Shown: positions 1 to 51,414 of the stretch, in pieces | Position numbering within the stretch: position 1 is the first letter of the stretch | Layout: each line of letters starts with the position of its first letter | Assembly (NCBI GenBank): GCA_012729675.1 | Contig: JAAYCR010000039.1 | Coordinates: forward strand, 1 to 51,414 | Origin: Phycisphaerae bacterium | GTDB taxonomy: Bacteria > Planctomycetota > Phycisphaerae > Sedimentisphaerales > Anaerohalosphaeraceae | Direction: 5' to 3' | Length of the DNA: 51,414 bases | Position numbers and translations under genes: made by a program | Notes under the pieces: model-generated | Told to the model about the DNA's origin: nothing | Databases searched by the model: none | Seen by the model: only the letters and a program-made list of their open reading frames with translations

Positions 1-64
1 ACGGCAGTCTCCTGCATAAAAGTGCTGTTTCCAACCCTTTTATCGGACAGATTGCCGTTTTTTG
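1..64 (+). terminator. Two-tier hairpin with U-tract at the window edge
   Basis: An outer stem pairs 1-10 with 49-58 (one wobble position). An inner stem pairs ATAAAAG at 16-22 with CTTTTAT at 37-43. A run of six T follows at 58-63. This fits an intrinsic terminator, or the 3' end of a structured RNA, for a plus-strand transcript starting left of the window. It lies past the 3' end of the minus-strand secreted-protein gene. Confidence 0.45.
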
Positions 65-111
65 TTGAAATAATCATCATTTTCGTCCAAAATCCCGATC
101 AGAAAAGTCAG

Positions 112-504
112 TCAACTTGAGTTATTAGATGAACTTGTAACATTGTCAGCCGAATACGTCAGGTACAGACGGTCATCATCGAATTCGCCGGTAGTCGAAG
201 ACTCGAAATCCATCTTTAACACAAGGTAATCATTAACAGCAAGATCTCCCCACACCACTTTGTTGGCTTCCACGCCCGACATTACGGCGCCGTACTGGGC
301 ATTTGTCACACCCTTGGTACCCCCAACGCCGATACCATCTTGGACGTTCGGAGTACGGCTGTCGTTAGCAGCCCAATCACTCGAATCGAGAAGAGGGCCG
401 TCTGCATAAGAATCGAAGTCATCTGCGATTGAATACGCATTGACAACACCGGCCACGCCCACCACTAATAATACGCTCACTACCATTTTTAGAGTACTCA
501 TCAT
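112..504 (-). CDS. Short secreted protein, probably a truncated exported lectin-like/PEP-type protein
   Basis: The start is the first of two ATG codons after a GGAGG box with 5-nt spacing, giving about 130 residues. The N-terminus is a clear signal peptide (MMSTLKMVVSVLLVVGVAG, cleavage near VNA-YS). The mature part opens with a DDFDSYADG motif, as in planctomycete exported proteins that begin a concanavalin-like/LamG domain. Family members are usually 200 residues or more and end in a sorting tail or a dockerin-like tail. This one stops after a Ser/Asn-rich stretch (SSSNNSS) with no such tail, so it is probably cut short. Its cell-surface role is unknown. The signal peptide is secure; the family call is inference. 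Confidence 0.55.
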   Translation of the reverse strand: MMSTLKMVVSVLLVVGVAGVVNAYSIADDFDSYADGPLLDSSDWAANDSRTPNVQDGIGVGGTKGVTNAQYGAVMSGVEANKVVWGDLAVNDYLVLKMDFESSTTGEFDDDRLYLTYSADNVTSSSNNSS

Positions 505-1206
505 TCCAACCTCCACAAAAAAACTCTACTCATAACGTTTACTGCAAAAGCCATTCTCTTGCAGTCAATACCAAAATCACGTTGTTAGAATCAAGTCAAG
601 GCCGTGTGCCCGACTCAGGGCGGCTTGGCTAAATCGTCGCATTCAAGTAAACGTTCATACTTGCCCAGTGAGAAACGTGTCGGCAATCGCGTGAGCGAAC
701 TTGAGGGCAAAACACAGCGTCCAGGGCAAAACGCCCTGATATTTACCGAATTAGAAATATTAAGGACATTAAATTGCACAATCGACAACATAGCAGCCGC
801 AGGAAGCCGCCTTTGACGCCAACCCCTGCCAGCGAACATCGAACAGTAACTCTCCGTACCAACCGCCGCCGAAAAGCGTTCGAGTCTATGTTTCAGTCGA
901 TTAATTCTCATTGGATCGATCTACTTCCCCCCGTATCGTAGGGACCACAATCGCCGTGTATCACCCGCCCACACCCCGTGAACGTCATACCGTATATTAG
1001 CGTATCGCCGCCGCATTTTCAACAGTTTTTTTAAATTTCACATAAATAAACCCCAAAACAGTCTGTCTGTCGCGACACAGACACATTACCGTAAGTCTTT
1101 ACATATCAAGTATTTGCAGTTTCGCCAATCGGCGGGGAGGGCAAGCCCTGTTTTTTCCGTAGAGTCCACATGTTTTTGGTTCTAACGGTGGTTGAGAGAG
1201 GGTCTT
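505..1206. other. About 700 bp without a supported gene
   Basis: Overlapping frames on both strands at about 604-911 have neither a ribosome site nor a recognisable domain. An inverted pair CTGCAA (542-547) / TTGCAG (559-564) lies in the leader of the short secreted-protein gene. TTGACT occurs twice on the minus strand upstream of that gene, but no convincing -10 follows. The rest is unassigned. Confidence 0.5.
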
Positions 1207-1809
1207 TCAGAAGGGGGTGCGGCCGAGGATGGCGTCCTGGAGGATGGAAGCGGCGGAGAATTCGATGGCCGAGCCGGTGGGCAGGCCGCGAGCGAGGCGG
1301 GTGACTTTGACATCCATATTGCGCAGCAGCGAATGGATGTAAAGGGACGTGCCGTCGCCTTCGAGGTTGGGGTTGGTGGCCATGACGACCTCGGTGACGC
1401 CGCCGGCGCGGATGCGTTTGACGAGGGCGTCAATGGTCAGATCATCCGGCTCGACGCCTTCCAGCGGGGCGATGTGGCCGTTGAGGACGTGATAGACCCA
1501 GCGGCACAGGCCGGTTTTTTCGAGGCTGATGACGTCTTTGGGCTGTTCGACGACGCAGATGACGTTGTGCTCGCGGCGGGTGTCGGCACAGATGCCGCAG
1601 ACCTCCGATTCGGCCAAGTTGAAGCAGACGCGGCACTGGTGGATGTTGGTCTTGACGTCGCGGATGGCCTCGGCCAGGGCGAGGGCCTCTTGAGGCTCGG
1701 CCTTGAGGATGTGAAAGGCCAGCCGCTCGGCGGTTTTGGGGCCGATGCCGGGCAGATTGCCGAACTGCTCGATCAATTTATTCAGACTTTGGGTATAGGC
1801 CGGATTCAT
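1207..1809 (-). CDS. recR: Recombination mediator protein RecR
   Basis: At 200 residues this is the normal RecR length. An N-terminal helix-hairpin-helix contains LPGIGPKTAERLA (about residues 19-31). A four-cysteine zinc finger follows (CRVC ... CGIC, about 58-74), then a Toprim domain and the conserved C-terminal RLARGLPTGSAIEF segment. RecR works with RecO/RecF to load RecA at gaps in the cytoplasm. The gene starts 3 nt after the dnaX stop, so the two are almost certainly cotranscribed. The small ybaB/ebfC gene that often lies between dnaX and recR is absent here. Confidence 0.97.
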   Translation of the reverse strand: MNPAYTQSLNKLIEQFGNLPGIGPKTAERLAFHILKAEPQEALALAEAIRDVKTNIHQCRVCFNLAESEVCGICADTRREHNVICVVEQPKDVISLEKTGLCRWVYHVLNGHIAPLEGVEPDDLTIDALVKRIRAGGVTEVVMATNPNLEGDGTSLYIHSLLRNMDVKVTRLARGLPTGSAIEFSAASILQDAILGRTPF

Positions 1810-1812
1810 AAG

Positions 1813-3624
1813 TTACTCTGTCGGGTATTCCTCAAATTCGGCGTCCGGGATCGCCGGGTGGTTGCAAGCAGATTCCGGGGCCGGAAGGACGGTTTCGATC
1901 TTTTCAATACTGATAGGCGTTGCGTTTAGGCCTTGCAGCACCATCTGGACGGCCGGGTCGTTGAGGGCGTCGCTGCGCTGCTGCCGCGTCGGCTTGGCGG
2001 GGGCGAAGAGTTCCTGTTCGGGTTTTTCCGGCTCAAACAGCTCGGCAGCATTCGGCTCGTCCGTGTCGGCGTGTTCGTCCGGCCGGGCGGTTTGCGGCGA
2101 GGCCAAGGTCAGCGCGATGGGACGGCCGGCGACGGCGGACAGTTCCTTTTCGATGGCGGCCTTGCGCTCTTCGCAGATCGAGCGGGCCATCGGGCCGGTG
2201 TTGGTATCGGGAAAGGACAGTTCGAGGGCATTGGCCTTGACGGCGGTCGCCCGGCTTTGCGGCAGCATCAGCCCCAGCCCAGCGCCGACGGCACGGCCGA
2301 CGCGCTCGGCGACCTGAGGCCATTGGCGGCAGAGGGCATCGGCATCCTGCGGGGCGGGGCGTTCTTCTGAATCTTCGCACCCACAAGCCTTCGGCTTGAA
2401 GGTGCCACCCGGAGTCTCTAACGGGCTAAAGCCTGAACTACGAACGGCGGTCAGGGATTTTTTTTTTACGTCAACTGGCCCGGCGGGCATGGCGCGGACC
2501 TGGGCAGCCAGTTGGTCGATGCCGATGAAGTGCTCGCTGAGAGCCAGCCGAAGCAGCGACGCTTCCAGCAGGGCACGGCTGGTCTCGCTGTTTTTGAGCG
2601 TCCAGCGGAGTTTTTCCAGCGCGGTGATGTTATAGACCAGACCGGCGATGTCGAATTTGCCCGCCAGATCGGCCATGGCCGTGCGTTCCTCGTCCGTCAG
2701 CACCAGCAGGGCGCTGTCGCGGCCGGCGCACTGAAAGACCATCGCTTCGCGCATGATCTCGATCATGGCTTCGCAGATTTGGGCGGCGCTTTGGCCGGTC
2801 AGGAGCAACGCGTCGAGGCCTTGCAGGACGGGCGAGGCGGCGTGATCGGCGATGGCCGTCAGGAGCACCGTGACCTTCTGGCGGTCGGGAATGCCGATCA
2901 GGTCGATGAGCTGGCGGGCGTTGAGCGGTTGCGTGCCGGCGCTGATGAGCTGGTCGAGCAGGCTCAGGGCGTCGCGCATCGAGCCATTGGCCAGACGCGC
3001 CAGATGCACCAAGAGGTCCGGCTCAAAGGAAATGCCCTCTTCTTTGAGGATTTTGCTGACCTGTGTGCTGACGATGTCCGGCGGGATGTTGTGAAAGTCA
3101 AACCGCTGGCAGCGCGACTGGATGGTCGCCAGCACCTTGTTCGGCTCGGTCGTGGCAAAGATGAACTTGACGTGATCCGGCGGCTCTTCGAGTGTTTTTA
3201 GCAAAGCATTAAAAGCGCTGTCAGTCAGCATGTGGACTTCGTCGATGATGTAAATCTTAAAGCGCGCCCGTGCGGGACGGTAAATAGCATTAGAGGTTAA
3301 TTCTCGGACATTTTCGACCTTGTTGTTGGAGGCCCCGTCGATTTCGATAACGTCGATATCGTCGCCGGTGTTGATGGCGATGCAGCTATCGCATTTGAGG
3401 CACGGAGTGACGGTCGGGCCGTCGGCGGCAAGGCAGTTAAGCGACTTGGCCAGGATGCGGGCCATGGTGGTTTTGCCGCAGCCGCGCGTGCCGCAGAACA
3501 GGTAGGCGTGCGCGACCCGCCCGGCGGCGATGGCGTTGCGAAGCGTCTGGGCGACCACATCCTGACCGAGAACGTCGTCGAACGTCTGCGAGCGATACCG
3601 CCGTGCTAAGACCGTATAAGCCAT
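1813..3624 (-). CDS. dnaX: DNA polymerase III subunits gamma/tau
   Basis: A 603-residue clamp-loader ATPase. Walker A is GTRGCGKT at residues 45-52. A four-Cys zinc module follows (C64 ... PCLKCDSC), then Walker B IIDEVHML, the sensor-1 TTEPNKV and the SRC arginine-finger motif. Domains I-III end near residue 370. The rest is a long variable tail as in tau, with an acidic C-terminus rather than the E. coli type. Codons 386-389 (V-K-K-K) lie on an A10 run that probably permits a shorter gamma form (separate entry). Right after it, residues about 391-414 are encoded by an inserted palindromic repeat. There is no Shine-Dalgarno ahead of the ATG: the upstream 5 nt already abut the repeat arm of the S23 cassette, which separates the gene from ffs. 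Confidence 0.95.
   Translation of the reverse strand: MAYTVLARRYRSQTFDDVLGQDVVAQTLRNAIAAGRVAHAYLFCGTRGCGKTTMARILAKSLNCLAADGPTVTPCLKCDSCIAINTGDDIDVIEIDGASNNKVENVRELTSNAIYRPARARFKIYIIDEVHMLTDSAFNALLKTLEEPPDHVKFIFATTEPNKVLATIQSRCQRFDFHNIPPDIVSTQVSKILKEEGISFEPDLLVHLARLANGSMRDALSLLDQLISAGTQPLNARQLIDLIGIPDRQKVTVLLTAIADHAASPVLQGLDALLLTGQSAAQICEAMIEIMREAMVFQCAGRDSALLVLTDEERTAMADLAGKFDIAGLVYNITALEKLRWTLKNSETSRALLEASLLRLALSEHFIGIDQLAAQVRAMPAGPVDVKKKSLTAVRSSGFSPLETPGGTFKPKACGCEDSEERPAPQDADALCRQWPQVAERVGRAVGAGLGLMLPQSRATAVKANALELSFPDTNTGPMARSICEERKAAIEKELSAVAGRPIALTLASPQTARPDEHADTDEPNAAELFEPEKPEQELFAPAKPTRQQRSDALNDPAVQMVLQGLNATPISIEKIETVLPAPESACNHPAIPDAEFEEYPTE
2374..2449. repeat. Palindromic repeat inserted in frame within dnaX
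   Basis: Two elements are visible. One is a hairpin with stem GCACC (2377-2381)/GGTGC (2401-2405) outside CAAGCC (2384-2389)/GGCTTG (2393-2398) with a TTC loop. The other is an ACGGGCTAAAGCCTGAACTAC segment related to intergenic copies at about 39798-39855 and to the ATGGGCTWWAGCCCAT palindromes at 24091, 28588 and 31393. The translated stretch (…SSGFSPLETPGG…KPKACGCED…) is unlike a normal tau linker. The hairpin lies some 55-90 nt downstream of the A10 run on the mRNA. Confidence 0.6.
2458..2467 (-). promoter_or_regulatory. A10 slippage site in dnaX, candidate gamma/tau switch
   Basis: On the coding strand the codons are GTA AAA AAA AAA TCC, a run of ten A. A gain of one A (or -1 ribosomal slip) leads to TAG after K-K-K-I-P-D-R-R-S, a 395-residue product. 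A loss of one A (or +1) leads to TGA after K-K-N-P, about 390 residues. Both truncated forms would keep ATPase domains I-III and lose the tau tail. Comparable mechanisms are known: transcriptional slippage on an A run in Thermus dnaX, and ribosomal frameshifting at A AAA AAG in E. coli. Its use here is inferred. A homopolymer assembly error is a possible alternative, although the full frame is open as it stands. Confidence 0.6.
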
Positions 3625-3628
3625 TTCG

Positions 3629-4050
3629 ATTGACTATTGATTAATGATTATTGATTATTAATTAGAATTTTGGGATGTTTTTCGGGACGCAACGAAAATC
3701 GATGTCAATTCCCTTGCCTCGCCCAACAAGCTCTCGCATTTGCGAACCAACAACAACCCTTCTTCTATCAAAAACTCGATCCAGAATGCCGTTTCGTCGA
3801 TTTCTTCGACAACAATACTGATTTTGGAGGTAAACGCCGCTTTTGAGTGCCCCACACAAGCCGCACGATAATTCGCCGACACAGAGGTTGAACTGCGTAT
3901 CATCTGATGTCGGATATGATTGGACACCGGGTCATTCGGCAGCAACAAGGCCAGTTTAACGCACCGATGGGAAAAATCTTTGGTTCGTTTTTTAAGGTCG
4001 TCCGGAGTCATTATGCTAATAATCAATAATCAATATTCAATAATCAATTC
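3629..4050. mobile_element. S23/IVP cassette 1 with inverted repeat arms
   Basis: The left arm (3629-3664) and right arm (4016-4050) are imperfect inverted copies built of ATTGATTATT-like units. They enclose one S23 gene. The cassette sits exactly between the U-tract of the SRP RNA gene and the dnaX start codon. The arms differ in sequence from those of the second cassette at 15.6 kb, but the architecture is identical. Mobility is inferred from position and repetition; no transposase or recombinase is encoded. Confidence 0.55.
3658..4011 (-). CDS. Four-helix-bundle protein of the S23 / 23S-rRNA-intervening-sequence family
   Basis: The protein has 117 residues from ATG at 4011; an upstream in-frame TTG at 4026 lies inside the repeat arm. 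Typical family features are the N-terminal DLKKRTKDFSHRCVKLA helix, the IRHQMIRSSTSVSANYRAA signature at the second helix, and the EEIDETAFWIEFL helix. Members occur as ORFs in 23S rRNA intervening sequences and resemble the Avd accessory protein of diversity-generating retroelements; the biochemical role is uncertain. The C-terminal codons run into the left repeat arm. There is no clear Shine-Dalgarno. It is encoded codirectionally between ffs and dnaX. Confidence 0.85.
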   Translation of the reverse strand: MTPDDLKKRTKDFSHRCVKLALLLPNDPVSNHIRHQMIRSSTSVSANYRAACVGHSKAAFTSKISIVVEEIDETAFWIEFLIEEGLLLVRKCESLLGEARELTSIFVASRKTSQNSN

Positions 4051-4058
4051 AAAAAGGT

Positions 4059-4153
4059 GGTCGGGTTTGCCACGCACAACACCACGCATACTTATGGCTG
4101 CTCGGTTCCCCGCCTGACCAGGTTCGTACCGGATGCTTGCATGGGACCCGACC
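4059..4153 (-). ncRNA. ffs: Signal recognition particle RNA, small bacterial type
   Basis: Read on the minus strand, the ends GGTCGGGT / ACCCGACC pair over 8 bp. The apex carries the conserved SRP domain IV: CTGGTCAGG, a CGG-GGAA-CCG tetraloop hairpin, then GAGCAGCC. The minus strand continues into CTTTTTG, a U-tract giving the 3' end. The RNA of about 95 nt binds Ffh for cotranslational targeting. The order ffs - dnaX - recR is also seen in Firmicutes such as Bacillus (scr-dnaX-yaaK-recR). Here the S23 cassette begins right after the U-tract. Exact ends are estimated from the terminal helix. Confidence 0.9.
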
Positions 4154-4289
4154 CTAAAAAGGTTTAAAATAAAATCAAAAGATCAAAGTAAAGCAACCGC
4201 CTTTGGCGGAGATCCTTTTATTTGTCATTTTTCGTTTCCCGACAAAGGTGGCAGTATATACAAAAAGCTTGGAATTTCCACAAAAAACA

Positions 4290-4319
4290 TTTCGAGTTTG
4301 CTGTTTTTTGGCTTATAAT
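4290..4319 (+). promoter_or_regulatory. Probable sigma-70 promoter for the ferredoxin gene
   Basis: A perfect -10 TATAAT lies at 4314-4319, about 68 nt before the ferredoxin ATG. The -35 is poor (TTTCGA or TTCGAG around 4290-4296, spacer 17-18). The call rests mainly on the -10 and its position. Confidence 0.45.
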
Positions 4320-4386
4320 TGTGTAAGCGTCAGAGAACGGCACATTGGGATGTGCTTTACGGTGAAACTTCAAGCAGGAGAGACCG

Positions 4387-4569
4387 ATGAAAGTACGCGT
4401 AGAAGATAGTTGCACGGCATGCGGGTTGTGTGTGGATACCTGTCCGGAAGTGTTCGCGATGGGTGACAGCATTGCAGAGGTAATTGTCGATACGGTTCCG
4501 CCGGAACTTGAAGATGCCGCACAGCAGGCCGCCGATGAGTGTCCGGTCGAGGCGATCATCGTCGAATAA
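4387..4569 (+). CDS. Single-cluster [4Fe-4S] ferredoxin
   Basis: The protein has 60 residues. The cluster motif is C-TAC-GLC-VDTCP near the N-terminus, with the fourth ligand in the C-terminal ECPVEAI. This is the one-cluster ferredoxin fold with the second cluster lost, as in Thermotoga/Desulfovibrio-type ferredoxins. It is a low-potential cytoplasmic electron carrier; the partner enzyme cannot be deduced. An AGGAG box 7 nt upstream of the ATG supports the start. It is monocistronic and converges on proC, whose stop lies 16 nt away. A GGGG-TTAGT-CCCC hairpin sits between them. Confidence 0.92.
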   Translation: MKVRVEDSCTACGLCVDTCPEVFAMGDSIAEVIVDTVPPELEDAAQQAADECPVEAIIVE

Positions 4570-4584
4570 TCGCGGTTTCGGGGG

Positions 4585-5400
4585 TTAGTCCCCTGCTGAC
4601 AATTCTTTGCCGCGTTCACAGGCGGTCGTAATGGCCTCTTGTACCATTTGGCTGAATTGCGCGGCCTCGAAGACGTGCACGGCCGCTTCGGTGGTGCCGC
4701 CGGGACTGGTGACGTTTTTTCGTAAAAGAGATGGCGTTTGGCCTTTTTCCTGTGCCTTCTCGGCCAGCAATGCCGCTCCTTTGGCGGTCTGGAGTACCAG
4801 TTCAGCCGCGATGTTCTCCGGAAGCCCCAATTCAACGCCCGCCTTGATCATTTCTTCCATCAGCAAAAAGAAATAGGCCGGGCCAGAGCCGCTGACGGCG
4901 GTAACCGAATCAATCAGATCCTCATCATCTACAACAGCCGTTTTCCCGACGGCATTAAAGAGGGCGCTGACGGCCTTTAAGCCCTTCGCCGAGGCGGTGG
5001 CGTTGTATAAACCCGCCATCCCGGCCCCGACCAGCGCAGGGGTGTTGGGCATGACCCGTACCAACTGCACTTTGCCCAGCCGTTCGAGGATGAAGTTGCA
5101 GGTTTTTCCGGCGGCAATCGAAACTACCAAGGCGCTGGGCCGCAGCGTACCGGCGATGTCGTCCAGCACATGCCCCAGCAACTGGGGCTTGACGCTCAGG
5201 ACGACCATATCGGCCGCTGCGGTCAGTTCGGTGTTGACCTGCGTGATGTGCACGCCGTAAGCGGCCCTTAACTCAGCCAGACGCTTGGGGCGTACATCCG
5301 AGACCCAGACCGACCGCGGCGCATACAGCTTGTTCTGCAAGATGCCCTCGATGAGCGCCTGCGCCATATTCCCCCCGCCGATAAACCCAATTGTCTGCAT
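4585..5400 (-). CDS. proC: Pyrroline-5-carboxylate reductase
   Basis: The enzyme reduces 1-pyrroline-5-carboxylate to L-proline with NAD(P)H, the last step of proline synthesis. From ATG at 5400 (GGAG box 5 nt upstream) it has 271 residues. It begins with the Rossmann motif IGFIGGGNMAQAL. The P5CR signature region appears as VTAVSGSGPAYFFLLMEEM, followed by LVLQTAKGAALLAE and RKNVTSPGGTTEAAVHVFE, which bind substrate. Extra in-frame codons upstream ([12 protein letters not shown]...) are not typical of the family and were left out. Confidence 0.95.
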   Translation of the reverse strand: MQTIGFIGGGNMAQALIEGILQNKLYAPRSVWVSDVRPKRLAELRAAYGVHITQVNTELTAAADMVVLSVKPQLLGHVLDDIAGTLRPSALVVSIAAGKTCNFILERLGKVQLVRVMPNTPALVGAGMAGLYNATASAKGLKAVSALFNAVGKTAVVDDEDLIDSVTAVSGSGPAYFFLLMEEMIKAGVELGLPENIAAELVLQTAKGAALLAEKAQEKGQTPSLLRKNVTSPGGTTEAAVHVFEAAQFSQMVQEAITTACERGKELSAGD

Positions 5401-5520
5401 AGCCACTCCGAAAATCCCATCCATTGAACAGTTCTGCTTTCTTTTCTTCTTTACACCGGCAGGCAACGCTTTACAATATCTTTTCCTATAACTTGTTCAG
5501 ATTTTTTTGGAGATTTGACG

Positions 5521-7890
5521 ATGCAATTCCAAATAAAGCCTCCCACCTGCGCTAACACTGCCCGTAATTTCAGCCTGCTCGCCGGGTGTGCCCTGCTGCT
5601 TCTGACCGGCAGCACCCGCGGGGCGTTGACGCTGTGGTACGAACAGCCCGCGACCACTTGGACAGAGGCCCTGCCCGTCGGCAACGGGCGGCTGGGGGGG
5701 ATGGTCTTCGGCGGCATCACCACCGAACGCATCCAATTGAACGAAGCCTCCGTCTGGGCCGGGCCGCCGGTGCCCGAACCGCCGCAGGGGGCGTATGAGG
5801 CGCTGGTTGAGGCCCGCAATCTGATATTCGAGGAAAAGTATGCCGACGCCGAGCGTGTGATTGCCCGGCGGTTTCTCGGCCCCCGCATCTATCCGCGCAG
5901 CAACCAGACACTCGGCGACCTGCGGCTGGAATTCACGCTGCCCGACGGCAAACCGGCAGACTACCGCCGCGAATTGAATCTCGACACCGCCATCGCCCAA
6001 ACCCGCTTTGAGGTTGAAGGCGTTACCTACACACGGCAGGTCTTCTCTTCGACGCCGGACAATGTGATGGTCATCCTGCTGACCGCCTCGCAGCCGGGCA
6101 AACTCAATCTGAAGGTTCGACTGGACCGCCCCGCCGATTTCGAAACCGTCGCTGTCGGCAATACAACATTGGCGATGAGCGGCCAGGCCCAGCACAACGG
6201 CCGGCACAAGGGCGTGCGGTTTCATACGGCGCTGCGTGCGGATGTGCGCGGCGGCGTCTGCACCGCTGACGGCAATGCCCTGGTGATTGCCGATGCCGAT
6301 TCGGTTCTGCTTCTGTTGGCCGCGGCCACGGATTATAACAAAAAATCGCCGTATGAGCCGCTGACGCACAATTTGTCAAACATCTGCACCACACAGATCG
6401 AAACCGCTCTCGCCAAGGGGGTTGACGCACTCCGACGCGCTCACCTCGACGAACACCGGCGGCTGTTTGGCCGGGTCGAGCTGGATTTGGGCGGCGCCGA
6501 CGCCGCAGCCCGTCCGACGGACAAACGCCTTGCCGACGTCAAGGCCGGGAAAGACGACCCAGCTCTGGCAACGCTCTATTTTCAATACGGCCGCTATCTG
6601 CTGATGGGATCGTCCCGCCCCGGCGGCTTGCCCGCAAACTTGCAGGGCATCTGGAACGAACACCTCGAAGCCCCCTGGAACGCCGACTACCACCTCAATG
6701 TCAATCTGCAGATGAACTATTGGCCCGCCGAGGTGACGAATCTGTCCGAGTGCCACGAGCCGTTTTTTGACTACATTGAAGCCCATATACCCTCGGCCCG
6801 CAAGACCGCCCAAGAGGTCTATCACAGCCGCGGCTTTGTCGCCCACGTCGAATCGGATGTCTGGCACTGGACGACCCCTATCGGGGAACCCCAGTGGGGG
6901 ATGTGGCCCTTCGGCGGGGCCTGGTGTACACAGCACTTTATGGAACGCTATCGCTTTACGCTGGATCACGACTTCCTGCGCAATCGCGCCTGGCCCATCC
7001 TCAAAGAAACGTCGCAGTTCTTTCTCGATTATCTGGTCGAAGACCCACGCACCGGCAAGCTGGTCGGCGGCCCGGCCAATTCGCCCGAAAACGCCTTCAT
7101 CGGGCCCGACGGTCGGGCCTCCACTCTGGATATGGGGGCCTCTATGAGCCAGCAGATCATCTGGGACGTCTTTACCAATACACTGGAGGCGGCGGCGATT
7201 CTGGAGATTGACGACGCGACGGTCCGGGCGATTCGCGCTGCGCTGGACAAACTGGCCCTACCGCAGATCGGCCCGGACGGTCGACTGCTGGAATGGTCGC
7301 GCCCGTTTGAAGAACGCGAGCCGGGCCATCGGCACATCTCGCATGCTTATGCCCTGCACCCGGGGCGGCAATACACCTTTGACAAGACCCCCGAAATGAT
7401 TGACGCGATTCGCAAGAGCATCGACCACCGGCTCGCACACGGCGGCGGCCACACCGGCTGGAGCCGCGCCTGGATCGTCAGCATCTGGGCACGCCTCCGC
7501 GAAGCCGAAAAGGCCCACGATAATCTGCACGCACTCTTTGCCCAATCGACGCTGACCAATCTTTTCGATACCCACCCGCCGTTCCAGATCGACGGCAACT
7601 TCGGCGGCACCGCGGCGATTGCCGAAATGCTGCTGCAAAGCCACGCCGACGAAATCCACCTGCTGCCCGCCCTGCCCAAGGCCTGGCCGACCGGCTCGGT
7701 CAAGGGGTTATGTGCCCGCGGCGGATTTGTCGTCGATATCGAATGGAAAGACGGCGTCCTGACCGAAGCCCGCATCGAATCCCGCCGCGGCGGCCCGTGT
7801 ACAGTCCGCTATCAGGGTCATATCCTGAGTGTTGATACATCCGTCGATCAACACCTGTCGCTTGACGGGCAGTTGAAGAAAGAAGGATAA
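5521..7890 (+). CDS. Secreted glycoside hydrolase family 95 (alpha-L-fucosidase-like)
   Basis: The protein has 789 residues from ATG at 5521 (GGAG 8 nt upstream; an earlier TTG is less likely). The N-terminus is a signal peptide with hydrophobic core [13 protein letters not shown]. An LAGC lipobox-like string lies inside that core rather than at its end, so normal secretion is more likely than lipidation. The GH95 N-terminal beta domain begins [27 protein letters not shown]. The (alpha/alpha)6 domain has [18 protein letters not shown] (the Asn pair that activates water), [22 protein letters not shown] and [16 protein letters not shown]. It probably removes alpha-1,2-fucose, or alpha-L-galactose in some members, from algal or host glycans in the periplasm. 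No transporter or regulator lies beside it. Confidence 0.92.
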
Positions 7891-7898
7891 GCCGGACT

Positions 7899-9542
7899 CT
7901 ATCCCGTCAACAGATCGAATTGTTCCGGGCTGAGGCTTTGTCGGAGTTTGTGGAGGGCCTGAAGCTCGATCTGGCGGACGCGCTCTTTGGTCAGGCCCAG
8001 TGTTTCGCCGAGCTGCTTGAGGGTCATCGGTTTTTGTTTGATGACGGCGGCGTCAAGCGGATAGCGATTGAGGATGATGAACCGCTCGCGGTCGTCGAGA
8101 TTGCTGTCGATGACGCCGATCAGGTCGTGTCGGGTCTGTTCGAGCGCCGCGACGCCCGGCACATCGCCCATTCGAAAATCATGCGGCACACTGTCGATAT
8201 CGCCGCTGCCGGCGCGGTCGGGGCGTCTGGACTCGGCAGGAATCTTGCGGGCAAAATCCCGGACGATGGCCCAGCCGGCATACGTGCTGAAGCGGTTGGC
8301 GCGGGTGTAGTCAAATTTTTCGACCGCCGCCATCAGTGCAAGCATCCCTTCGCTGACCAGTTCGTTCATCGCCATTTGTGCCCCTTGATGGCGTCCGGCG
8401 ATGCTGACCACCAGCGGCATATTGCTCTGGACGATATACTGTTTGACGCGGTCGGCCTCGTCGAGCAGGGTCTCGATGCGGTTGAGCAACCGGACGGCGG
8501 GCTGCTGAAGGCGAATGCCGTCGCGCAGCCGAACGGCCAGGTATTTGAGAAAATTGTATCGGCAGAACAAGTTTGATTCCTGCCGGCGGGTCAGCATCAC
8601 GGGCGCGGCCTGAGTGTCGCCGATCAGCGCGTCGGTCGCCGTTGCCAGCAGTCGGGCGTCGGCGTTGGGCGCCTCAAACTCCGGGCTGTGGATAAACTCG
8701 ATCTTGCGCGCCATCAAGTCTTTGGCCCGGTGCTGATTGATGATGCGGTGGAGTGTGCTGCGGCTTTTTTTGAATTGTTCGATCAGCTCGCGCGTGGGGA
8801 CGCCCTGCCGACTGAGTTTATAGATGTGAGCCGCCTCTTTGGCGCCGAGCCGTCCGCGCGACGCCGGGGCCGCCTGACACGGGCCGTGCTGACGCTCCAT
8901 TTCTTCCAGTACATAGCGAACCGTTTCGCGTGCCCGGCCCGTTGACTCACTGACACGGACCAAAAGCTCATTGCGCGTGCGGTGCCGGCCTGTTTGGGCC
9001 ATCTCGCAGGCCAGCTCATAGAGGCGTTTTTTTTCGGCGGTGTCCAACTTGGTAAACGCCGCCGAACGGGCCAGCAACTGGCGGTTTTGCGTCTCAAACT
9101 TTTCAACCGCCGAGGCACAGAAGCCCTTTCGCTTTTTGCCGTCGTCAAACAGGTAGATACGCCCGGCCAGCCCCCGTGCCTGCCAGCGGCGAACGGTTTT
9201 TTCAGAGACCGAAAACCGCGCGGCCAGCTCTTCGACGGAAAAGACCGGCTCCGGCTGCGAGGCGGCGGGCACATCCAGCCGTCCGCTGATTTGGGTCAGC
9301 CACAGGCGGAGATCAGACAGCAGCTTGTCGCCTTTTATCAGACAGTCTTCGTATTTGGCCGTGCTGGGACGAAACCCGGTGATGCGATAGACGATGAATT
9401 CATAAGGGTATTCCATCTCCGGGTCAATGATCAACATCAGTTTTTCGACCGCCGCCAGGTGCTTATGCCGCTGGCGCATCGGCGCAAACCGAAGCTGCTC
9501 AAAAAATTCACGCAGCGCAGGATGCTGGAGCTGTATTTTCAT
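7899..9542 (-). CDS. Sigma-70 family factor with N-terminal HTH extension
   Basis: The protein has 547 residues. The C-terminal third is a sigma-70 factor: region 2 contains MNELVSEGMLALMAAVEKFDY then RFSTYAGWAIVRDFAR (about 385-430), and region 4 contains MTLKQLGETLGLTKERVRQIELQALHKLRQ at the end. The first half holds two further DNA-binding candidates: a MerR/excisionase-like helix-turn-helix (VEELAARFSVSEKTVRRWQARGL, about 103-126) and a resolvase-like helix (GVPTRELIEQFKKSRSTLHRII, about 240-262). It is not RpoD (no 1.2 region) and not an ECF factor (too long, region 3 retained). Such multi-HTH sigma factors occur in planctomycetes; the regulon is unknown. It starts 36 nt after the pyrE stop. 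Confidence 0.85.
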   Translation of the reverse strand: MKIQLQHPALREFFEQLRFAPMRQRHKHLAAVEKLMLIIDPEMEYPYEFIVYRITGFRPSTAKYEDCLIKGDKLLSDLRLWLTQISGRLDVPAASQPEPVFSVEELAARFSVSEKTVRRWQARGLAGRIYLFDDGKKRKGFCASAVEKFETQNRQLLARSAAFTKLDTAEKKRLYELACEMAQTGRHRTRNELLVRVSESTGRARETVRYVLEEMERQHGPCQAAPASRGRLGAKEAAHIYKLSRQGVPTRELIEQFKKSRSTLHRIINQHRAKDLMARKIEFIHSPEFEAPNADARLLATATDALIGDTQAAPVMLTRRQESNLFCRYNFLKYLAVRLRDGIRLQQPAVRLLNRIETLLDEADRVKQYIVQSNMPLVVSIAGRHQGAQMAMNELVSEGMLALMAAVEKFDYTRANRFSTYAGWAIVRDFARKIPAESRRPDRAGSGDIDSVPHDFRMGDVPGVAALEQTRHDLIGVIDSNLDDRERFIILNRYPLDAAVIKQKPMTLKQLGETLGLTKERVRQIELQALHKLRQSLSPEQFDLLTG

Positions 9543-9578
9543 TGTCCCTGTCGGTGCAAGACCGCGTGTTTATTCGGG

Positions 9579-10106
9579 TCAGGAATCGACGATGCCAAGG
9601 TCTTCTTTGGTCATCAGGCTGTCGAAGGTGAAGCCGGCCTGTTCGATGTTCTCGCGGGCGCCTTGTTTGCGGTCGATGACGGCGACGATTTTTCTGACGG
9701 TCGCGCCGGCGGCCGTGATGATCTTGGCCGCTTCGAGCACCTGCCCGCCGGTGGTGGCGATATCCTCCACCAGCATGACCACGTCGCCGGCGGCAAGTTT
9801 GCCCTCGACCATTTTGCTGGTGCCGTAATCTTTCTTGCTGTTGCGGATGATGATCCAGGGTTTGTCGGCCTGCATCGCAGTGGCCGCAGCCAGCGCCACG
9901 CCGCCCAACTCGGCCCCGGCGATGAGCGTCACATCCGGCGCGAGGTGTTCGCTGAAGGCCTGCCCCAATGCCCGCAGCACGTCCGGCTGCGTCTCGAACA
10001 GATACTTATCCATATAATATTTGCTGCGTTTGCCGCTGCGCAGCACAAAATCGCCTTCCAAATACGATGTTTCCTTGACGCGTTTGACTAATGTCTGTTT
10101 ATCCAT
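9579..10106 (-). CDS. pyrE: Orotate phosphoribosyltransferase
   Basis: The enzyme converts orotate plus PRPP to OMP in pyrimidine synthesis. At 175 residues it is a short-type PyrE. The PRPP motif is VMLVEDIATTGGQVLEA (about 105-121). The flexible loop carries RNSKKDYGTSKMVEG, and LIAGAELGGVALAAA provides the nucleotide-contact strand. A GGAGAG box sits 3-4 nt before the ATG. The gene follows the IMPase-family gene by 12 nt and precedes the sigma factor, suggesting one transcript for the three. Confidence 0.94.
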   Translation of the reverse strand: MDKQTLVKRVKETSYLEGDFVLRSGKRSKYYMDKYLFETQPDVLRALGQAFSEHLAPDVTLIAGAELGGVALAAATAMQADKPWIIIRNSKKDYGTSKMVEGKLAAGDVVMLVEDIATTGGQVLEAAKIITAAGATVRKIVAVIDRKQGARENIEQAGFTFDSLMTKEDLGIVDS

Positions 10107-10118
10107 TTTCTCTCCGTG

Positions 10119-10943
10119 TTATTGTTTGAATAGGTTGAGCAATTCAGCATGGTTGCGGGGGGTGGCAGCCAGAAGGGGGCAGGGGCTGCCGTCGTAGTTG
10201 TCCGGATCGATGGGACCCAAGGGCGTTCCGTCGAGGGTGGTGATTTTTCCCCCGGCCTGCTCGATCAGAAGCGTTCCGGCGGCGATATCCCAGAGTTTTC
10301 CGGAGACCGAGATGGTCCCGATCAGGGCGCCGCGGGCGACATAGGCCAGGTGCAGCGCGGTCGAGCCGAGGCAGCGGGTGCGGCATTGGGCCGCGATGGC
10401 CCGGACGCCTTGGTCGGCCAGCGGATGGGCGATGCCTTCAATGGCAAAGAGGGCGAATTTGTTGAGTTTATCGTCGTTGACGGTGATGCGGACGGTGTTA
10501 AGCTGGGCATCGCCGTCTTGCACGGCGGTGAACATCGAGTCGTTGGCCGGGTCAAAGATGACGGCGACAATCGGTCGGCCTTCAAAAAAGGCGGCGATAC
10601 TGACCGAAAAACACGGCAATCTGTTCGCGTAGTTGTTCGTGCCGTCGATGGGGTCGATGATCCACCAGATCGCCTCCTCGCCGCGGGGGAGCCATTTGAG
10701 GGGCTTACCGTCGGTGCCTTCCTCGGCCAGAAAGCCGTGGTCGGGGAAGTTTTCGCGGATGCGGTCGATGATGAGCTTTTGGCAGATGGGGTCGGCCTGA
10801 GTGACCATCTCGCCCCCCGTGGTGCCGTTTTTGATCGAGCGGGCGACATAGCGCAGTTCTTCCATCGCCCGTTGCCCGGCCAGTCGCGCCGCCACGACAG
10901 CGGTTTCCAGCATCTGGCTCAACTCAGTATGTGACAACTTCAT
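10119..10943 (-). CDS. Inositol-monophosphatase-family phosphatase
   Basis: The protein has 274 residues from ATG at 10943 (AAGGAA box 5 nt upstream). The metal-binding motifs are all present: LAEEGTDG, then IDPIDGTNNYA, then WDIAAGTLLIEQAGG. This is a Mg2+-dependent, Li+-sensitive phosphomonoesterase fold. Likely substrates are inositol-1-phosphate, 3'-phosphoadenosine-5'-phosphate (CysQ) or histidinol phosphate; the sequence alone does not decide. It is the first gene of a probable operon with pyrE, and is divergent from the DUF2752 operon. Confidence 0.9.
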   Translation of the reverse strand: MKLSHTELSQMLETAVVAARLAGQRAMEELRYVARSIKNGTTGGEMVTQADPICQKLIIDRIRENFPDHGFLAEEGTDGKPLKWLPRGEEAIWWIIDPIDGTNNYANRLPCFSVSIAAFFEGRPIVAVIFDPANDSMFTAVQDGDAQLNTVRITVNDDKLNKFALFAIEGIAHPLADQGVRAIAAQCRTRCLGSTALHLAYVARGALIGTISVSGKLWDIAAGTLLIEQAGGKITTLDGTPLGPIDPDNYDGSPCPLLAATPRNHAELLNLFKQ

Positions 10944-10960
10944 TGAAGTTCCTTTCAATC

Positions 10961-10989
10961 TTGACTTTCGTGTTGGCGGGGCCTATTTT
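10961..10989 (+). promoter_or_regulatory. Sigma-70 promoter of the DUF2752-lipoprotein-serA operon
   Basis: A -35 TTGACT (10961-10966), a 17-bp spacer and a -10 TATTTT (10984-10989). The ATG of the first gene is only 9 nt after the -10, so transcription would begin within a few bases of the start codon. Only a weak AGG precedes it, which suggests a leaderless or near-leaderless mRNA. Confidence 0.6.
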
Positions 10990-10998
10990 ATCAGGCTT

Positions 10999-11466
10999 AT
11001 GTCGAATGAACAATATTCAAATTCCGCAATTTCACGGCCGAAATGTTCGCCGAAGGGGCGCCTGATCGCGGCGGGGGTATTCTTGGCGGTGTGTGGTGCA
11101 TGGGCGGTGCTGTGGTTGTCGGCCAATGAACACCTTAATCTTAGGTTCTGGCTGGGAATTTGCGGCTTTAAGCAGCGGTACGGGCTGCCGTGTCCGGGGT
11201 GTGGGTGGACGCACGCAGGGCAACTGTTTGCAACGGGGCATCCGGTGCAGGCGTTCTTCACGCAGCCGGCGGCGGCTTTTTTTTGTGCGGCAGGGGTCGC
11301 GGCGGCAATTTATGCTTTACTTATGGCCGTGTTTGGGATAGATTTCGGCTTTCCGCGGCGGCTGCTTACGGCGGTCGGGGTCAAGTGGCTTGTCATCGGC
11401 GCGATCCTCGTCCTGCTGGCCGGCTGGGCCGTTGTGCTGGTGAGGACTATAAGTTCCGGACAGTAA
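10999..11466 (+). CDS. DUF2752 membrane protein
   Basis: The protein has 155 residues. The DUF2752 signature GLPCPGCGWTHA (about 56-67), with paired cysteines, lies on an outer-face loop between membrane segments. Hydrophobic segments are at about 22-40, 83-105 and 125-147. The family is common in planctomycetes and Bacteroidetes; its function is unknown. The CPGC pair could bind metal or be redox-active, but this is inference. It is the first gene of an apparent operon: 14 nt to the lipoprotein, then 9 nt to serA. Confidence 0.85.
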   Translation: MSNEQYSNSAISRPKCSPKGRLIAAGVFLAVCGAWAVLWLSANEHLNLRFWLGICGFKQRYGLPCPGCGWTHAGQLFATGHPVQAFFTQPAAAFFCAAGVAAAIYALLMAVFGIDFGFPRRLLTAVGVKWLVIGAILVLLAGWAVVLVRTISSGQ

Positions 11467-11480
11467 ATCCAAGGATTTAA

Positions 11481-12146
11481 ATGCATTTTGTCAAAGACAA
11501 TTTTAAATGGACGAAGGCATTGCTTGCTGCGGCCCTGTGTCTATGGGTCGCCGGGTGCCCGAGCGATAACATTTACAGCAAAATCCAGCCGACCTACAAT
11601 CTGACCGCTCATCAGGACAGAAAGATTTATATTTGGGTTGAGGCACCGCGTTCGGCGGCGGCGGATCCGGATGCGGCCGAGGCGCTGGGCAGGGCAATCC
11701 GCAACTATCTGCTTACGCGGGTTAAGGTTAATCCGCAAAATATCATTTGGGAACAAGCGGAGCCGAACGCCTCGCGTCACGTGATACAGTCCCCTCAAGC
11801 GGTTGCGTTGCAGACCGGAGCGGAACTGGTGTTGTTTGTACGCATTGAAGATTATGAACTGCTTCCGATGCACATTCGCAATTATCATTCCGGCCGAATG
11901 CTGACGCGCACGGTCCTTTTGGATGCCGTCACAGGCCAGACCCTCTGGCCGGAGGTACAGCAGGGGAAAATGCATGATATTGTAATTGAACTTGGCCAGG
12001 GCGATCGCGCGGAGACTTTATCGCGTCTGACCGACGGCTCGGCGCATTGTATTTTACGAAATTTGTATCCCGTTGCCAAGATGCATTATCGGCATTCGGA
12101 TGAACGGGTCTCATCGCAAGAGATATTTGAACTGGAAACTTTTTAG
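11481..12146 (+). CDS. Putative lipoprotein, unknown function
   Basis: The protein has 221 residues. The signal sequence KALLAAALCLWVAGC ends in a lipobox (VAGC, Cys26), predicting a lipid-anchored envelope protein. The mature part has alternating beta and alpha segments: KIYIWVEAP, then AEALGRAIRNYLLTRVKV, then GAELVLFVRIEDYEL and RTVLLDAVTGQTLWPE. This resembles envelope lipoproteins that compute a per-component value from a name, but I do not recognise the family. It sits between the DUF2752 gene and serA with short spacers, so it is cotranscribed. Confidence 0.75.
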   Translation: MHFVKDNFKWTKALLAAALCLWVAGCPSDNIYSKIQPTYNLTAHQDRKIYIWVEAPRSAAADPDAAEALGRAIRNYLLTRVKVNPQNIIWEQAEPNASRHVIQSPQAVALQTGAELVLFVRIEDYELLPMHIRNYHSGRMLTRTVLLDAVTGQTLWPEVQQGKMHDIVIELGQGDRAETLSRLTDGSAHCILRNLYPVAKMHYRHSDERVSSQEIFELETF

Positions 12147-12155
12147 GAGGCTTAC

Positions 12156-13745
12156 ATGTACAAGATTTTGATCAGCGACAAGCTGGCCCAGGAAGGGATT
12201 GATCTGCTTAAGGCGATGCCTGATTTTGAGCCGGTGGTACGGACGGGATTGAGCGAAGACGAACTGGCGAACATCATCGGCGAGTATGACGGCCTGATTA
12301 TCCGCAGCGCCACGCAGGTAACGGCCAAGGTGCTTGAGAAGTCCGGCAAGCTGAAAGGCGTAGCGCGTGCGGGCGTAGGAGTTGACAATATCGATATTCC
12401 GGCGGCGACGCGCAAAGGCGTGATGGTGATGAACACGCCCGGCGGCAATACGATGAGCGCTGCCGAGCATACGATGGCGCTGATGCTGGCGATGAGCCGC
12501 AATGTGGTGCCGGCGTGCAACAGCCTCAAGGCCGGCACATGGGATCGCAAGAGCTATACCGGCAACCAACTGAACAACAAGACACTTGGCGTGATCGGAT
12601 TGGGGCGCATCGGGATGGCGGTGGTGCGGATGGCCCTGGGCTTTAATATGAACGTCATCGGGTACGATCCGTTTGCGGCGCCGAAGCAAGCCGAAGAACT
12701 GGGCATCGAGGTGACCGACAAACTCGAGCGTATTTACCAAGAGGCGGACTTTATTTCGCTGCATCTGCCGCGCAATGAGCAGACGATCAATATGATCGGG
12801 GCCAAAGAACTGAAGATGATGAAGCCGACGTGCCGGATTGTCAACTGTGCCCGCGGCGGGATCATCAATGAAGACGACCTGTACAACGCGCTGTCGGCCG
12901 GGACGATTGCCGCTGCGGCGCTGGACGTGTTTGCCAAAGAGCCGCCGGACAACACACGGTTTACCGAGTGTCCCAACTGCCTGGTAACGCCGCATTTGGG
13001 GGCCAGCACCGAAGAGGCCCAGATCGAGGTGGCGGTCGAGGCGGCGCAGATTCTGGCCGACGCGATCAAGGGCGGGCCGATTCGCAATGCTCTCAACGCC
13101 CCGGCGATGGGCGCCGGAACGCCGCCGATCGTCTGTCGCTATGCCGAGCTGGCGCAGCGCATCGGGTCGATGATGACCACGCTGGCGCCGGGCCACATCA
13201 AGAGCGTCAAGGTAGAATATCGCGGGGCCATTGCTGAAAAGCAAGTGGACGCCGTAACGACGGCGTTTACCATCGGCCTCTTGCAGCCGCATTTTGATTC
13301 GGTGGTCAATATCGTCAATGTGGGCTTGCTGGCCAAAGATCGCGGCATCAGCGTCGATGTAACCAAGAACGCAGAGATCAAAGACCTCGAATCCAGCTAT
13401 ACCGCAAAGGTGCAGACCGACAAGGTGACACGCACGATTTGCGGCACGGTGTATGGCGGCTGTCTCTTGCGGATCATCGAGATCGACGGCTTTGACATTG
13501 AAGTGACGCCGGAAGGCACGATGATGGTCATCTTCAACGACGACAAACCCGGCGTGATCGGGGCGGTCGGCACAACGCTGGGCAATCACGGCATCAATAT
13601 CAATACGATGGGTGTCGGCCACAATCTGAAAGAACAGAAGGCCATCCTGGCAGTCAGCCTCGATAAGACGCCGGATGAAAAGGCCGCGACGGAGTTGTCG
13701 GGGCTGGAATTTGTCAACGAAATGTACGTGTGCAAACTGCTTTAA
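12156..13745 (+). CDS. serA: D-3-phosphoglycerate dehydrogenase, long ACT-domain type
   Basis: The enzyme oxidises 3-phosphoglycerate to 3-phosphohydroxypyruvate, the first step of serine synthesis. It has 529 residues, the length of the form with an extra ASB domain plus ACT. The NAD-binding motif is LGVIGLGRIGMAV (about 145-157). The catalytic Arg is in NCARGGIINE, the Glu in FAKEPPDN and the His in VTPHLGAST. The C-terminal ACT domain begins MMVIFNDDKPGVIGAVGTTLG (about 450), suggesting serine feedback control. A strong AGGAGG box lies 6 nt before the ATG. The last gene of its operon, it is followed at once by a gene-free inverted repeat. Confidence 0.96.
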   Translation: MYKILISDKLAQEGIDLLKAMPDFEPVVRTGLSEDELANIIGEYDGLIIRSATQVTAKVLEKSGKLKGVARAGVGVDNIDIPAATRKGVMVMNTPGGNTMSAAEHTMALMLAMSRNVVPACNSLKAGTWDRKSYTGNQLNNKTLGVIGLGRIGMAVVRMALGFNMNVIGYDPFAAPKQAEELGIEVTDKLERIYQEADFISLHLPRNEQTINMIGAKELKMMKPTCRIVNCARGGIINEDDLYNALSAGTIAAAALDVFAKEPPDNTRFTECPNCLVTPHLGASTEEAQIEVAVEAAQILADAIKGGPIRNALNAPAMGAGTPPIVCRYAELAQRIGSMMTTLAPGHIKSVKVEYRGAIAEKQVDAVTTAFTIGLLQPHFDSVVNIVNVGLLAKDRGISVDVTKNAEIKDLESSYTAKVQTDKVTRTICGTVYGGCLLRIIEIDGFDIEVTPEGTMMVIFNDDKPGVIGAVGTTLGNHGININTMGVGHNLKEQKAILAVSLDKTPDEKAATELSGLEFVNEMYVCKLL

Positions 13746-13749
13746 GCGC

Positions 13750-13828
13750 CAGAAGACAGAAGACAGAGGGCAGAGGGCAGAGGGCAGAGAGGTCGATCTG
13801 ATCTCTGACTTCTGTCCTCTGTTCTCTT
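13750..13828. repeat. Gene-free inverted repeat of AGAAGACAGAGG-type units
   Basis: The left arm (13750-13790) is a degenerate tandem of CAGAAGA/CAGAGGG units. The right arm (13801-13828) is an inverted version (TCTGACTTCTGTCCTCTG). The loop is about 10 nt. Folded RNA would give a long imperfect hairpin between serA and top6B. It has the same architecture as the two S23 cassettes but without a gene. Confidence 0.7.
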
Positions 13829-13855
13829 ATACAAATGCATCAGGAGTTCAATGGA

Positions 13856-15583
13856 ATGTCAAAACGGAAGACGAAGGATTCGACCGAGCCGAATTTGTTT
13901 GAGTCGCCGGCGGAGTTTGAGGCGGCGGTTGCGGTGATGGATCCGCCGGCGGAGAGCGAGACGACCGCCGCGGCGAACACTGGAAAAAAACGCTCTCGCC
14001 GCACGCATCAGGCCGCGACCGCCGAGAGTATGGCCACCAAACAGCGGGATATCAGCATCAGCGAGTTTTTTGCCAAAAACCGCCATTTGCTGGGGTTTGA
14101 CAATCCGCGAAAGGCCTTGTTGACGGCGATCAAAGAGGCTGTGGACAACGCGCTGGACGCCTGCGAAGACGCCCATATTCGGCCGACGATTACGGTGTCT
14201 ATTTCAGCGTTTGACGGTAGCGACAATAAGTTTCGCGTAACCGTCAAAGACAACGGGCCTGGCATTGTGGCCAAACAAGTGCCGAATATTTTTGCCCGCC
14301 TGCTGTACGGCAGCAAGTTTCATATGCTCAAGATGAGCCGCGGCCAGCAGGGCATCGGCATCAGCGCTGCGGGGATGTACGGCCTCTTGACCACGGGCGA
14401 GCCGGTACAGATTATCACACGCACGAATCCCAAAAAATCGGCGATGCATTATCATGTCCAGATCGACACCACGAACAACCGGCCCGACGTGATGCTCGAC
14501 GAAGAGTGCGAATTTGACCTGCCGACCGGAACGAGCGTCACGATTACACTGGAAGGCCGCTACCAGAAGGGCAAGCAAAGTGTCGATGAATATCTGACGC
14601 AGACGGCGATGGCCAATCCGCACGCGACGATCACCTATTCGACGCCCGACGGAAGCGTAACCGAGTATCCGCGTCAGACGCAGGAACTGCCGTTTATTCC
14701 GTTGGAGATCAAACCGCATCCTTACGGCGTAGAGCTGGGGGTGCTGTTTAAGATGGCTCGACAGAGCGACTCGAAAAAGCTGCGGGAGTTTCTGCATCTG
14801 GAGTTTTCGCGGGTCAGCGCCCGTGTGGCTGAGGCCATCTGTAAAAAGGCCAAGCTGTCGGTCAATCTGCGACCCAATGCCATCACGCTCAAAGAGGTCG
14901 AGACACTGCGCGCGGCGATCAACAGCACCAAGCTGCTGGCGCCTCCGACCGACTGCATCGCGCCCATCGGCGAAGAGAAACTGATCGACGGACTCAAACG
15001 CGTGGTGGAAGCGGATTTTTATGAAAGCTGCACGCGCAAGCCGGCCGTCTATCGCGGCAACCCGTTTATCATCGAGGCGGCGCTGGCGTGGGGCTGCAAA
15101 AACACCGACGGCAACGGCGACGACAAAGAACCGCTGATGCGGCTGGTGCGGTTTGCCAACCGTGTGCCTCTGCTGTATCAGCAGTCGGCGTGCGCGACGT
15201 ACAAGGCGGTGCTGGAAACCAATTGGCGCAACTACGGCCTCAGCCAAAGCAAAGGCGCCCTGCCCGCCGGGCCGCTGCTCTTGATGGTGCATATCGCCTC
15301 GGTCTGGGTGCCGTTTACGTCCGAGAGCAAAGAGGCCGTCGCCCATTATCCGGAGATTATCAAGGAGCTTAAGCTGGCGATACAGGAATGCGGGCGCAAG
15401 CTGGGTATCCACGTCCGCCGCCAGAAACGCATCAAGGAAGAAATGGTCAAACGCGGCTACATCGAAACGTATCTGCCGCATATCGGCCAGGCGCTGCGGG
15501 ATATCTTATCGCTCAAAGATAACCAGGTTGAGGATGTGGTCGCCAAGCTCAAGTACACGCTTGAGCATTCGCGAAAGATATGA
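13856..15583 (+). CDS. top6B: DNA topoisomerase VI subunit B
   Basis: The ATPase subunit of type IIB topoisomerase, 575 residues from the ATG at 13856 (AGGAG 9 nt upstream). The Bergerat/GHKL fold motifs are AIKEAVDNALDACED (N-box), VKDNGPGI (G1) and SRGQQGIGISAAGMYG (G2/ATP lid). A transducer region follows, with ITLKEVETLRAAINSTK and a conserved Lys-rich C-terminus. A basic 45-residue N-terminal extension (KKRSRRTHQ) is unusual. Top6A, the Spo11-like cleavage subunit required for activity, is usually next to top6B but is not in this window; the S23 cassette follows instead. The family is archaeal, with scattered bacterial occurrences that include planctomycetes. Confidence 0.94.
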   Translation: MSKRKTKDSTEPNLFESPAEFEAAVAVMDPPAESETTAAANTGKKRSRRTHQAATAESMATKQRDISISEFFAKNRHLLGFDNPRKALLTAIKEAVDNALDACEDAHIRPTITVSISAFDGSDNKFRVTVKDNGPGIVAKQVPNIFARLLYGSKFHMLKMSRGQQGIGISAAGMYGLLTTGEPVQIITRTNPKKSAMHYHVQIDTTNNRPDVMLDEECEFDLPTGTSVTITLEGRYQKGKQSVDEYLTQTAMANPHATITYSTPDGSVTEYPRQTQELPFIPLEIKPHPYGVELGVLFKMARQSDSKKLREFLHLEFSRVSARVAEAICKKAKLSVNLRPNAITLKEVETLRAAINSTKLLAPPTDCIAPIGEEKLIDGLKRVVEADFYESCTRKPAVYRGNPFIIEAALAWGCKNTDGNGDDKEPLMRLVRFANRVPLLYQQSACATYKAVLETNWRNYGLSQSKGALPAGPLLLMVHIASVWVPFTSESKEAVAHYPEIIKELKLAIQECGRKLGIHVRRQKRIKEEMVKRGYIETYLPHIGQALRDILSLKDNQVEDVVAKLKYTLEHSRKI

Positions 15584-16056
15584 GGATAGAAAATAGATGA
15601 TAGAGGTTAGAAGATAGAGGTTGGATGATGGGCGGTCCTATTAAAAGTGTCAATGACTTGAAGGTGTATCGGCTTGCGTATCAGTTGGCAATGGAAGTGT
15701 TTGAAATATCCAAACGGTTTCCCAGAGAAGAGACCTATTCGTTGACCGATCAAATACGAAGATCGTCCCGTTCGGCTGCAATTAACATACGAGAAGGATA
15801 TGCAAAGCGAAGATATCTACAGGTTTTTGTACGGCATTTGAACGATGCCTTGGGTTCGGGAGAAGAGACGCGAGGATGGTTGAATTTTTCAATGGATTGT
15901 AACTATATCAGCACAGAGGAATTTCAGCGGCTGGACAGCCGTTATCAAGAAGCCAATGCGATGTTGTTTAGTTTGATGGAAAATTGGGAAAACAGAAATC
16001 AGACGGTTGAAGCCGGAAAGTAGTATCTAACTTCTATCTTCTAACCTCTATCCTCT
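15584..16056. mobile_element. S23/IVP cassette 2 with inverted repeat arms
   Basis: The arms are built of GATAGAGGTTAGAA units. A 24-nt segment at 15599-15622 recurs inverted at 16029-16052 with one mismatch. The left arm starts directly after the top6B stop, and a GAGG inside it serves as the ribosome site for the S23 gene. The right arm ends about 35 nt before the phosphohexomutase start. Mobility is inferred. Confidence 0.6.
15625..16023 (+). CDS. Four-helix-bundle protein of the S23 family
   Basis: The protein has 132 residues. It carries the family pattern VNDLKVYRLAYQLAMEVFEISKRFPREE, then YSLTDQIRRSSRSAAINIREGYA, and a third and fourth helix with the GSGEETRGWL segment typical of this clade. 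The subfamily differs from the S23 protein at 3.7 kb, so the two are not recent duplicates. The ribosome site lies in the repeat arm (GAGG, 4 nt before ATG). Function is unknown; members associate with 23S rRNA intervening sequences and resemble retroelement Avd proteins. Confidence 0.9.
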   Translation: MMGGPIKSVNDLKVYRLAYQLAMEVFEISKRFPREETYSLTDQIRRSSRSAAINIREGYAKRRYLQVFVRHLNDALGSGEETRGWLNFSMDCNYISTEEFQRLDSRYQEANAMLFSLMENWENRNQTVEAGK

Positions 16057-16090
16057 TTTTCCAATCACAGTGAACTTAAGAAAGGTTTTG

Positions 16091-17458
16091 ATGTCTCAAG
16101 AATTGATTATCAGCATCAGCGGAATGCGGGGGATCATCGGCGAGAATTTATCGCCGGAGATCGCCGCCGCGTATGGATGTGCGTTCGCAGCGTTTTTACG
16201 AACGCACAAGCCGGATAAAAAACTGACCGTTGCCGTCGGTCGAGACTCGCGTCCGTCCGGGGCGATGATGTTTTCGGCGGTGGCCGCGGGCCTGACGGCC
16301 GGCGGGGTGGATGTGGTCGATTTGAGCATCTGCTCGACGCCGGGCGTGGGAATTATGCTGCGGCATCTGGGGTGTGACGGCGGCGTCATCATCACGGCCA
16401 GCCACAACCCCGTTCCCTACAACGGCATCAAGCTGCTACTGGACAACGGCATTGCCCCGCCGCGGGCGATGGCCGAGGACATCATTCGACGCTATCGTCA
16501 GCGGGCATTTGCGCTGGCCGATTCGGTGCACTGCGGCAAGATTTCGTGCAATGGCCAAACGCCGCGGATTCACACCGACAAAGTGCTGCCGCTGGTCAAT
16601 CCGGCGGCCATCGCGGCCAAACACTACAAGGTCGTGCTGGACAGCGTCAACGGCGCCGGCGGCGTCGCGGGGCGATTCCTGCTCGAAAAGCTCGGCTGCG
16701 AGATTGTGCCGATGAATATCGAGCCGACCGGCCTCTTTGCCCATACGCCGGAGCCGACGGCGGAGAATCTGACCGATCTGTGTCTGGCCGTCACGCGACA
16801 CAAGGCACAGATTGGATTCGCTCAAGATCCGGATGCAGACCGGCTGGCGATTGTTGATGAGAACGGCCGCTACATCGGCGAAGAATACACGCTGGCGCTG
16901 GCGGCCAAGTATGTTTTCAGCAAGCAAACCGGCACGGCCGCGGCCAATCTTTCCACCTCGCGGATGATTGACGACATCGCCGCCGCCGCCGGCTCAACGG
17001 TGATCCGCACGCCCGTCGGCGAGGCCAACGTCGCCGAGGCAATGGTCCAACACAACTGCATCATCGGCGGCGAGGGAAACGGCGGGGTGATTGATCTGCG
17101 GGTCGGCCCCATCCGCGACAGCTTGGTCGCAATGGCGATGGTCTTGCAGCTGATGGCCGAGACGGGAAAGACCGTCGGGCAACTGGCCGACGAGTTGGGC
17201 GGCTATGTGATGCACAAAAGCAAATATCCCGCTGACAGGCAGCAGGCACAGGCGATTATTGATAAGGCCAAAGCCGTCTTTGCGGACGCACGGATCGACA
17301 CCAGCGACGGCTGCCGCTTTGACCTGCCGGCCGGCTGGATTCATATTCGCACCAGCAACACCGAGCCGATTATGCGTATCATCATGGAAACCCAAGACCC
17401 CGATGCGGCCCGCCGCTGGACTGAACAGATCGAAATTATTCGAAACGAAGTTCTGTAA
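16091..17458 (+). CDS. Phosphohexomutase (phosphoglucosamine/phosphomannomutase type)
   Basis: The protein has 455 residues from the ATG at 16091 (AAGAAAGG box). The four alpha-D-phosphohexomutase loops are all visible: phosphoserine loop TASHNPVPYNG, metal loop DPDADRLA, sugar-binding loop GGEGNGGV, and phosphate-binding RTSNTEPIMRI. The EGNGG loop resembles archaeal-type and GlmM-like enzymes rather than the GEMSGH of classical PMM/PGM. The product is probably glucosamine-1-phosphate for UDP-GlcNAc, or mannose-1-phosphate. It is followed by the CDF gene after 5 nt. Confidence 0.88.
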   Translation: MSQELIISISGMRGIIGENLSPEIAAAYGCAFAAFLRTHKPDKKLTVAVGRDSRPSGAMMFSAVAAGLTAGGVDVVDLSICSTPGVGIMLRHLGCDGGVIITASHNPVPYNGIKLLLDNGIAPPRAMAEDIIRRYRQRAFALADSVHCGKISCNGQTPRIHTDKVLPLVNPAAIAAKHYKVVLDSVNGAGGVAGRFLLEKLGCEIVPMNIEPTGLFAHTPEPTAENLTDLCLAVTRHKAQIGFAQDPDADRLAIVDENGRYIGEEYTLALAAKYVFSKQTGTAAANLSTSRMIDDIAAAAGSTVIRTPVGEANVAEAMVQHNCIIGGEGNGGVIDLRVGPIRDSLVAMAMVLQLMAETGKTVGQLADELGGYVMHKSKYPADRQQAQAIIDKAKAVFADARIDTSDGCRFDLPAGWIHIRTSNTEPIMRIIMETQDPDAARRWTEQIEIIRNEVL

Positions 17459-17463
17459 ATAGT

Positions 17464-18375
17464 ATGCTGACAGACCGACGACAGGACGATGGGCGTATCC
17501 GCCGCGTGACTTGGGCCGGGCTGTGGATCAATTTGGGATTGACGGTAGTGAAAGTTGCCGTCGGACTGCTGGCCGGATCGCTGGCGCTGGTGGCGGACGG
17601 GTTTCATTCGCTGTCGGATATCGCCACCGACTTGGCGGTGATTTTGGGGGTGTATTTCGGCGGCAAAGCGCCGGATCCCAAACACCCCTACGGTCACGGT
17701 CGGATGGAGACGTTTTCGGCGGCGTTTGTGGCCCTGACGCTGATCGCGGTCGGGCTGGTGATGATTTATAAAGCCGGCCTGGAGATTGCCAAAGTCCATT
17801 TGCCGGACGCTGAGCCTGCGATGACGATGACCTCGGCAGTGATGGCCATTGCAATTTTGTCGGTTGTTGCCAAGGAACTGCTTTACCAATGGACGCGGCG
17901 CGTCGCCGTCAAAACGCACAGTACCGCGCTGTATGCCAACGCCTGGCATCATCGCAGCGACGCTTTCAGCTCGGTGGCGGTTTTGGTCGGCGTCGCAGCG
18001 GTCAAGCTGGGCTATCCGCACGGCGACCAATTGGCGGCCATTGCGGTCGGGCTGATGATCGTGCTGGTGGCGGTGCGGGTCATCAGCGGCTGTTTTCACG
18101 AGTTTTCCGAACGGGCGGTGGATCGCCAGACGCTGACACAAATTGAGGCGATTCTGCAGGCCGACAACCGGATTCGCCAGTGGCATCAGTTGCGGACCCG
18201 CAGCGTCGGGCGCGAAGTCTTTATCGATTTGCATATTCTGGTCGATCCGGCCCTGAACATCACCGACGCCCATCAGATTGCCGATACGCTCGAATCCAAT
18301 TTGCACGAGCAGATCGTCCGACCGGTCAATGTCATCGTACACGTCGAGCCGGATACGCCGGAGTTGCGAAAGTAA
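17464..18375 (+). CDS. Cation diffusion facilitator (CDF) family metal transporter
   Basis: The protein has 303 residues. Six hydrophobic segments are expected. Metal-site motifs are DGFHSLSDIATD (TM2) and NAWHHRSDAFSS (TM5); the HPYGHGRMET loop is typical of the family. A cytoplasmic ferredoxin-like C-terminal domain (about 210-300) ends VNVIVHVEP. It exports divalent cations (Zn, Mn, Fe or Co) in exchange for protons across the inner membrane; the metal cannot be assigned. It begins 5 nt after the phosphohexomutase stop, so it is cotranscribed. Confidence 0.93.
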   Translation: MLTDRRQDDGRIRRVTWAGLWINLGLTVVKVAVGLLAGSLALVADGFHSLSDIATDLAVILGVYFGGKAPDPKHPYGHGRMETFSAAFVALTLIAVGLVMIYKAGLEIAKVHLPDAEPAMTMTSAVMAIAILSVVAKELLYQWTRRVAVKTHSTALYANAWHHRSDAFSSVAVLVGVAAVKLGYPHGDQLAAIAVGLMIVLVAVRVISGCFHEFSERAVDRQTLTQIEAILQADNRIRQWHQLRTRSVGREVFIDLHILVDPALNITDAHQIADTLESNLHEQIVRPVNVIVHVEPDTPELRK

Positions 18376-18528
18376 CGACCGATAATCAGCTATTCGTCCA
18401 AATCAGACCCATAGAGGCGACTACGGCCTAAAATATTCGAGAAAACTTCTGTCCTGCGGCGAATTTACCGATACAATAAAATGGAAATGAGAAACCGAGA
18501 TTTAAATCCGACTTTGTGGAGCGGAGAT

Positions 18529-21500
18529 ATGAAAAAAGGATACGTCAACTGGACATTGGTGTTGGTGTTAGTGCTGGGAGTTTGCGCCCTCGGCGTAACG
18601 GTGATCGGCCTGCGAAAGTATAACCGCACCCAGCGGGCCGAGCAGGGACTTGAACGGGGCCTTGTTGCGTATGAAGAGGAACGCTGGTCAGCGGCGGCGT
18701 CCGGGCTGGGGCAGTATTTGGGAATTCATCAGACCGATGTGGACATTTTGCTCAAATACGGCCACGCCCAATCCCGTATTCAGCCGTTCCGTCGCGAGCA
18801 TTATGCACAAGCGGTGAATGCCTACCGCAATGTGCTGCGACTTGATGAAGCCAACGTTGAGGCGGCTCGGTCGCTGGTGGATTTGTATCTGCAAGCCAAC
18901 GTCCCGGCCGAGGCGGAGCTGGTGGCATCACGATTTCTGGAAAAGGGCGATGACAGTAACATCACCGTGCGCCTGGCGGCGGCACAGATGATGCAGCGCA
19001 AATATGAAGACGCCGCACAACTGCTCACCGAGGTACTGACCCGTGAGCCGTCCGAAACGGCGGTATATGAGTTGCTTGCGCAGGTTGCGTCGGAACGCCC
19101 GAATCTGCTGCCCAAAACACCGCGCGAATGGATCGATCTGGCGGTTGCCAATAATCCTCAAAAAGCGCAGGCCCATATTCTTCGGGGGCGTTTCTTGGCG
19201 GATTCCGGTCAGCGGGATTTGGCGATTCAAAGCCTTCAACAAGCGGAACAGTGCGAATTGTCCGATCAGGATGTTCGCCTGTCGCTTGCCGCCGCATGGC
19301 TGCGGCTGGATGCGTTAGAGCAAGCCGAAGCGCAACTTGACGCCCTCTATGCGAGCGACCCGACCCTGCCCCAGCTATGGCAGCTCCGAGCAGTTGCGGC
19401 GGCCAAACGCCAGGACCCAGCCAAGGCGGGCGAAGTCGCCCGTGCAGGCCTTGAGCATCTCGGCGACGCGAAAGGTGTATTTTTGCCGTATGCGGCCGAA
19501 CTGTTTTTGCAGGCCGGCGACAACGAAAGCGCCCGTGCGGCCCTGAAGGGGTTGCGCGAGCTTGACCTCAACAGTGGACTGGTTTTTTATCTGGACGGCC
19601 TCCTGGCCGAACGCGACGGCGACTGGTCGCTGGCGATGACGCACTGGCGCGAGGCGGTCGTGCAGGGTTATACCGCCGAGCCGGTCTATCTGAAACTGGC
19701 CGAGGGGGCGATGCGTCTGGAAGATCGAACCAGCGCAATCGAAACGCTGCAACGCTTTCTCCGGCAAAACCCCAATTCGTATTCCGCCCACCTGATGCTG
19801 GCGCGGATTTTGGCCGAGGGGCGTCAATGGGCCGCCGCGTCCGAATCTGCCGCGTCTGCGGCCAGGCTAAGCCCGACGAGTCGGGAAGCTCAGAGCCTGC
19901 TGATGCGTACGCAAATTGAACGGTTGGCCCAACAGCCCCAATCCGCCGGGCGCGTCGATCAGATTTTGGCCGAGTTGCTCGCCGCGGATGATTCGCTTCA
20001 ACATCGTCTGCTGGCGTTTCGCATTGCCCTGAGCCGACAGGACTGGACAAAAGCCCAACAAGCCCTGGAGGCAATCAATGAGCGTTTCGGTCCGTCCTTA
20101 TCCCTTCAAATGGCCTGGGCCGAGTATTACGCCATCCGTCAGCAGACCGAGCAGTCGGCCGCGCTGCTGCGCGAGGCGATGGCGGCGTATCCCGACGCTT
20201 CCGAGCCGGTCATTCTGCTGGCGAGTTTGTATCTCGACCAAAATAAATCGCCGGAGGCGCTGTCGATTTTGCAGGAAGCGGCATCGCGTTTGGAGGGGCC
20301 GCCGCTGCGTCGCGTTCGGCTATTGATGGGAGATATTTACAACCGCAGCGGGCAAACACAGGACGCCGTCGCAGTGTTTACCGCGATGGCGGCTGACTAC
20401 CCGCAGGACATCCTCTCGCGCCGTCAACTGCTGACCCTGCGCCGCAATGAGGCAGATGCCGCCTGGCTTGCCGAGCAGATTGACGCGATCAAAAAAATCG
20501 AAGGCGCTGCGGGACGGATTTGGAAAATCGAGCAGGTCTCGCTCTGGCTTGCGCAAGGCGAGATTGAACAACACTATTCACAGGCGGTTTCCCTGTTGAA
20601 CGAAAACCTTGCCGCCAATCCGGACGACAAACAGAGCGTTATGCTGCTGGCCGCCGCGCATGAGCAGGCGGGCAATATGCGTCTGTCGATGTCGCTGTAT
20701 CAGGATACGCTGGTTCGCCACCCGGACGATGTGGATCTGGCGATTGCGGCGATGGGCGCGATGTATCGGGCGCAGGAGACGCGGCAGGCCGAACAACTGC
20801 TGGCCGATTTATTGGCCGCCGGTCATACCGATCCGCGCTTGGCGCAGTTTGAACTGCAAAGCCATCTCCGTCAGGGACGACTGGATTCGGCCGAGGAGAT
20901 GCTTGAAAAGATGATCCTTCGCAACGCCGACGACGACAGTGCCAAGTTGTCGCTGGCGATGCTCAGAACACGTAGCGGACAATTCGACGCCGCTCGGCAA
21001 CTGATCGATGACCTCATTTCGGAAAACCCCGACGCCGTGGTCTATCAGGCCGCGCTGACGGACTGGCACCTTCAGCAGAAACAGCCGGAACAGGCGATGG
21101 CGGTGGTCGAAGCGTTTCTGCGTCGCCATGACACTGTCGAGGTCCACCGACTGCGCTGTCAGGTGCTGCTGGCCATGGGTCAAACCGACGACGCCGTGGC
21201 TGGCATCGGTACTATTCTTGAACGAGCCGGCAGCGATCCGGAGGTATTGTTGAACGTCAGTGAGTTGTATATCGCGGCCGGACGTGAGGCGCAGGCCCTT
21301 GACGCGGCGCAAAAGGCACTGGCGCTGGCGCCGGATTCTTTTGACGCCCAAAAACAGACGGCGCTGCTGCTGTTGGCGCAGACGCAGACGCAGCAGGAAG
21401 GGGCGGCCTTGCTGGAAAAAGCCATTGCGAAACAGCCAAACGATGTTCAGTTGCGGTTGCGGAAAGCGGCGCTGCTGCTGAGCCGCATCGGCGGGACGCC

Positions 21501-22650
21501 TGACGACGGTATCCAGATACTCTCGGTGCTGGTGAACGATTACCCGCGTCTGGAACCGGCGTGGGGGTATTTGATCGAATGGTATCTGCTCAACAATCAG
21601 CCGGGAATGGCGATGGATACGGTTCTGCGCGGACTGGCGGCGATCCCCGAAAGCCGCTTGCTGGCTATCGCAAAGGCGCGCGTCGAGTCGCTGCGCTCGC
21701 CATCGGTGGCGCTGGAAACGCTCAATCGTCTGGCGCAGCAATACCCGTCCGACGAAGAGATTGTGCAAATGCGGGCGCTGATGATGCAGCGTGCTGACAG
21801 AAACGGCCAGGCCGTTCAACTGCTCGGCGACTGGCTGGCGTCCGGTTCGGCGTCCGAATCGATCTCGCTGCGATTGCTGTATATGGAACTGCTCTACGCC
21901 GACAAACAAATCGAGCCGGCCAAACAGCTTTACGAGCGTCTTTCGGCGGACCCGAAAGTCGCGGACACCGCACTGATCCGGTGGCTGTCTGTGATGGCAG
22001 AAACGGCCGGCGCCGAAGAAATGGCGGCGGCGTTTGAGCGATGGTACCAGTCCCATCCGCAGGGCGGCCCGATGGCGCTGCAGATCCTTCAGACGCTGCT
22101 GGCCAATCAATCGCCTTCAACGGTCAGCGCCGCCAGACAGATACTGACGCTCGTTCTGGGCCGCGAACCCAACAGCCCCGAAGCGGTTTTCGCTATGGCG
22201 ATGCTGCACCACATGACCGGACAAAAGCTTGAATCCGTGCCGTACTACGAACGCACCCTTGAGCTTCAGCCGGAAAATGTCGTTGCGATCAATAATCTGG
22301 CGTGGATTCTCAGTCAGGACAAGTTCGACCATCGCCGGGCGCTGCAACTGGCCGACAACGGACTGGCGCAAGCCCCCGACTACGTCGATCTGATCGATAC
22401 GCGGGGCACCATTCATTTTGCGATGGAACAATATGATAAAGCCGCCGAAGACTTCAGGAAGGCGGCGGCGGCGTATCTTGACAGTCAGCCCCAAAAGACC
22501 GTCTCGACCTTTTATTTAGCGCAATGTCTTTTACGTCTGGGCAGCAATGAGCCGGCCAGGAATGAATTTTTCCGCGCCCGAGAACTGGATGATAAGGTCG
22601 GCGGCCTGACCCCGCAGCAGCGAGCCGAACTGGCAGAGATTCTTCGGTAA
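18529..22650 (+). CDS. Very large membrane-anchored TPR protein
   Basis: The protein has 1373 residues from ATG at 18529 (GGAG 7 nt upstream; an earlier in-frame ATG at 18481 is less likely). The N-terminus has one membrane helix (WTLVLVLVLGVCALGVTVIGL, about 7-27) and the rest is a superhelix of tandem tetratricopeptide repeats. Repeats near the end are clear, e.g. YYERTLELQPENVVAINNLAWIL and ALQLADNGLAQAPDYVDLIDTRG. No catalytic domain is seen. The topology suggests a periplasmic or cytoplasmic scaffold for an envelope or export machine. Size and layout recall the TPR proteins of exosortase/PEP-CTERM loci, but no exosortase is nearby. It converges on hflX with 16 nt between them. Confidence 0.8.
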   Translation: MKKGYVNWTLVLVLVLGVCALGVTVIGLRKYNRTQRAEQGLERGLVAYEEERWSAAASGLGQYLGIHQTDVDILLKYGHAQSRIQPFRREHYAQAVNAYRNVLRLDEANVEAARSLVDLYLQANVPAEAELVASRFLEKGDDSNITVRLAAAQMMQRKYEDAAQLLTEVLTREPSETAVYELLAQVASERPNLLPKTPREWIDLAVANNPQKAQAHILRGRFLADSGQRDLAIQSLQQAEQCELSDQDVRLSLAAAWLRLDALEQAEAQLDALYASDPTLPQLWQLRAVAAAKRQDPAKAGEVARAGLEHLGDAKGVFLPYAAELFLQAGDNESARAALKGLRELDLNSGLVFYLDGLLAERDGDWSLAMTHWREAVVQGYTAEPVYLKLAEGAMRLEDRTSAIETLQRFLRQNPNSYSAHLMLARILAEGRQWAAASESAASAARLSPTSREAQSLLMRTQIERLAQQPQSAGRVDQILAELLAADDSLQHRLLAFRIALSRQDWTKAQQALEAINERFGPSLSLQMAWAEYYAIRQQTEQSAALLREAMAAYPDASEPVILLASLYLDQNKSPEALSILQEAASRLEGPPLRRVRLLMGDIYNRSGQTQDAVAVFTAMAADYPQDILSRRQLLTLRRNEADAAWLAEQIDAIKKIEGAAGRIWKIEQVSLWLAQGEIEQHYSQAVSLLNENLAANPDDKQSVMLLAAAHEQAGNMRLSMSLYQDTLVRHPDDVDLAIAAMGAMYRAQETRQAEQLLADLLAAGHTDPRLAQFELQSHLRQGRLDSAEEMLEKMILRNADDDSAKLSLAMLRTRSGQFDAARQLIDDLISENPDAVVYQAALTDWHLQQKQPEQAMAVVEAFLRRHDTVEVHRLRCQVLLAMGQTDDAVAGIGTILERAGSDPEVLLNVSELYIAAGREAQALDAAQKALALAPDSFDAQKQTALLLLAQTQTQQEGAALLEKAIAKQPNDVQLRLRKAALLLSRIGGTPDDGIQILSVLVNDYPRLEPAWGYLIEWYLLNNQPGMAMDTVLRGLAAIPESRLLAIAKARVESLRSPSVALETLNRLAQQYPSDEEIVQMRALMMQRADRNGQAVQLLGDWLASGSASESISLRLLYMELLYADKQIEPAKQLYERLSADPKVADTALIRWLSVMAETAGAEEMAAAFERWYQSHPQGGPMALQILQTLLANQSPSTVSAARQILTLVLGREPNSPEAVFAMAMLHHMTGQKLESVPYYERTLELQPENVVAINNLAWILSQDKFDHRRALQLADNGLAQAPDYVDLIDTRGTIHFAMEQYDKAAEDFRKAAAAYLDSQPQKTVSTFYLAQCLLRLGSNEPARNEFFRARELDDKVGGLTPQQRAELAEILR

Positions 22651-22666
22651 AATATCTCGAAAACAG

Positions 22667-23980
22667 TTATACTCTCTCGACAGACTGTGCGCCGAGGCGT
22701 TCCAGTTGCGGCAGCTGGTTGCGGCCCAGCGTCAGTTCATGCGTCACCGTATTGTCCTGATAGGCTTCGGTTACGCGCTCCCCGACCGTGTGGACAAAAT
22801 GGTGGAGTTTGCCGTTTCCGGCGTCGCTCTGAACGCGGATGCGCACCTTGGCGCCGCGAACTTTTTCGGCAATGGCGGCGGCGACCCGGTCAAGCTGATA
22901 GCCCGTGCGGGCGGAGATGCCGATGGCGTCGGGATAGACGGTCTGAACCGCTTCAAACAACTCGCGGTTGGCGATGCGGTCGGATTTGTTCAGCACAACG
23001 AGCATTTCTTTTTCCGCACAGCCGATATCCTTGAGTACCGCTTCAACACTTTTGATTTGGTCGAACACGTCCGGGCTGGAAGCGTCCACCACGTGTAGAA
23101 GCAAGTCGGCGTTGACCGCCTCTTCGAGCGTGGCCTTGAACGAGGCGACCAAGTGGTGCGGCAGCTTGCTGACAAAGCCGACGGTATCGCTGAGCAGCGC
23201 CTCGACGCCGGGTTCGACCGCCCATTTGCGGGTGCGCGTGTCCAGCGTCGCGAACAACTGGTCTTCGACATACACATCCGCACTGGTCAGGGCATTCATC
23301 AGCGTGCTTTTGCCGGCGTTGGTGTAGCCGACAAGACAGATTTTGTAAAAGCCGCGACGACCGTCGATCTCGCGGAGCTTGCGTTTGTCGATGCCGGCGA
23401 TCTCGCGCTTCAGTTCGGTGATGCGTTTCTTGACCAGCCGACGGTCAATCTCAAGCTGCTTTTCACCCGTGCCGCGCGTGCCGATGCCGCCGACGGCCCC
23501 TGCCGCCGTGCCGCCGCCCGCCCCCGCCACCGTGTCCAAATGCCCCCACATCCGCGTCAGCCGCGGGTAGGTGTATTCCAACTGCGCCAATTCGACTTGC
23601 AGCTTGGCCTGTTTGGTGCGGGCGCGCGTGGCAAAGATGTCGAGGATCAACTCGCTGCGATCCAGCACTTTGCACTTGACGATCTTCTCCAACTCGCGGA
23701 TCTGGGCCGGCGACAGGTCGTTGTCAAAAATGACCACATTGGCCTCGTGCTGCTCAACCTTTTCGGCCAGCATCTGCGCCTTGCCGGAGCCGATGTACGT
23801 ACCGGCGTGGACTTGACGCACCTTCTGGATCGACCGATACACCACCACCGCCCCGGCACTCTCGGCCAGGGCGTGCAGTTCCTGCAGCCAGTCGTCCTGT
23901 AATAACTTGTTGCGGTCTTCGGGCAGGACGGCCCCGACTAGAATGGCCCGTTCCTGCTGTACGGTTATCTGCTCACGCAT
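22667..23980 (-). CDS. hflX: Ribosome-associated GTPase HflX
   Basis: The protein has 437 residues from the ATG at 23980. The N-terminal HflX domain contains GTYIGSGKAQMLAE and VVIFDNDLSPAQIRELE, followed by the glycine-rich linker (AGAGGGTAAGAVGG-IGTRGTGEKQLEIDRR). The G domain has GYTNAGKSTLMN (G1), DTVGFVSKLPHHLV (G3) and NKSD (G4). HflX splits stalled 70S ribosomes after heat stress. No hfq or hflK/C lies nearby. No strong ribosome site is visible. Confidence 0.96.
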   Translation of the reverse strand: MREQITVQQERAILVGAVLPEDRNKLLQDDWLQELHALAESAGAVVVYRSIQKVRQVHAGTYIGSGKAQMLAEKVEQHEANVVIFDNDLSPAQIRELEKIVKCKVLDRSELILDIFATRARTKQAKLQVELAQLEYTYPRLTRMWGHLDTVAGAGGGTAAGAVGGIGTRGTGEKQLEIDRRLVKKRITELKREIAGIDKRKLREIDGRRGFYKICLVGYTNAGKSTLMNALTSADVYVEDQLFATLDTRTRKWAVEPGVEALLSDTVGFVSKLPHHLVASFKATLEEAVNADLLLHVVDASSPDVFDQIKSVEAVLKDIGCAEKEMLVVLNKSDRIANRELFEAVQTVYPDAIGISARTGYQLDRVAAAIAEKVRGAKVRIRVQSDAGNGKLHHFVHTVGERVTEAYQDNTVTHELTLGRNQLPQLERLGAQSVERV

Positions 23981-24090
23981 CGCACTCAATGCAATAATAT
24001 CCCTTCAAAAGGCATTACTTAACACCCTTCAGTATAGCATAAATGCCCGGACAATACAAGCCTCTATGCAGGTCAGCACGGCTTCGCAGG

Positions 24091-24106
24091 ATGGGCTATA
24101 GCCCAT
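24091..24106. repeat. Palindrome ATGGGCTWWAGCCCAT, copy 1 of 3
   Basis: A perfect 16-bp palindrome that overlaps the stop codon of the GNAT gene. Further copies are at 28588-28603 and 31393-31408, and a diverged form lies inside dnaX near 2420-2435. Confidence 0.75.
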
Positions 24107-24930
24107 CACTCACCCGCCAAGTCCAGCCCCTCCACCGTTTGTTCAGGATTTCGCCACGTATAATACACCGGCCAAACGCCGAGGCGATTCAGGACAAACG
24201 CCGTCCGCTCCACGCCCGGCGGCATTGTGCGACGACGGCCGAAGCGGTTCAGGAACAAATGGACGGCATTTTCGACCCGGTCGTACTGCTTTTGCGGCAG
24301 GCGCGACATGCGGGCGTGCACGGCGGCCGGATCGATCCGCAGGGCCGCGTCGATGCCCGCTTCGTCAAACGCCCGTTCCACCTGCCGCCGCGCCGGATCC
24401 GGGGCGGGTCGATACGCACGCATCCCGGCCCGCTCGAAAAACGGATGCAGATGCCCCATGGCGGCCGAGGCCTCGACCATCGCAACGCCGGCCAGCGGCA
24501 GCGTATCGCGCACCAGCCGCACCGCCAGCCCCAGCCCGCGGTACCGCGGCTCGATAATCACCCGGCTGATGCGCCGGACGTGAGCGTTCAGCAAGGCCAG
24601 CTTTTCGGCCTTGGGACGCATGGCAAAAAAACCGCCGGTCGCCCTGTCGCGCGCCGCATTGTTCAGCGGCGAGGGGGCATAGACAATGACACCGGCGACG
24701 GTCTCGGTCAGTTCCCCATCGTTCCCGGCTCCGCCGGGAAGCGCTGCCACCCAACTGTGATCGCTGTTGACTGTGCCGGGAAGCGCTGTCACCCCTTCTT
24801 TAACCAATGCATAAATCGCACAATACGGCCCCAACGCGCCGTCGCAATAATGATACCGCCGCAACGCACGATACGCACGAATATCCGCGCGGATAAGCTG
24901 CAATTGAGATGTGAGTGTGCAGGGAGACAT
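24106..24930 (-). CDS. GNAT-like acetyltransferase of the phage-associated COG2401 type
   Basis: The protein has 274 residues. The N-terminal RYHYCDG segment is followed by GVIVYAPSPLNNAARDR. The acetyl-CoA-binding beta4-alpha3 unit is ISRVIIEPRYRGLGLAVRLVRDTLP (about 118-142), with VEASAAMGHLHPFFERAGM after it. This matches the acetyltransferase half of COG2401 proteins, which are often found near phage packaging genes. The substrate is unknown. It is the last minus-strand gene of the head module, about 200 bp of repeat away from it. The stop lies in a palindrome, and the ribosome site is weak. Confidence 0.65.
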   Translation of the reverse strand: MSPCTLTSQLQLIRADIRAYRALRRYHYCDGALGPYCAIYALVKEGVTALPGTVNSDHSWVAALPGGAGNDGELTETVAGVIVYAPSPLNNAARDRATGGFFAMRPKAEKLALLNAHVRRISRVIIEPRYRGLGLAVRLVRDTLPLAGVAMVEASAAMGHLHPFFERAGMRAYRPAPDPARRQVERAFDEAGIDAALRIDPAAVHARMSRLPQKQYDRVENAVHLFLNRFGRRRTMPPGVERTAFVLNRLGVWPVYYTWRNPEQTVEGLDLAGE

Positions 24931-24952
24931 AAAAATCTTCGAAAAATTCCAT

Positions 24953-25140
24953 AACCCCGAAGGGGTTTTAAGTCAGTTAGCCGGAGGCGTGAGCCTCCGG
25001 TGAAGATTGGAAAAACGAACAATGAAGCCCTGAAAGGGCGAAAGTATTATACTTTCGCCCCGTCGGGGCTTATATGAAGATACGTATCCGTTCCGTAGGC
25101 TTACGCCTACGGCTAAATGACTCTCGTCCCTCTGGGACTA
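24953..25140. repeat. Six-hairpin repeat A, inverted partner of repeat B
   Basis: Hairpins in order: AACCCCGAAGGGGTT (24953-24967), CCGGAGGC-GTGA-GCCTCCGG (24981-25000), GCCCTGAAAGGGC, GCCCCGTCGGGGC, CCGTAGGC-TTAC-GCCTACGG (25093-25112) and GTCCCTCTGGGAC (25126-25138). Read in reverse complement this matches repeat B at 25985-26176 hairpin for hairpin. Confidence 0.85.
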
Positions 25141-25380
25141 ACTCTTCATTTCCGTCACCAGCGTTCGCGTCGCGGCCGACTGATTGGCGTGGGCCTGTTT
25201 AAAATCGCTGACCACGGTCGGACAAAGCTGTTTGAACAGTTCGTTGCCTTCGATGATCTCTTTGAGTGCCCGGCTTTTGTCCTTGGTCTGTTTGAGAAAC
25301 GTCGCGATACGCAAGCCATACACGCCGCCCAGAAGCCCCGCCACGCCAATCCCCAGCTCCATCGCCGCATCGGTCAGCAC
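25138..25380 (-). CDS. Small protein, possibly phage-derived
   Basis: The protein has 80 residues from GTG at 25380, whose codon overlaps the lipoprotein stop (GTGCTGA). An ATG at 25362 would give 74. The N-terminal hydrophobic glycine-rich stretch (MELGIGVAGLLGGVYGL) looks membrane-associated. A charged helical part follows (TKDKSRALKEIIEGNELFKQL). Its last base is the end of repeat A. Overlap with the upstream gene suggests translational coupling. Function unknown; a lysis-related role is possible from position only. Confidence 0.55.
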   Translation of the reverse strand: MLTDAAMELGIGVAGLLGGVYGLRIATFLKQTKDKSRALKEIIEGNELFKQLCPTVVSDFKQAHANQSAATRTLVTEMKS

Positions 25381-25610
25381 CCACGCATCCCGTAATCCAT
25401 CACAAACGCCTCGCTCTGCTGCGTCGCCAACGCCGCAAGACCCGTCAGCGCCGGCGAGACATTCTCCTCCCGCGCCGTCTGCTGCGTCAACTGACACGTC
25501 CTGTGATGCACCCAGGCATTCTGCTTCTGCGCCTCCGTCGCCCCAAACCGAAGCCCCCCGCACCCGGCAAGCCCCATCGCCAACACCGCTGTCATCAGTA
25601 CCTTTTTCAT
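25374..25610 (-). CDS. Small lipoprotein (possible spanin-like)
   Basis: The protein has 78 residues from ATG at 25610, with a good AAGGAG box 7 nt upstream. The leader MKKVLMTAVLAMGLAGC ends in a lipobox (Cys17). The mature part is short and hydrophilic (TEAQKQNAWVHHRTCQLTQQ). In-frame codons upstream come from a CACAGATT-type repeat and are not coding. Next to a small membrane protein in a phage module, a short lipoprotein recalls outer-membrane spanin subunits, but this is inference from context. Confidence 0.65.
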   Translation of the reverse strand: MKKVLMTAVLAMGLAGCGGLRFGATEAQKQNAWVHHRTCQLTQQTAREENVSPALTGLAALATQQSEAFVMDYGMRGC

Positions 25611-25659
25611 CGTTTGCTCCTTTCTAAAAATTTCTGTGTCGTCTGTGAAATCTGTGGTT

Positions 25660-25905
25660 TCACTTGTTTTCAATGCGTTGTAACCGATACTCCTGCGAAA
25701 TCGTCCGTTCCTGCAGGGCTTCGAGCTTGGTACAGAATTTTTCCTGTGCGGTCAGAAGTTGCTGCACGTCGCGCTGTACGGTGTCCAACTGCCGCTGCAG
25801 GTTTGCCCATGTGCCGACGATCAACCCGGCCAGCGTAATCAACTGCACCACCGCCGAGACATTCACCCGTCGCTCGAAATGCCAGTGGTTTTGTTTTGCA
25901 TTCAT
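25660..25905 (-). CDS. Small single-pass membrane protein with coiled coil
   Basis: The protein has 81 residues with a strong AAGGAG box before the ATG. One membrane helix (VSAVVQLITLAGLIVGTWANL, about 15-35) is followed by a coiled-coil-like tail rich in Gln/Leu (LQRQLDTVQRDVQQLLTAQEKF). This layout is common in phage holin or accessory proteins located after head genes. No enzymatic motif. It lies between repeats A and B with the lipoprotein gene. Confidence 0.65.
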   Translation of the reverse strand: MNAKQNHWHFERRVNVSAVVQLITLAGLIVGTWANLQRQLDTVQRDVQQLLTAQEKFCTKLEALQERTISQEYRLQRIENK

Positions 25906-25938
25906 AGCAAACTCCTTTGGTTGAAAATCCTAAATCAT

Positions 25939-25960
25939 AAGCACTAAATTCTAAACAAAT
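25939..25960. repeat. CACTAAATTC-type repeat, copy 1
   Basis: A 22-nt block in an AT-rich array (25927-25968), identical to 31126-31147. A third, shorter relative in reverse orientation lies at about 47366-47390, at the end of the PilZ gene. Confidence 0.8.
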
Positions 25961-25984
25961 CTAAAATGTCAAAGACGATGGCAA

Positions 25985-26176
25985 GTCCCGACAGGGACGA
26001 CAGTAAGTTAGCCGTAGGCGTAAGCCTACGGAGTTGAGGCGTAGCGGATTTTCAAGCCCCAACGGGGCGACAGAATGCGATGTGAAACTGCCGCCCCTTT
26101 GGGGCTTAGATGGCCTTGGATTCTTGAACCGGAGGCTTACGCCTCCGGCCAATTTACTTACAATCCCTTCGGGATT
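25985..26176. repeat. Six-hairpin repeat B, inverted partner of repeat A
   Basis: Hairpins in order: GTCCCGACAGGGAC (25985-25998), CCGTAGGC-GTAA-GCCTACGG (26012-26031), GCCCCAACGGGGC, GCCCCTTTGGGGC, CCGGAGGC-TTAC-GCCTCCGG (26129-26148) and AATCCCTTCGGGATT (26162-26176). Spacers such as TAAGTTAG are also shared with repeat A in inverse orientation. It ends 13 nt before the stop of the connector-like gene. Confidence 0.85.
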
Positions 26177-26189
26177 ATGGACTTCTCGC

Positions 26190-26831
26190 TTATTTTCTCT
26201 TCATCTTAACTGCATCGCCCCTAAATGCGGTGTCGGGTTGGCCATCGCCGGTGGTGTCGGCTTCCAGGTACAGGCGGATGACGACCGATTCGAGCATCTG
26301 TTGATAGATGTCTTTTTTGCGGCCGAGCGTCTTTTCGTCGCCGTCCTGCTGAATCAGCGCCTCAAAAACAATCGCCAGCGCCGCCGCAATCATCGCCAAC
26401 CCAAGCCGCTGCACACTTTTTGCGTTCAGCGCCGCCAGCGACGCATCCGTCAACTCCAGTCGGTCGCACAGCATCCGCTCGGCCAGCGCTCGCTGCGGGG
26501 CAAACGTGCCGATGTGCCAGATGAGGTTATTGCCGACGCCGACCGGGATCGCCGCATCGGCCGCATCGGGCCGCACCACCGAGACGGTCAGTTGCGTCGC
26601 CGAGACGACCGCGACGATCTCATAACAGCCGTCGATCAGGCCGTCGATACTGGCCAGCGTCAGCACATCCCCGGCCTGCACCTTCGCATTGACAAACTCC
26701 GCCCCGGCCGCACTGAAGGCCGTGCCGTTGAGCGTGCCGTTGCCGCCCTTGCCCCGCTGCTGATGGTCAATCCGCCACAGCTTAAACAGCCCCGGCTCAT
26801 ACACCAGTAAATCCACGTCGTGGGTCAACAT
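26190..26831 (-). CDS. Putative head-completion/connector protein
   Basis: The protein has 213 residues with a GGAG box 7 nt before the ATG. The N-terminal half is beta-rich (VQAGDVLTLASIDGLIDGCYEIVAVVSATQLTVSVV), as in small phage barrel domains. The C-terminal half is helical (ALAERMLCDRLELTDASLAALNAK; LAMIAAALAIVFEALIQ). Encoded directly after the major capsid gene in the same direction, it fits a head-tail connector or completion protein. The call rests on position and fold pattern, not a recognised family. Confidence 0.55.
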   Translation of the reverse strand: MLTHDVDLLVYEPGLFKLWRIDHQQRGKGGNGTLNGTAFSAAGAEFVNAKVQAGDVLTLASIDGLIDGCYEIVAVVSATQLTVSVVRPDAADAAIPVGVGNNLIWHIGTFAPQRALAERMLCDRLELTDASLAALNAKSVQRLGLAMIAAALAIVFEALIQQDGDEKTLGRKKDIYQQMLESVVIRLYLEADTTGDGQPDTAFRGDAVKMKRK

Positions 26832-26866
26832 CGATGGTCTCCTTCTTTTATGTTTGAAAATTAGTG

Positions 26867-26943
26867 TTTACCATGAAGCACATGAAGTTCACGAAGAAAA
26901 TACAAAATCATTCTTCATGTTCTTCATGCCCTTCATGGTTAAA
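26867..26943. repeat. Gene-free inverted repeat of ATGAAG-type units
   Basis: The left arm (26867-26898, TTTACCATGAAGCACATG...) and right arm (26911-26943, ...CCCTTCATGGTTAAA) are inverted copies over about 32 nt with few mismatches; the loop is 12 nt. It lies between the capsid and connector-like genes. A long hairpin would form in the phage-module mRNA. Confidence 0.8.
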
Positions 26944-26948
26944 CCGTT

Positions 26949-28103
26949 TTACGCTACGCTCAGGCCGCGGATCAGGCCGTGGGCGGCTTCGTTGCGCAGT
27001 TCCAGCGTGTATTCGCCGATCAGCTCCCCGCATTCATAGTCGCCGGTGCTGGCCAGCGGCTTGAAGTGAAAGCTGCGTCCGGTCAGCGGCATCACGCTCA
27101 GCCGCGACGAATCCAGCAGCAGCACCGCGTCCTGCGGCATCCAGCGGGTCGTCACGATGCGGCAGACGCCGAAGTCGCTCTCGTACAGGCTGACCATATC
27201 GCGATAGGCGGTGTCTTTGGCGCTGTAGCCGCGGTGCGCCGAGAGAAAGGCGTTGATCTTGCGTTTCTGATAGCCGCCGACGACAATCAGATCGACATTG
27301 CCGCTGCTGTTTTCCCAGATACGGCGAAGGACATAGTTGATCTTTTCCTCGTCCAGGCCGTCGCCTGCTGGAAAGCCGCTGGCTCCCGCCGCGAACACAT
27401 TCGACGCCAGATGCGCGATGATGCCGCGCATCGTCCGCCGCGCCGTCGCACTGCCCTGCGGATTGGCCGTGGGCATGCCGCCGTTGATGACGGTGTTTTC
27501 CAGGTCGCGCAGCAGTTCGCGCAGGCGTTCCTGCTTCTGATAGTCCATCTCGTCAGCCAGGCCCAGTTGATTGGCCGCCATGTCCGTGCCGCTGACCTCA
27601 ACGGCCGCGGTGAAAATCTGCGTCCAGTTGCTCTTGCGCGCCCGGTGGGTGAACCGCGCTTCCGGCCGGTCGCCGCCTTCCAGCGCCGCGTTGCCGAGGA
27701 TGTTGAGCGTATCGCCGTCGTCAATCGCTTCCGGCGTCGTACCCGCATAGCCGCGCACCACCGTCAGCGCGTTGCCCGCCACGTGCGTCACCAGCATCAG
27801 CTCTTTTGCACCTTTGGCTTGAATCTGGTCGCCGGCGCGAAACCGCAGGCCGTTTGCAACCGAAAACTGCGTCGCCCCGGTCGGGTCGCTAATCATATCA
27901 TCGCTGATCGCGTCCTTGTTCGGCAGCAGTTCGTCTTCGAGCCACTCGTGATGCGTGCTGGTCGCCGCCCGCAGCCCGTCGCCCAACACATCCAGCAGCG
28001 GCGTCTCATACGGCGAGACAATCGAAATCAGATCCGACACATCTTCGGCGATCTCCGGCAGCGTCGCCCCCGCGCTATACGTTGCTTTTCCTGTAAATGC
28101 CAT
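26949..28103 (-). CDS. SU10-type (DUF5309) major capsid protein
   Basis: The protein has 384 residues from ATG at 28103 (AAGGAG box). Family features: N-terminal LPEIAEDVSDLISIVSPYETPLLDVLGD, the THHEWLEDEL motif, VVRGYAGTTPEAIDDGDTL, then FTAAVEVSGTDMAANQLG and a C-terminal SVMPLTGRSFHFKPLASTGD. This is the HK97-fold shell protein of SU10-like tailed phages. It is intact, with no frameshift. The start upstream (MWKGVI) is rejected because the ribosome site lies within it. It is the core of the head module. Confidence 0.9.
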   Translation of the reverse strand: MAFTGKATYSAGATLPEIAEDVSDLISIVSPYETPLLDVLGDGLRAATSTHHEWLEDELLPNKDAISDDMISDPTGATQFSVANGLRFRAGDQIQAKGAKELMLVTHVAGNALTVVRGYAGTTPEAIDDGDTLNILGNAALEGGDRPEARFTHRARKSNWTQIFTAAVEVSGTDMAANQLGLADEMDYQKQERLRELLRDLENTVINGGMPTANPQGSATARRTMRGIIAHLASNVFAAGASGFPAGDGLDEEKINYVLRRIWENSSGNVDLIVVGGYQKRKINAFLSAHRGYSAKDTAYRDMVSLYESDFGVCRIVTTRWMPQDAVLLLDSSRLSVMPLTGRSFHFKPLASTGDYECGELIGEYTLELRNEAAHGLIRGLSVA

Positions 28104-28111
28104 AATAACTC

Positions 28112-28145
28112 CTTTCCACAAAATTCTTAATTCTCAATTCTTAAT
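28112..28145. repeat. AATTCTTAATTCTC tandem array
   Basis: Degenerate tandem copies of an AATTCTTA-like unit between the scaffold and capsid genes. It resembles one arm of the inverted-repeat family found elsewhere in the window, but no partner arm is seen nearby. Confidence 0.6.
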
Positions 28146-28156
28146 TCTTAATTCCG

Positions 28157-28528
28157 TTAGACGTACGCACGTCTAACGCGGAGGTACTCCTGCACATCCG
28201 CCCGCTTGCCGCTTTCGGCGGCGCGTGTTGCGGCCGCCTCAAGCCTGTTCCGTGCACCGCCGGTGCGTGTTTCCTTGACGCCCTGCGTCATCGATGCGGC
28301 ATTGACCGCCGCCTCGGCCTCCACTTGCTCCTTAAGCTGCTCCAACTCCTTGGCCTGCGTGTCGTGCAGCTCCTTCAATTCCGACAGCTCCTGTTCCGCC
28401 GCCTGCGCCCGCTTGCGATACCGGATGGCCTCGCCAACCGGCACCAATCGTTCATTTTGCCCTTCCCCCGTACCGCCGGCTTCGGGCCGGCTTTCTTCTG
28501 TACTGACCATTGTGTCTTCGTCGCTCAT
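28157..28528 (-). CDS. Putative phage scaffold protein
   Basis: The protein has 123 residues from ATG at 28528 (GGGAAG box). It is highly charged and coiled-coil-like in the middle (RAQAAEQELSELKELHDTQ then KELEQLKEQVEAEAAVNA), with a basic C-terminus (VQEYLRVRRAYV). Position between portal and major capsid genes, size and composition match scaffolding proteins of tailed phages. There is no family-specific motif, so the call is mainly contextual. Confidence 0.6.
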   Translation of the reverse strand: MSDEDTMVSTEESRPEAGGTGEGQNERLVPVGEAIRYRKRAQAAEQELSELKELHDTQAKELEQLKEQVEAEAAVNAASMTQGVKETRTGGARNRLEAAATRAAESGKRADVQEYLRVRRAYV

Positions 28529-28548
28529 AAAACTTCCCTTTCTTTTTG

Positions 28549-28603
28549 AAACCACAGATTTCACAGATTACACGGATTATGGTTTTGATGGGCTAAAGCC
28601 CAT
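28549..28603. repeat. CACAGATT-type repeat followed by ATGGGCTAAAGCCCAT palindrome
   Basis: A stretch ACCACAGATTTCACAGATTA at about 28553-28572, with a relative in reverse orientation at 25648-25672. The 16-bp palindrome at 28588-28603 is copy 2 of the family seen at 24091 and 31393. Confidence 0.7.
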
Positions 28604-28713
28604 CCTACGTCCGGCTCGCAAGTTGTTTCTTTTACAAAATATCTTGACCTTACCTGTTTTTTTCTTGCTTATTTTCATTTGAAGGCTATTATTTATTGAA
28701 AATAGGAGTTATT

Positions 28714-29211
28714 ATGAACAAAAAGAAATTCATTATTATTTGTCTTGCGTTAGTGTTTATTGTGTTCACAGGTTTTGCTTTTAGGCTGGTGAATTCACTG
28801 AAAAAACTCGGCACAATAGAAACTCAGGAGAATGTTTCTGACTTAAGCCAACTGCCCTCTTGGGTTAATGTGCCGGATTCAGCAAAGAACATCTCTTACC
28901 TGCAAATTTTCTGGCTGTATAATAGTTACGAATTTGATATATCAGAAGAAGAGTTCTTAGACTGGGCAAAGGAATGGCCTGTTCATAAAATCACCGAACC
29001 AATAACTGTTATGAGATATACCCGGTATATACTCCCCCAGCCCAACAGGGACGATCGGGATGCTGTTGACGAATATGAATCCAACGTATTTCACAAGATA
29101 TCCAATGGTCACTATTATTACAAAGAAAACGAAAACAGAAATGGAGGAGGTATTTGCGTCGCCTATGATACGGATAAGCAGCGAGCCTATTTTTCCTTTG
29201 CATTTCGATAG
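28714..29211 (+). CDS. AT-rich hypothetical membrane-anchored protein
   Basis: The protein has 165 residues from ATG at 28714 with a clear AGGAG box. N-terminal membrane helix (FIIICLALVFIVFTGFAFRLV), then a hydrophilic domain with LPSWVNVPDSAKNISYL and FDISEEEFLDWAKEW. The pattern resembles small exported proteins of unknown function. It is on the opposite strand to the head genes and has much lower GC. This suggests a later insertion (a moron-like cargo gene) that splits the portal from the scaffold. Confidence 0.7.
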   Translation: MNKKKFIIICLALVFIVFTGFAFRLVNSLKKLGTIETQENVSDLSQLPSWVNVPDSAKNISYLQIFWLYNSYEFDISEEEFLDWAKEWPVHKITEPITVMRYTRYILPQPNRDDRDAVDEYESNVFHKISNGHYYYKENENRNGGGICVAYDTDKQRAYFSFAFR

Positions 29212-29337
29212 CATCCGAAGTTGTTTTTTTTTGTCAAAGAGCGTTTATTGTCATTTTCGCGCTGGCGGAAATCTAATCCAGTCGCTGTATCTGATTTCCA
29301 CCTGTTCACTCCCGCGATTGCTGGGATGACGATTATA

Positions 29338-30870
29338 CTATTGACGATAACCGAGTTCCTGCCGTAAAAGAGCGTCGGATACGCCGAGTTCTTTTTTCAT
29401 CAGGGCTTCTTTGAGGCGTTCGGTCTCGTCTTCGGGCAGCGGATTGGCAAAGACCACGTCCACCTTTCGCTCATCCGGCGTGGTTGCATACACGCCGGCT
29501 TTATCCAGAATCGTCAGGATCATCTGCGCGATGGATTTTAAGCCCTGGCCGTAGGTCAACTGCTTGCGGGCGGTCTTGGTGAGCATCCCCATAAACGTCA
29601 TCTTCAGTGCCACGCCGCTGGTGAGGTTGCCGAGTTTGTTTTTGAGGACGCCGGCGACCACTGGCGTTACGCCGCTGATCTTGTCCATCGCTTCGCGCAC
29701 CTCGGCGATATGCAGATTCTCGCTGGGCGAGCCGGCATCGCCGCCGAACGCCTCCAGGCTGGCGTCGGGATTGTCGGTAAACCACATCCGCCCCGGCGCG
29801 ACGCCTTTTTCGGAAAACCCGTCCAGCCCTTTGGCCAGATACATCTTGAACGCCTGCATCGTAATCCGGCTGGCCCGGTCACTGAGCCGCGTATTCAATT
29901 CGTCCTGCAGCGGCACAAGCTGCTCGACATCGCTGACGCCCTCGTAATAATACGGCTGGGCGAGATTCTGAATATGCACCGCCGGCACAAACCCCAGTGG
30001 ATTGTCGCCTTGGGCGGCCAGGTCGCCGTTTTCGTACCGCTGCCAGGCCGTCGGCCCGACGATCTCCGTCACGGTGACCACCCGCCGCTGACGCGACGAC
30101 GCCCGCCGCCCGATCAGGCTGACGATTGACGACCCGTTCGTCTCGACCGCGTTGCACGCCTGCTGAAAATGCTGCGCGTAATAGCGCACCTTGCGATAGT
30201 CCGATTCGTCCAGGATCGGCAGTGCCCGAGGCGCTTCGATCAGCTCAAGGGCGAGGTCAGCGGTGTGGTCAACTGCGGTGTGAAAATCGGATGCGGTCGG
30301 ATGTGAAGTACGAACGTCGTGCCGCGCGTTGCGGCGCAAACGTGAAAGCAGCCCTGCGCCCGGACGTACCAGGCAATCCGCAAATCCATACACGCTCCCG
30401 AGCACTGCCATGTCCTGGAAAAACCCCGCGCCGCCGTTTGCCTCGAACGCCCCTTTAAGAATCTGTTCAATCTCTTGGCGTCGTCCGGCCTCGGCGGCGC
30501 GGCTGACAAACGACACGCCCTTGCCGAATAAAAAATCCACCATCGCGCTGATGCGCCAGGCGATGTCGTTTTCAATCACAATCTCTTTGCGCTGGATGTC
30601 GGCGATCTTTTTGCCGAATGCGGCCTCGCGTACCGACCCGTAGCGTCTGCCGGTAATCCGCGGCGGCAGGCCGGTCTCCTGCGCCTGCACCAGGCCGTTG
30701 CCGGTCGCCTCGTCGTGTGCGGCCGAGAACGCCTGCACCGCCGGGTTCTGGTAATATTCCCACAGCCGCCCGAAATGCTCCTGCTGCTGCGGCCACTGCT
30801 GCTCGATGAGCCACTCCAGATAGGCCGGGTCAAATCCCGCATCGTCAAAAATCGTCAATTCATACGCCAT
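29338..30870 (-). CDS. Phage portal protein (SPP1 gp6-like)
   Basis: The protein has 510 residues. Typical portal elements are the N-terminal YLEWLIEQQWPQQQEHFGRLWEYYQ, IVIENDIAWRISAMVDFLFGKGV, the LVPLQDELNTRLSDRASRITM stem region, the PSENLHIAEVREAMDKISGVTPVVAGV segment and the C-terminal crown part with AQMILTILDKAG. Portals form the dodecameric DNA gate of the head. The reading frame is full length. Normally a terminase large subunit precedes it; here the 950 bp upstream hold only repeats. Confidence 0.85.
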   Translation of the reverse strand: MAYELTIFDDAGFDPAYLEWLIEQQWPQQQEHFGRLWEYYQNPAVQAFSAAHDEATGNGLVQAQETGLPPRITGRRYGSVREAAFGKKIADIQRKEIVIENDIAWRISAMVDFLFGKGVSFVSRAAEAGRRQEIEQILKGAFEANGGAGFFQDMAVLGSVYGFADCLVRPGAGLLSRLRRNARHDVRTSHPTASDFHTAVDHTADLALELIEAPRALPILDESDYRKVRYYAQHFQQACNAVETNGSSIVSLIGRRASSRQRRVVTVTEIVGPTAWQRYENGDLAAQGDNPLGFVPAVHIQNLAQPYYYEGVSDVEQLVPLQDELNTRLSDRASRITMQAFKMYLAKGLDGFSEKGVAPGRMWFTDNPDASLEAFGGDAGSPSENLHIAEVREAMDKISGVTPVVAGVLKNKLGNLTSGVALKMTFMGMLTKTARKQLTYGQGLKSIAQMILTILDKAGVYATTPDERKVDVVFANPLPEDETERLKEALMKKELGVSDALLRQELGYRQ

Positions 30871-31824
30871 AACACTTTCCCTTCATTGGTCGGTCATGTT
30901 TTCACTTGTCCCCCCGCACAACCCCCCGACGACCGGTTTGGTGTCGAAAACCACCCCCAATAAAATCCGCCGCCGGCGCGCAAGCCCCGCTCGGCAGAAT
31001 CGTTAAAAAAATATCCCCCGTCGCCGCAATAGCAAGATAAGGATATACGAATCTATGCGAACACCCCAATAACCAATGATTGGCTCAGCGGCAGAACCGC
31101 GACCCAATATAAAGCACTAAATCCTAAGCACTAAATTCTAAACAAATATAAAACAGAAAAACCCAATATGAAAACTGGAGTTGTCCAAAATATAACCTTC
31201 GTGCTTCTTCGTGTCTTCGTGTTGGTTTTTTTGAGAAAATTGTTGACGTAATGCGGATTATGGAGTCAAATTGAACGAAATCGACAGCCGAAAGACAAGG
31301 AAAAAAAGGATAAGGGAAAAAGTAAAAAGAGAGGAATTTTACCACGAAGAAACGAAGAGCACGAAGAAAGATAGACGGTTGATTTTCGTAGGATGGGCTT
31401 TAGCCCATCAACAAGCGGCCATTGAGCCGAACGATTCCCGTAGGGCCGAACACCTGCGTGTTCGGTCGAAAAAAGAAAACCCCCAAGGCCGCAGACAAAT
31501 GACGGCCGGGCGAAAGGGTACACAGGAGACAAAACGACGAAGGCTGCACAATACCCCCGCACCCATAAGCTGCGCTGCGATTGAAGGTAACTTGTTTTGC
31601 ACAGATCAATCGCTAAAATAGTGTCCATGCCAGACACTACTAAAATTTACGTGAATAAATTTTTGTGCCATCCCAGCGACGAGTGCGTACCGGGGCTATT
31701 ATGCCCTATTCGCCCACGAGTATCTGGCTTTCATAGTTTCTTAAATTTTCTCTGGCGCAACACTAAGATAGGACATGGAAAATTCAGAAGCGAAAATGTG
31801 AATAATTTATGGAGCAATGACAGC
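30871..31824. other. Repeat-rich region without a supported gene
   Basis: It contains the CACTAAATTC array copy 2 (31111-31154), the CTTCGTG inverted repeat (31191-31370), the palindrome ATGGGCTTTAGCCCAT (31393-31408) and the hairpin CCGAACAC-CTGC-GTGTTCGG (31446-31465). Frames present overlap the repeats and show no domain. No terminase or integrase is visible. Confidence 0.65.
31191..31370. repeat. Gene-free inverted repeat of CTTCGTG-type units
   Basis: The left arm (31191-31232, CCTTCGTGCTTCTTCGTGTC...) and right arm (31337-31370, ACCACGAAGAAACGAAGAGC...) are inverted degenerate tandems. The enclosed 104 bp are purine-rich and contain no gene. Spacing is larger than in the other gene-free copies. 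Confidence 0.7.
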
Positions 31825-32160
31825 ATGAGTGTTGATAAATCGAGTCTTGAATGGGCGTTCTTCAAACCGCTTACACCGTGGCTTGGTGAAACCCATTTTG
31901 TTAGAAACGTCAATAAAAACATGATAGAAAGTGAAAATGATGCTTACCCGGGTTTCGCTGAAAAACTCAGGATGTTATCTTTGGCTTTATTGAATGAGAA
32001 GAGCAATTTTAAAGACTTACGAAAAGCCCTCAGTGTTCTCTCTGTAGTAGGCAAAGTTGAAGATATCCCTTTAATACAAAGTCTTCATGAATTAAACAAA
32101 AACGATTTATCAGTCGATGTCAATACATGTCTGTTTGAAATTAGACATATAAATCGTTAA
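31825..32160 (+). CDS. Small AT-rich hypothetical protein
   Basis: The protein has 111 residues from ATG at 31825 with GGAG 10 nt upstream. The frame is open further upstream to 31597 without a better start. It is helical (FAEKLRMLSLALLNEKSNF; LRKALSVLSVVGKVEDIPLI) and has no signal peptide or known motif; the second half is reminiscent of a HEAT-like pair. Low GC sets it apart from the housekeeping genes and suggests transfer. Function unknown. Confidence 0.5.
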   Translation: MSVDKSSLEWAFFKPLTPWLGETHFVRNVNKNMIESENDAYPGFAEKLRMLSLALLNEKSNFKDLRKALSVLSVVGKVEDIPLIQSLHELNKNDLSVDVNTCLFEIRHINR

Positions 32161-32190
32161 TAAGTTTTGAAAGCCAAATAGGGCTGTCTA

Positions 32191-32480
32191 TGCCCACGCA
32201 GATAATGCCCCATCAAGAGCAGCGTGGGCACGACGGGTGGCCTCGGCAAAACAGTCAACAGTTGATGATGGGTAGCCCGCAGGGCGGAATGATGTAGCCA
32301 CGCGGCGTAAGCCCGTGGGGGAAAGAGAGCGCTCTCCCTCCTCTTTATTAAGCCCGCGCAGCGGGCGGAATAAGATGTCGACCGCTGCGCGGGCTGGGGG
32401 GAGGGGAAGCGGGCGTTTTTTTTGTTCCACGGCCTTACGGCCGAGGCTACAACATGACGCCTGCTGCGCGGGCTTGAGAG
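32191..32480. repeat. REP-like palindrome cluster
   Basis: Inverted pairs: TGCCCACGC (32191-32199)/GCGTGGGCA (32222-32230), and a perfect 14-bp AGCCCGCGCAGCGG (32351-32364)/CCGCTGCGCGGGCT (32382-32395). A further GCTGCGCGGGCTT copy lies near 32463. Between them are CACGCGGCGTAAGCCCGTG and other GC-rich palindromes. No gene fits here. Confidence 0.75.
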
Positions 32481-32526
32481 AATGGCGTTGACAACGTTAA
32501 AATTGAATGATGGAGAGCAATTACGT

Positions 32527-32886
32527 ATGAAAACAATCTTAACAATGCGGGCAAAAATGATATGGCTGGCGGGATTGTTTTTCCTGACCGGCGTGCGGAC
32601 AGTAATCGCGGAAGCGGCAGGCTTGGTCGATGTTCTTCTGTCGTTGATCATCGCCATTCTGACGATTTGTGTGTGTGCAGAGGATGCGGCCCGTCGAGGG
32701 CGGCCATTGTTGCAAGTTTATCAGTGGATCATGTTTTTTACGTGGCCGTTTTCGGTTTTCGTTTATTGTCTTATCGCTCACCGTCTCAAGGGGCTTGGAT
32801 TGGTGCTGCTGTGGTCGCTGCTGTTTGCCCTGTGTGCCGTTGCGGGTTGCTTGGCCGTAATCGGGATAGCCGCGTTGTCAGGTTGA
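32527..32886 (+). CDS. Small integral membrane protein, unknown function
   Basis: The protein has 119 residues from ATG at 32527 (GGAGAG box about 9 nt upstream). Four hydrophobic segments: MIWLAGLFFLTGVRTVI, VDVLLSLIIAILTICVC, WIMFFTWPFSVFVYCLI and LVLLWSLLFALCAVAGCLAVIG. A basic loop AARRGRPLL lies between the second and third. No recognised family. It stands alone between the REP-like cluster and the lptB promoter. Confidence 0.65.
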   Translation: MKTILTMRAKMIWLAGLFFLTGVRTVIAEAAGLVDVLLSLIIAILTICVCAEDAARRGRPLLQVYQWIMFFTWPFSVFVYCLIAHRLKGLGLVLLWSLLFALCAVAGCLAVIGIAALSG

Positions 32887-32980
32887 GGGGCTATTATTGT
32901 TCGACCGCTGTGCGGTCGTGGAATTTTCGTCAATCGTCCATCGCACATTTTCCGTTACCGGGTGTTGGGAAAAATCGGCT

Positions 32981-33009
32981 TTGTCAAACGGCCGTGCGGG
33001 GGTTATAAT
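32981..33009 (+). promoter_or_regulatory. Sigma-70 promoter for the lptB-like gene
   Basis: A -35 TTGTCA (32981-32986), a spacer of exactly 17 bp and a -10 TATAAT (33004-33009). This is the best consensus promoter in the window, 58 nt before the start codon. Confidence 0.75.
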
Positions 33010-33067
33010 GTCGGCTTATTGAACTGATGACAGCGATATTAAAGCGTGGAGCTTGATTTTGGTAGCG

Positions 33068-33802
33068 ATGACATTGCTTGAGACGCAGGGGCTGGTCAAG
33101 AAGTATTCCGGCCGGACCGTGGTTAACGACGTGCGGATTGCCGTCGAGCAGCGGAGTATTGTGGGGCTGCTGGGCCGCAACGGGGCGGGCAAAACCACGA
33201 CATTTCGGATGACGATTGGCATGATCGTGCCGGACGCCGGGCAGGTGTTCTTTGACGGCCACGACGTGACAAAACTGCCGATGTATAAGCGCGCCCGTCT
33301 GGGGATGGGCTATCTGTCGCAGGAGCCGAGCGTCTTTCAGCGGCTGACGGTGCGGCAGAATCTGATTGCGATTTTGGAGACGATGGCGATGGGGCGGGGA
33401 GAGCGCAAACGCCGCGCCGAGGAGCTAATCGAGCGGTTCGGGCTGGGCGAGGTCGCCAAAAGCCAGGCGCGGTTCCTGTCCGGCGGCGAACGCCGCAAGC
33501 TGGAAATCGCCCGCGCGATGGTGACGAATCCGTCGCTGATCCTGCTGGATGAGCCGTTCAGCGGGGTCGATCCGATCGCGGTCGAGGAGCTGCAGACCGA
33601 GATTCGCCGGTTGGTGGCCTCCGGCGTGAGCATCCTGATTACCGACCACAACGTCGAGCGGACGCTGGAGGTTGCGGACAAAGCCTACATCATCGACCAC
33701 GGCAAGGTCATCGCCGAAGGCCACCCCCGCGACATCATCCAGAACGAACTGGTCAAACGCAGCTACCTAGGCAGCACCTTCAAAGGCGACGAATTCGACT
33801 AA
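33068..33802 (+). CDS. lptB: LptB-type ABC transporter ATP-binding protein
   Basis: The protein has 244 residues from ATG at 33068. Walker A GRNGAGKTT, Q-loop YLSQEPSVFQRLTVRQN, signature LSGGERRKLEIARA, Walker B LILLDEPFSGVDP and H-loop ITDHNV. The EPSVFQRLTVRQN and RRKLEIARA strings are diagnostic of LptB, the ATPase that powers lipopolysaccharide extraction with LptFG. Other lpt genes are not beside it in this window. It fits an organism with a Gram-negative-type envelope. A branched-chain amino acid ATPase (LivG/F) is a less likely alternative. Confidence 0.88.
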   Translation: MTLLETQGLVKKYSGRTVVNDVRIAVEQRSIVGLLGRNGAGKTTTFRMTIGMIVPDAGQVFFDGHDVTKLPMYKRARLGMGYLSQEPSVFQRLTVRQNLIAILETMAMGRGERKRRAEELIERFGLGEVAKSQARFLSGGERRKLEIARAMVTNPSLILLDEPFSGVDPIAVEELQTEIRRLVASGVSILITDHNVERTLEVADKAYIIDHGKVIAEGHPRDIIQNELVKRSYLGSTFKGDEFD

Positions 33803-33860
33803 GTGGATTCATAACACATTATACAACAATAGCGTTTTTAAGGTTGAATATCATGGTTTC

Positions 33861-33897
33861 ATCGTCTAATATAAAGTTAGAGTTTATATTGGACGAT
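33861..33897 (+). promoter_or_regulatory. 15-bp hairpin ahead of the DUF4143 ATPase start
   Basis: ATCGTCTAATATAAA (33861-33875) pairs with TTTATATTGGACGAT (33883-33897) with one G-T pair, loop GTTAGAG. It lies just 9 nt before the preferred ATG at 33907. No U-tract follows, so it is not a plus-strand terminator. It could be an operator for a dimeric regulator, or an RNA hairpin limiting translation. Confidence 0.6.
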
Positions 33898-33906
33898 AAA
33901 AAAGCT

Positions 33907-35130
33907 ATGTACCGCAAGCGATCTTTAAAAGATGTTTGGCTGGATGCCTCCGGCCAATTTCCAGTGTTGTTGCTGACCGGCCCCCGGCAAGTCGGCAAGA
34001 CGACTTTCCTCCGGCACATTTGCGGTACGGATCGCACCTATGTCACGCTTGACGACCCTCCCACCCGTTCGTCGGCCAATGAAGATCCGGCCCTGTTTAT
34101 GAAGCGGTTCGAGCCGCCCCTGCTGATCGATGAAATCCAGTATGCCCCCGGATTGATGCCTTATATCAAAATGGCCGTGGATGCCGCCCGGAAGCCGGGG
34201 ATGTTCTGGCTGACCGGTTCACAGCAGTTTTTAATGATGAAAGACGTTTCGGAGACACTGGCCGGCAGAGTCGGCATCGTCAATCTTTTGGGCTTTTCGC
34301 AGCGGGAGCGAGCCGGGACACACCTGGAGATCGACCCGTTTTTGCCCGATCCTGACAAACTCGGAAAACGTCTAACGTTTGCCGCCGCGCCGGATCTGAA
34401 AGCGGTTTATGAACAGATATGGCAGGGCGGGTTTCCGGCACTGGTCTCCGGTGAAGTGACAAATCGCAATCTGTTTTACAGTTCCTATCTGCAAACCTAC
34501 TTGCAGCGCGATGTCCGCGACTTGACACAGGTCGGCGATGAAGCGGCGTTTCTGAAGTTCATCCGCGCCTGCGCGGCGCGAACCGCGCAACTGCTGAATC
34601 TGGCCGACATTGCGCGCGATACGGACGTCAGTATCCCGACGGTCAAAAAATGGCTGTCCATTCTTCAGGCAAGCTTTCAGATTCGCCTCTTGCAGCCCTA
34701 CTACACCAATCTGACCAAACGGGCGGTCAAAACGCCCAAGTTGTATTTTTTGGATACCGGTCTGTGCAGCTATCTGACCGAATGGGAAACACCCGAAACG
34801 CTTGAGGCCGGGGCGATGAGCGGGCCGATCTTTGAGACGTATGTGTTCTCCGAGATGCTGAAAAGCTATTGGCACCGCGGGCTTGAGCCGACAATATGGT
34901 ATTACCGGGACAAAGACCAAAAGGAGATCGATTTTTTGCTGGAACGAAATCAGATGCTGTATCCGGTCGAGGTGAAGAAGAACGCCACGCCGCGAAAGGA
35001 GTGGATCGGCTCGTTTTCCGTGCTGGAGCGGCTGAAGATGAAAATCGGCCATGGCGCAGTCGTCTGCATGATCGAAAAATCCTTGCCGATCGACAAAAAC
35101 AACGACGCCGTGCCGATCTCCGTGTTTTAG
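33907..35130 (+). CDS. AAA-type ATPase with DUF4143 domain (first copy)
   Basis: The protein has 407 residues from ATG at 33907; an in-frame ATG at 33853 lies upstream of the hairpin. Walker A is LLTGPRQVGKTTFLRH, Walker B is PLLIDEIQYAP, sensor 1 is WLTGSQQF. After these come YLQTYLQRDVRDLTQVG and an HTH-like ARDTDVSIPTVKKWLSIL. The C-terminal DUF4143 nuclease-like part has KSYWHRGLEPTIWYYRDKDQ, IDFLLERN and YPVEVKK, a PD-(D/E)XK-like core. Function is poorly known; such genes are scattered and mobile in prokaryotes. A related protein is encoded at 44.6-45.8 kb. Its relation to lptB is only proximity. Confidence 0.85.
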   Translation: MYRKRSLKDVWLDASGQFPVLLLTGPRQVGKTTFLRHICGTDRTYVTLDDPPTRSSANEDPALFMKRFEPPLLIDEIQYAPGLMPYIKMAVDAARKPGMFWLTGSQQFLMMKDVSETLAGRVGIVNLLGFSQRERAGTHLEIDPFLPDPDKLGKRLTFAAAPDLKAVYEQIWQGGFPALVSGEVTNRNLFYSSYLQTYLQRDVRDLTQVGDEAAFLKFIRACAARTAQLLNLADIARDTDVSIPTVKKWLSILQASFQIRLLQPYYTNLTKRAVKTPKLYFLDTGLCSYLTEWETPETLEAGAMSGPIFETYVFSEMLKSYWHRGLEPTIWYYRDKDQKEIDFLLERNQMLYPVEVKKNATPRKEWIGSFSVLERLKMKIGHGAVVCMIEKSLPIDKNNDAVPISVF

Positions 35131-35138
35131 AACGGCTC

Positions 35139-35166
35139 TTGTTATTGCTTGCCGGATGCGTATAAT
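35139..35166 (+). promoter_or_regulatory. Sigma-70 promoter for def-fmt-rsmB
   Basis: A perfect -10 TATAAT (35161-35166) with TTGTTA (35139-35144) as -35, spacer 16 bp. It lies 48 nt before the def start, directly after the DUF4143 gene. Confidence 0.6.
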
Positions 35167-35214
35167 GACCCAATAGAGTAACATTGTTTTGATATGTGAG
35201 AGCAGGGGTTTTCA

Positions 35215-35745
35215 ATGACGGATTACTCCAAGTGTAAATTGACGCGGTTTCCGACGCCGGTGCTGGAACAGCGGGCCGAGGCGATTGCGGAAATCAATGA
35301 CGACATTCGCCGACTGGCCGACCGGATGATTGACCTGATGGTCGAGACGCAAGGGGTGGGGTTTGCCGCGCCGCAGGCGGGAGTGAACCTGCGGATGTTT
35401 GTCGTCTCGCTGGACAGCAGCCGCGACAGCGCCAAAGTGTATATCAACCCGGACATCGAGGTCTCCGGGCCGATGGTCTCGCACGAAGAGGGGTGTCTGT
35501 CGCTGCCGGGCATCTACAGTCAGATTCAGCGGCATGCTAAATGCAAAGTGACGGCCACCGATCTGGACGGCAACCGCTTTACCGAAGATGCCGAGGGCCT
35601 GCTGGCCCGGGCGTTCCAGCACGAATACGATCATCTCGAAGGGACGATGATCAAAGACCGGATGAGCCGCCCGGCCAAGATCAAGGCACGCCGTCGGCTC
35701 AAACAACTGCTGGATGCGTACCACCAAACCGACGCCGCGTCGTGA
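35215..35745 (+). CDS. def: Peptide deformylase
   Basis: The enzyme removes the formyl group from nascent N-terminal Met. The protein has 176 residues. All three motifs are intact: GVGFAAPQ (motif I), EEGCLSLP (motif II, metal Cys) and QHEYDHLEG (motif III, His ligands and catalytic Glu). This is a type I PDF. It is followed by fmt with 10 nt between, and the fmt ribosome site GAGGATA overlaps the def stop. Confidence 0.97.
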   Translation: MTDYSKCKLTRFPTPVLEQRAEAIAEINDDIRRLADRMIDLMVETQGVGFAAPQAGVNLRMFVVSLDSSRDSAKVYINPDIEVSGPMVSHEEGCLSLPGIYSQIQRHAKCKVTATDLDGNRFTEDAEGLLARAFQHEYDHLEGTMIKDRMSRPAKIKARRRLKQLLDAYHQTDAAS

Positions 35746-35755
35746 GGATAGTCGA

Positions 35756-36730
35756 ATGAAAATCGTATTTTTGGGTTCCTCATCCTTCGGCCTGCCGTCG
35801 CTGGAGGCGATTGCCGACAGTCGGCACACGCTGGCGGGGGTCTTCACCCAGCCGGCGCGACCGGCCGGACGCCATCGCAAGCCCAAGCCGACCGACGTGG
35901 CCGACTGGTGCGCGGCAAAGAACATCCCTTGTACCGAAGCGGACAACATCAACACGCACCAGATGCGGGACAAAGTGGCCGCATGCGGCGGCGATTTGCT
36001 GGTGGTCATCGCGTTCGGCCAGAAGATCGCCCAGCCGGTGATCGATTTGTTTCGTTTCGGAGCAATCAACGTCCACGCCTCGCTCTTGCCCCGATATCGC
36101 GGGGCCGCCCCGATTCACTGGGCGATGATGCGCGGCGAATCGGAAACGGGCGTCAGCATCATCACCCTGGCCCAGCGGATGGACGCCGGGGCCGTGCTGG
36201 CTCATAAACGGCTGCCGATTGAGCTGGACGATACCTTTCAGACACTGCATCACAAGCTGGCCGCGTTGTCGGCCCCGGTGCTGCTGAAGACCATCGAGGC
36301 CATCGAAGCCGGGCAGGCTGAATACACGCAGCAGGATGAGACGCTGGTCACGCAGGCGCCGCGGCTGACCAAAGAACACGGCTACATCGACTGGAACCGC
36401 CCCGCCGAGGAGATCGCCAATCAGGTTCGCGCCCTGTGCCCCTGGCCTGGCGCGCAAAGCGTATATGTCTCGGCCCAGACCGGCCGTTCCTGGCGTGTCA
36501 CGATTTGCAGGGCACAAGTCATTGATCAACAAAACGATATTGCCGATATTCCCGGTGTGCTGGACGACCACTTCAACGTCATCTGCGGGTGGAATCGGCT
36601 CAAGATTCTCGAAGTCAAGCCCGCCGGCTCGGACACAATGAGCTTTGAGGCCTTCGCCCGCGGGCGAAACACGCGAAAAGGCGACCTGTTTTTGCCGATT
36701 GATCGCGTGCTTCAGGGTATCGGCCTATGA
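35756..36730 (+). CDS. fmt: Methionyl-tRNA formyltransferase
   Basis: The protein has 324 residues from ATG at 35756. The N-terminal formyltransferase domain contains the signature NVHASLLPRYRGAAPIHWAMM with the catalytic Asn-His region, preceded by VVIAFGQKI and followed by GVSIITLAQRMDAGAVL. The C-terminal OB-like domain (about 205 on) begins IDWNRPAEEIANQVRALCPWPGA. It formylates Met-tRNAfMet, matched by def upstream. The stop codon overlaps the rsmB start (ATGA). Confidence 0.97.
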   Translation: MKIVFLGSSSFGLPSLEAIADSRHTLAGVFTQPARPAGRHRKPKPTDVADWCAAKNIPCTEADNINTHQMRDKVAACGGDLLVVIAFGQKIAQPVIDLFRFGAINVHASLLPRYRGAAPIHWAMMRGESETGVSIITLAQRMDAGAVLAHKRLPIELDDTFQTLHHKLAALSAPVLLKTIEAIEAGQAEYTQQDETLVTQAPRLTKEHGYIDWNRPAEEIANQVRALCPWPGAQSVYVSAQTGRSWRVTICRAQVIDQQNDIADIPGVLDDHFNVICGWNRLKILEVKPAGSDTMSFEAFARGRNTRKGDLFLPIDRVLQGIGL

Positions 36731-38118
36731 ACCGTTCCCCGCAGCGGTCCGCCCGTGCGACCGCACTCACGGTGCTGCGGCAGTACACCGCCCATCGCGG
36801 CGATGCGGCCGAGTTGCTGGGACCGTTGCTGGGGACGACCGACCGCAGCGGCCAGGCCACCGATTTGGTCTATGGCGTGATTCGCAACGCGGTCCTGCTG
36901 GACCGGCTGTTGACCGGCTGTGCCGATGTCCGCAAGAATAATGTCAAGCCCGCCGTCTGGACAATTCTGCGGCTTGGCGTCTTTGAACTGGTCTTTGCGC
37001 CAAAAACCGCCGCGTATGCAATCGTAAACGAGGCCGTCAATCTGGCCTCCGCCGTCAGCTCACACAAAAGCGGCGGCTTTGTCAATGCCGTCCTGCGGAA
37101 TGTTCAGCGGAAGATTGCCGACCGCGACGGCGATGCAAACACCGCCTCCCCGACGCATACCGTGCCCCGCCCCGACGGCCGTGCCTGTGTGTTTGTCGAA
37201 GAAGTGCTGCCTGATCCTGCTAATTTCCCGGAAGAATACCTGCATTATGCCTGGTCGCTGCCGCAATGGCTGGTGCATCGGTGGAGTGCCGAATACGGCC
37301 AAGAGACGGCCGCCGAGATTTGCCGCGCATCAAATCGCCATCCGTCGGTGTATGCCTGGCCGAATACGCAGCATATCAGCGCCGAGGCGCTTGCCGAAAC
37401 GCTCACCGCCGAAGGGGTCAACTGTCGGCTCTGGGCCGAACGCGGCGCGGTTCAATTATGCAAACCCGGGGCAGTGAACAGCCTTGACGCATTCAAGAAC
37501 GGACTTTTCTACATTCAGGACCCAACCGCCGAGGCACTGGCGTCTTTTTTGGACCTCCAACCCGGCCAGACGCTGGTAGATGTTTGCGCTGCACCCGGCG
37601 GCAAAACAATTGCCCTGGCACTGCGCCTAAAGGATACCGGGTGCATTCTGGCCTCGGACAGCAGCGCCGAACGGCTTGCCCGCGTGGATGAAAACACCCA
37701 TCGGCTGAATCTGTCCTGTGTGCGCAGCGTATCTGCCGACAAACTGGCCGCTTATGTCCAAACGCTCGACCGCGTGGACGCGGTGATTCTGGATGTCCCC
37801 TGTTCCAACACCGGCGTGCTGGCACGGCGGGTCGAGGCTCGTCGAAGGCTTGAGCGAGGGCTTGAAAAGGCGGTTTTACAGCTTCAGCAGAGCCTGTTGG
37901 AAACGGCGTTTACCCTGTTAAAACCCGGTGCAAAACTGGTGTATTCCACATGCAGCATTTTACCCGAAGAAAACGAGCAGCAGATTCAGTGTTATTTGGA
38001 AAAGCATCCGGAGTTTACCCTAATAAACCAGAAAAAAACGCTTCCCAGTATTGAAAAAACGGGTTTCTTCGACCATGACGGCGGATTTCTGGCGTTGCTG
38101 GCCGGGCCGTCATCGTAA
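36727..38118 (+). CDS. rsmB: 16S rRNA m5C967 methyltransferase RsmB
   Basis: The protein has 463 residues. The N-terminal NusB-like RNA-binding domain (about 1-150) contains DLVYGVIRNAVLLDRLL and GGFVNAVLRNVQRK. The SAM-dependent domain has VDVCAAPGGKT (motif I), VILDVPCSNTGVLARRVEARRR (motif IV with the release Cys) and LVYSTCSILPEENEQQ (motif VI with the nucleophilic Cys). The ATGA overlap with fmt implies translational coupling. The order def-fmt-rsmB is the widespread bacterial arrangement. Confidence 0.95.
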   Translation: MNRSPQRSARATALTVLRQYTAHRGDAAELLGPLLGTTDRSGQATDLVYGVIRNAVLLDRLLTGCADVRKNNVKPAVWTILRLGVFELVFAPKTAAYAIVNEAVNLASAVSSHKSGGFVNAVLRNVQRKIADRDGDANTASPTHTVPRPDGRACVFVEEVLPDPANFPEEYLHYAWSLPQWLVHRWSAEYGQETAAEICRASNRHPSVYAWPNTQHISAEALAETLTAEGVNCRLWAERGAVQLCKPGAVNSLDAFKNGLFYIQDPTAEALASFLDLQPGQTLVDVCAAPGGKTIALALRLKDTGCILASDSSAERLARVDENTHRLNLSCVRSVSADKLAAYVQTLDRVDAVILDVPCSNTGVLARRVEARRRLERGLEKAVLQLQQSLLETAFTLLKPGAKLVYSTCSILPEENEQQIQCYLEKHPEFTLINQKKTLPSIEKTGFFDHDGGFLALLAGPSS

Positions 38119-38370
38119 GTTGCCCCTTATTTATGGAACAGCCTTCAACAGGTTATCCACAATTGCCGCTTAGCGTGTTAGTAGAATGTTAACAACAAAT
38201 TTTTTTCGCGCGTAAGTCTTCACCCCGCTTGCACCTTGGTCATGTGGAAAAGAATTTTCAAAAATGGGGGTTGAATCCACATACCGGTTGCCACTATCAT
38301 CGTCACATCGAGACGGACAACAAATGATAAGGAAAAGCGATTTTATAATACCCGGAAGGCAGGAAAACAA
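38119..38370. other. oriC: Candidate replication origin / DnaA-box region
   Basis: A perfect DnaA box TTATCCACA lies at 38153-38161. A reversed TTTTCCACA is at 38243-38251, and a weaker GAATCCACA is at 38273-38281. A short AT-rich stretch (TGTTAACAACAAATTTTTTT, 38187-38206) lies between the first two and could unwind. The region is directly upstream of dnaA, the commonest oriC site in bacteria. It could alternatively be only the autoregulatory dnaA promoter; the -10 TATAAT of that promoter is at 38344-38349. Confidence 0.55.
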
Positions 38371-39780
38371 ATGCAGACGGTATTCACGGATGAAGTGAAA
38401 GAAATACATAAACGGATTGCCGAAAAGATAGGAAGCAGTCAATATCAGATGTGGTTTGAAGGGGCAACGCAGATCGCGCTGCACGAAGAAGGGTTGCACG
38501 TGACTGCAGCCAATCCGTTTATGTCAAATTGGATCGAAGGTCATTTTCATCAGGCGCTCAGCGAATCGACGCTGGAGGTGTGCGGGCGAAAGCTGCCGCT
38601 GCGGTTTCAGATCGACGCCGAATGCGTCAAGCCGCAGCCCAAACAGGTGACCGCACCGTCGGTTTCCCGCGTCGAACGCATCAAAACCAGCCAGCGCCGG
38701 ATGCCCGTCGTCAAGGGCCGCAACGGCCATGCCCTGCCGCTGAAGCTGACGTTTGACACGTTCGTGGTCGGCAGCAAGAACCAATTGGCCTATAACGCCG
38801 CACAGGCGGTCGTGTCGCAGGAGCAAAGCCCGTTCAATCCGCTGTTTGTGCACGGCGGCTACGGCGTCGGCAAAACGCATCTGCTTCAGGGCATCTGCAA
38901 CGAGATTTTTCAGCAGACGCCGGGCTGTCGGTGGATGTACCTGTCGGCTGAAGATTTTGCCAATCAATATGTGATGGCGCTCAAGACCCACAAGCTGGAC
39001 GCATTTCGCAATCGCCTTCGCAATCTGGACATTCTGGCCATTGACGACATTCATTTTCTGGCCAACAAGAACGCGATGCAGGAGGAATTTCTGCATACGT
39101 TCAACAGCATCGACCTGGCGGGCAAGCAGGTGGTGCTGGCCTCCGACGCGCACCCCAAAGAGATCGGACAACTGTGCGACAAGCTCGTCAACCGGTTCGT
39201 ATCGGGAATGGTCGTGCGGATCGACCCGCCGGATTTGGAGATGCGCATCGCGATTTGCCGCCGCCGCGCCGAACAACTCCGATTGGCGATTCCAAAAGAG
39301 GTTCTCGACTACGTCGCTGAGAGCATCACATCGGGCATTCGCGAATTGGAAGGGGCGCTGGTCAAGCTCAGCGCCTACGCCGCTTTGAGCAAAACGCCGT
39401 TGACGCTGGCGCTGACGCAGCAGGTGCTGACCGAGCATATCTCCCGCTCCGACCCCGTAGTGCATACGTCCGACATCGCCGGCATTGCAGCCGAGTATTT
39501 CGGCCTGTCCGTTTCGGAACTGCACTCGGATAAAAAAGACCGCACGGTCAGCCTGTCGCGGGCGTTTGCGATGTACCTGACGCGGCGTTATACGCGGCTT
39601 AGCTACCCCGAGATCGGCCGCGCCTTTGGCGGCAAACATCACGCCACGGTGATTCTGGCCTGCCGTAAAGTCGAGGAACACCTGAAAGTCAATCGCGAAC
39701 TCAAATGGCACGGCCGCACCGGTTGCCGACTCGTTCGCGCCAAAAACGTACTTGATGCGTTGACGCAGAAACTGTCATAG
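38371..39780 (+). CDS. dnaA: Chromosomal replication initiator DnaA
   Basis: The protein has 469 residues. Domain I (about 1-80) starts IHKRIAEKIGSSQYQMWFEG. A basic linker is followed by the AAA+ domain, which opens LTFDTFVVGSKNQLAYNAAQAV. Walker A is HGGYGVGKTHLLQ, Walker B is ILAIDDIHFLANK, and sensor 2 is within GIRELEGALVKLSAYA. Domain IV holds the DnaA signature GGKHHATVILACRKVE for DnaA-box binding. The linker and domain I are diverged, as usual in planctomycetes. An AGGAAAACAA sequence precedes the ATG. Confidence 0.96.
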   Translation: MQTVFTDEVKEIHKRIAEKIGSSQYQMWFEGATQIALHEEGLHVTAANPFMSNWIEGHFHQALSESTLEVCGRKLPLRFQIDAECVKPQPKQVTAPSVSRVERIKTSQRRMPVVKGRNGHALPLKLTFDTFVVGSKNQLAYNAAQAVVSQEQSPFNPLFVHGGYGVGKTHLLQGICNEIFQQTPGCRWMYLSAEDFANQYVMALKTHKLDAFRNRLRNLDILAIDDIHFLANKNAMQEEFLHTFNSIDLAGKQVVLASDAHPKEIGQLCDKLVNRFVSGMVVRIDPPDLEMRIAICRRRAEQLRLAIPKEVLDYVAESITSGIRELEGALVKLSAYAALSKTPLTLALTQQVLTEHISRSDPVVHTSDIAGIAAEYFGLSVSELHSDKKDRTVSLSRAFAMYLTRRYTRLSYPEIGRAFGGKHHATVILACRKVEEHLKVNRELKWHGRTGCRLVRAKNVLDALTQKLS

Positions 39781-39797
39781 CACGCCGTTTGTAGTTC

Positions 39798-39855
39798 CGT
39801 TTGTAGTTCAAGCTTTAGCTTGTTTTTAAACACACTAAAGTGTGGACTACAAACG
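39798..39855. repeat. Cruciform-like repeat GTTTGTAGTTC...ACTACAAAC
   Basis: The outer stem is CGTTTGTAGT (39798-39807)/ACTACAAACG (39846-39855), perfect over 10 bp. It encloses two small hairpins: CAAGC-TTTA-GCTTG (39809-39822) and CACAC-TAAA-GTGTG (39831-39844). Part of the sequence (GTAGTTCAAGCTTTAGCTTG) matches the repeat in dnaX. It lies between the convergent dnaA and metallophosphoesterase genes. Confidence 0.75.
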
Positions 39856-39861
39856 CGGCTT

Positions 39862-40899
39862 TTATTGCAGCTCAACCACCACGATTTCGTTGTTCGTCCC
39901 CAGCCGCATGCGCGGGCCCCACAGACCTGTGCCGGAGGTGACATACAGGAAACTGTCGCCGCGGCGGTGCAGACCATAGACCGGATATTCAAAAAAACGC
40001 ACGATGAAATTAAACGGAAAGATCTGCCCGGCGTGCGCATGGCCGACGAGGGTCAGGTCAATGCCCGCCTTTTCGAGAAAGGCGATATCCATCGGGCGGT
40101 GAAACATCAAAATCGTATAGGCATCCCGGTCGTAAGGCATTCCCGTCAAAACCCCTTGCGCTTGTTGCCTGTCCGTCATGTCCGGAATGCCGATCAACTG
40201 GATGGGGCCGAGTTGTTCGATGCGGTCGTCCATAATCGTTACATTGAGCCGCCGCAGCGCGTCCAGAACGTCTTGCCGTCCGACGTAGTGTTCGTGATTG
40301 CCGGAGACAAAATAGATCGGGGCTTCAAAATCCGCCAATAGCTTCAATGTGTTTTGTGTGCTGCGGCCGAAGGTATCGACCAGATCGCCGGTGATAAGAA
40401 TCTTGTCCGGGTTGAGGCGGTTGGTCTTTTCAACCATTTTACGAATGAACGCCGCGTTCATCGAGCCGATGTGGACATCCGAAAGCTGCACCAGCCGCAT
40501 CGGTTCGGGGCCGGGCACCTGGATCGTGGCGACGGTGATGCGCCGGGCGTTGACCGTCGCATACGCGGACAACACACATATAACGGCGAGGATGGCAATG
40601 CCGCCGGTTCGCTTGGCGTGCGACACGACCCAGCGAGCGATTTCATACAACAGCAGCGTACAAAACAACAGCCACAGCACCCCCAGCCAGTAGCCGGCGG
40701 CGACGAAGATGACCTCGATAACGTAAGAATCATAATACGATTCGAGGATGCGCGAGCCGATCAGCGAGACCGTGCCGACCAGCGTCAGCAGCCAAAAACC
40801 CCAGCGCCGCTTGCACCCGAACAGCCCGAACAGCCGCCAATACACATAAAAGTGCATCAGGAACGAAATCGCCAGCACTGTGCCAATGAAGAATGCCAT
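39862..40899 (-). CDS. Membrane-anchored metallophosphoesterase
   Basis: The protein has 345 residues from ATG at 40899. The N-terminal third has three to four membrane segments (FIGTVLAISFLMHFYVYW; FWLLTLVGTVSLIGS; LGVLWLLFCTLLLYEIA; GGIAILAVICVLSAYA). The calcineurin-like domain then has LSDVHIG, ITGDLVD, SGNHEHY and GHAHAGQ, the full set of dinuclear metal motifs. It resembles the YkuE/YaeI branch that acts on lipids such as UDP-diacylglucosamine or phosphatidyl substrates; the substrate is not shown. It starts 18 nt after the SOD stop and is probably cotranscribed. Confidence 0.9.
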   Translation of the reverse strand: MAFFIGTVLAISFLMHFYVYWRLFGLFGCKRRWGFWLLTLVGTVSLIGSRILESYYDSYVIEVIFVAAGYWLGVLWLLFCTLLLYEIARWVVSHAKRTGGIAILAVICVLSAYATVNARRITVATIQVPGPEPMRLVQLSDVHIGSMNAAFIRKMVEKTNRLNPDKILITGDLVDTFGRSTQNTLKLLADFEAPIYFVSGNHEHYVGRQDVLDALRRLNVTIMDDRIEQLGPIQLIGIPDMTDRQQAQGVLTGMPYDRDAYTILMFHRPMDIAFLEKAGIDLTLVGHAHAGQIFPFNFIVRFFEYPVYGLHRRGDSFLYVTSGTGLWGPRMRLGTNNEIVVVELQ

Positions 40900-40917
40900 C
40901 GTCAAGCCTGTAAGGGT

Positions 40918-41640
40918 TTACGCGGGCAGATTCTCCGCGGCAAATTCCCAGTTCAGCAGCTTGTCAATCACGTCGGCGACATGATCGGCGCGGCGATTTT
41001 GATAGTCCAGATAGTAGGCGTGTTCCCACACGTCAATCGTCAGCAGCGGCACCGCGTCGGTGCTCAGCGGCGTTTCGGCGTTGGAGGTCTTGACGACCTT
41101 GAGCCGCCCGTTTTCGGCGACCAGCCACGCCCAGCCGCTGGCAAACTGCGTCACCGCGGCCTGTGCCAGCTCTTTCTTGCACGCTTCGACGCCGCCGAAG
41201 TCGGCTTCCATCTTGGCCCGCAGCGTGAGCGGAATCTCGCCGCCGCCAGGCTTGAGACAGTTCCAATAAAACGAATGGTTCCACGTCTGAGCGGCATTAT
41301 TGAACAGGCCGATCTTGTCTTGCTGGCCCGCGGTCTGGCGGACGATCTCGTCCAGCGGCATCTTGGCATACGGCGTGTTCTCGACCAGACGATTGAGATT
41401 GTTCAGATACCCGCGATGGTGCTTGTCGTAGTGAAAACTCAGTGTCCGAGCCGAGATGACCGGTTCCAGCGCATCATCGGCAAACGGCAGCGGCGCCAGC
41501 ACAAACGGCGCGACAACGCCTTCGGCCTTGGCCGTTGCCGTAAAACTCCCCATCGCCGCAGCGGCCCCCACCGTTGCCGATGCGGCCAGAAATTCGCGGC
41601 GATCCATTCTCGATGTGTCGTTTGGGTTTGTCGTGCTCAT
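40918..41640 (-). CDS. sodB: Exported iron-type superoxide dismutase
   Basis: The protein has 240 residues from ATG at 41640 (AGGAG 6 nt upstream). The N-terminal DRREFLAASATVGAAAAMGSF is a twin-arginine (Tat) signal with Arg-Arg at 14-15; the folded, metal-loaded enzyme would be exported. The catalytic domain has SFHYDKHHRGYLNNLN, NNAAQTWNHSFYWNCL (Gln as in Fe-SOD) and DVWEHAYYLDYQNRRADH. The Fe type is favoured; cambialistic use of Mn is possible. It disposes of superoxide in the periplasm. Most bacterial Fe-SODs lack any signal, so this is notable. Confidence 0.9.
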   Translation of the reverse strand: MSTTNPNDTSRMDRREFLAASATVGAAAAMGSFTATAKAEGVVAPFVLAPLPFADDALEPVISARTLSFHYDKHHRGYLNNLNRLVENTPYAKMPLDEIVRQTAGQQDKIGLFNNAAQTWNHSFYWNCLKPGGGEIPLTLRAKMEADFGGVEACKKELAQAAVTQFASGWAWLVAENGRLKVVKTSNAETPLSTDAVPLLTIDVWEHAYYLDYQNRRADHVADVIDKLLNWEFAAENLPA

Positions 41641-42048
41641 CATTTTCTCCTGATCGAAAATAAGGTTGACTGTTGGATAAATTCTACCGCAAGCCCCCAT
41701 CCGTGGCAAGGACAACCCAGAAAAACGCCACCGAAATCAAAAATCAACCGAGACCAAGGATACGAAAGGAAGAAATAATTGTGGTGCTAAACGGGCAGTG
41801 GACACGGGTATCCTGCTAAATCAAAAATGTAAACTCAAACCTAAGAACAAAGAATTCAGAACTATCTCTCTCCTCAGTGTCTTCTGTGTCCTCGATGGAA
41901 TAATATGAATTTGAACAAAGCCAAAATGTTCCGCCGGAACCGATTTTCACACATGGGACTGCTGAAGCAGCCATTATTTCTTGATTTTTTTTGTACAAAT
42001 TGGTAAAATAACATCACTGATGATCATTTTGCGGTCGATAGAAACATA
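41641..42048. other. Intergenic region between SOD and S8 protease
   Basis: No gene is supported in about 400 bp. A CTCTCCTCAGTGTCTTCTGT stretch (41869-41888) resembles one arm of the short-unit inverted repeats. The protease promoter lies near the right end. Confidence 0.55.
41981..42009 (+). promoter_or_regulatory. Sigma-70 promoter for the S8 protease
   Basis: A -35 TTGATT (41981-41986), a 17-bp spacer and a -10 TAAAAT (42004-42009), 39 nt before the start codon. Confidence 0.6.
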
Positions 42049-44577
42049 ATGTATATAAGATGTTATCGATATTGCCTCCTTTCGTGCGTGGCCGCTCTGA
42101 CTGTGTGCTCGGCGGGCGTGCGCGCCGGGGTTGCCGAGCAGCTCAAAAACGGCAAACTGCTTCATCCCGATAATATCGCGGCCGCGTTTGACCGGGAAGG
42201 GGAGGTGATCGAGGTCATCGTGAACCTCAAACCGCCGGAGAAGACCGGTCGTGCCCAATGGGATAATCTCGCGTCCCGTCGGGCGCGGCGCGACGAGATT
42301 TCCGAACGTCAGCAGGAGGTGCTCACGGCCCTTTCCGGAAGGGAATTCGGCGTCTGGCATCGGTTTGAAAATCAGGCGGGCTTTTCCGCGTTTGTGACCC
42401 AAAAGGGCTTGCAGGATATTGCCAATCATCCGCTGGTCGAATCCGTCGAGCCGGTGATCAGGCTCTATCCGCAGCTTGCCCAGGGGATTCCGCTGATGAA
42501 CGCACTGGCCGCCCGTTCGACGTATAACGGCCAGGGCATCGCCATCGCCATCTGCGATACGGGTATCGACTACACGCATCCGAGGCTCGGCGGCGGCGGA
42601 TTTCCGAACAGCAAAGTCATCGGCGGCTATGATTACGGCAACGACGATGATGACCCGATGCCGAACACGCAGGCACACGGCACCGCCTGCGCCGGCATTG
42701 CCGCGGGAAATTTGGGTACCGTCGGTGACTATATCGGCGGCGTCGCCCACAACGCCAAATTATACGCCCTGAAGATCACCGCGGGAACCGACAGTTCCGC
42801 CTCCAGTGCCGATATGGCCGCGGCGTGGGATTGGTGCGTTACACATCAATATGACGACCCCGACAATCCCATCATGGTCATCAGCACCAGTTACGGCGGC
42901 GGAAACCATACCAGCGCATGCGATACGTATTCGACTGCGATGACAAACGCCGCCAACAACGCTGTCGCCGCCGGCATCACGGTTCTGGCCGCCGCCGGCA
43001 ACGACGGCTACTGCGACGCCATCAGTTGGCCGGCCTGCATCAGCAATGTGATTTCGGTGGGGGCGGTTTTTGACGCATCTATTGGGACCCAGTCTTTTTG
43101 CGTCAGCAACACATCTTGTGCACCGAACAACGGCAGCAGCTCGTGTTCGACCGGATCTTTTTCGACCTCGCAACCCACAGCGGCCGACGTTGTTGCCGTG
43201 TATTCCAATACCGCGTCGTTCCTGGATATTCTGGCGCCTTCCAATGCCGCTTATACCACTGACATTGCCGGCGGCGGCGGCTATTCGAGCCTCGATTATA
43301 CCAGCACTTTTGGCGGCACCTCGGCGGCCTGTCCTTATGCGGCCGGAGCGGTGGCCATTCTTCAATCCGCCGCCAAGCAGATTTTCGGCGAGTTTCTTTC
43401 GCCCGCCCAGATCAAAGACCTGCTGATTTCGACCGGCAACCCCATTACCGACGGCAAGGTCGCCATCACCAAGCCCCGTGTCAACGTGGGGAATATCTTC
43501 GCGATGTGGCAGGCGGTTCCGCCCGTGGCGCAGAATGGGATAGAATCCATCCTTTTGAGTACCCCCACCACCCTGGCGCTTGAGGCAACCGACGACGGGC
43601 GTCCCTTTCCGCCGGGGGCGTTAGCCTATACTATTACATCCCTGCCCAATCACGGCGTCTTGTCCGAGCCGGAGGGGGGTGTGATCGATTCAGTGCCTTA
43701 CGCGCTGGCCGGGTTTGGCAACCAGGTGGTTTATACCCCCAAACCCAACTGCGGCGCACCGGTTCAGTTTTCATTCATCGCCAATGACGGCGGCATACCT
43801 CCGGACGGCGGCGATTCCAACACAGCGACCGTGACGATTCAATTTCTTGTGAGGGATACGATTTATTCGGCCACGATGGACACCGATCCGGGCTGGACAC
43901 TGGACGGCCCCTACTGGGCGTGGGGAACCCCGACCGGCGGCCGCGGGGCCAATGGGAATCCGGATCCGATTTCCGGGTTTACAGGACCAAATGTCGTGGG
44001 CTATAACCTGGCGGGGGATTACGGGCCAATCAGCGGCACGCGGTGGGCCACCACGCCGGCAATTGACTGTACCGGCAAAACCGGCGTCACCTTGACATTT
44101 TACCGCTGGCTGAACGTTGATAGGCCTTACTCGTTCCCTTCTCAAAGAGATCACGCCTCCATTGCGATTTCCAACAACGGCACCACGTGGACACAAATCT
44201 GGAATAATACAGACAGGGTAACCGACAACAGTTGGCGGCTGCAAACGTTCGATATTTCCGCGATTGCTGATAACCAACCGACGGTTTATATCCGCTGGGG
44301 CATGGGACCGACCAATCAAACCCAGCATTATTCAGGCTGGAACATTGACGACGTCAAACTCACGACGGGGCTTCGGCCGGTTGCGTATTCGCCGGTGCCC
44401 GTCGATTTCGAGCCGGATTGCGATGTGGATTGCGACGACCTGATGGTCCTGATGAGCTATTGGCTTCAGGCATGCGGCGACTGCCAAGGCGCCGACTTAG
44501 CTGGAAACGGGACTGTCAATCTCGAAGATTTTGCCCTGTTTGCCGAATACTGGCTGAGGGTGCACGATTCGTGGTAA
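42049..44577 (+). CDS. Secreted subtilisin-like (S8) protease with dockerin-like tail
   Basis: The protein has 842 residues with a signal peptide (YCLLSCVAALTVCSAGVRAG). A propeptide-like part (about 50-140) precedes the catalytic domain. The triad is Asp170 (ICDTGIDYTHP), His210 (QAHGTACAGIAAG) and Ser425 (FGGTSAACPYAAG), with the oxyanion Asn318 (AAGNDG). A cadherin/Ig-like domain (about 500-600) and a CUB/MAM-like beta domain (about 605-780) follow. The last 50 residues carry a dockerin-like pair: DCDVDCDDLMVLMSYWLQAC and GNGTVNLEDFALFAEYWL. Such tails occur on many exported planctomycete proteins and may anchor them in an assembly or at the surface. No strong Shine-Dalgarno is seen. Confidence 0.9.
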   Translation: MYIRCYRYCLLSCVAALTVCSAGVRAGVAEQLKNGKLLHPDNIAAAFDREGEVIEVIVNLKPPEKTGRAQWDNLASRRARRDEISERQQEVLTALSGREFGVWHRFENQAGFSAFVTQKGLQDIANHPLVESVEPVIRLYPQLAQGIPLMNALAARSTYNGQGIAIAICDTGIDYTHPRLGGGGFPNSKVIGGYDYGNDDDDPMPNTQAHGTACAGIAAGNLGTVGDYIGGVAHNAKLYALKITAGTDSSASSADMAAAWDWCVTHQYDDPDNPIMVISTSYGGGNHTSACDTYSTAMTNAANNAVAAGITVLAAAGNDGYCDAISWPACISNVISVGAVFDASIGTQSFCVSNTSCAPNNGSSSCSTGSFSTSQPTAADVVAVYSNTASFLDILAPSNAAYTTDIAGGGGYSSLDYTSTFGGTSAACPYAAGAVAILQSAAKQIFGEFLSPAQIKDLLISTGNPITDGKVAITKPRVNVGNIFAMWQAVPPVAQNGIESILLSTPTTLALEATDDGRPFPPGALAYTITSLPNHGVLSEPEGGVIDSVPYALAGFGNQVVYTPKPNCGAPVQFSFIANDGGIPPDGGDSNTATVTIQFLVRDTIYSATMDTDPGWTLDGPYWAWGTPTGGRGANGNPDPISGFTGPNVVGYNLAGDYGPISGTRWATTPAIDCTGKTGVTLTFYRWLNVDRPYSFPSQRDHASIAISNNGTTWTQIWNNTDRVTDNSWRLQTFDISAIADNQPTVYIRWGMGPTNQTQHYSGWNIDDVKLTTGLRPVAYSPVPVDFEPDCDVDCDDLMVLMSYWLQACGDCQGADLAGNGTVNLEDFALFAEYWLRVHDSW

Positions 44578-44632
44578 ATATAACCCGCAAAACACGCCGG
44601 CATGAATAACCGTACACTCATAACACCAACGC

Positions 44633-45796
44633 CTACCCGTCAAAACCGTGCACCAATGGATTCGATACCGTTATGGTATGGTATTCGGTTTTGCGATCCC
44701 CATTGTACCAGACCTTTCCCTGAATATCGGCATCTTTTGAGAACATTTTTTTGAAATACTCAATGCCGCTGACAAATTCAGGTTGAAAGGTTTCTGCGGA
44801 TTTTATCTCAATCGCCGTAAATGTTCGCCCTTCAGAAATCAGAAAATCTACCTCATTACCTTTTGCGTCACGGTAGAAATACAAAACCGGCTGTTTTCCC
44901 TGATTCAGCATTCTTTTGACCATTTCAAGAATCAGCAAATTTTCATACAAGGCGCCCCGCAGCGGATCGCGCTGCACCTGCTGGGGAGTTTGCAGTCCAA
45001 GCAGCCAGGCCGCCAGTCCCACATCGACAAAATAGAGCTTTGACGACTTGACAATCCGCTTGCGAACGTTGGCAAAATACGGCGGCAGCTCGAAAAGGAT
45101 AAAGGATGCTTTCAGAACCGATATCCAGTTTTTGATGGTTGTGGAAGAAACGCCGACATCACCGGCAAGCGAAGAATAATTGACAAGCTGGCCGATGCGT
45201 CCCGCCAGCAGCCTGAGACATTGTTCGAATCGTGTCAAGTCCTGCACATTGATCATGGCACGCACGTCGCGTTCGATGTAGGTTGCCAGATAGGAACTGA
45301 AGAAACGCCCAGCGCGAAGCTGATCTTGATGTAAGCGCGGATAGAATCCCTGCAGGATCATCTCGAAAGGAGACAGCAAAGGACGCCGGTATTGTCGGAT
45401 TTCTTCAACCGAAAAAGGCAGCAATTCAAGAACCGCGGTGCGCCCGGCCAGCGATTGCGTAATAGCTTGATGGACTTGCGGCTGATGGCTGCCGGTCAGG
45501 ATAAACCGGCCGTGTGCTGGATTGTTGTCGATGATGCCCTGCAAGTAGCTCAGCAACGATGGAACCCGCTGAATTTCATCCAAAATCACCCCCCCGGAAA
45601 AACCGGCCAATAGCCCTCTGGGGTCCTCCTCAGCCTGTCGCCGCGTGTCCGGATCTTCCAGAGAACAGTAGGCATGGTCGGGGAAGGCCATGCGCGTCAA
45701 TGTGGTCTTGCCGGACTGACGCGGACCCAGAATCGTAACTGCCGGATATTCCGTGGCACACAGCAGTAATTCATCTTGAATTTGCCGATTGATCAT
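44633..45796 (-). CDS. AAA-type ATPase with DUF4143 domain (second copy)
   Basis: The protein has 387 residues from ATG at 45796. Walker A is TILGPRQSGKTTLTRMAF, Walker B is GVILDEIQRVPSLLSYLQ, sensor 1 is FILTGSHQPQ. Then come FSSYLATYIERDVRAMINVQD, an HTH-like AGDVGVSSTTIKNWISVLKA, and the DUF4143 core with LYFYRDAKGNEVDFLISEG and FTAIEIKSAETF. It shares the overall layout with the copy at 33.9 kb but is divergent in sequence, so it is not a recent duplicate. AT-richer than neighbours. The substrate is unknown. Confidence 0.87.
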   Translation of the reverse strand: MINRQIQDELLLCATEYPAVTILGPRQSGKTTLTRMAFPDHAYCSLEDPDTRRQAEEDPRGLLAGFSGGVILDEIQRVPSLLSYLQGIIDNNPAHGRFILTGSHQPQVHQAITQSLAGRTAVLELLPFSVEEIRQYRRPLLSPFEMILQGFYPRLHQDQLRAGRFFSSYLATYIERDVRAMINVQDLTRFEQCLRLLAGRIGQLVNYSSLAGDVGVSSTTIKNWISVLKASFILFELPPYFANVRKRIVKSSKLYFVDVGLAAWLLGLQTPQQVQRDPLRGALYENLLILEMVKRMLNQGKQPVLYFYRDAKGNEVDFLISEGRTFTAIEIKSAETFQPEFVSGIEYFKKMFSKDADIQGKVWYNGDRKTEYHTITVSNPLVHGFDG

Positions 45797-45904
45797 TGAG
45801 CACAATTATAGCCTAAAAGAGTGCAAATTTCAAATCCAATTTTAGATTTGCACCAAAAATACTTATTTTAAGCCCCAATAACACTATTTAAGACATTAGG
45901 ACTC

Positions 45905-47227
45905 TTATGTCTTTTCCGTGCGCTGGCGGAGAAGGAGGCGGATGGGGACTTCTTCCAGTCCGAGCAGTTCGCCGAGACGGCTAATGAAGAATCGCTGGTA
46001 CGTTTCGTCGAACAGCGCAGGCTTATTGACAAACAGCAGGACGCTGACCGGCCGCGTCGAGACCTGTGTGGCGTAGTAAATCTTCGGAAAGCCGCCGCCT
46101 TTGCTGCGTCCGCCGGCGCGTTCTTCGGTAATCTTCTGCACAGCCTTGTTGAGCCGACCGGTCGAGACTTTCGTGCCGGACTGCTTGAACAGTTCAGTGG
46201 CGATGTCCAGCACGCTCTGGATATTTTTGGCGTCTTTGGCGGTGGTAAAGGCAATCGGCGCGTGCCGCAGCCCGATGAGCACCTTGTCCAGATAGTCGGC
46301 GTAATCATCCGACGCGGCGACATCTTTGGCCAGATCCCACTTGTTGACGATGAGGATGCACGGCTTGAACTCGTCACGCACCAGATGGCCGAGCTTTTTA
46401 TCCACTTGCGAGACCGGCGTGGTCGCGTCCATCATAAACAGCACCACGTCCGCCCGCCGGATGCTCCGCAGCGCGCGGGTATAGCCGTAATACTCCACGT
46501 CGTGCGCCATCTTGCCGACCTTGCGGACGCCGGCGGTGTCGATGATGAGGTACTGCTTACCGTCTTTTTCAAACAGCACGTCCACCGCATCCCGCGTCGT
46601 CCCGGGCACTTCGCTGACGATGACGCGCTCTTCGCCGACGACGGCGTTGATGAACGTGCTCTTTCCGGCGTTGCGTTTGCCGACGATGGCGATCTTCATC
46701 ACCGTCGGGGCGGGCTTTTCCCTGGGCAGGTGGTCCAGCGCGTCATCAATCCGTTCCAGCAACTCGGCTCGGTTGACCATATTCTTGGCCGAGATGCAGA
46801 TGGGTTCGCCAAAGCCCAGCCGCACAAACTCCCCGGCCAGCGAAAGCTGCTTGGGGCTGTCGGCCTTGTTGGCCACCGGCATCACCGTCAGGTCGCTTTT
46901 GCGCAGCAGTTGGGCGATCTTGGTATCCAGCGGCGTGATGCCTTCGCGGATATCCACCACAAAAAGCACCAGATTGGCCTTGCTGATGGCCTGAAATATC
47001 TGGTTTTCGACGTGGGTTTCCAGTGCATCGCTGTCGACAATGCCGTATCCGCCGGTATCGACCAGCTCAAAATACCGCTCATTGTATTCCAGAACCGTGC
47101 TGATGCGGTCACGCGTTACCCCGGCCGTGGGATCGACGATACTGATCATCTGACCCGACAGCGAATTGAGCAGACTGCTTTTGCCGACGTTGGGTCGGCC
47201 GATGATTGCTACTACCGGAAGCGCCAT
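45905..47227 (-). CDS. der: Ribosome assembly GTPase Der (EngA)
   Basis: The protein has 440 residues with two tandem G domains, unique to Der. The first has GRPNVGKSSLLNSL (G1), DTGGYG (G3) and NKAD (G4). The second has GKRNAGKSTFINAV, DTAGVRK and NKWD. A C-terminal KH-like domain (about 350-440) ends RLLLRQRTEKT. It acts in 50S subunit maturation in the cytoplasm. It is monocistronic as far as visible. Confidence 0.97.
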   Translation of the reverse strand: MALPVVAIIGRPNVGKSSLLNSLSGQMISIVDPTAGVTRDRISTVLEYNERYFELVDTGGYGIVDSDALETHVENQIFQAISKANLVLFVVDIREGITPLDTKIAQLLRKSDLTVMPVANKADSPKQLSLAGEFVRLGFGEPICISAKNMVNRAELLERIDDALDHLPREKPAPTVMKIAIVGKRNAGKSTFINAVVGEERVIVSEVPGTTRDAVDVLFEKDGKQYLIIDTAGVRKVGKMAHDVEYYGYTRALRSIRRADVVLFMMDATTPVSQVDKKLGHLVRDEFKPCILIVNKWDLAKDVAASDDYADYLDKVLIGLRHAPIAFTTAKDAKNIQSVLDIATELFKQSGTKVSTGRLNKAVQKITEERAGGRSKGGGFPKIYYATQVSTRPVSVLLFVNKPALFDETYQRFFISRLGELLGLEEVPIRLLLRQRTEKT

Positions 47228-47372
47228 AAGTATCCCAAAAATTAAAAGCCCGTATCAAAATCGTGATTATAACACAGCCGTTCGGGAAAATCCTCATAAA
47301 AAGCCGCCTCCCCAAAAGGTCTCAAAGGCGTGTGAGAATTAACCCCGTCCGTTGTTTGTGAAGATTTTGAAT

Positions 47373-48140
47373 TTAGTGCTTGGAATTTTGGCTGCGGTTC
47401 TGCGGCGGCAAGTTCAATTGTTCATACGCGTCGACAACTTCGAGCAGCCGATGCAGGATCTCTCGCCCTTCGGGGCTGGCTTCCAGGCCCAGAAACTCCA
47501 CCCCAACCAGCAGGGCGTTTTCGGAGTTGAGGGCCTGTAAATGCCGCACATGGCCTTCCAGCAACAGGGGCTTTTGGTATGACATCGGCGTAAACTGCAC
47601 CCCCACTAGCTGGCCGAGCGAAAAAAAGTCCCGCTGTTCCTGCTCGACGCGAATCATCGCCCCCCCGGCCGAGAGATTGTAGAGCGTTCCCTGCCAATAG
47701 TCTTCTTTCGGGGGCTGTTCCGAGTTGTTCTTGTGCCCACGATGCCAAAAGAACGCACGAACCGTCATACCCGCCGGGATCGGCTCACGTTCATAAGCTC
47801 GCCGCGGCAATTTCTCGATTTTATCGGGCATTTCAAGACCGATGTCCCAAGGACATTCGTCGCCGGGTGCCTCGATGACTGTGGTTTCAAAGATAAATTT
47901 GGAGTGTTCGTGCTGAATACAGAGGCCGACCGGCAGGTCTTTTTGGATGACTAATTCCGTCAGATTTGCTGAAACAACCTGCACGCGAAATGTCGATTCG
48001 CTCACGGATCGCGCAACAATATCCCAAACACGCCAACTGCCGTTCTTGAGGTAGCTCAGCGTCCCGCAGAGGCCGTCCCGGACTGTTAGCCGCAAAAATT
48101 CATCCACTTGATCGGGTTTTAAGAAATCTCTCGGATTCAT
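47373..48140 (-). CDS. PilZ domain protein (YcgR-like)
   Basis: The protein has 255 residues. The N-terminal half (about 1-115) is a YcgR-N-like beta domain. The C-terminal PilZ domain begins at the RRAYER arginine pair (RxxxR, about 115-121) and has the NLSAGGAMI box (about 153-161). These residues bind cyclic di-GMP, so the protein is a probable effector of motility, adhesion or exopolysaccharide. Its start codon overlaps the stop of the upstream small frame (ATGA), and its 3' end runs into a repeat related to CACTAAATTC. Confidence 0.82.
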   Translation of the reverse strand: MNPRDFLKPDQVDEFLRLTVRDGLCGTLSYLKNGSWRVWDIVARSVSESTFRVQVVSANLTELVIQKDLPVGLCIQHEHSKFIFETTVIEAPGDECPWDIGLEMPDKIEKLPRRAYEREPIPAGMTVRAFFWHRGHKNNSEQPPKEDYWQGTLYNLSAGGAMIRVEQEQRDFFSLGQLVGVQFTPMSYQKPLLLEGHVRHLQALNSENALLVGVEFLGLEASPEGREILHRLLEVVDAYEQLNLPPQNRSQNSKH

Positions 48141-48412
48141 ACCATTCCGCTAAAAACGAACATATTAATAGTAAAATTTAACTTATGACCGGCCTCAGGG
48201 TAATTCACTGCTTGTAAATTCGGCATTATTGTTGATTTGCTTGAGGAAAGTTCAGCGGGGCCAAATGGTCTGTGAGCGTATATGACCTGCCCCGTTTCTT
48301 TGTACCAAGTCATGTGAGAGGGTTCACGACATTCGCAGTCGTTTACAAAGGTATTCAGAACATCTGAGCACCCCTGAACCGCCGACACACGGATTTGTCT
48401 TCGTTTTGCCAT
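48137..48412 (-). CDS. Small hypothetical protein overlapping an att-like repeat
   Basis: The protein has 91 residues from ATG at 48412 (GGAG 8 nt upstream). Codons 6-13 (QIRVSAVQ) are encoded by a 22-bp copy of the tRNA-Phe 3' region. The rest shows no family (LNTFVNDCECREPSHMTWYK). The stop overlaps the PilZ start, which argues for real translation. It may be a chimera created when the 5' end was replaced by recombination at the att-like repeat. Confidence 0.45.
   Translation of the reverse strand: MAKRRQIRVSAVQGCSDVLNTFVNDCECREPSHMTWYKETGQVIYAHRPFGPAELSSSKSTIMPNLQAVNYPEAGHKLNFTINMFVFSGMV
48375..48396. repeat. 22-bp att-like direct repeat, copy 1
   Basis: Identical over 22 bp to 48546-48567, which is part of the tRNA-Phe fragment. 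The copies are 171 bp apart in the same orientation. This one is not in a tRNA context; it lies in the coding frame of the small hypothetical protein. Confidence 0.85.
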
Positions 48413-48480
48413 TTTCGTGTCTCCGTAAAACATTAAAAGTTATAAAAAAGGTTATACGGCACGAAAAAAGCTGAAAAGGT

Positions 48481-48522
48481 CAAAACAAAAAGCCCTTGTA
48501 AGTGTTTAACCTACATGGGCTT
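48481..48522 (-). terminator. Intrinsic terminator downstream of the tRNA-Phe fragment
   Basis: On the minus strand, AAGCCC (48517-48522) with TGTA (48512-48515) pairs with TACA (48497-48500) and GGGCTT (48490-48495). A T-rich TTTTTGTTTTG tract follows. This would end transcription of the original tRNA gene. Confidence 0.65.
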
Positions 48523-48529
48523 ATGAAAA

Positions 48530-48575
48530 TGGGCAGGGGCGGATTTGAACCGCCGACACACGGATTTTCAGTCCG
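48530..48575 (-). tRNA. 3' half of tRNA-Phe (GAA), attachment-site remnant
   Basis: On the minus strand CGGACTGAAAATCCG forms the anticodon arm (anticodon GAA, Phe). TGTGT is the variable loop, then GGCGGTTCAAATCCGCC is the T arm, then CCTGCCC plus discriminator A. The 5' acceptor strand and the D arm are missing: the sequence diverges at the 5' side of the anticodon stem (48576). Partial tRNAs cut at the anticodon arm are the typical trace of tyrosine-integrase integration. It cannot encode a working tRNA. Confidence 0.85.
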
Positions 48576-48862
48576 TCCGAGGGTTTCGTAAGTGATTGTA
48601 CCGTAAGCGTTTATGCTTGTAAAATAAAGACTTATGATCCCGACCGAAGCTCAGGTGAACCCGGACAGTAGGCCAACCATATTGGCTTGTCACACATTTT
48701 GTCACACACCCGCATTCAGAAGAATATGAAAGGACAGTCAACTCCTATTTATCAGGGTGGTTTGTGGGTGGGATTCGGTCATCAGACCGAACTGTTTTTT
48801 AACGAAAAAAGCCGCCAACAGTGCTGTACCATTGACGGCTTACATTGCATAACGTATTTCTT
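48576..48862. other. Junction region inside the presumed integrated element
   Basis: No gene. A direct repeat TTGTCACACA at 48687-48696 and 48699-48708 has 12-bp periodicity, as arm-type sites for an integrase might. A terminator on the minus strand lies at the right end. Confidence 0.5.
48805..48840 (-). terminator. Intrinsic terminator after the 85-aa gene
   Basis: On the minus strand AGCCGTCAA (48832-48840) pairs with TTGGCGGCT (48810-48818) with one wobble, followed by TTTTTT. It lies 22 nt after the stop of the 85-residue gene. Confidence 0.8.
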
Positions 48863-49120
48863 TTAAGCGGTTCTTTGAATAGCGCAATCATCATAGGCCG
48901 CTTGCAGCACTGAAATTAACCGTGCCGCTTCTGCGGGAAACAGACGCAATTCAAAATTGACCCATTCGCCGCTTTTAGCGTCTTTGTAGCCCTTTTGGAC
49001 TGAAATTGTGTTTCGTGATTCGGTTTGACCGTCTTTCTCGATCTCATCCTGCCAGATACAGGATTTCAGATTGCCGTTTCGATACTGTGCCACAGGTTTG
49101 TTTTTCTTGTTTTTAGCCAT
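48863..49120 (-). CDS. Small mobile-element-associated protein
   Basis: The protein has 85 residues. The pattern VAQYRNGNLKSCIWQDE, then TISVQKGYKDAKSGEWVNFE resembles a family of short proteins common on integrative elements and plasmids (…G..K..IW.NE...V...YKD..G.W…). Function is not established; a DNA-binding beta-sheet role has been suggested by similarity to ssDNA-binding folds but is unproven. An AAGGGTG box lies a few nt before the ATG. The 149-residue gene starts upstream on the same strand, followed by this one; the terminator closes the pair. Confidence 0.75.
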   Translation of the reverse strand: MAKNKKNKPVAQYRNGNLKSCIWQDEIEKDGQTESRNTISVQKGYKDAKSGEWVNFELRLFPAEAARLISVLQAAYDDCAIQRTA

Positions 49121-49145
49121 TTTGTCACCCTTTCATAAATTAGTT

Positions 49146-49595
49146 TTATGCTGATTCGATATTATCCAGCATTTCTTCAAGGTCGCTCATTTGGTAGTAC
49201 TCGCCGCCATATTCGTAAAGCACTCCATCATCGGCAAGGTGTTGTAGGTTTTCGCTGGCTCCCATTTGAAAATAAAGAGGGTCCATCTTTTTGAGTACCT
49301 GTGAAACGCTGTAAACAATTTCACCGATTTTGACTTCGGGATAGCATTCGTCCAGTAATTCCTCAAACATTTCCTCGCCATCAACGGGCGTCAACCGTGT
49401 TGTGAGTAAATGCTCAATAACCCACTCTGTTCCGTATTCAACCCCCACACCGGACAAATGCCGCATAAAATCATCCGTTCGGCAATCAGGGCAGTATTGT
49501 CCCTCAACTACTTTGTAGCAACTGTAACAAAAATTGTCCGTAATTTTCAAAGCGGCTTCCTGCAATCGCCCGTGAATAATTTGCCTGTCAGTCAT
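49146..49595 (-). CDS. Zinc-ribbon hypothetical protein of mobile elements
   Basis: The protein has 149 residues. A four-cysteine ribbon NFCYSCYKVVEGQYCPDC lies at about 21-38. It is followed by DDFMRHLSGVGVEYGTEWVIEHL and a DPLYFQMGASENLQ segment. I recognise the pattern from accessory genes on integrated elements and plasmids of gamma-proteobacteria, but no function is known. The AAGG box and the 25-nt gap to the next gene suggest an operon with the 85-residue gene. Confidence 0.7.
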   Translation of the reverse strand: MTDRQIIHGRLQEAALKITDNFCYSCYKVVEGQYCPDCRTDDFMRHLSGVGVEYGTEWVIEHLLTTRLTPVDGEEMFEELLDECYPEVKIGEIVYSVSQVLKKMDPLYFQMGASENLQHLADDGVLYEYGGEYYQMSDLEEMLDNIESA

Positions 49596-50207
49596 GGTTC
49601 CAGCCTTTCATCATCATGGTTTTCTGTTCTCGTCTTTTAAGCGTCTCGCCGACGCACCCCGGCATTGAAAAAAACTCCCTTCGTAAGCCCATGGGAGTTT
49701 TATTCATACTCAAACAGCTTCCGCGCGCAGCGGTATCCTTATCCAAAAGGGGGATTTCAAAAAAGGATGTTGGAATGACCATCAAACAGTGGCGGCGCTG
49801 GTCGGATGGTCAATCGTTCAGTGACAGAAACCAAATGAATGGCACGCGATTGCCCGAACAAACCGCTTGCCGAATAAACGTTCTCATGTACAATGACGGT
49901 TTTTGTGATATTTGTTGATTGGAGAAAACCGATTGAAAACCCTTGTTCGACTCGTCTTTAAATGTTTGGGGTTACTGCTTAAGTCTCTCGGAGAGACCTC
50001 GTGTGTGAAAGAGACATTCCCGACCGACATCCAGGGCAAGGAGGTGTTGCTGGGCGTTTTGGTTCATCAGGTTAAAGAAGAATCAGTTCGAAGAGGACAA
50101 CAAGGCCCTGTAACATAGTCGAATCCACGCCGTAATCGCAACAAGGTCTGATAATGGAACTTATGTACAATTTAAACTCCCAATAACATTCAGGTAAGAC
50201 TTGATTC
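49596..50207. other. About 600 bp with no convincing gene
   Basis: Short frames at 49616-49918 and 49912-50118 (plus) lack ribosome sites and motifs. A symmetric hairpin (49671-49701) lies near the left end. The remainder is unassigned. Confidence 0.5.
49671..49701. terminator. Bidirectional hairpin AAAACTCCC/GGGAGTTTT
   Basis: A perfect 9-bp inverted repeat (49671-49679 and 49693-49701) with A and T runs at the ends. It would act as a terminator on either strand. The loop is 13 nt. Confidence 0.65.
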
Positions 50208-51260
50208 CTATGAGACAGTCTGGGTACTATCCATAATTTGTTTCAGGAATTCGTCAACTGCTTTCTGGTCCTGCAGATCAGTAGGCGGTTCAATATGCGT
50301 AATACACGCAAGCATCCGAAGAACATTAGCTGTCTTTTGCTTGATGACCTCACGAGCATCTTTATCATTGCTATTTTGTTGCTTCAACAGAGTAAGATAC
50401 TCCAAAATTTGCGGAATCTGCTCTAAAGGACGCTGTTTATATAATTTAACAAGTACCTTTACTTGTAAAAAGGAAATCTCAGACAAGGGCCTAGGAATGG
50501 AAATAACTTCAATAAGACTGTGCAAATGTTCCGATTGATCTAAATCTTCATATTTCTTTTTAAACAATTCGTCTACTGAAACCTCTTCAATCTCAGAGAG
50601 CTGATATTTCGCAGCGTTTCTTGAATAGAGAAAATATGCTATTTTTCCGTCAACATCTTCTATTGTAAAATTGCCCGGTGAATCTTCAAGAACCAGCGGG
50701 CCGGTTAGAAAAGGATTGTCCAGTGAAGCAAACCGTAAGAAATCCTGCACGTCATCTCTCATTTTCACTATAGATTCATATTGTTCGGCTGGGAACGCTT
50801 CCTTTAAAGCATATACCTGTCCATGAAGAGGATCTTGTCGAGTCTGCCGAATAATATCAATGAAAGAAATTTCCCGGACAGCAACTGGCTTAATGACTTT
50901 TCCTGTGATCCCCATACATATCGCTGATAATACCACAGAATACAAAAGAATATATGCCAACCAACGATTGAATCCGAGTTCGATCTTTTTGCTCCATTTG
51001 AAGTAAGAGGCAAAGACAAATAACGATATCCACCAGACATTCAGCCCTACACAACCCATCATTTGCCAGCGGCCCGAATGACTAAAATACTTTTTACGAT
51101 AAGATTCTTCGTTTTTCCATTCTAAAACAATATCGCGTTGCATTTGCTCTGATGTCAAAGTCCCTACTAATTTTGTAATCCAACATCCATCCCACAAGAA
51201 CTCTTTAGTTTGCGGGTGTCCTATTTTATTTTGGTATGTCCTGCTCTTATAACCCTTCAA
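50208..51260 (-). CDS. AT-rich membrane protein, unknown function
   Basis: About 350 residues from a TTG at 51260; no ATG occurs in the open frame before residue 40. Two membrane helices (MMGCVGLNVWWISLFVFASYF and WLAYILLYSVVLSAICMGITG, about 67-120) separate a short N-terminal part from a helical cytoplasmic domain (LHGQVYALKEAFPAEQYESI). The frame remains open upstream to a TGA at 51303-51305 (NWTVQLEYFKDNAWLKGYKS), so the N-terminus may be truncated or the gene may once have been longer. Function unknown. Confidence 0.55.
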   Translation of the reverse strand: MKGYKSRTYQNKIGHPQTKEFLWDGCWITKLVGTLTSEQMQRDIVLEWKNEESYRKKYFSHSGRWQMMGCVGLNVWWISLFVFASYFKWSKKIELGFNRWLAYILLYSVVLSAICMGITGKVIKPVAVREISFIDIIRQTRQDPLHGQVYALKEAFPAEQYESIVKMRDDVQDFLRFASLDNPFLTGPLVLEDSPGNFTIEDVDGKIAYFLYSRNAAKYQLSEIEEVSVDELFKKKYEDLDQSEHLHSLIEVISIPRPLSEISFLQVKVLVKLYKQRPLEQIPQILEYLTLLKQQNSNDKDAREVIKQKTANVLRMLACITHIEPPTDLQDQKAVDEFLKQIMDSTQTVS

Positions 51261-51302
51261 CCAAGCATTATCTTTAAAGTATTCTAATTGTACTGTCCAA
51301 TT

Positions 51303-51414
51303 TCATTTTCGTTCTTTAACTCTTAACGGAGCCAATAACTTATGTCGCTTGTAATGATAAAACCGTGCTGTCTCTCGCCGTTTGCTTTTGCGTTCGATCA
51401 AACGTCGAAACCAT
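51303..51414 (-). CDS. C-terminal fragment running off the window
   Basis: The last 36 codons of a minus-strand frame end RVKERK-stop. It is very basic (RRLIERKSKRRETARFYHYK). It is in the same frame as the membrane protein that follows, separated by a single TGA. The real gene, if any, lies beyond the window. A transposase- or recombinase-like tail is possible, but there is no evidence. Confidence 0.3.
   Translation of the reverse strand, partial: WFRRLIERKSKRRETARFYHYKRHKLLAPLRVKERK

What the first reader, a model, noticed from the sequence alone, without database searches (positions are those of the whole stretch)
15584..16056. A second S23 cassette with the same architecture but unrelated arms
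Arms of GATAGAGGTTAGAA units (24 nt, 23 identical, inverted) enclose an S23 gene of another subfamily, placed directly after the top6B stop. The ribosome site is within the arm. Two unrelated arm sequences with one plan imply the arms are made or selected for their pattern, not copied from one ancestor.
Basis: partly seen in the sequence, partly recalled or inferred. Interest (0 to 1): 0.72.

Follow-up and report, generated by a model that had tools for sequence, protein, structure and literature searches.

The report
S23 genes inside seven-base-repeat hairpins
Across bacteria, small genes of the poorly understood S23 family usually sit inside a hairpin built from a repeated seven-base word special to each gene, and the same word recurs elsewhere in that genome without the gene, which ties unexplained bacterial seven-base repeats to one gene family.

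Summary
An S23 gene (15625-16023, PF05635 E=3e-31) lies between 42-nt arms (15585-15626, 16025-16066; 86% complementary), starting 2 nt after the top6B stop.

The pattern is general. Inverted arms flank 60/101 S23 genes in order-level relatives, 62/88 across many phyla and 23/30 in Gammaproteobacteria, against 0/114 and 7/227 control genes. Arms are tandem 7-mers (sometimes 8-mers) with a shared polar signature, YAG-N4.

The cassette sits at an operon junction where no relative examined carries it. Arms are inherited with the gene over short distances but turn over fast. S23 stays under purifying selection.

The new point: the arms' repeats also occur without S23. In the sampled host genome, 31/48 S23-less tracts match the arms of one of its 11 S23 genes (controls: means 5-9, max 18). 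Three S23-free relatives had no such tracts in 727 kb. Two gammaproteobacteria picked only by a 7-mer each had one S23 gene with matching arms, one of them the known Xanthomonas GGGAATC repeat.

Best reading: free-standing relatives of the rRNA intervening sequence, in which S23 acts on its own repeat. Spread, RNase III cutting and S23 binding are inferred.

The parts
15585..15626 (+). 5' arm of cassette 2: heptamers GATAGAG GTTAGAA GATAGAG GTTGGAT, starting 2 nt after the top6B stop; overlaps the S23 ribosome site and start
   Evidence: inverted repeat I1; period 14/7; matched arm score 25
15625..16023 (+). S23 / 23S_rRNA_IVP (four helix bundle) gene, 132 aa
   Evidence: PF05635 E=3e-31, TIGR02436 E=1e-27; model pLDDT 96.9, TM 0.89 to 2gsc
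16025..16066 (+). 3' arm of cassette 2, inverted copy of the 5' arm
   Evidence: inverted repeat I1; period 7
4017..4048 (-). 5' arm of cassette 1 (minus strand), TTGATTA heptamers
   Evidence: matched arm score 23
3658..4026 (-). S23 gene of cassette 1 (open frame; ATG at about 4011), between the SRP RNA gene and a dnaX-like gene
   Evidence: PF05635 match at 3697-3990, E=4.4e-11; orthologous cassette in G003
3629..3660 (-). 3' arm of cassette 1
13747..13832 (+). S23-less hairpin of CAGAAGA/CAGAGGG heptamers (13747-13794 and 13803-13821) between the upstream gene (serA-like) stop and top6B
   Evidence: periodicity and partner; RNA fold z=-4.6
28119..28157 (.). lone AATTCTT heptamer tract without inverted partner
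31112..31141 (.). short AAGCACTAAATCCT tract, same word as the arms of S23 gene L009 of this genome

Best explanation
The cassette is one of a very widespread class of free-standing, intervening-sequence-like elements: a tandem-heptamer arm, an S23 gene, and the inverted arm. Shown: the architecture, matched but cassette-specific arms, placement in operon junctions co-directional with transcription, purifying selection on S23, and a link between S23 genes and S23-less tracts of the same repeat in their genome. Inferred: the arms pair in the operon's RNA with the S23 frame in the loop; a double-strand RNase (RNase III, as in rRNA intervening sequences) can cut the stem so that neighbouring cistrons are spared; the S23 protein recognises its own heptamer hairpin and helps host enzymes copy, expand or move repeat tracts, so that S23-less tracts are non-autonomous derivatives. 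The enzyme that moves the DNA is unknown.
For: Arms at 60/101, 26/30, 62/88 and 23/30 S23 genes in four sets vs 0/114 and 7/227 control genes. Arm grammar YAG-N4, polarity 112:14. Upstream gene co-directional 124/138 vs 75.4%; arm starts a median 3 nt after the stop; 67% in gaps under 30 nt that hold 3.8% of co-directional intergenic bases. No relative examined carries this cassette at the junction. Two 88% identical cassettes at unrelated sites in G050. dN/dS 0.02-0.18. Resident S23 arms match 31/48 S23-less tracts, controls max 18; tract density rises with S23 count, 0 in 727 kb without S23. Genomes picked by heptamer had S23 with matching arms. Coxiella 23S intervening sequence has the same plan.
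Against: No target-site duplication or excised form seen; no catalytic domain known in S23; 23-40% of S23 genes show no arms at the threshold; the G117 13-copy subfamily has a hairpin upstream only. The tract-S23 correlation rests on seven related genomes and does not show direction. Solo tracts show no co-directional bias. RNase III cutting and S23 binding are untested.
Confidence: 0.55

Rival explanations
1. Regulatory reading: S23 is an RNA- or DNA-binding regulator, the heptamer tracts are its binding sites near other genes (a regulon), and the arms around its own gene give autoregulation.
For: S23 is under purifying selection; an SD-like site lies within the 5' arm; tracts are mostly intergenic; a regulatory role was proposed for heptamer repeats in Beggiatoaceae (PMC4679880).
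Against: Solo tracts show no consistent strand or position relative to genes; the cassette is absent from the top6B junction in relatives and S23 is decayed at lemA-htpX in two of four same-genus species, unlike a conserved regulon.
Confidence: 0.15
2. Repeats first: heptamer hairpins arise and spread by an independent process (slippage, unknown mobile repeat), and S23 genes merely land in or are retained in them.
For: S23-less hairpins exist, also at the same junction as S23 cassettes in other genomes; many tracts (17/48) match no resident S23 arm.
Against: Three S23-free relatives had no tracts in 727 kb; tract words match resident S23 arms far above controls; two G050 cassettes moved with arms.
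Confidence: 0.15
3. Avd-like partner of a reverse transcriptase: S23 acts with a reverse transcriptase that copies the cassette through RNA.
For: Fold similarity to Avd (TM 0.80-0.82); weak bAvd/Avd profile hits; three reverse transcriptase matches in G000.
Against: S23-rich near-complete genomes have no RVT_1 match (G015: 8 S23, 99% complete; G030: 9 S23, 96%). A multi-copy diversity-generating retroelement with Avd (G510) has no arms.
Confidence: 0.1

Closest known systems
23S rRNA intervening sequence with S23 ORF, Coxiella burnetii (PMC4990558)
   Same: S23 ORF, terminal inverted repeats forming a 28-bp stem, tandem heptamers GACAGAT upstream of the ORF (a YAG-N4 word), about 430 nt
   Different: Lies in helix 45 of 23S rRNA and is cut by RNase III; the window cassette lies between protein genes, and cutting is untested
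S23 / 23S_rRNA_IVP protein family (PF05635; XCC0516 2gsc, BT_0352 2rld)
   Same: Sequence and fold
   Different: The solved proteins carry no described repeat partner in the held literature
Heptameric simple repeats: GGGAATC in Xanthomonas (PMC4692102), TAACTGA in Beggiatoaceae (PMC4679880)
   Same: Intergenic tandem heptamers; many Xanthomonas tracts form inverted pairs; same word around an S23 gene in G552
   Different: Described without reference to S23
Avd of diversity-generating retroelements (4dwl, 8ub7)
   Same: Four-helix-bundle fold, TM 0.80-0.82
   Different: No reverse transcriptase or template/variable repeats at the cassette; below the Avd model cut-off (20.6 vs 80 bits)
Transposable elements with MITE-like derivatives
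   Same: A coding copy plus many short non-coding relatives in one genome
   Different: No transposase and no fixed terminal sequence; ends are variable tandem heptamers

Membership tests
S23 / 23S_rRNA_IVP protein family (PF05635, TIGR02436) | profile score above the curated cut-off | tested here: met
   108.2 vs 33.8 bits (PF05635), 96.5 vs 24 bits (TIGR02436)
S23 / 23S_rRNA_IVP protein family (PF05635, TIGR02436) | four-helix-bundle fold of 2gsc/2rld | tested here: met
   TM 0.89 and 0.88
rRNA intervening sequence (IVS) | inserted in an rRNA gene | tested here: not met
   between top6B and a phosphoglucomutase-type gene; no rRNA in the window by Rfam
rRNA intervening sequence (IVS) | terminal inverted repeats forming a stem around the ORF | tested here: met
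   42-nt arms, 86% complementary; RNA fold z=-5.3
rRNA intervening sequence (IVS) | excision by RNase III without religation | not testable with these tools
   needs RNA end mapping with and without rnc
diversity-generating retroelement (Avd) | Avd model score above cut-off, reverse transcriptase and template/variable repeats nearby | tested here: not met
   20.6 vs 80 bits; no RVT_1 match on this contig
heptameric tandem repeat (SSR) | tandem 7-nt units | tested here: met
   period 7/14 in the window arms
transposable element (IS/MITE) | transposase and target-site duplication | tested here: inconclusive
   no transposase in the cassette; intergenic DNA of relatives too diverged to read a duplication

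The most novel reading that the evidence does not exclude
S23 genes and bacterial heptameric repeats are two halves of one element class: each S23 subfamily recognises, maintains and spreads its own 7- or 8-nt word, so orphan heptamer repeats (Xanthomonas GGGAATC, Beggiatoaceae TAACTGA, cyanobacterial short repeats) are S23-less copies, and rRNA intervening sequences are an rRNA-lodged branch.
Probability: 0.4. Interest if true: 0.88.

Novelty: new variant of a known kind. Interest (0 to 1): 0.76.

Why it matters
Two old puzzles have stood apart: why heptamers stand out among longer simple repeats in many bacterial genomes, and what the S23 proteins of rRNA intervening sequences do and how those sequences move. 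The link found here gives each an entry point. It predicts, from a genome's heptamer, the arms of its S23 gene (checked in two genomes) and, from S23 arms, the heptamer families dispersed in the genome (checked in one). It also offers pairs of S23 protein and cognate repeat to test for specific binding, and a many-phylum class of hairpin elements that no held paper describes as such.

Tried and rejected
1) All-three-frames stop function of the arms: 1.71 frames with stops vs 1.57 (sd 0.07) for unit-permuted arms, too weak to claim, although TAG is enriched as stop codon of the upstream gene (34/76 vs 98/455, p=4e-5), partly because arms start in phase with it. 2) Heptamer made from the target site: suggested by lemA ends (AGTTTTGA), rejected because the same S23 subfamily carries the same heptamer at another locus. 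3) Reverse transcriptase dependence: not supported by presence/absence. 4) Phage vehicle: no hits in 50,697 phage records; 33 plasmid records, the listed ones cyanobacterial. 5) Multi-copy families to read the ends: G117 has no heptamer arms, G510 is a diversity-generating retroelement. 6) Unit length 7 or 8 set by protein subfamily: holds only among fairly close relatives (p=0.005; lost when pairs above 60% identity are excluded). 8) Arm covariation within orthologous pairs was only suggestive: arms slip, and between-species scores are often as high as within-cassette ones. 9) rRNA-lodged cassettes among fetched loci: none found in 40 loci searched with Rfam.

Full report
OBSERVATION. The window is contig 29 of a 2.80-Mb draft genome. 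Arms at 15585-15626 and 16025-16066 are 42 nt and 86% complementary; the 24-nt core matches 23/24. The protein is a clear S23/IVP. The predicted RNA has a long arm stem, z=-5.3. A scan of the window for periods 4-15 found 21-nt periodic segments only at 7 and 14; the five period-7 segments are arms of both S23 cassettes, the S23-less hairpin 13747-13832, and one lone tract at 28119-28157.

IS IT GENERAL? In this genome 11 genes match PF05635. Nine have matched arms scoring 15-28, while mismatched S23 flank pairs score at most 10 and the best non-S23 window gene scores 13. L010 has its 3' arm inside the ORF end (score 28 with a wider flank window); L003 has a hairpin wholly upstream. In order-level relatives 60 of 101 S23 genes reach score 13 against 0 of 114 other genes (the one control hit is an S23 gene itself) and 3 of 2020 shuffles. 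In 30 phylum genomes 26/30, and in 80 loci from many phyla 62/88, against 7/227 control genes. In a further gammaproteobacterial set 23/30, of period 7 wherever a period could be called. In seven cyanobacterial plasmid loci four have strong arms, mostly of 8-nt units.

ARM GRAMMAR. Of 145 arms, the best period is 7 in 116 and 8 in 24. Rotation-aligned heptamers share Y-A-G-N4 (A 0.81, G 0.86; 2.64 bits versus at most 2.05 for unit-permuted controls). AG exceeds CT on the S23 sense strand of the 5' arm in 112 arms; the reverse holds in 14. So arms are not simply unrelated: most share period, polarity and a dinucleotide, while the other positions are free. The window's cassette 2 fits (TAGAGGT, TAGAAGA); cassette 1 (TTGATTA) lacks the AG.

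INHERITANCE AND TURNOVER. Arm similarity follows S23 identity: 7 of 8 pairs at 80% or more have similar arms, 20% at 60-80%, about 2% or less below 50% (Mantel r=0.39, p=0.001). The murB-ddl cassette is kept across genera with its GTTCGTA arms; one S23 subfamily carries AGTTTTG arms at two loci (lemA-htpX and a second, nifU-like junction). At SRP-dnaX the orthologous cassettes of two species have different but self-matched arms. Because arms diverge faster than the protein while staying matched within a cassette, concerted change is the simplest reading, though within-ortholog covariation alone was not decisive. S23 is under purifying selection (dN/dS 0.02-0.18 where calculable), yet it is decayed at lemA-htpX in two of four same-genus species.

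INSERTION SITE. The top6B-PGM junction is direct or nearly so in most relatives examined and carries no S23 cassette in any, including two same-genus species; a few lack the downstream gene next to top6B. Across loci, the upstream gene is co-directional in 124/138 cases (75.4% baseline, p=2.6e-4) and both neighbours are antisense in 1/132. The 5' arm starts a median 3 nt after the stop and the 3' arm ends a median 12 nt before the next start. 67% sit in gaps under 30 nt, which hold 3.8% of co-directional intergenic bases. ORFs were called mechanically, so these distances carry some noise. Selection against disruption can explain part of this; the excess in short operon gaps suggests that being transcribed matters. 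Two G050 cassettes are 88% identical across the cassette with unrelated flanks, so whole cassettes can move or be copied. In G126 a 435-bp tandem duplication runs from arm to arm.

S23-LESS TRACTS. In 376 kb of this genome without S23 there are 44 period-7 tracts; G026 (8 S23) has 9 in 400 kb; G035 (2) 1 in 200 kb; G031 (1) none in 200 kb; three S23-free relatives none in 727 kb; other periods stay at 0-6. Of 48 tracts (46 from the sample including 8-mers, 2 from the window), 31 match arms of a resident S23 gene, against means of 4.7 (distant arms, max 10), 9.4 (order relatives, max 17) and 7.1 (unit-permuted, max 18). Solo tracts are mostly intergenic (38/48 in DNA that is 85% coding) and show no strand preference.

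HEPTAMER-FIRST TEST. Rehm et al. (PMC4692102) reported 186 GGGAATC tracts in Xanthomonas campestris, with 70 inverted pairs, and do not mention S23. Of 369 gammaproteobacterial genomes only G552 had (GGGAATC)3. Its one S23 gene, placed between genes that read as accB and accC (own reading), has GGGAATC arms (score 22). G340 was noticed because the reversed control pattern (CTAAGGG)3 hit it; its one S23 gene has arms of (GGGCCAA)n and (GGGCTGA)n (score 31), the same word family GGGCYRA. S23 is present in 77/369 of these genomes. G340 was not a planned test, so this is one planned and one incidental success.

MECHANISM. Shown: architecture, matching, co-directional operon placement, a cassette present twice at unrelated sites in one genome, purifying selection, and the S23-tract link. 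Inferred: stem cutting by RNase III (known for rRNA intervening sequences; in vitro for Coxiella, PMC4990558), recognition of the heptamer hairpin by S23, and trans-spreading of tracts. The AlphaFold model matches S23 crystal structures (2gsc, 2rld) and then Avd of diversity-generating retroelements, a relative that works in a nucleoprotein complex; this supports a nucleic-acid-handling role but does not prove it. Reverse transcriptase matches are absent from several S23-rich near-complete genomes.

COMPARISON. The nearest known element is the Coxiella 23S intervening sequence, with GACAGAT heptamers (a YAG-N4 word), a 28-bp stem and an S23 ORF. Window cassettes fail its defining location, so they are filed as a new, free-standing variant. 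Heptamer repeats in Beggiatoaceae (TAACTGA; PMC4679880) fit the same grammar on the reverse strand (CAGTTAT). No held paper makes the S23-heptamer link; the library is open-access only.

LIMITS. Draft metagenome assemblies; mechanical ORF calls; tract densities from seven genomes of one order, not phylogenetically independent; an arm threshold chosen after seeing the own genome but then applied unchanged to new sets; relatives within a set are not independent of each other.

Noticed in passing
window 13747-13832: An S23-less hairpin of CAGAAGA/CAGAGGG heptamers sits right after the stop of the gene upstream of top6B, one operon junction before the S23 cassette.
   Followed up: partly
window 28119-28157 and 31112-31141: Lone heptamer tracts (AATTCTT; AAGCACTAAATCCT); the second has the same word as the arms of S23 gene L009 of this genome.
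   Followed up: partly
L285-L299 (lemA-htpX junction in many genomes): One operon junction holds an intact S23 cassette, a decayed one, a solo heptamer tract or hairpin, or nothing, depending on the genome: a recurrent site.
   Followed up: partly
L240-L243 (G117): A 13-copy S23 subfamily without heptamer arms; an inverted repeat lies wholly upstream of the gene (AGTTCTCCTTATTTCAT ... ATAAGGAGAAC).
   Followed up: partly
L452-L461 (G510): Ten near-identical copies of an Avd gene, beside what reads as a diversity-generating reverse transcriptase and variable-region repeats, in a 1.5-Mb gammaproteobacterial genome; no heptamer arms.
   Followed up: partly
L244 (G126): Two S23 genes in tandem, arm-S23-arm-S23-arm-loop-inverted arm: a 435-bp duplication between heptamer arrays.
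   Followed up: yes
L003 (G000:C42:15644): An S23 gene whose AGTAGAG-type hairpin lies wholly upstream of the gene instead of around it.
   Followed up: no
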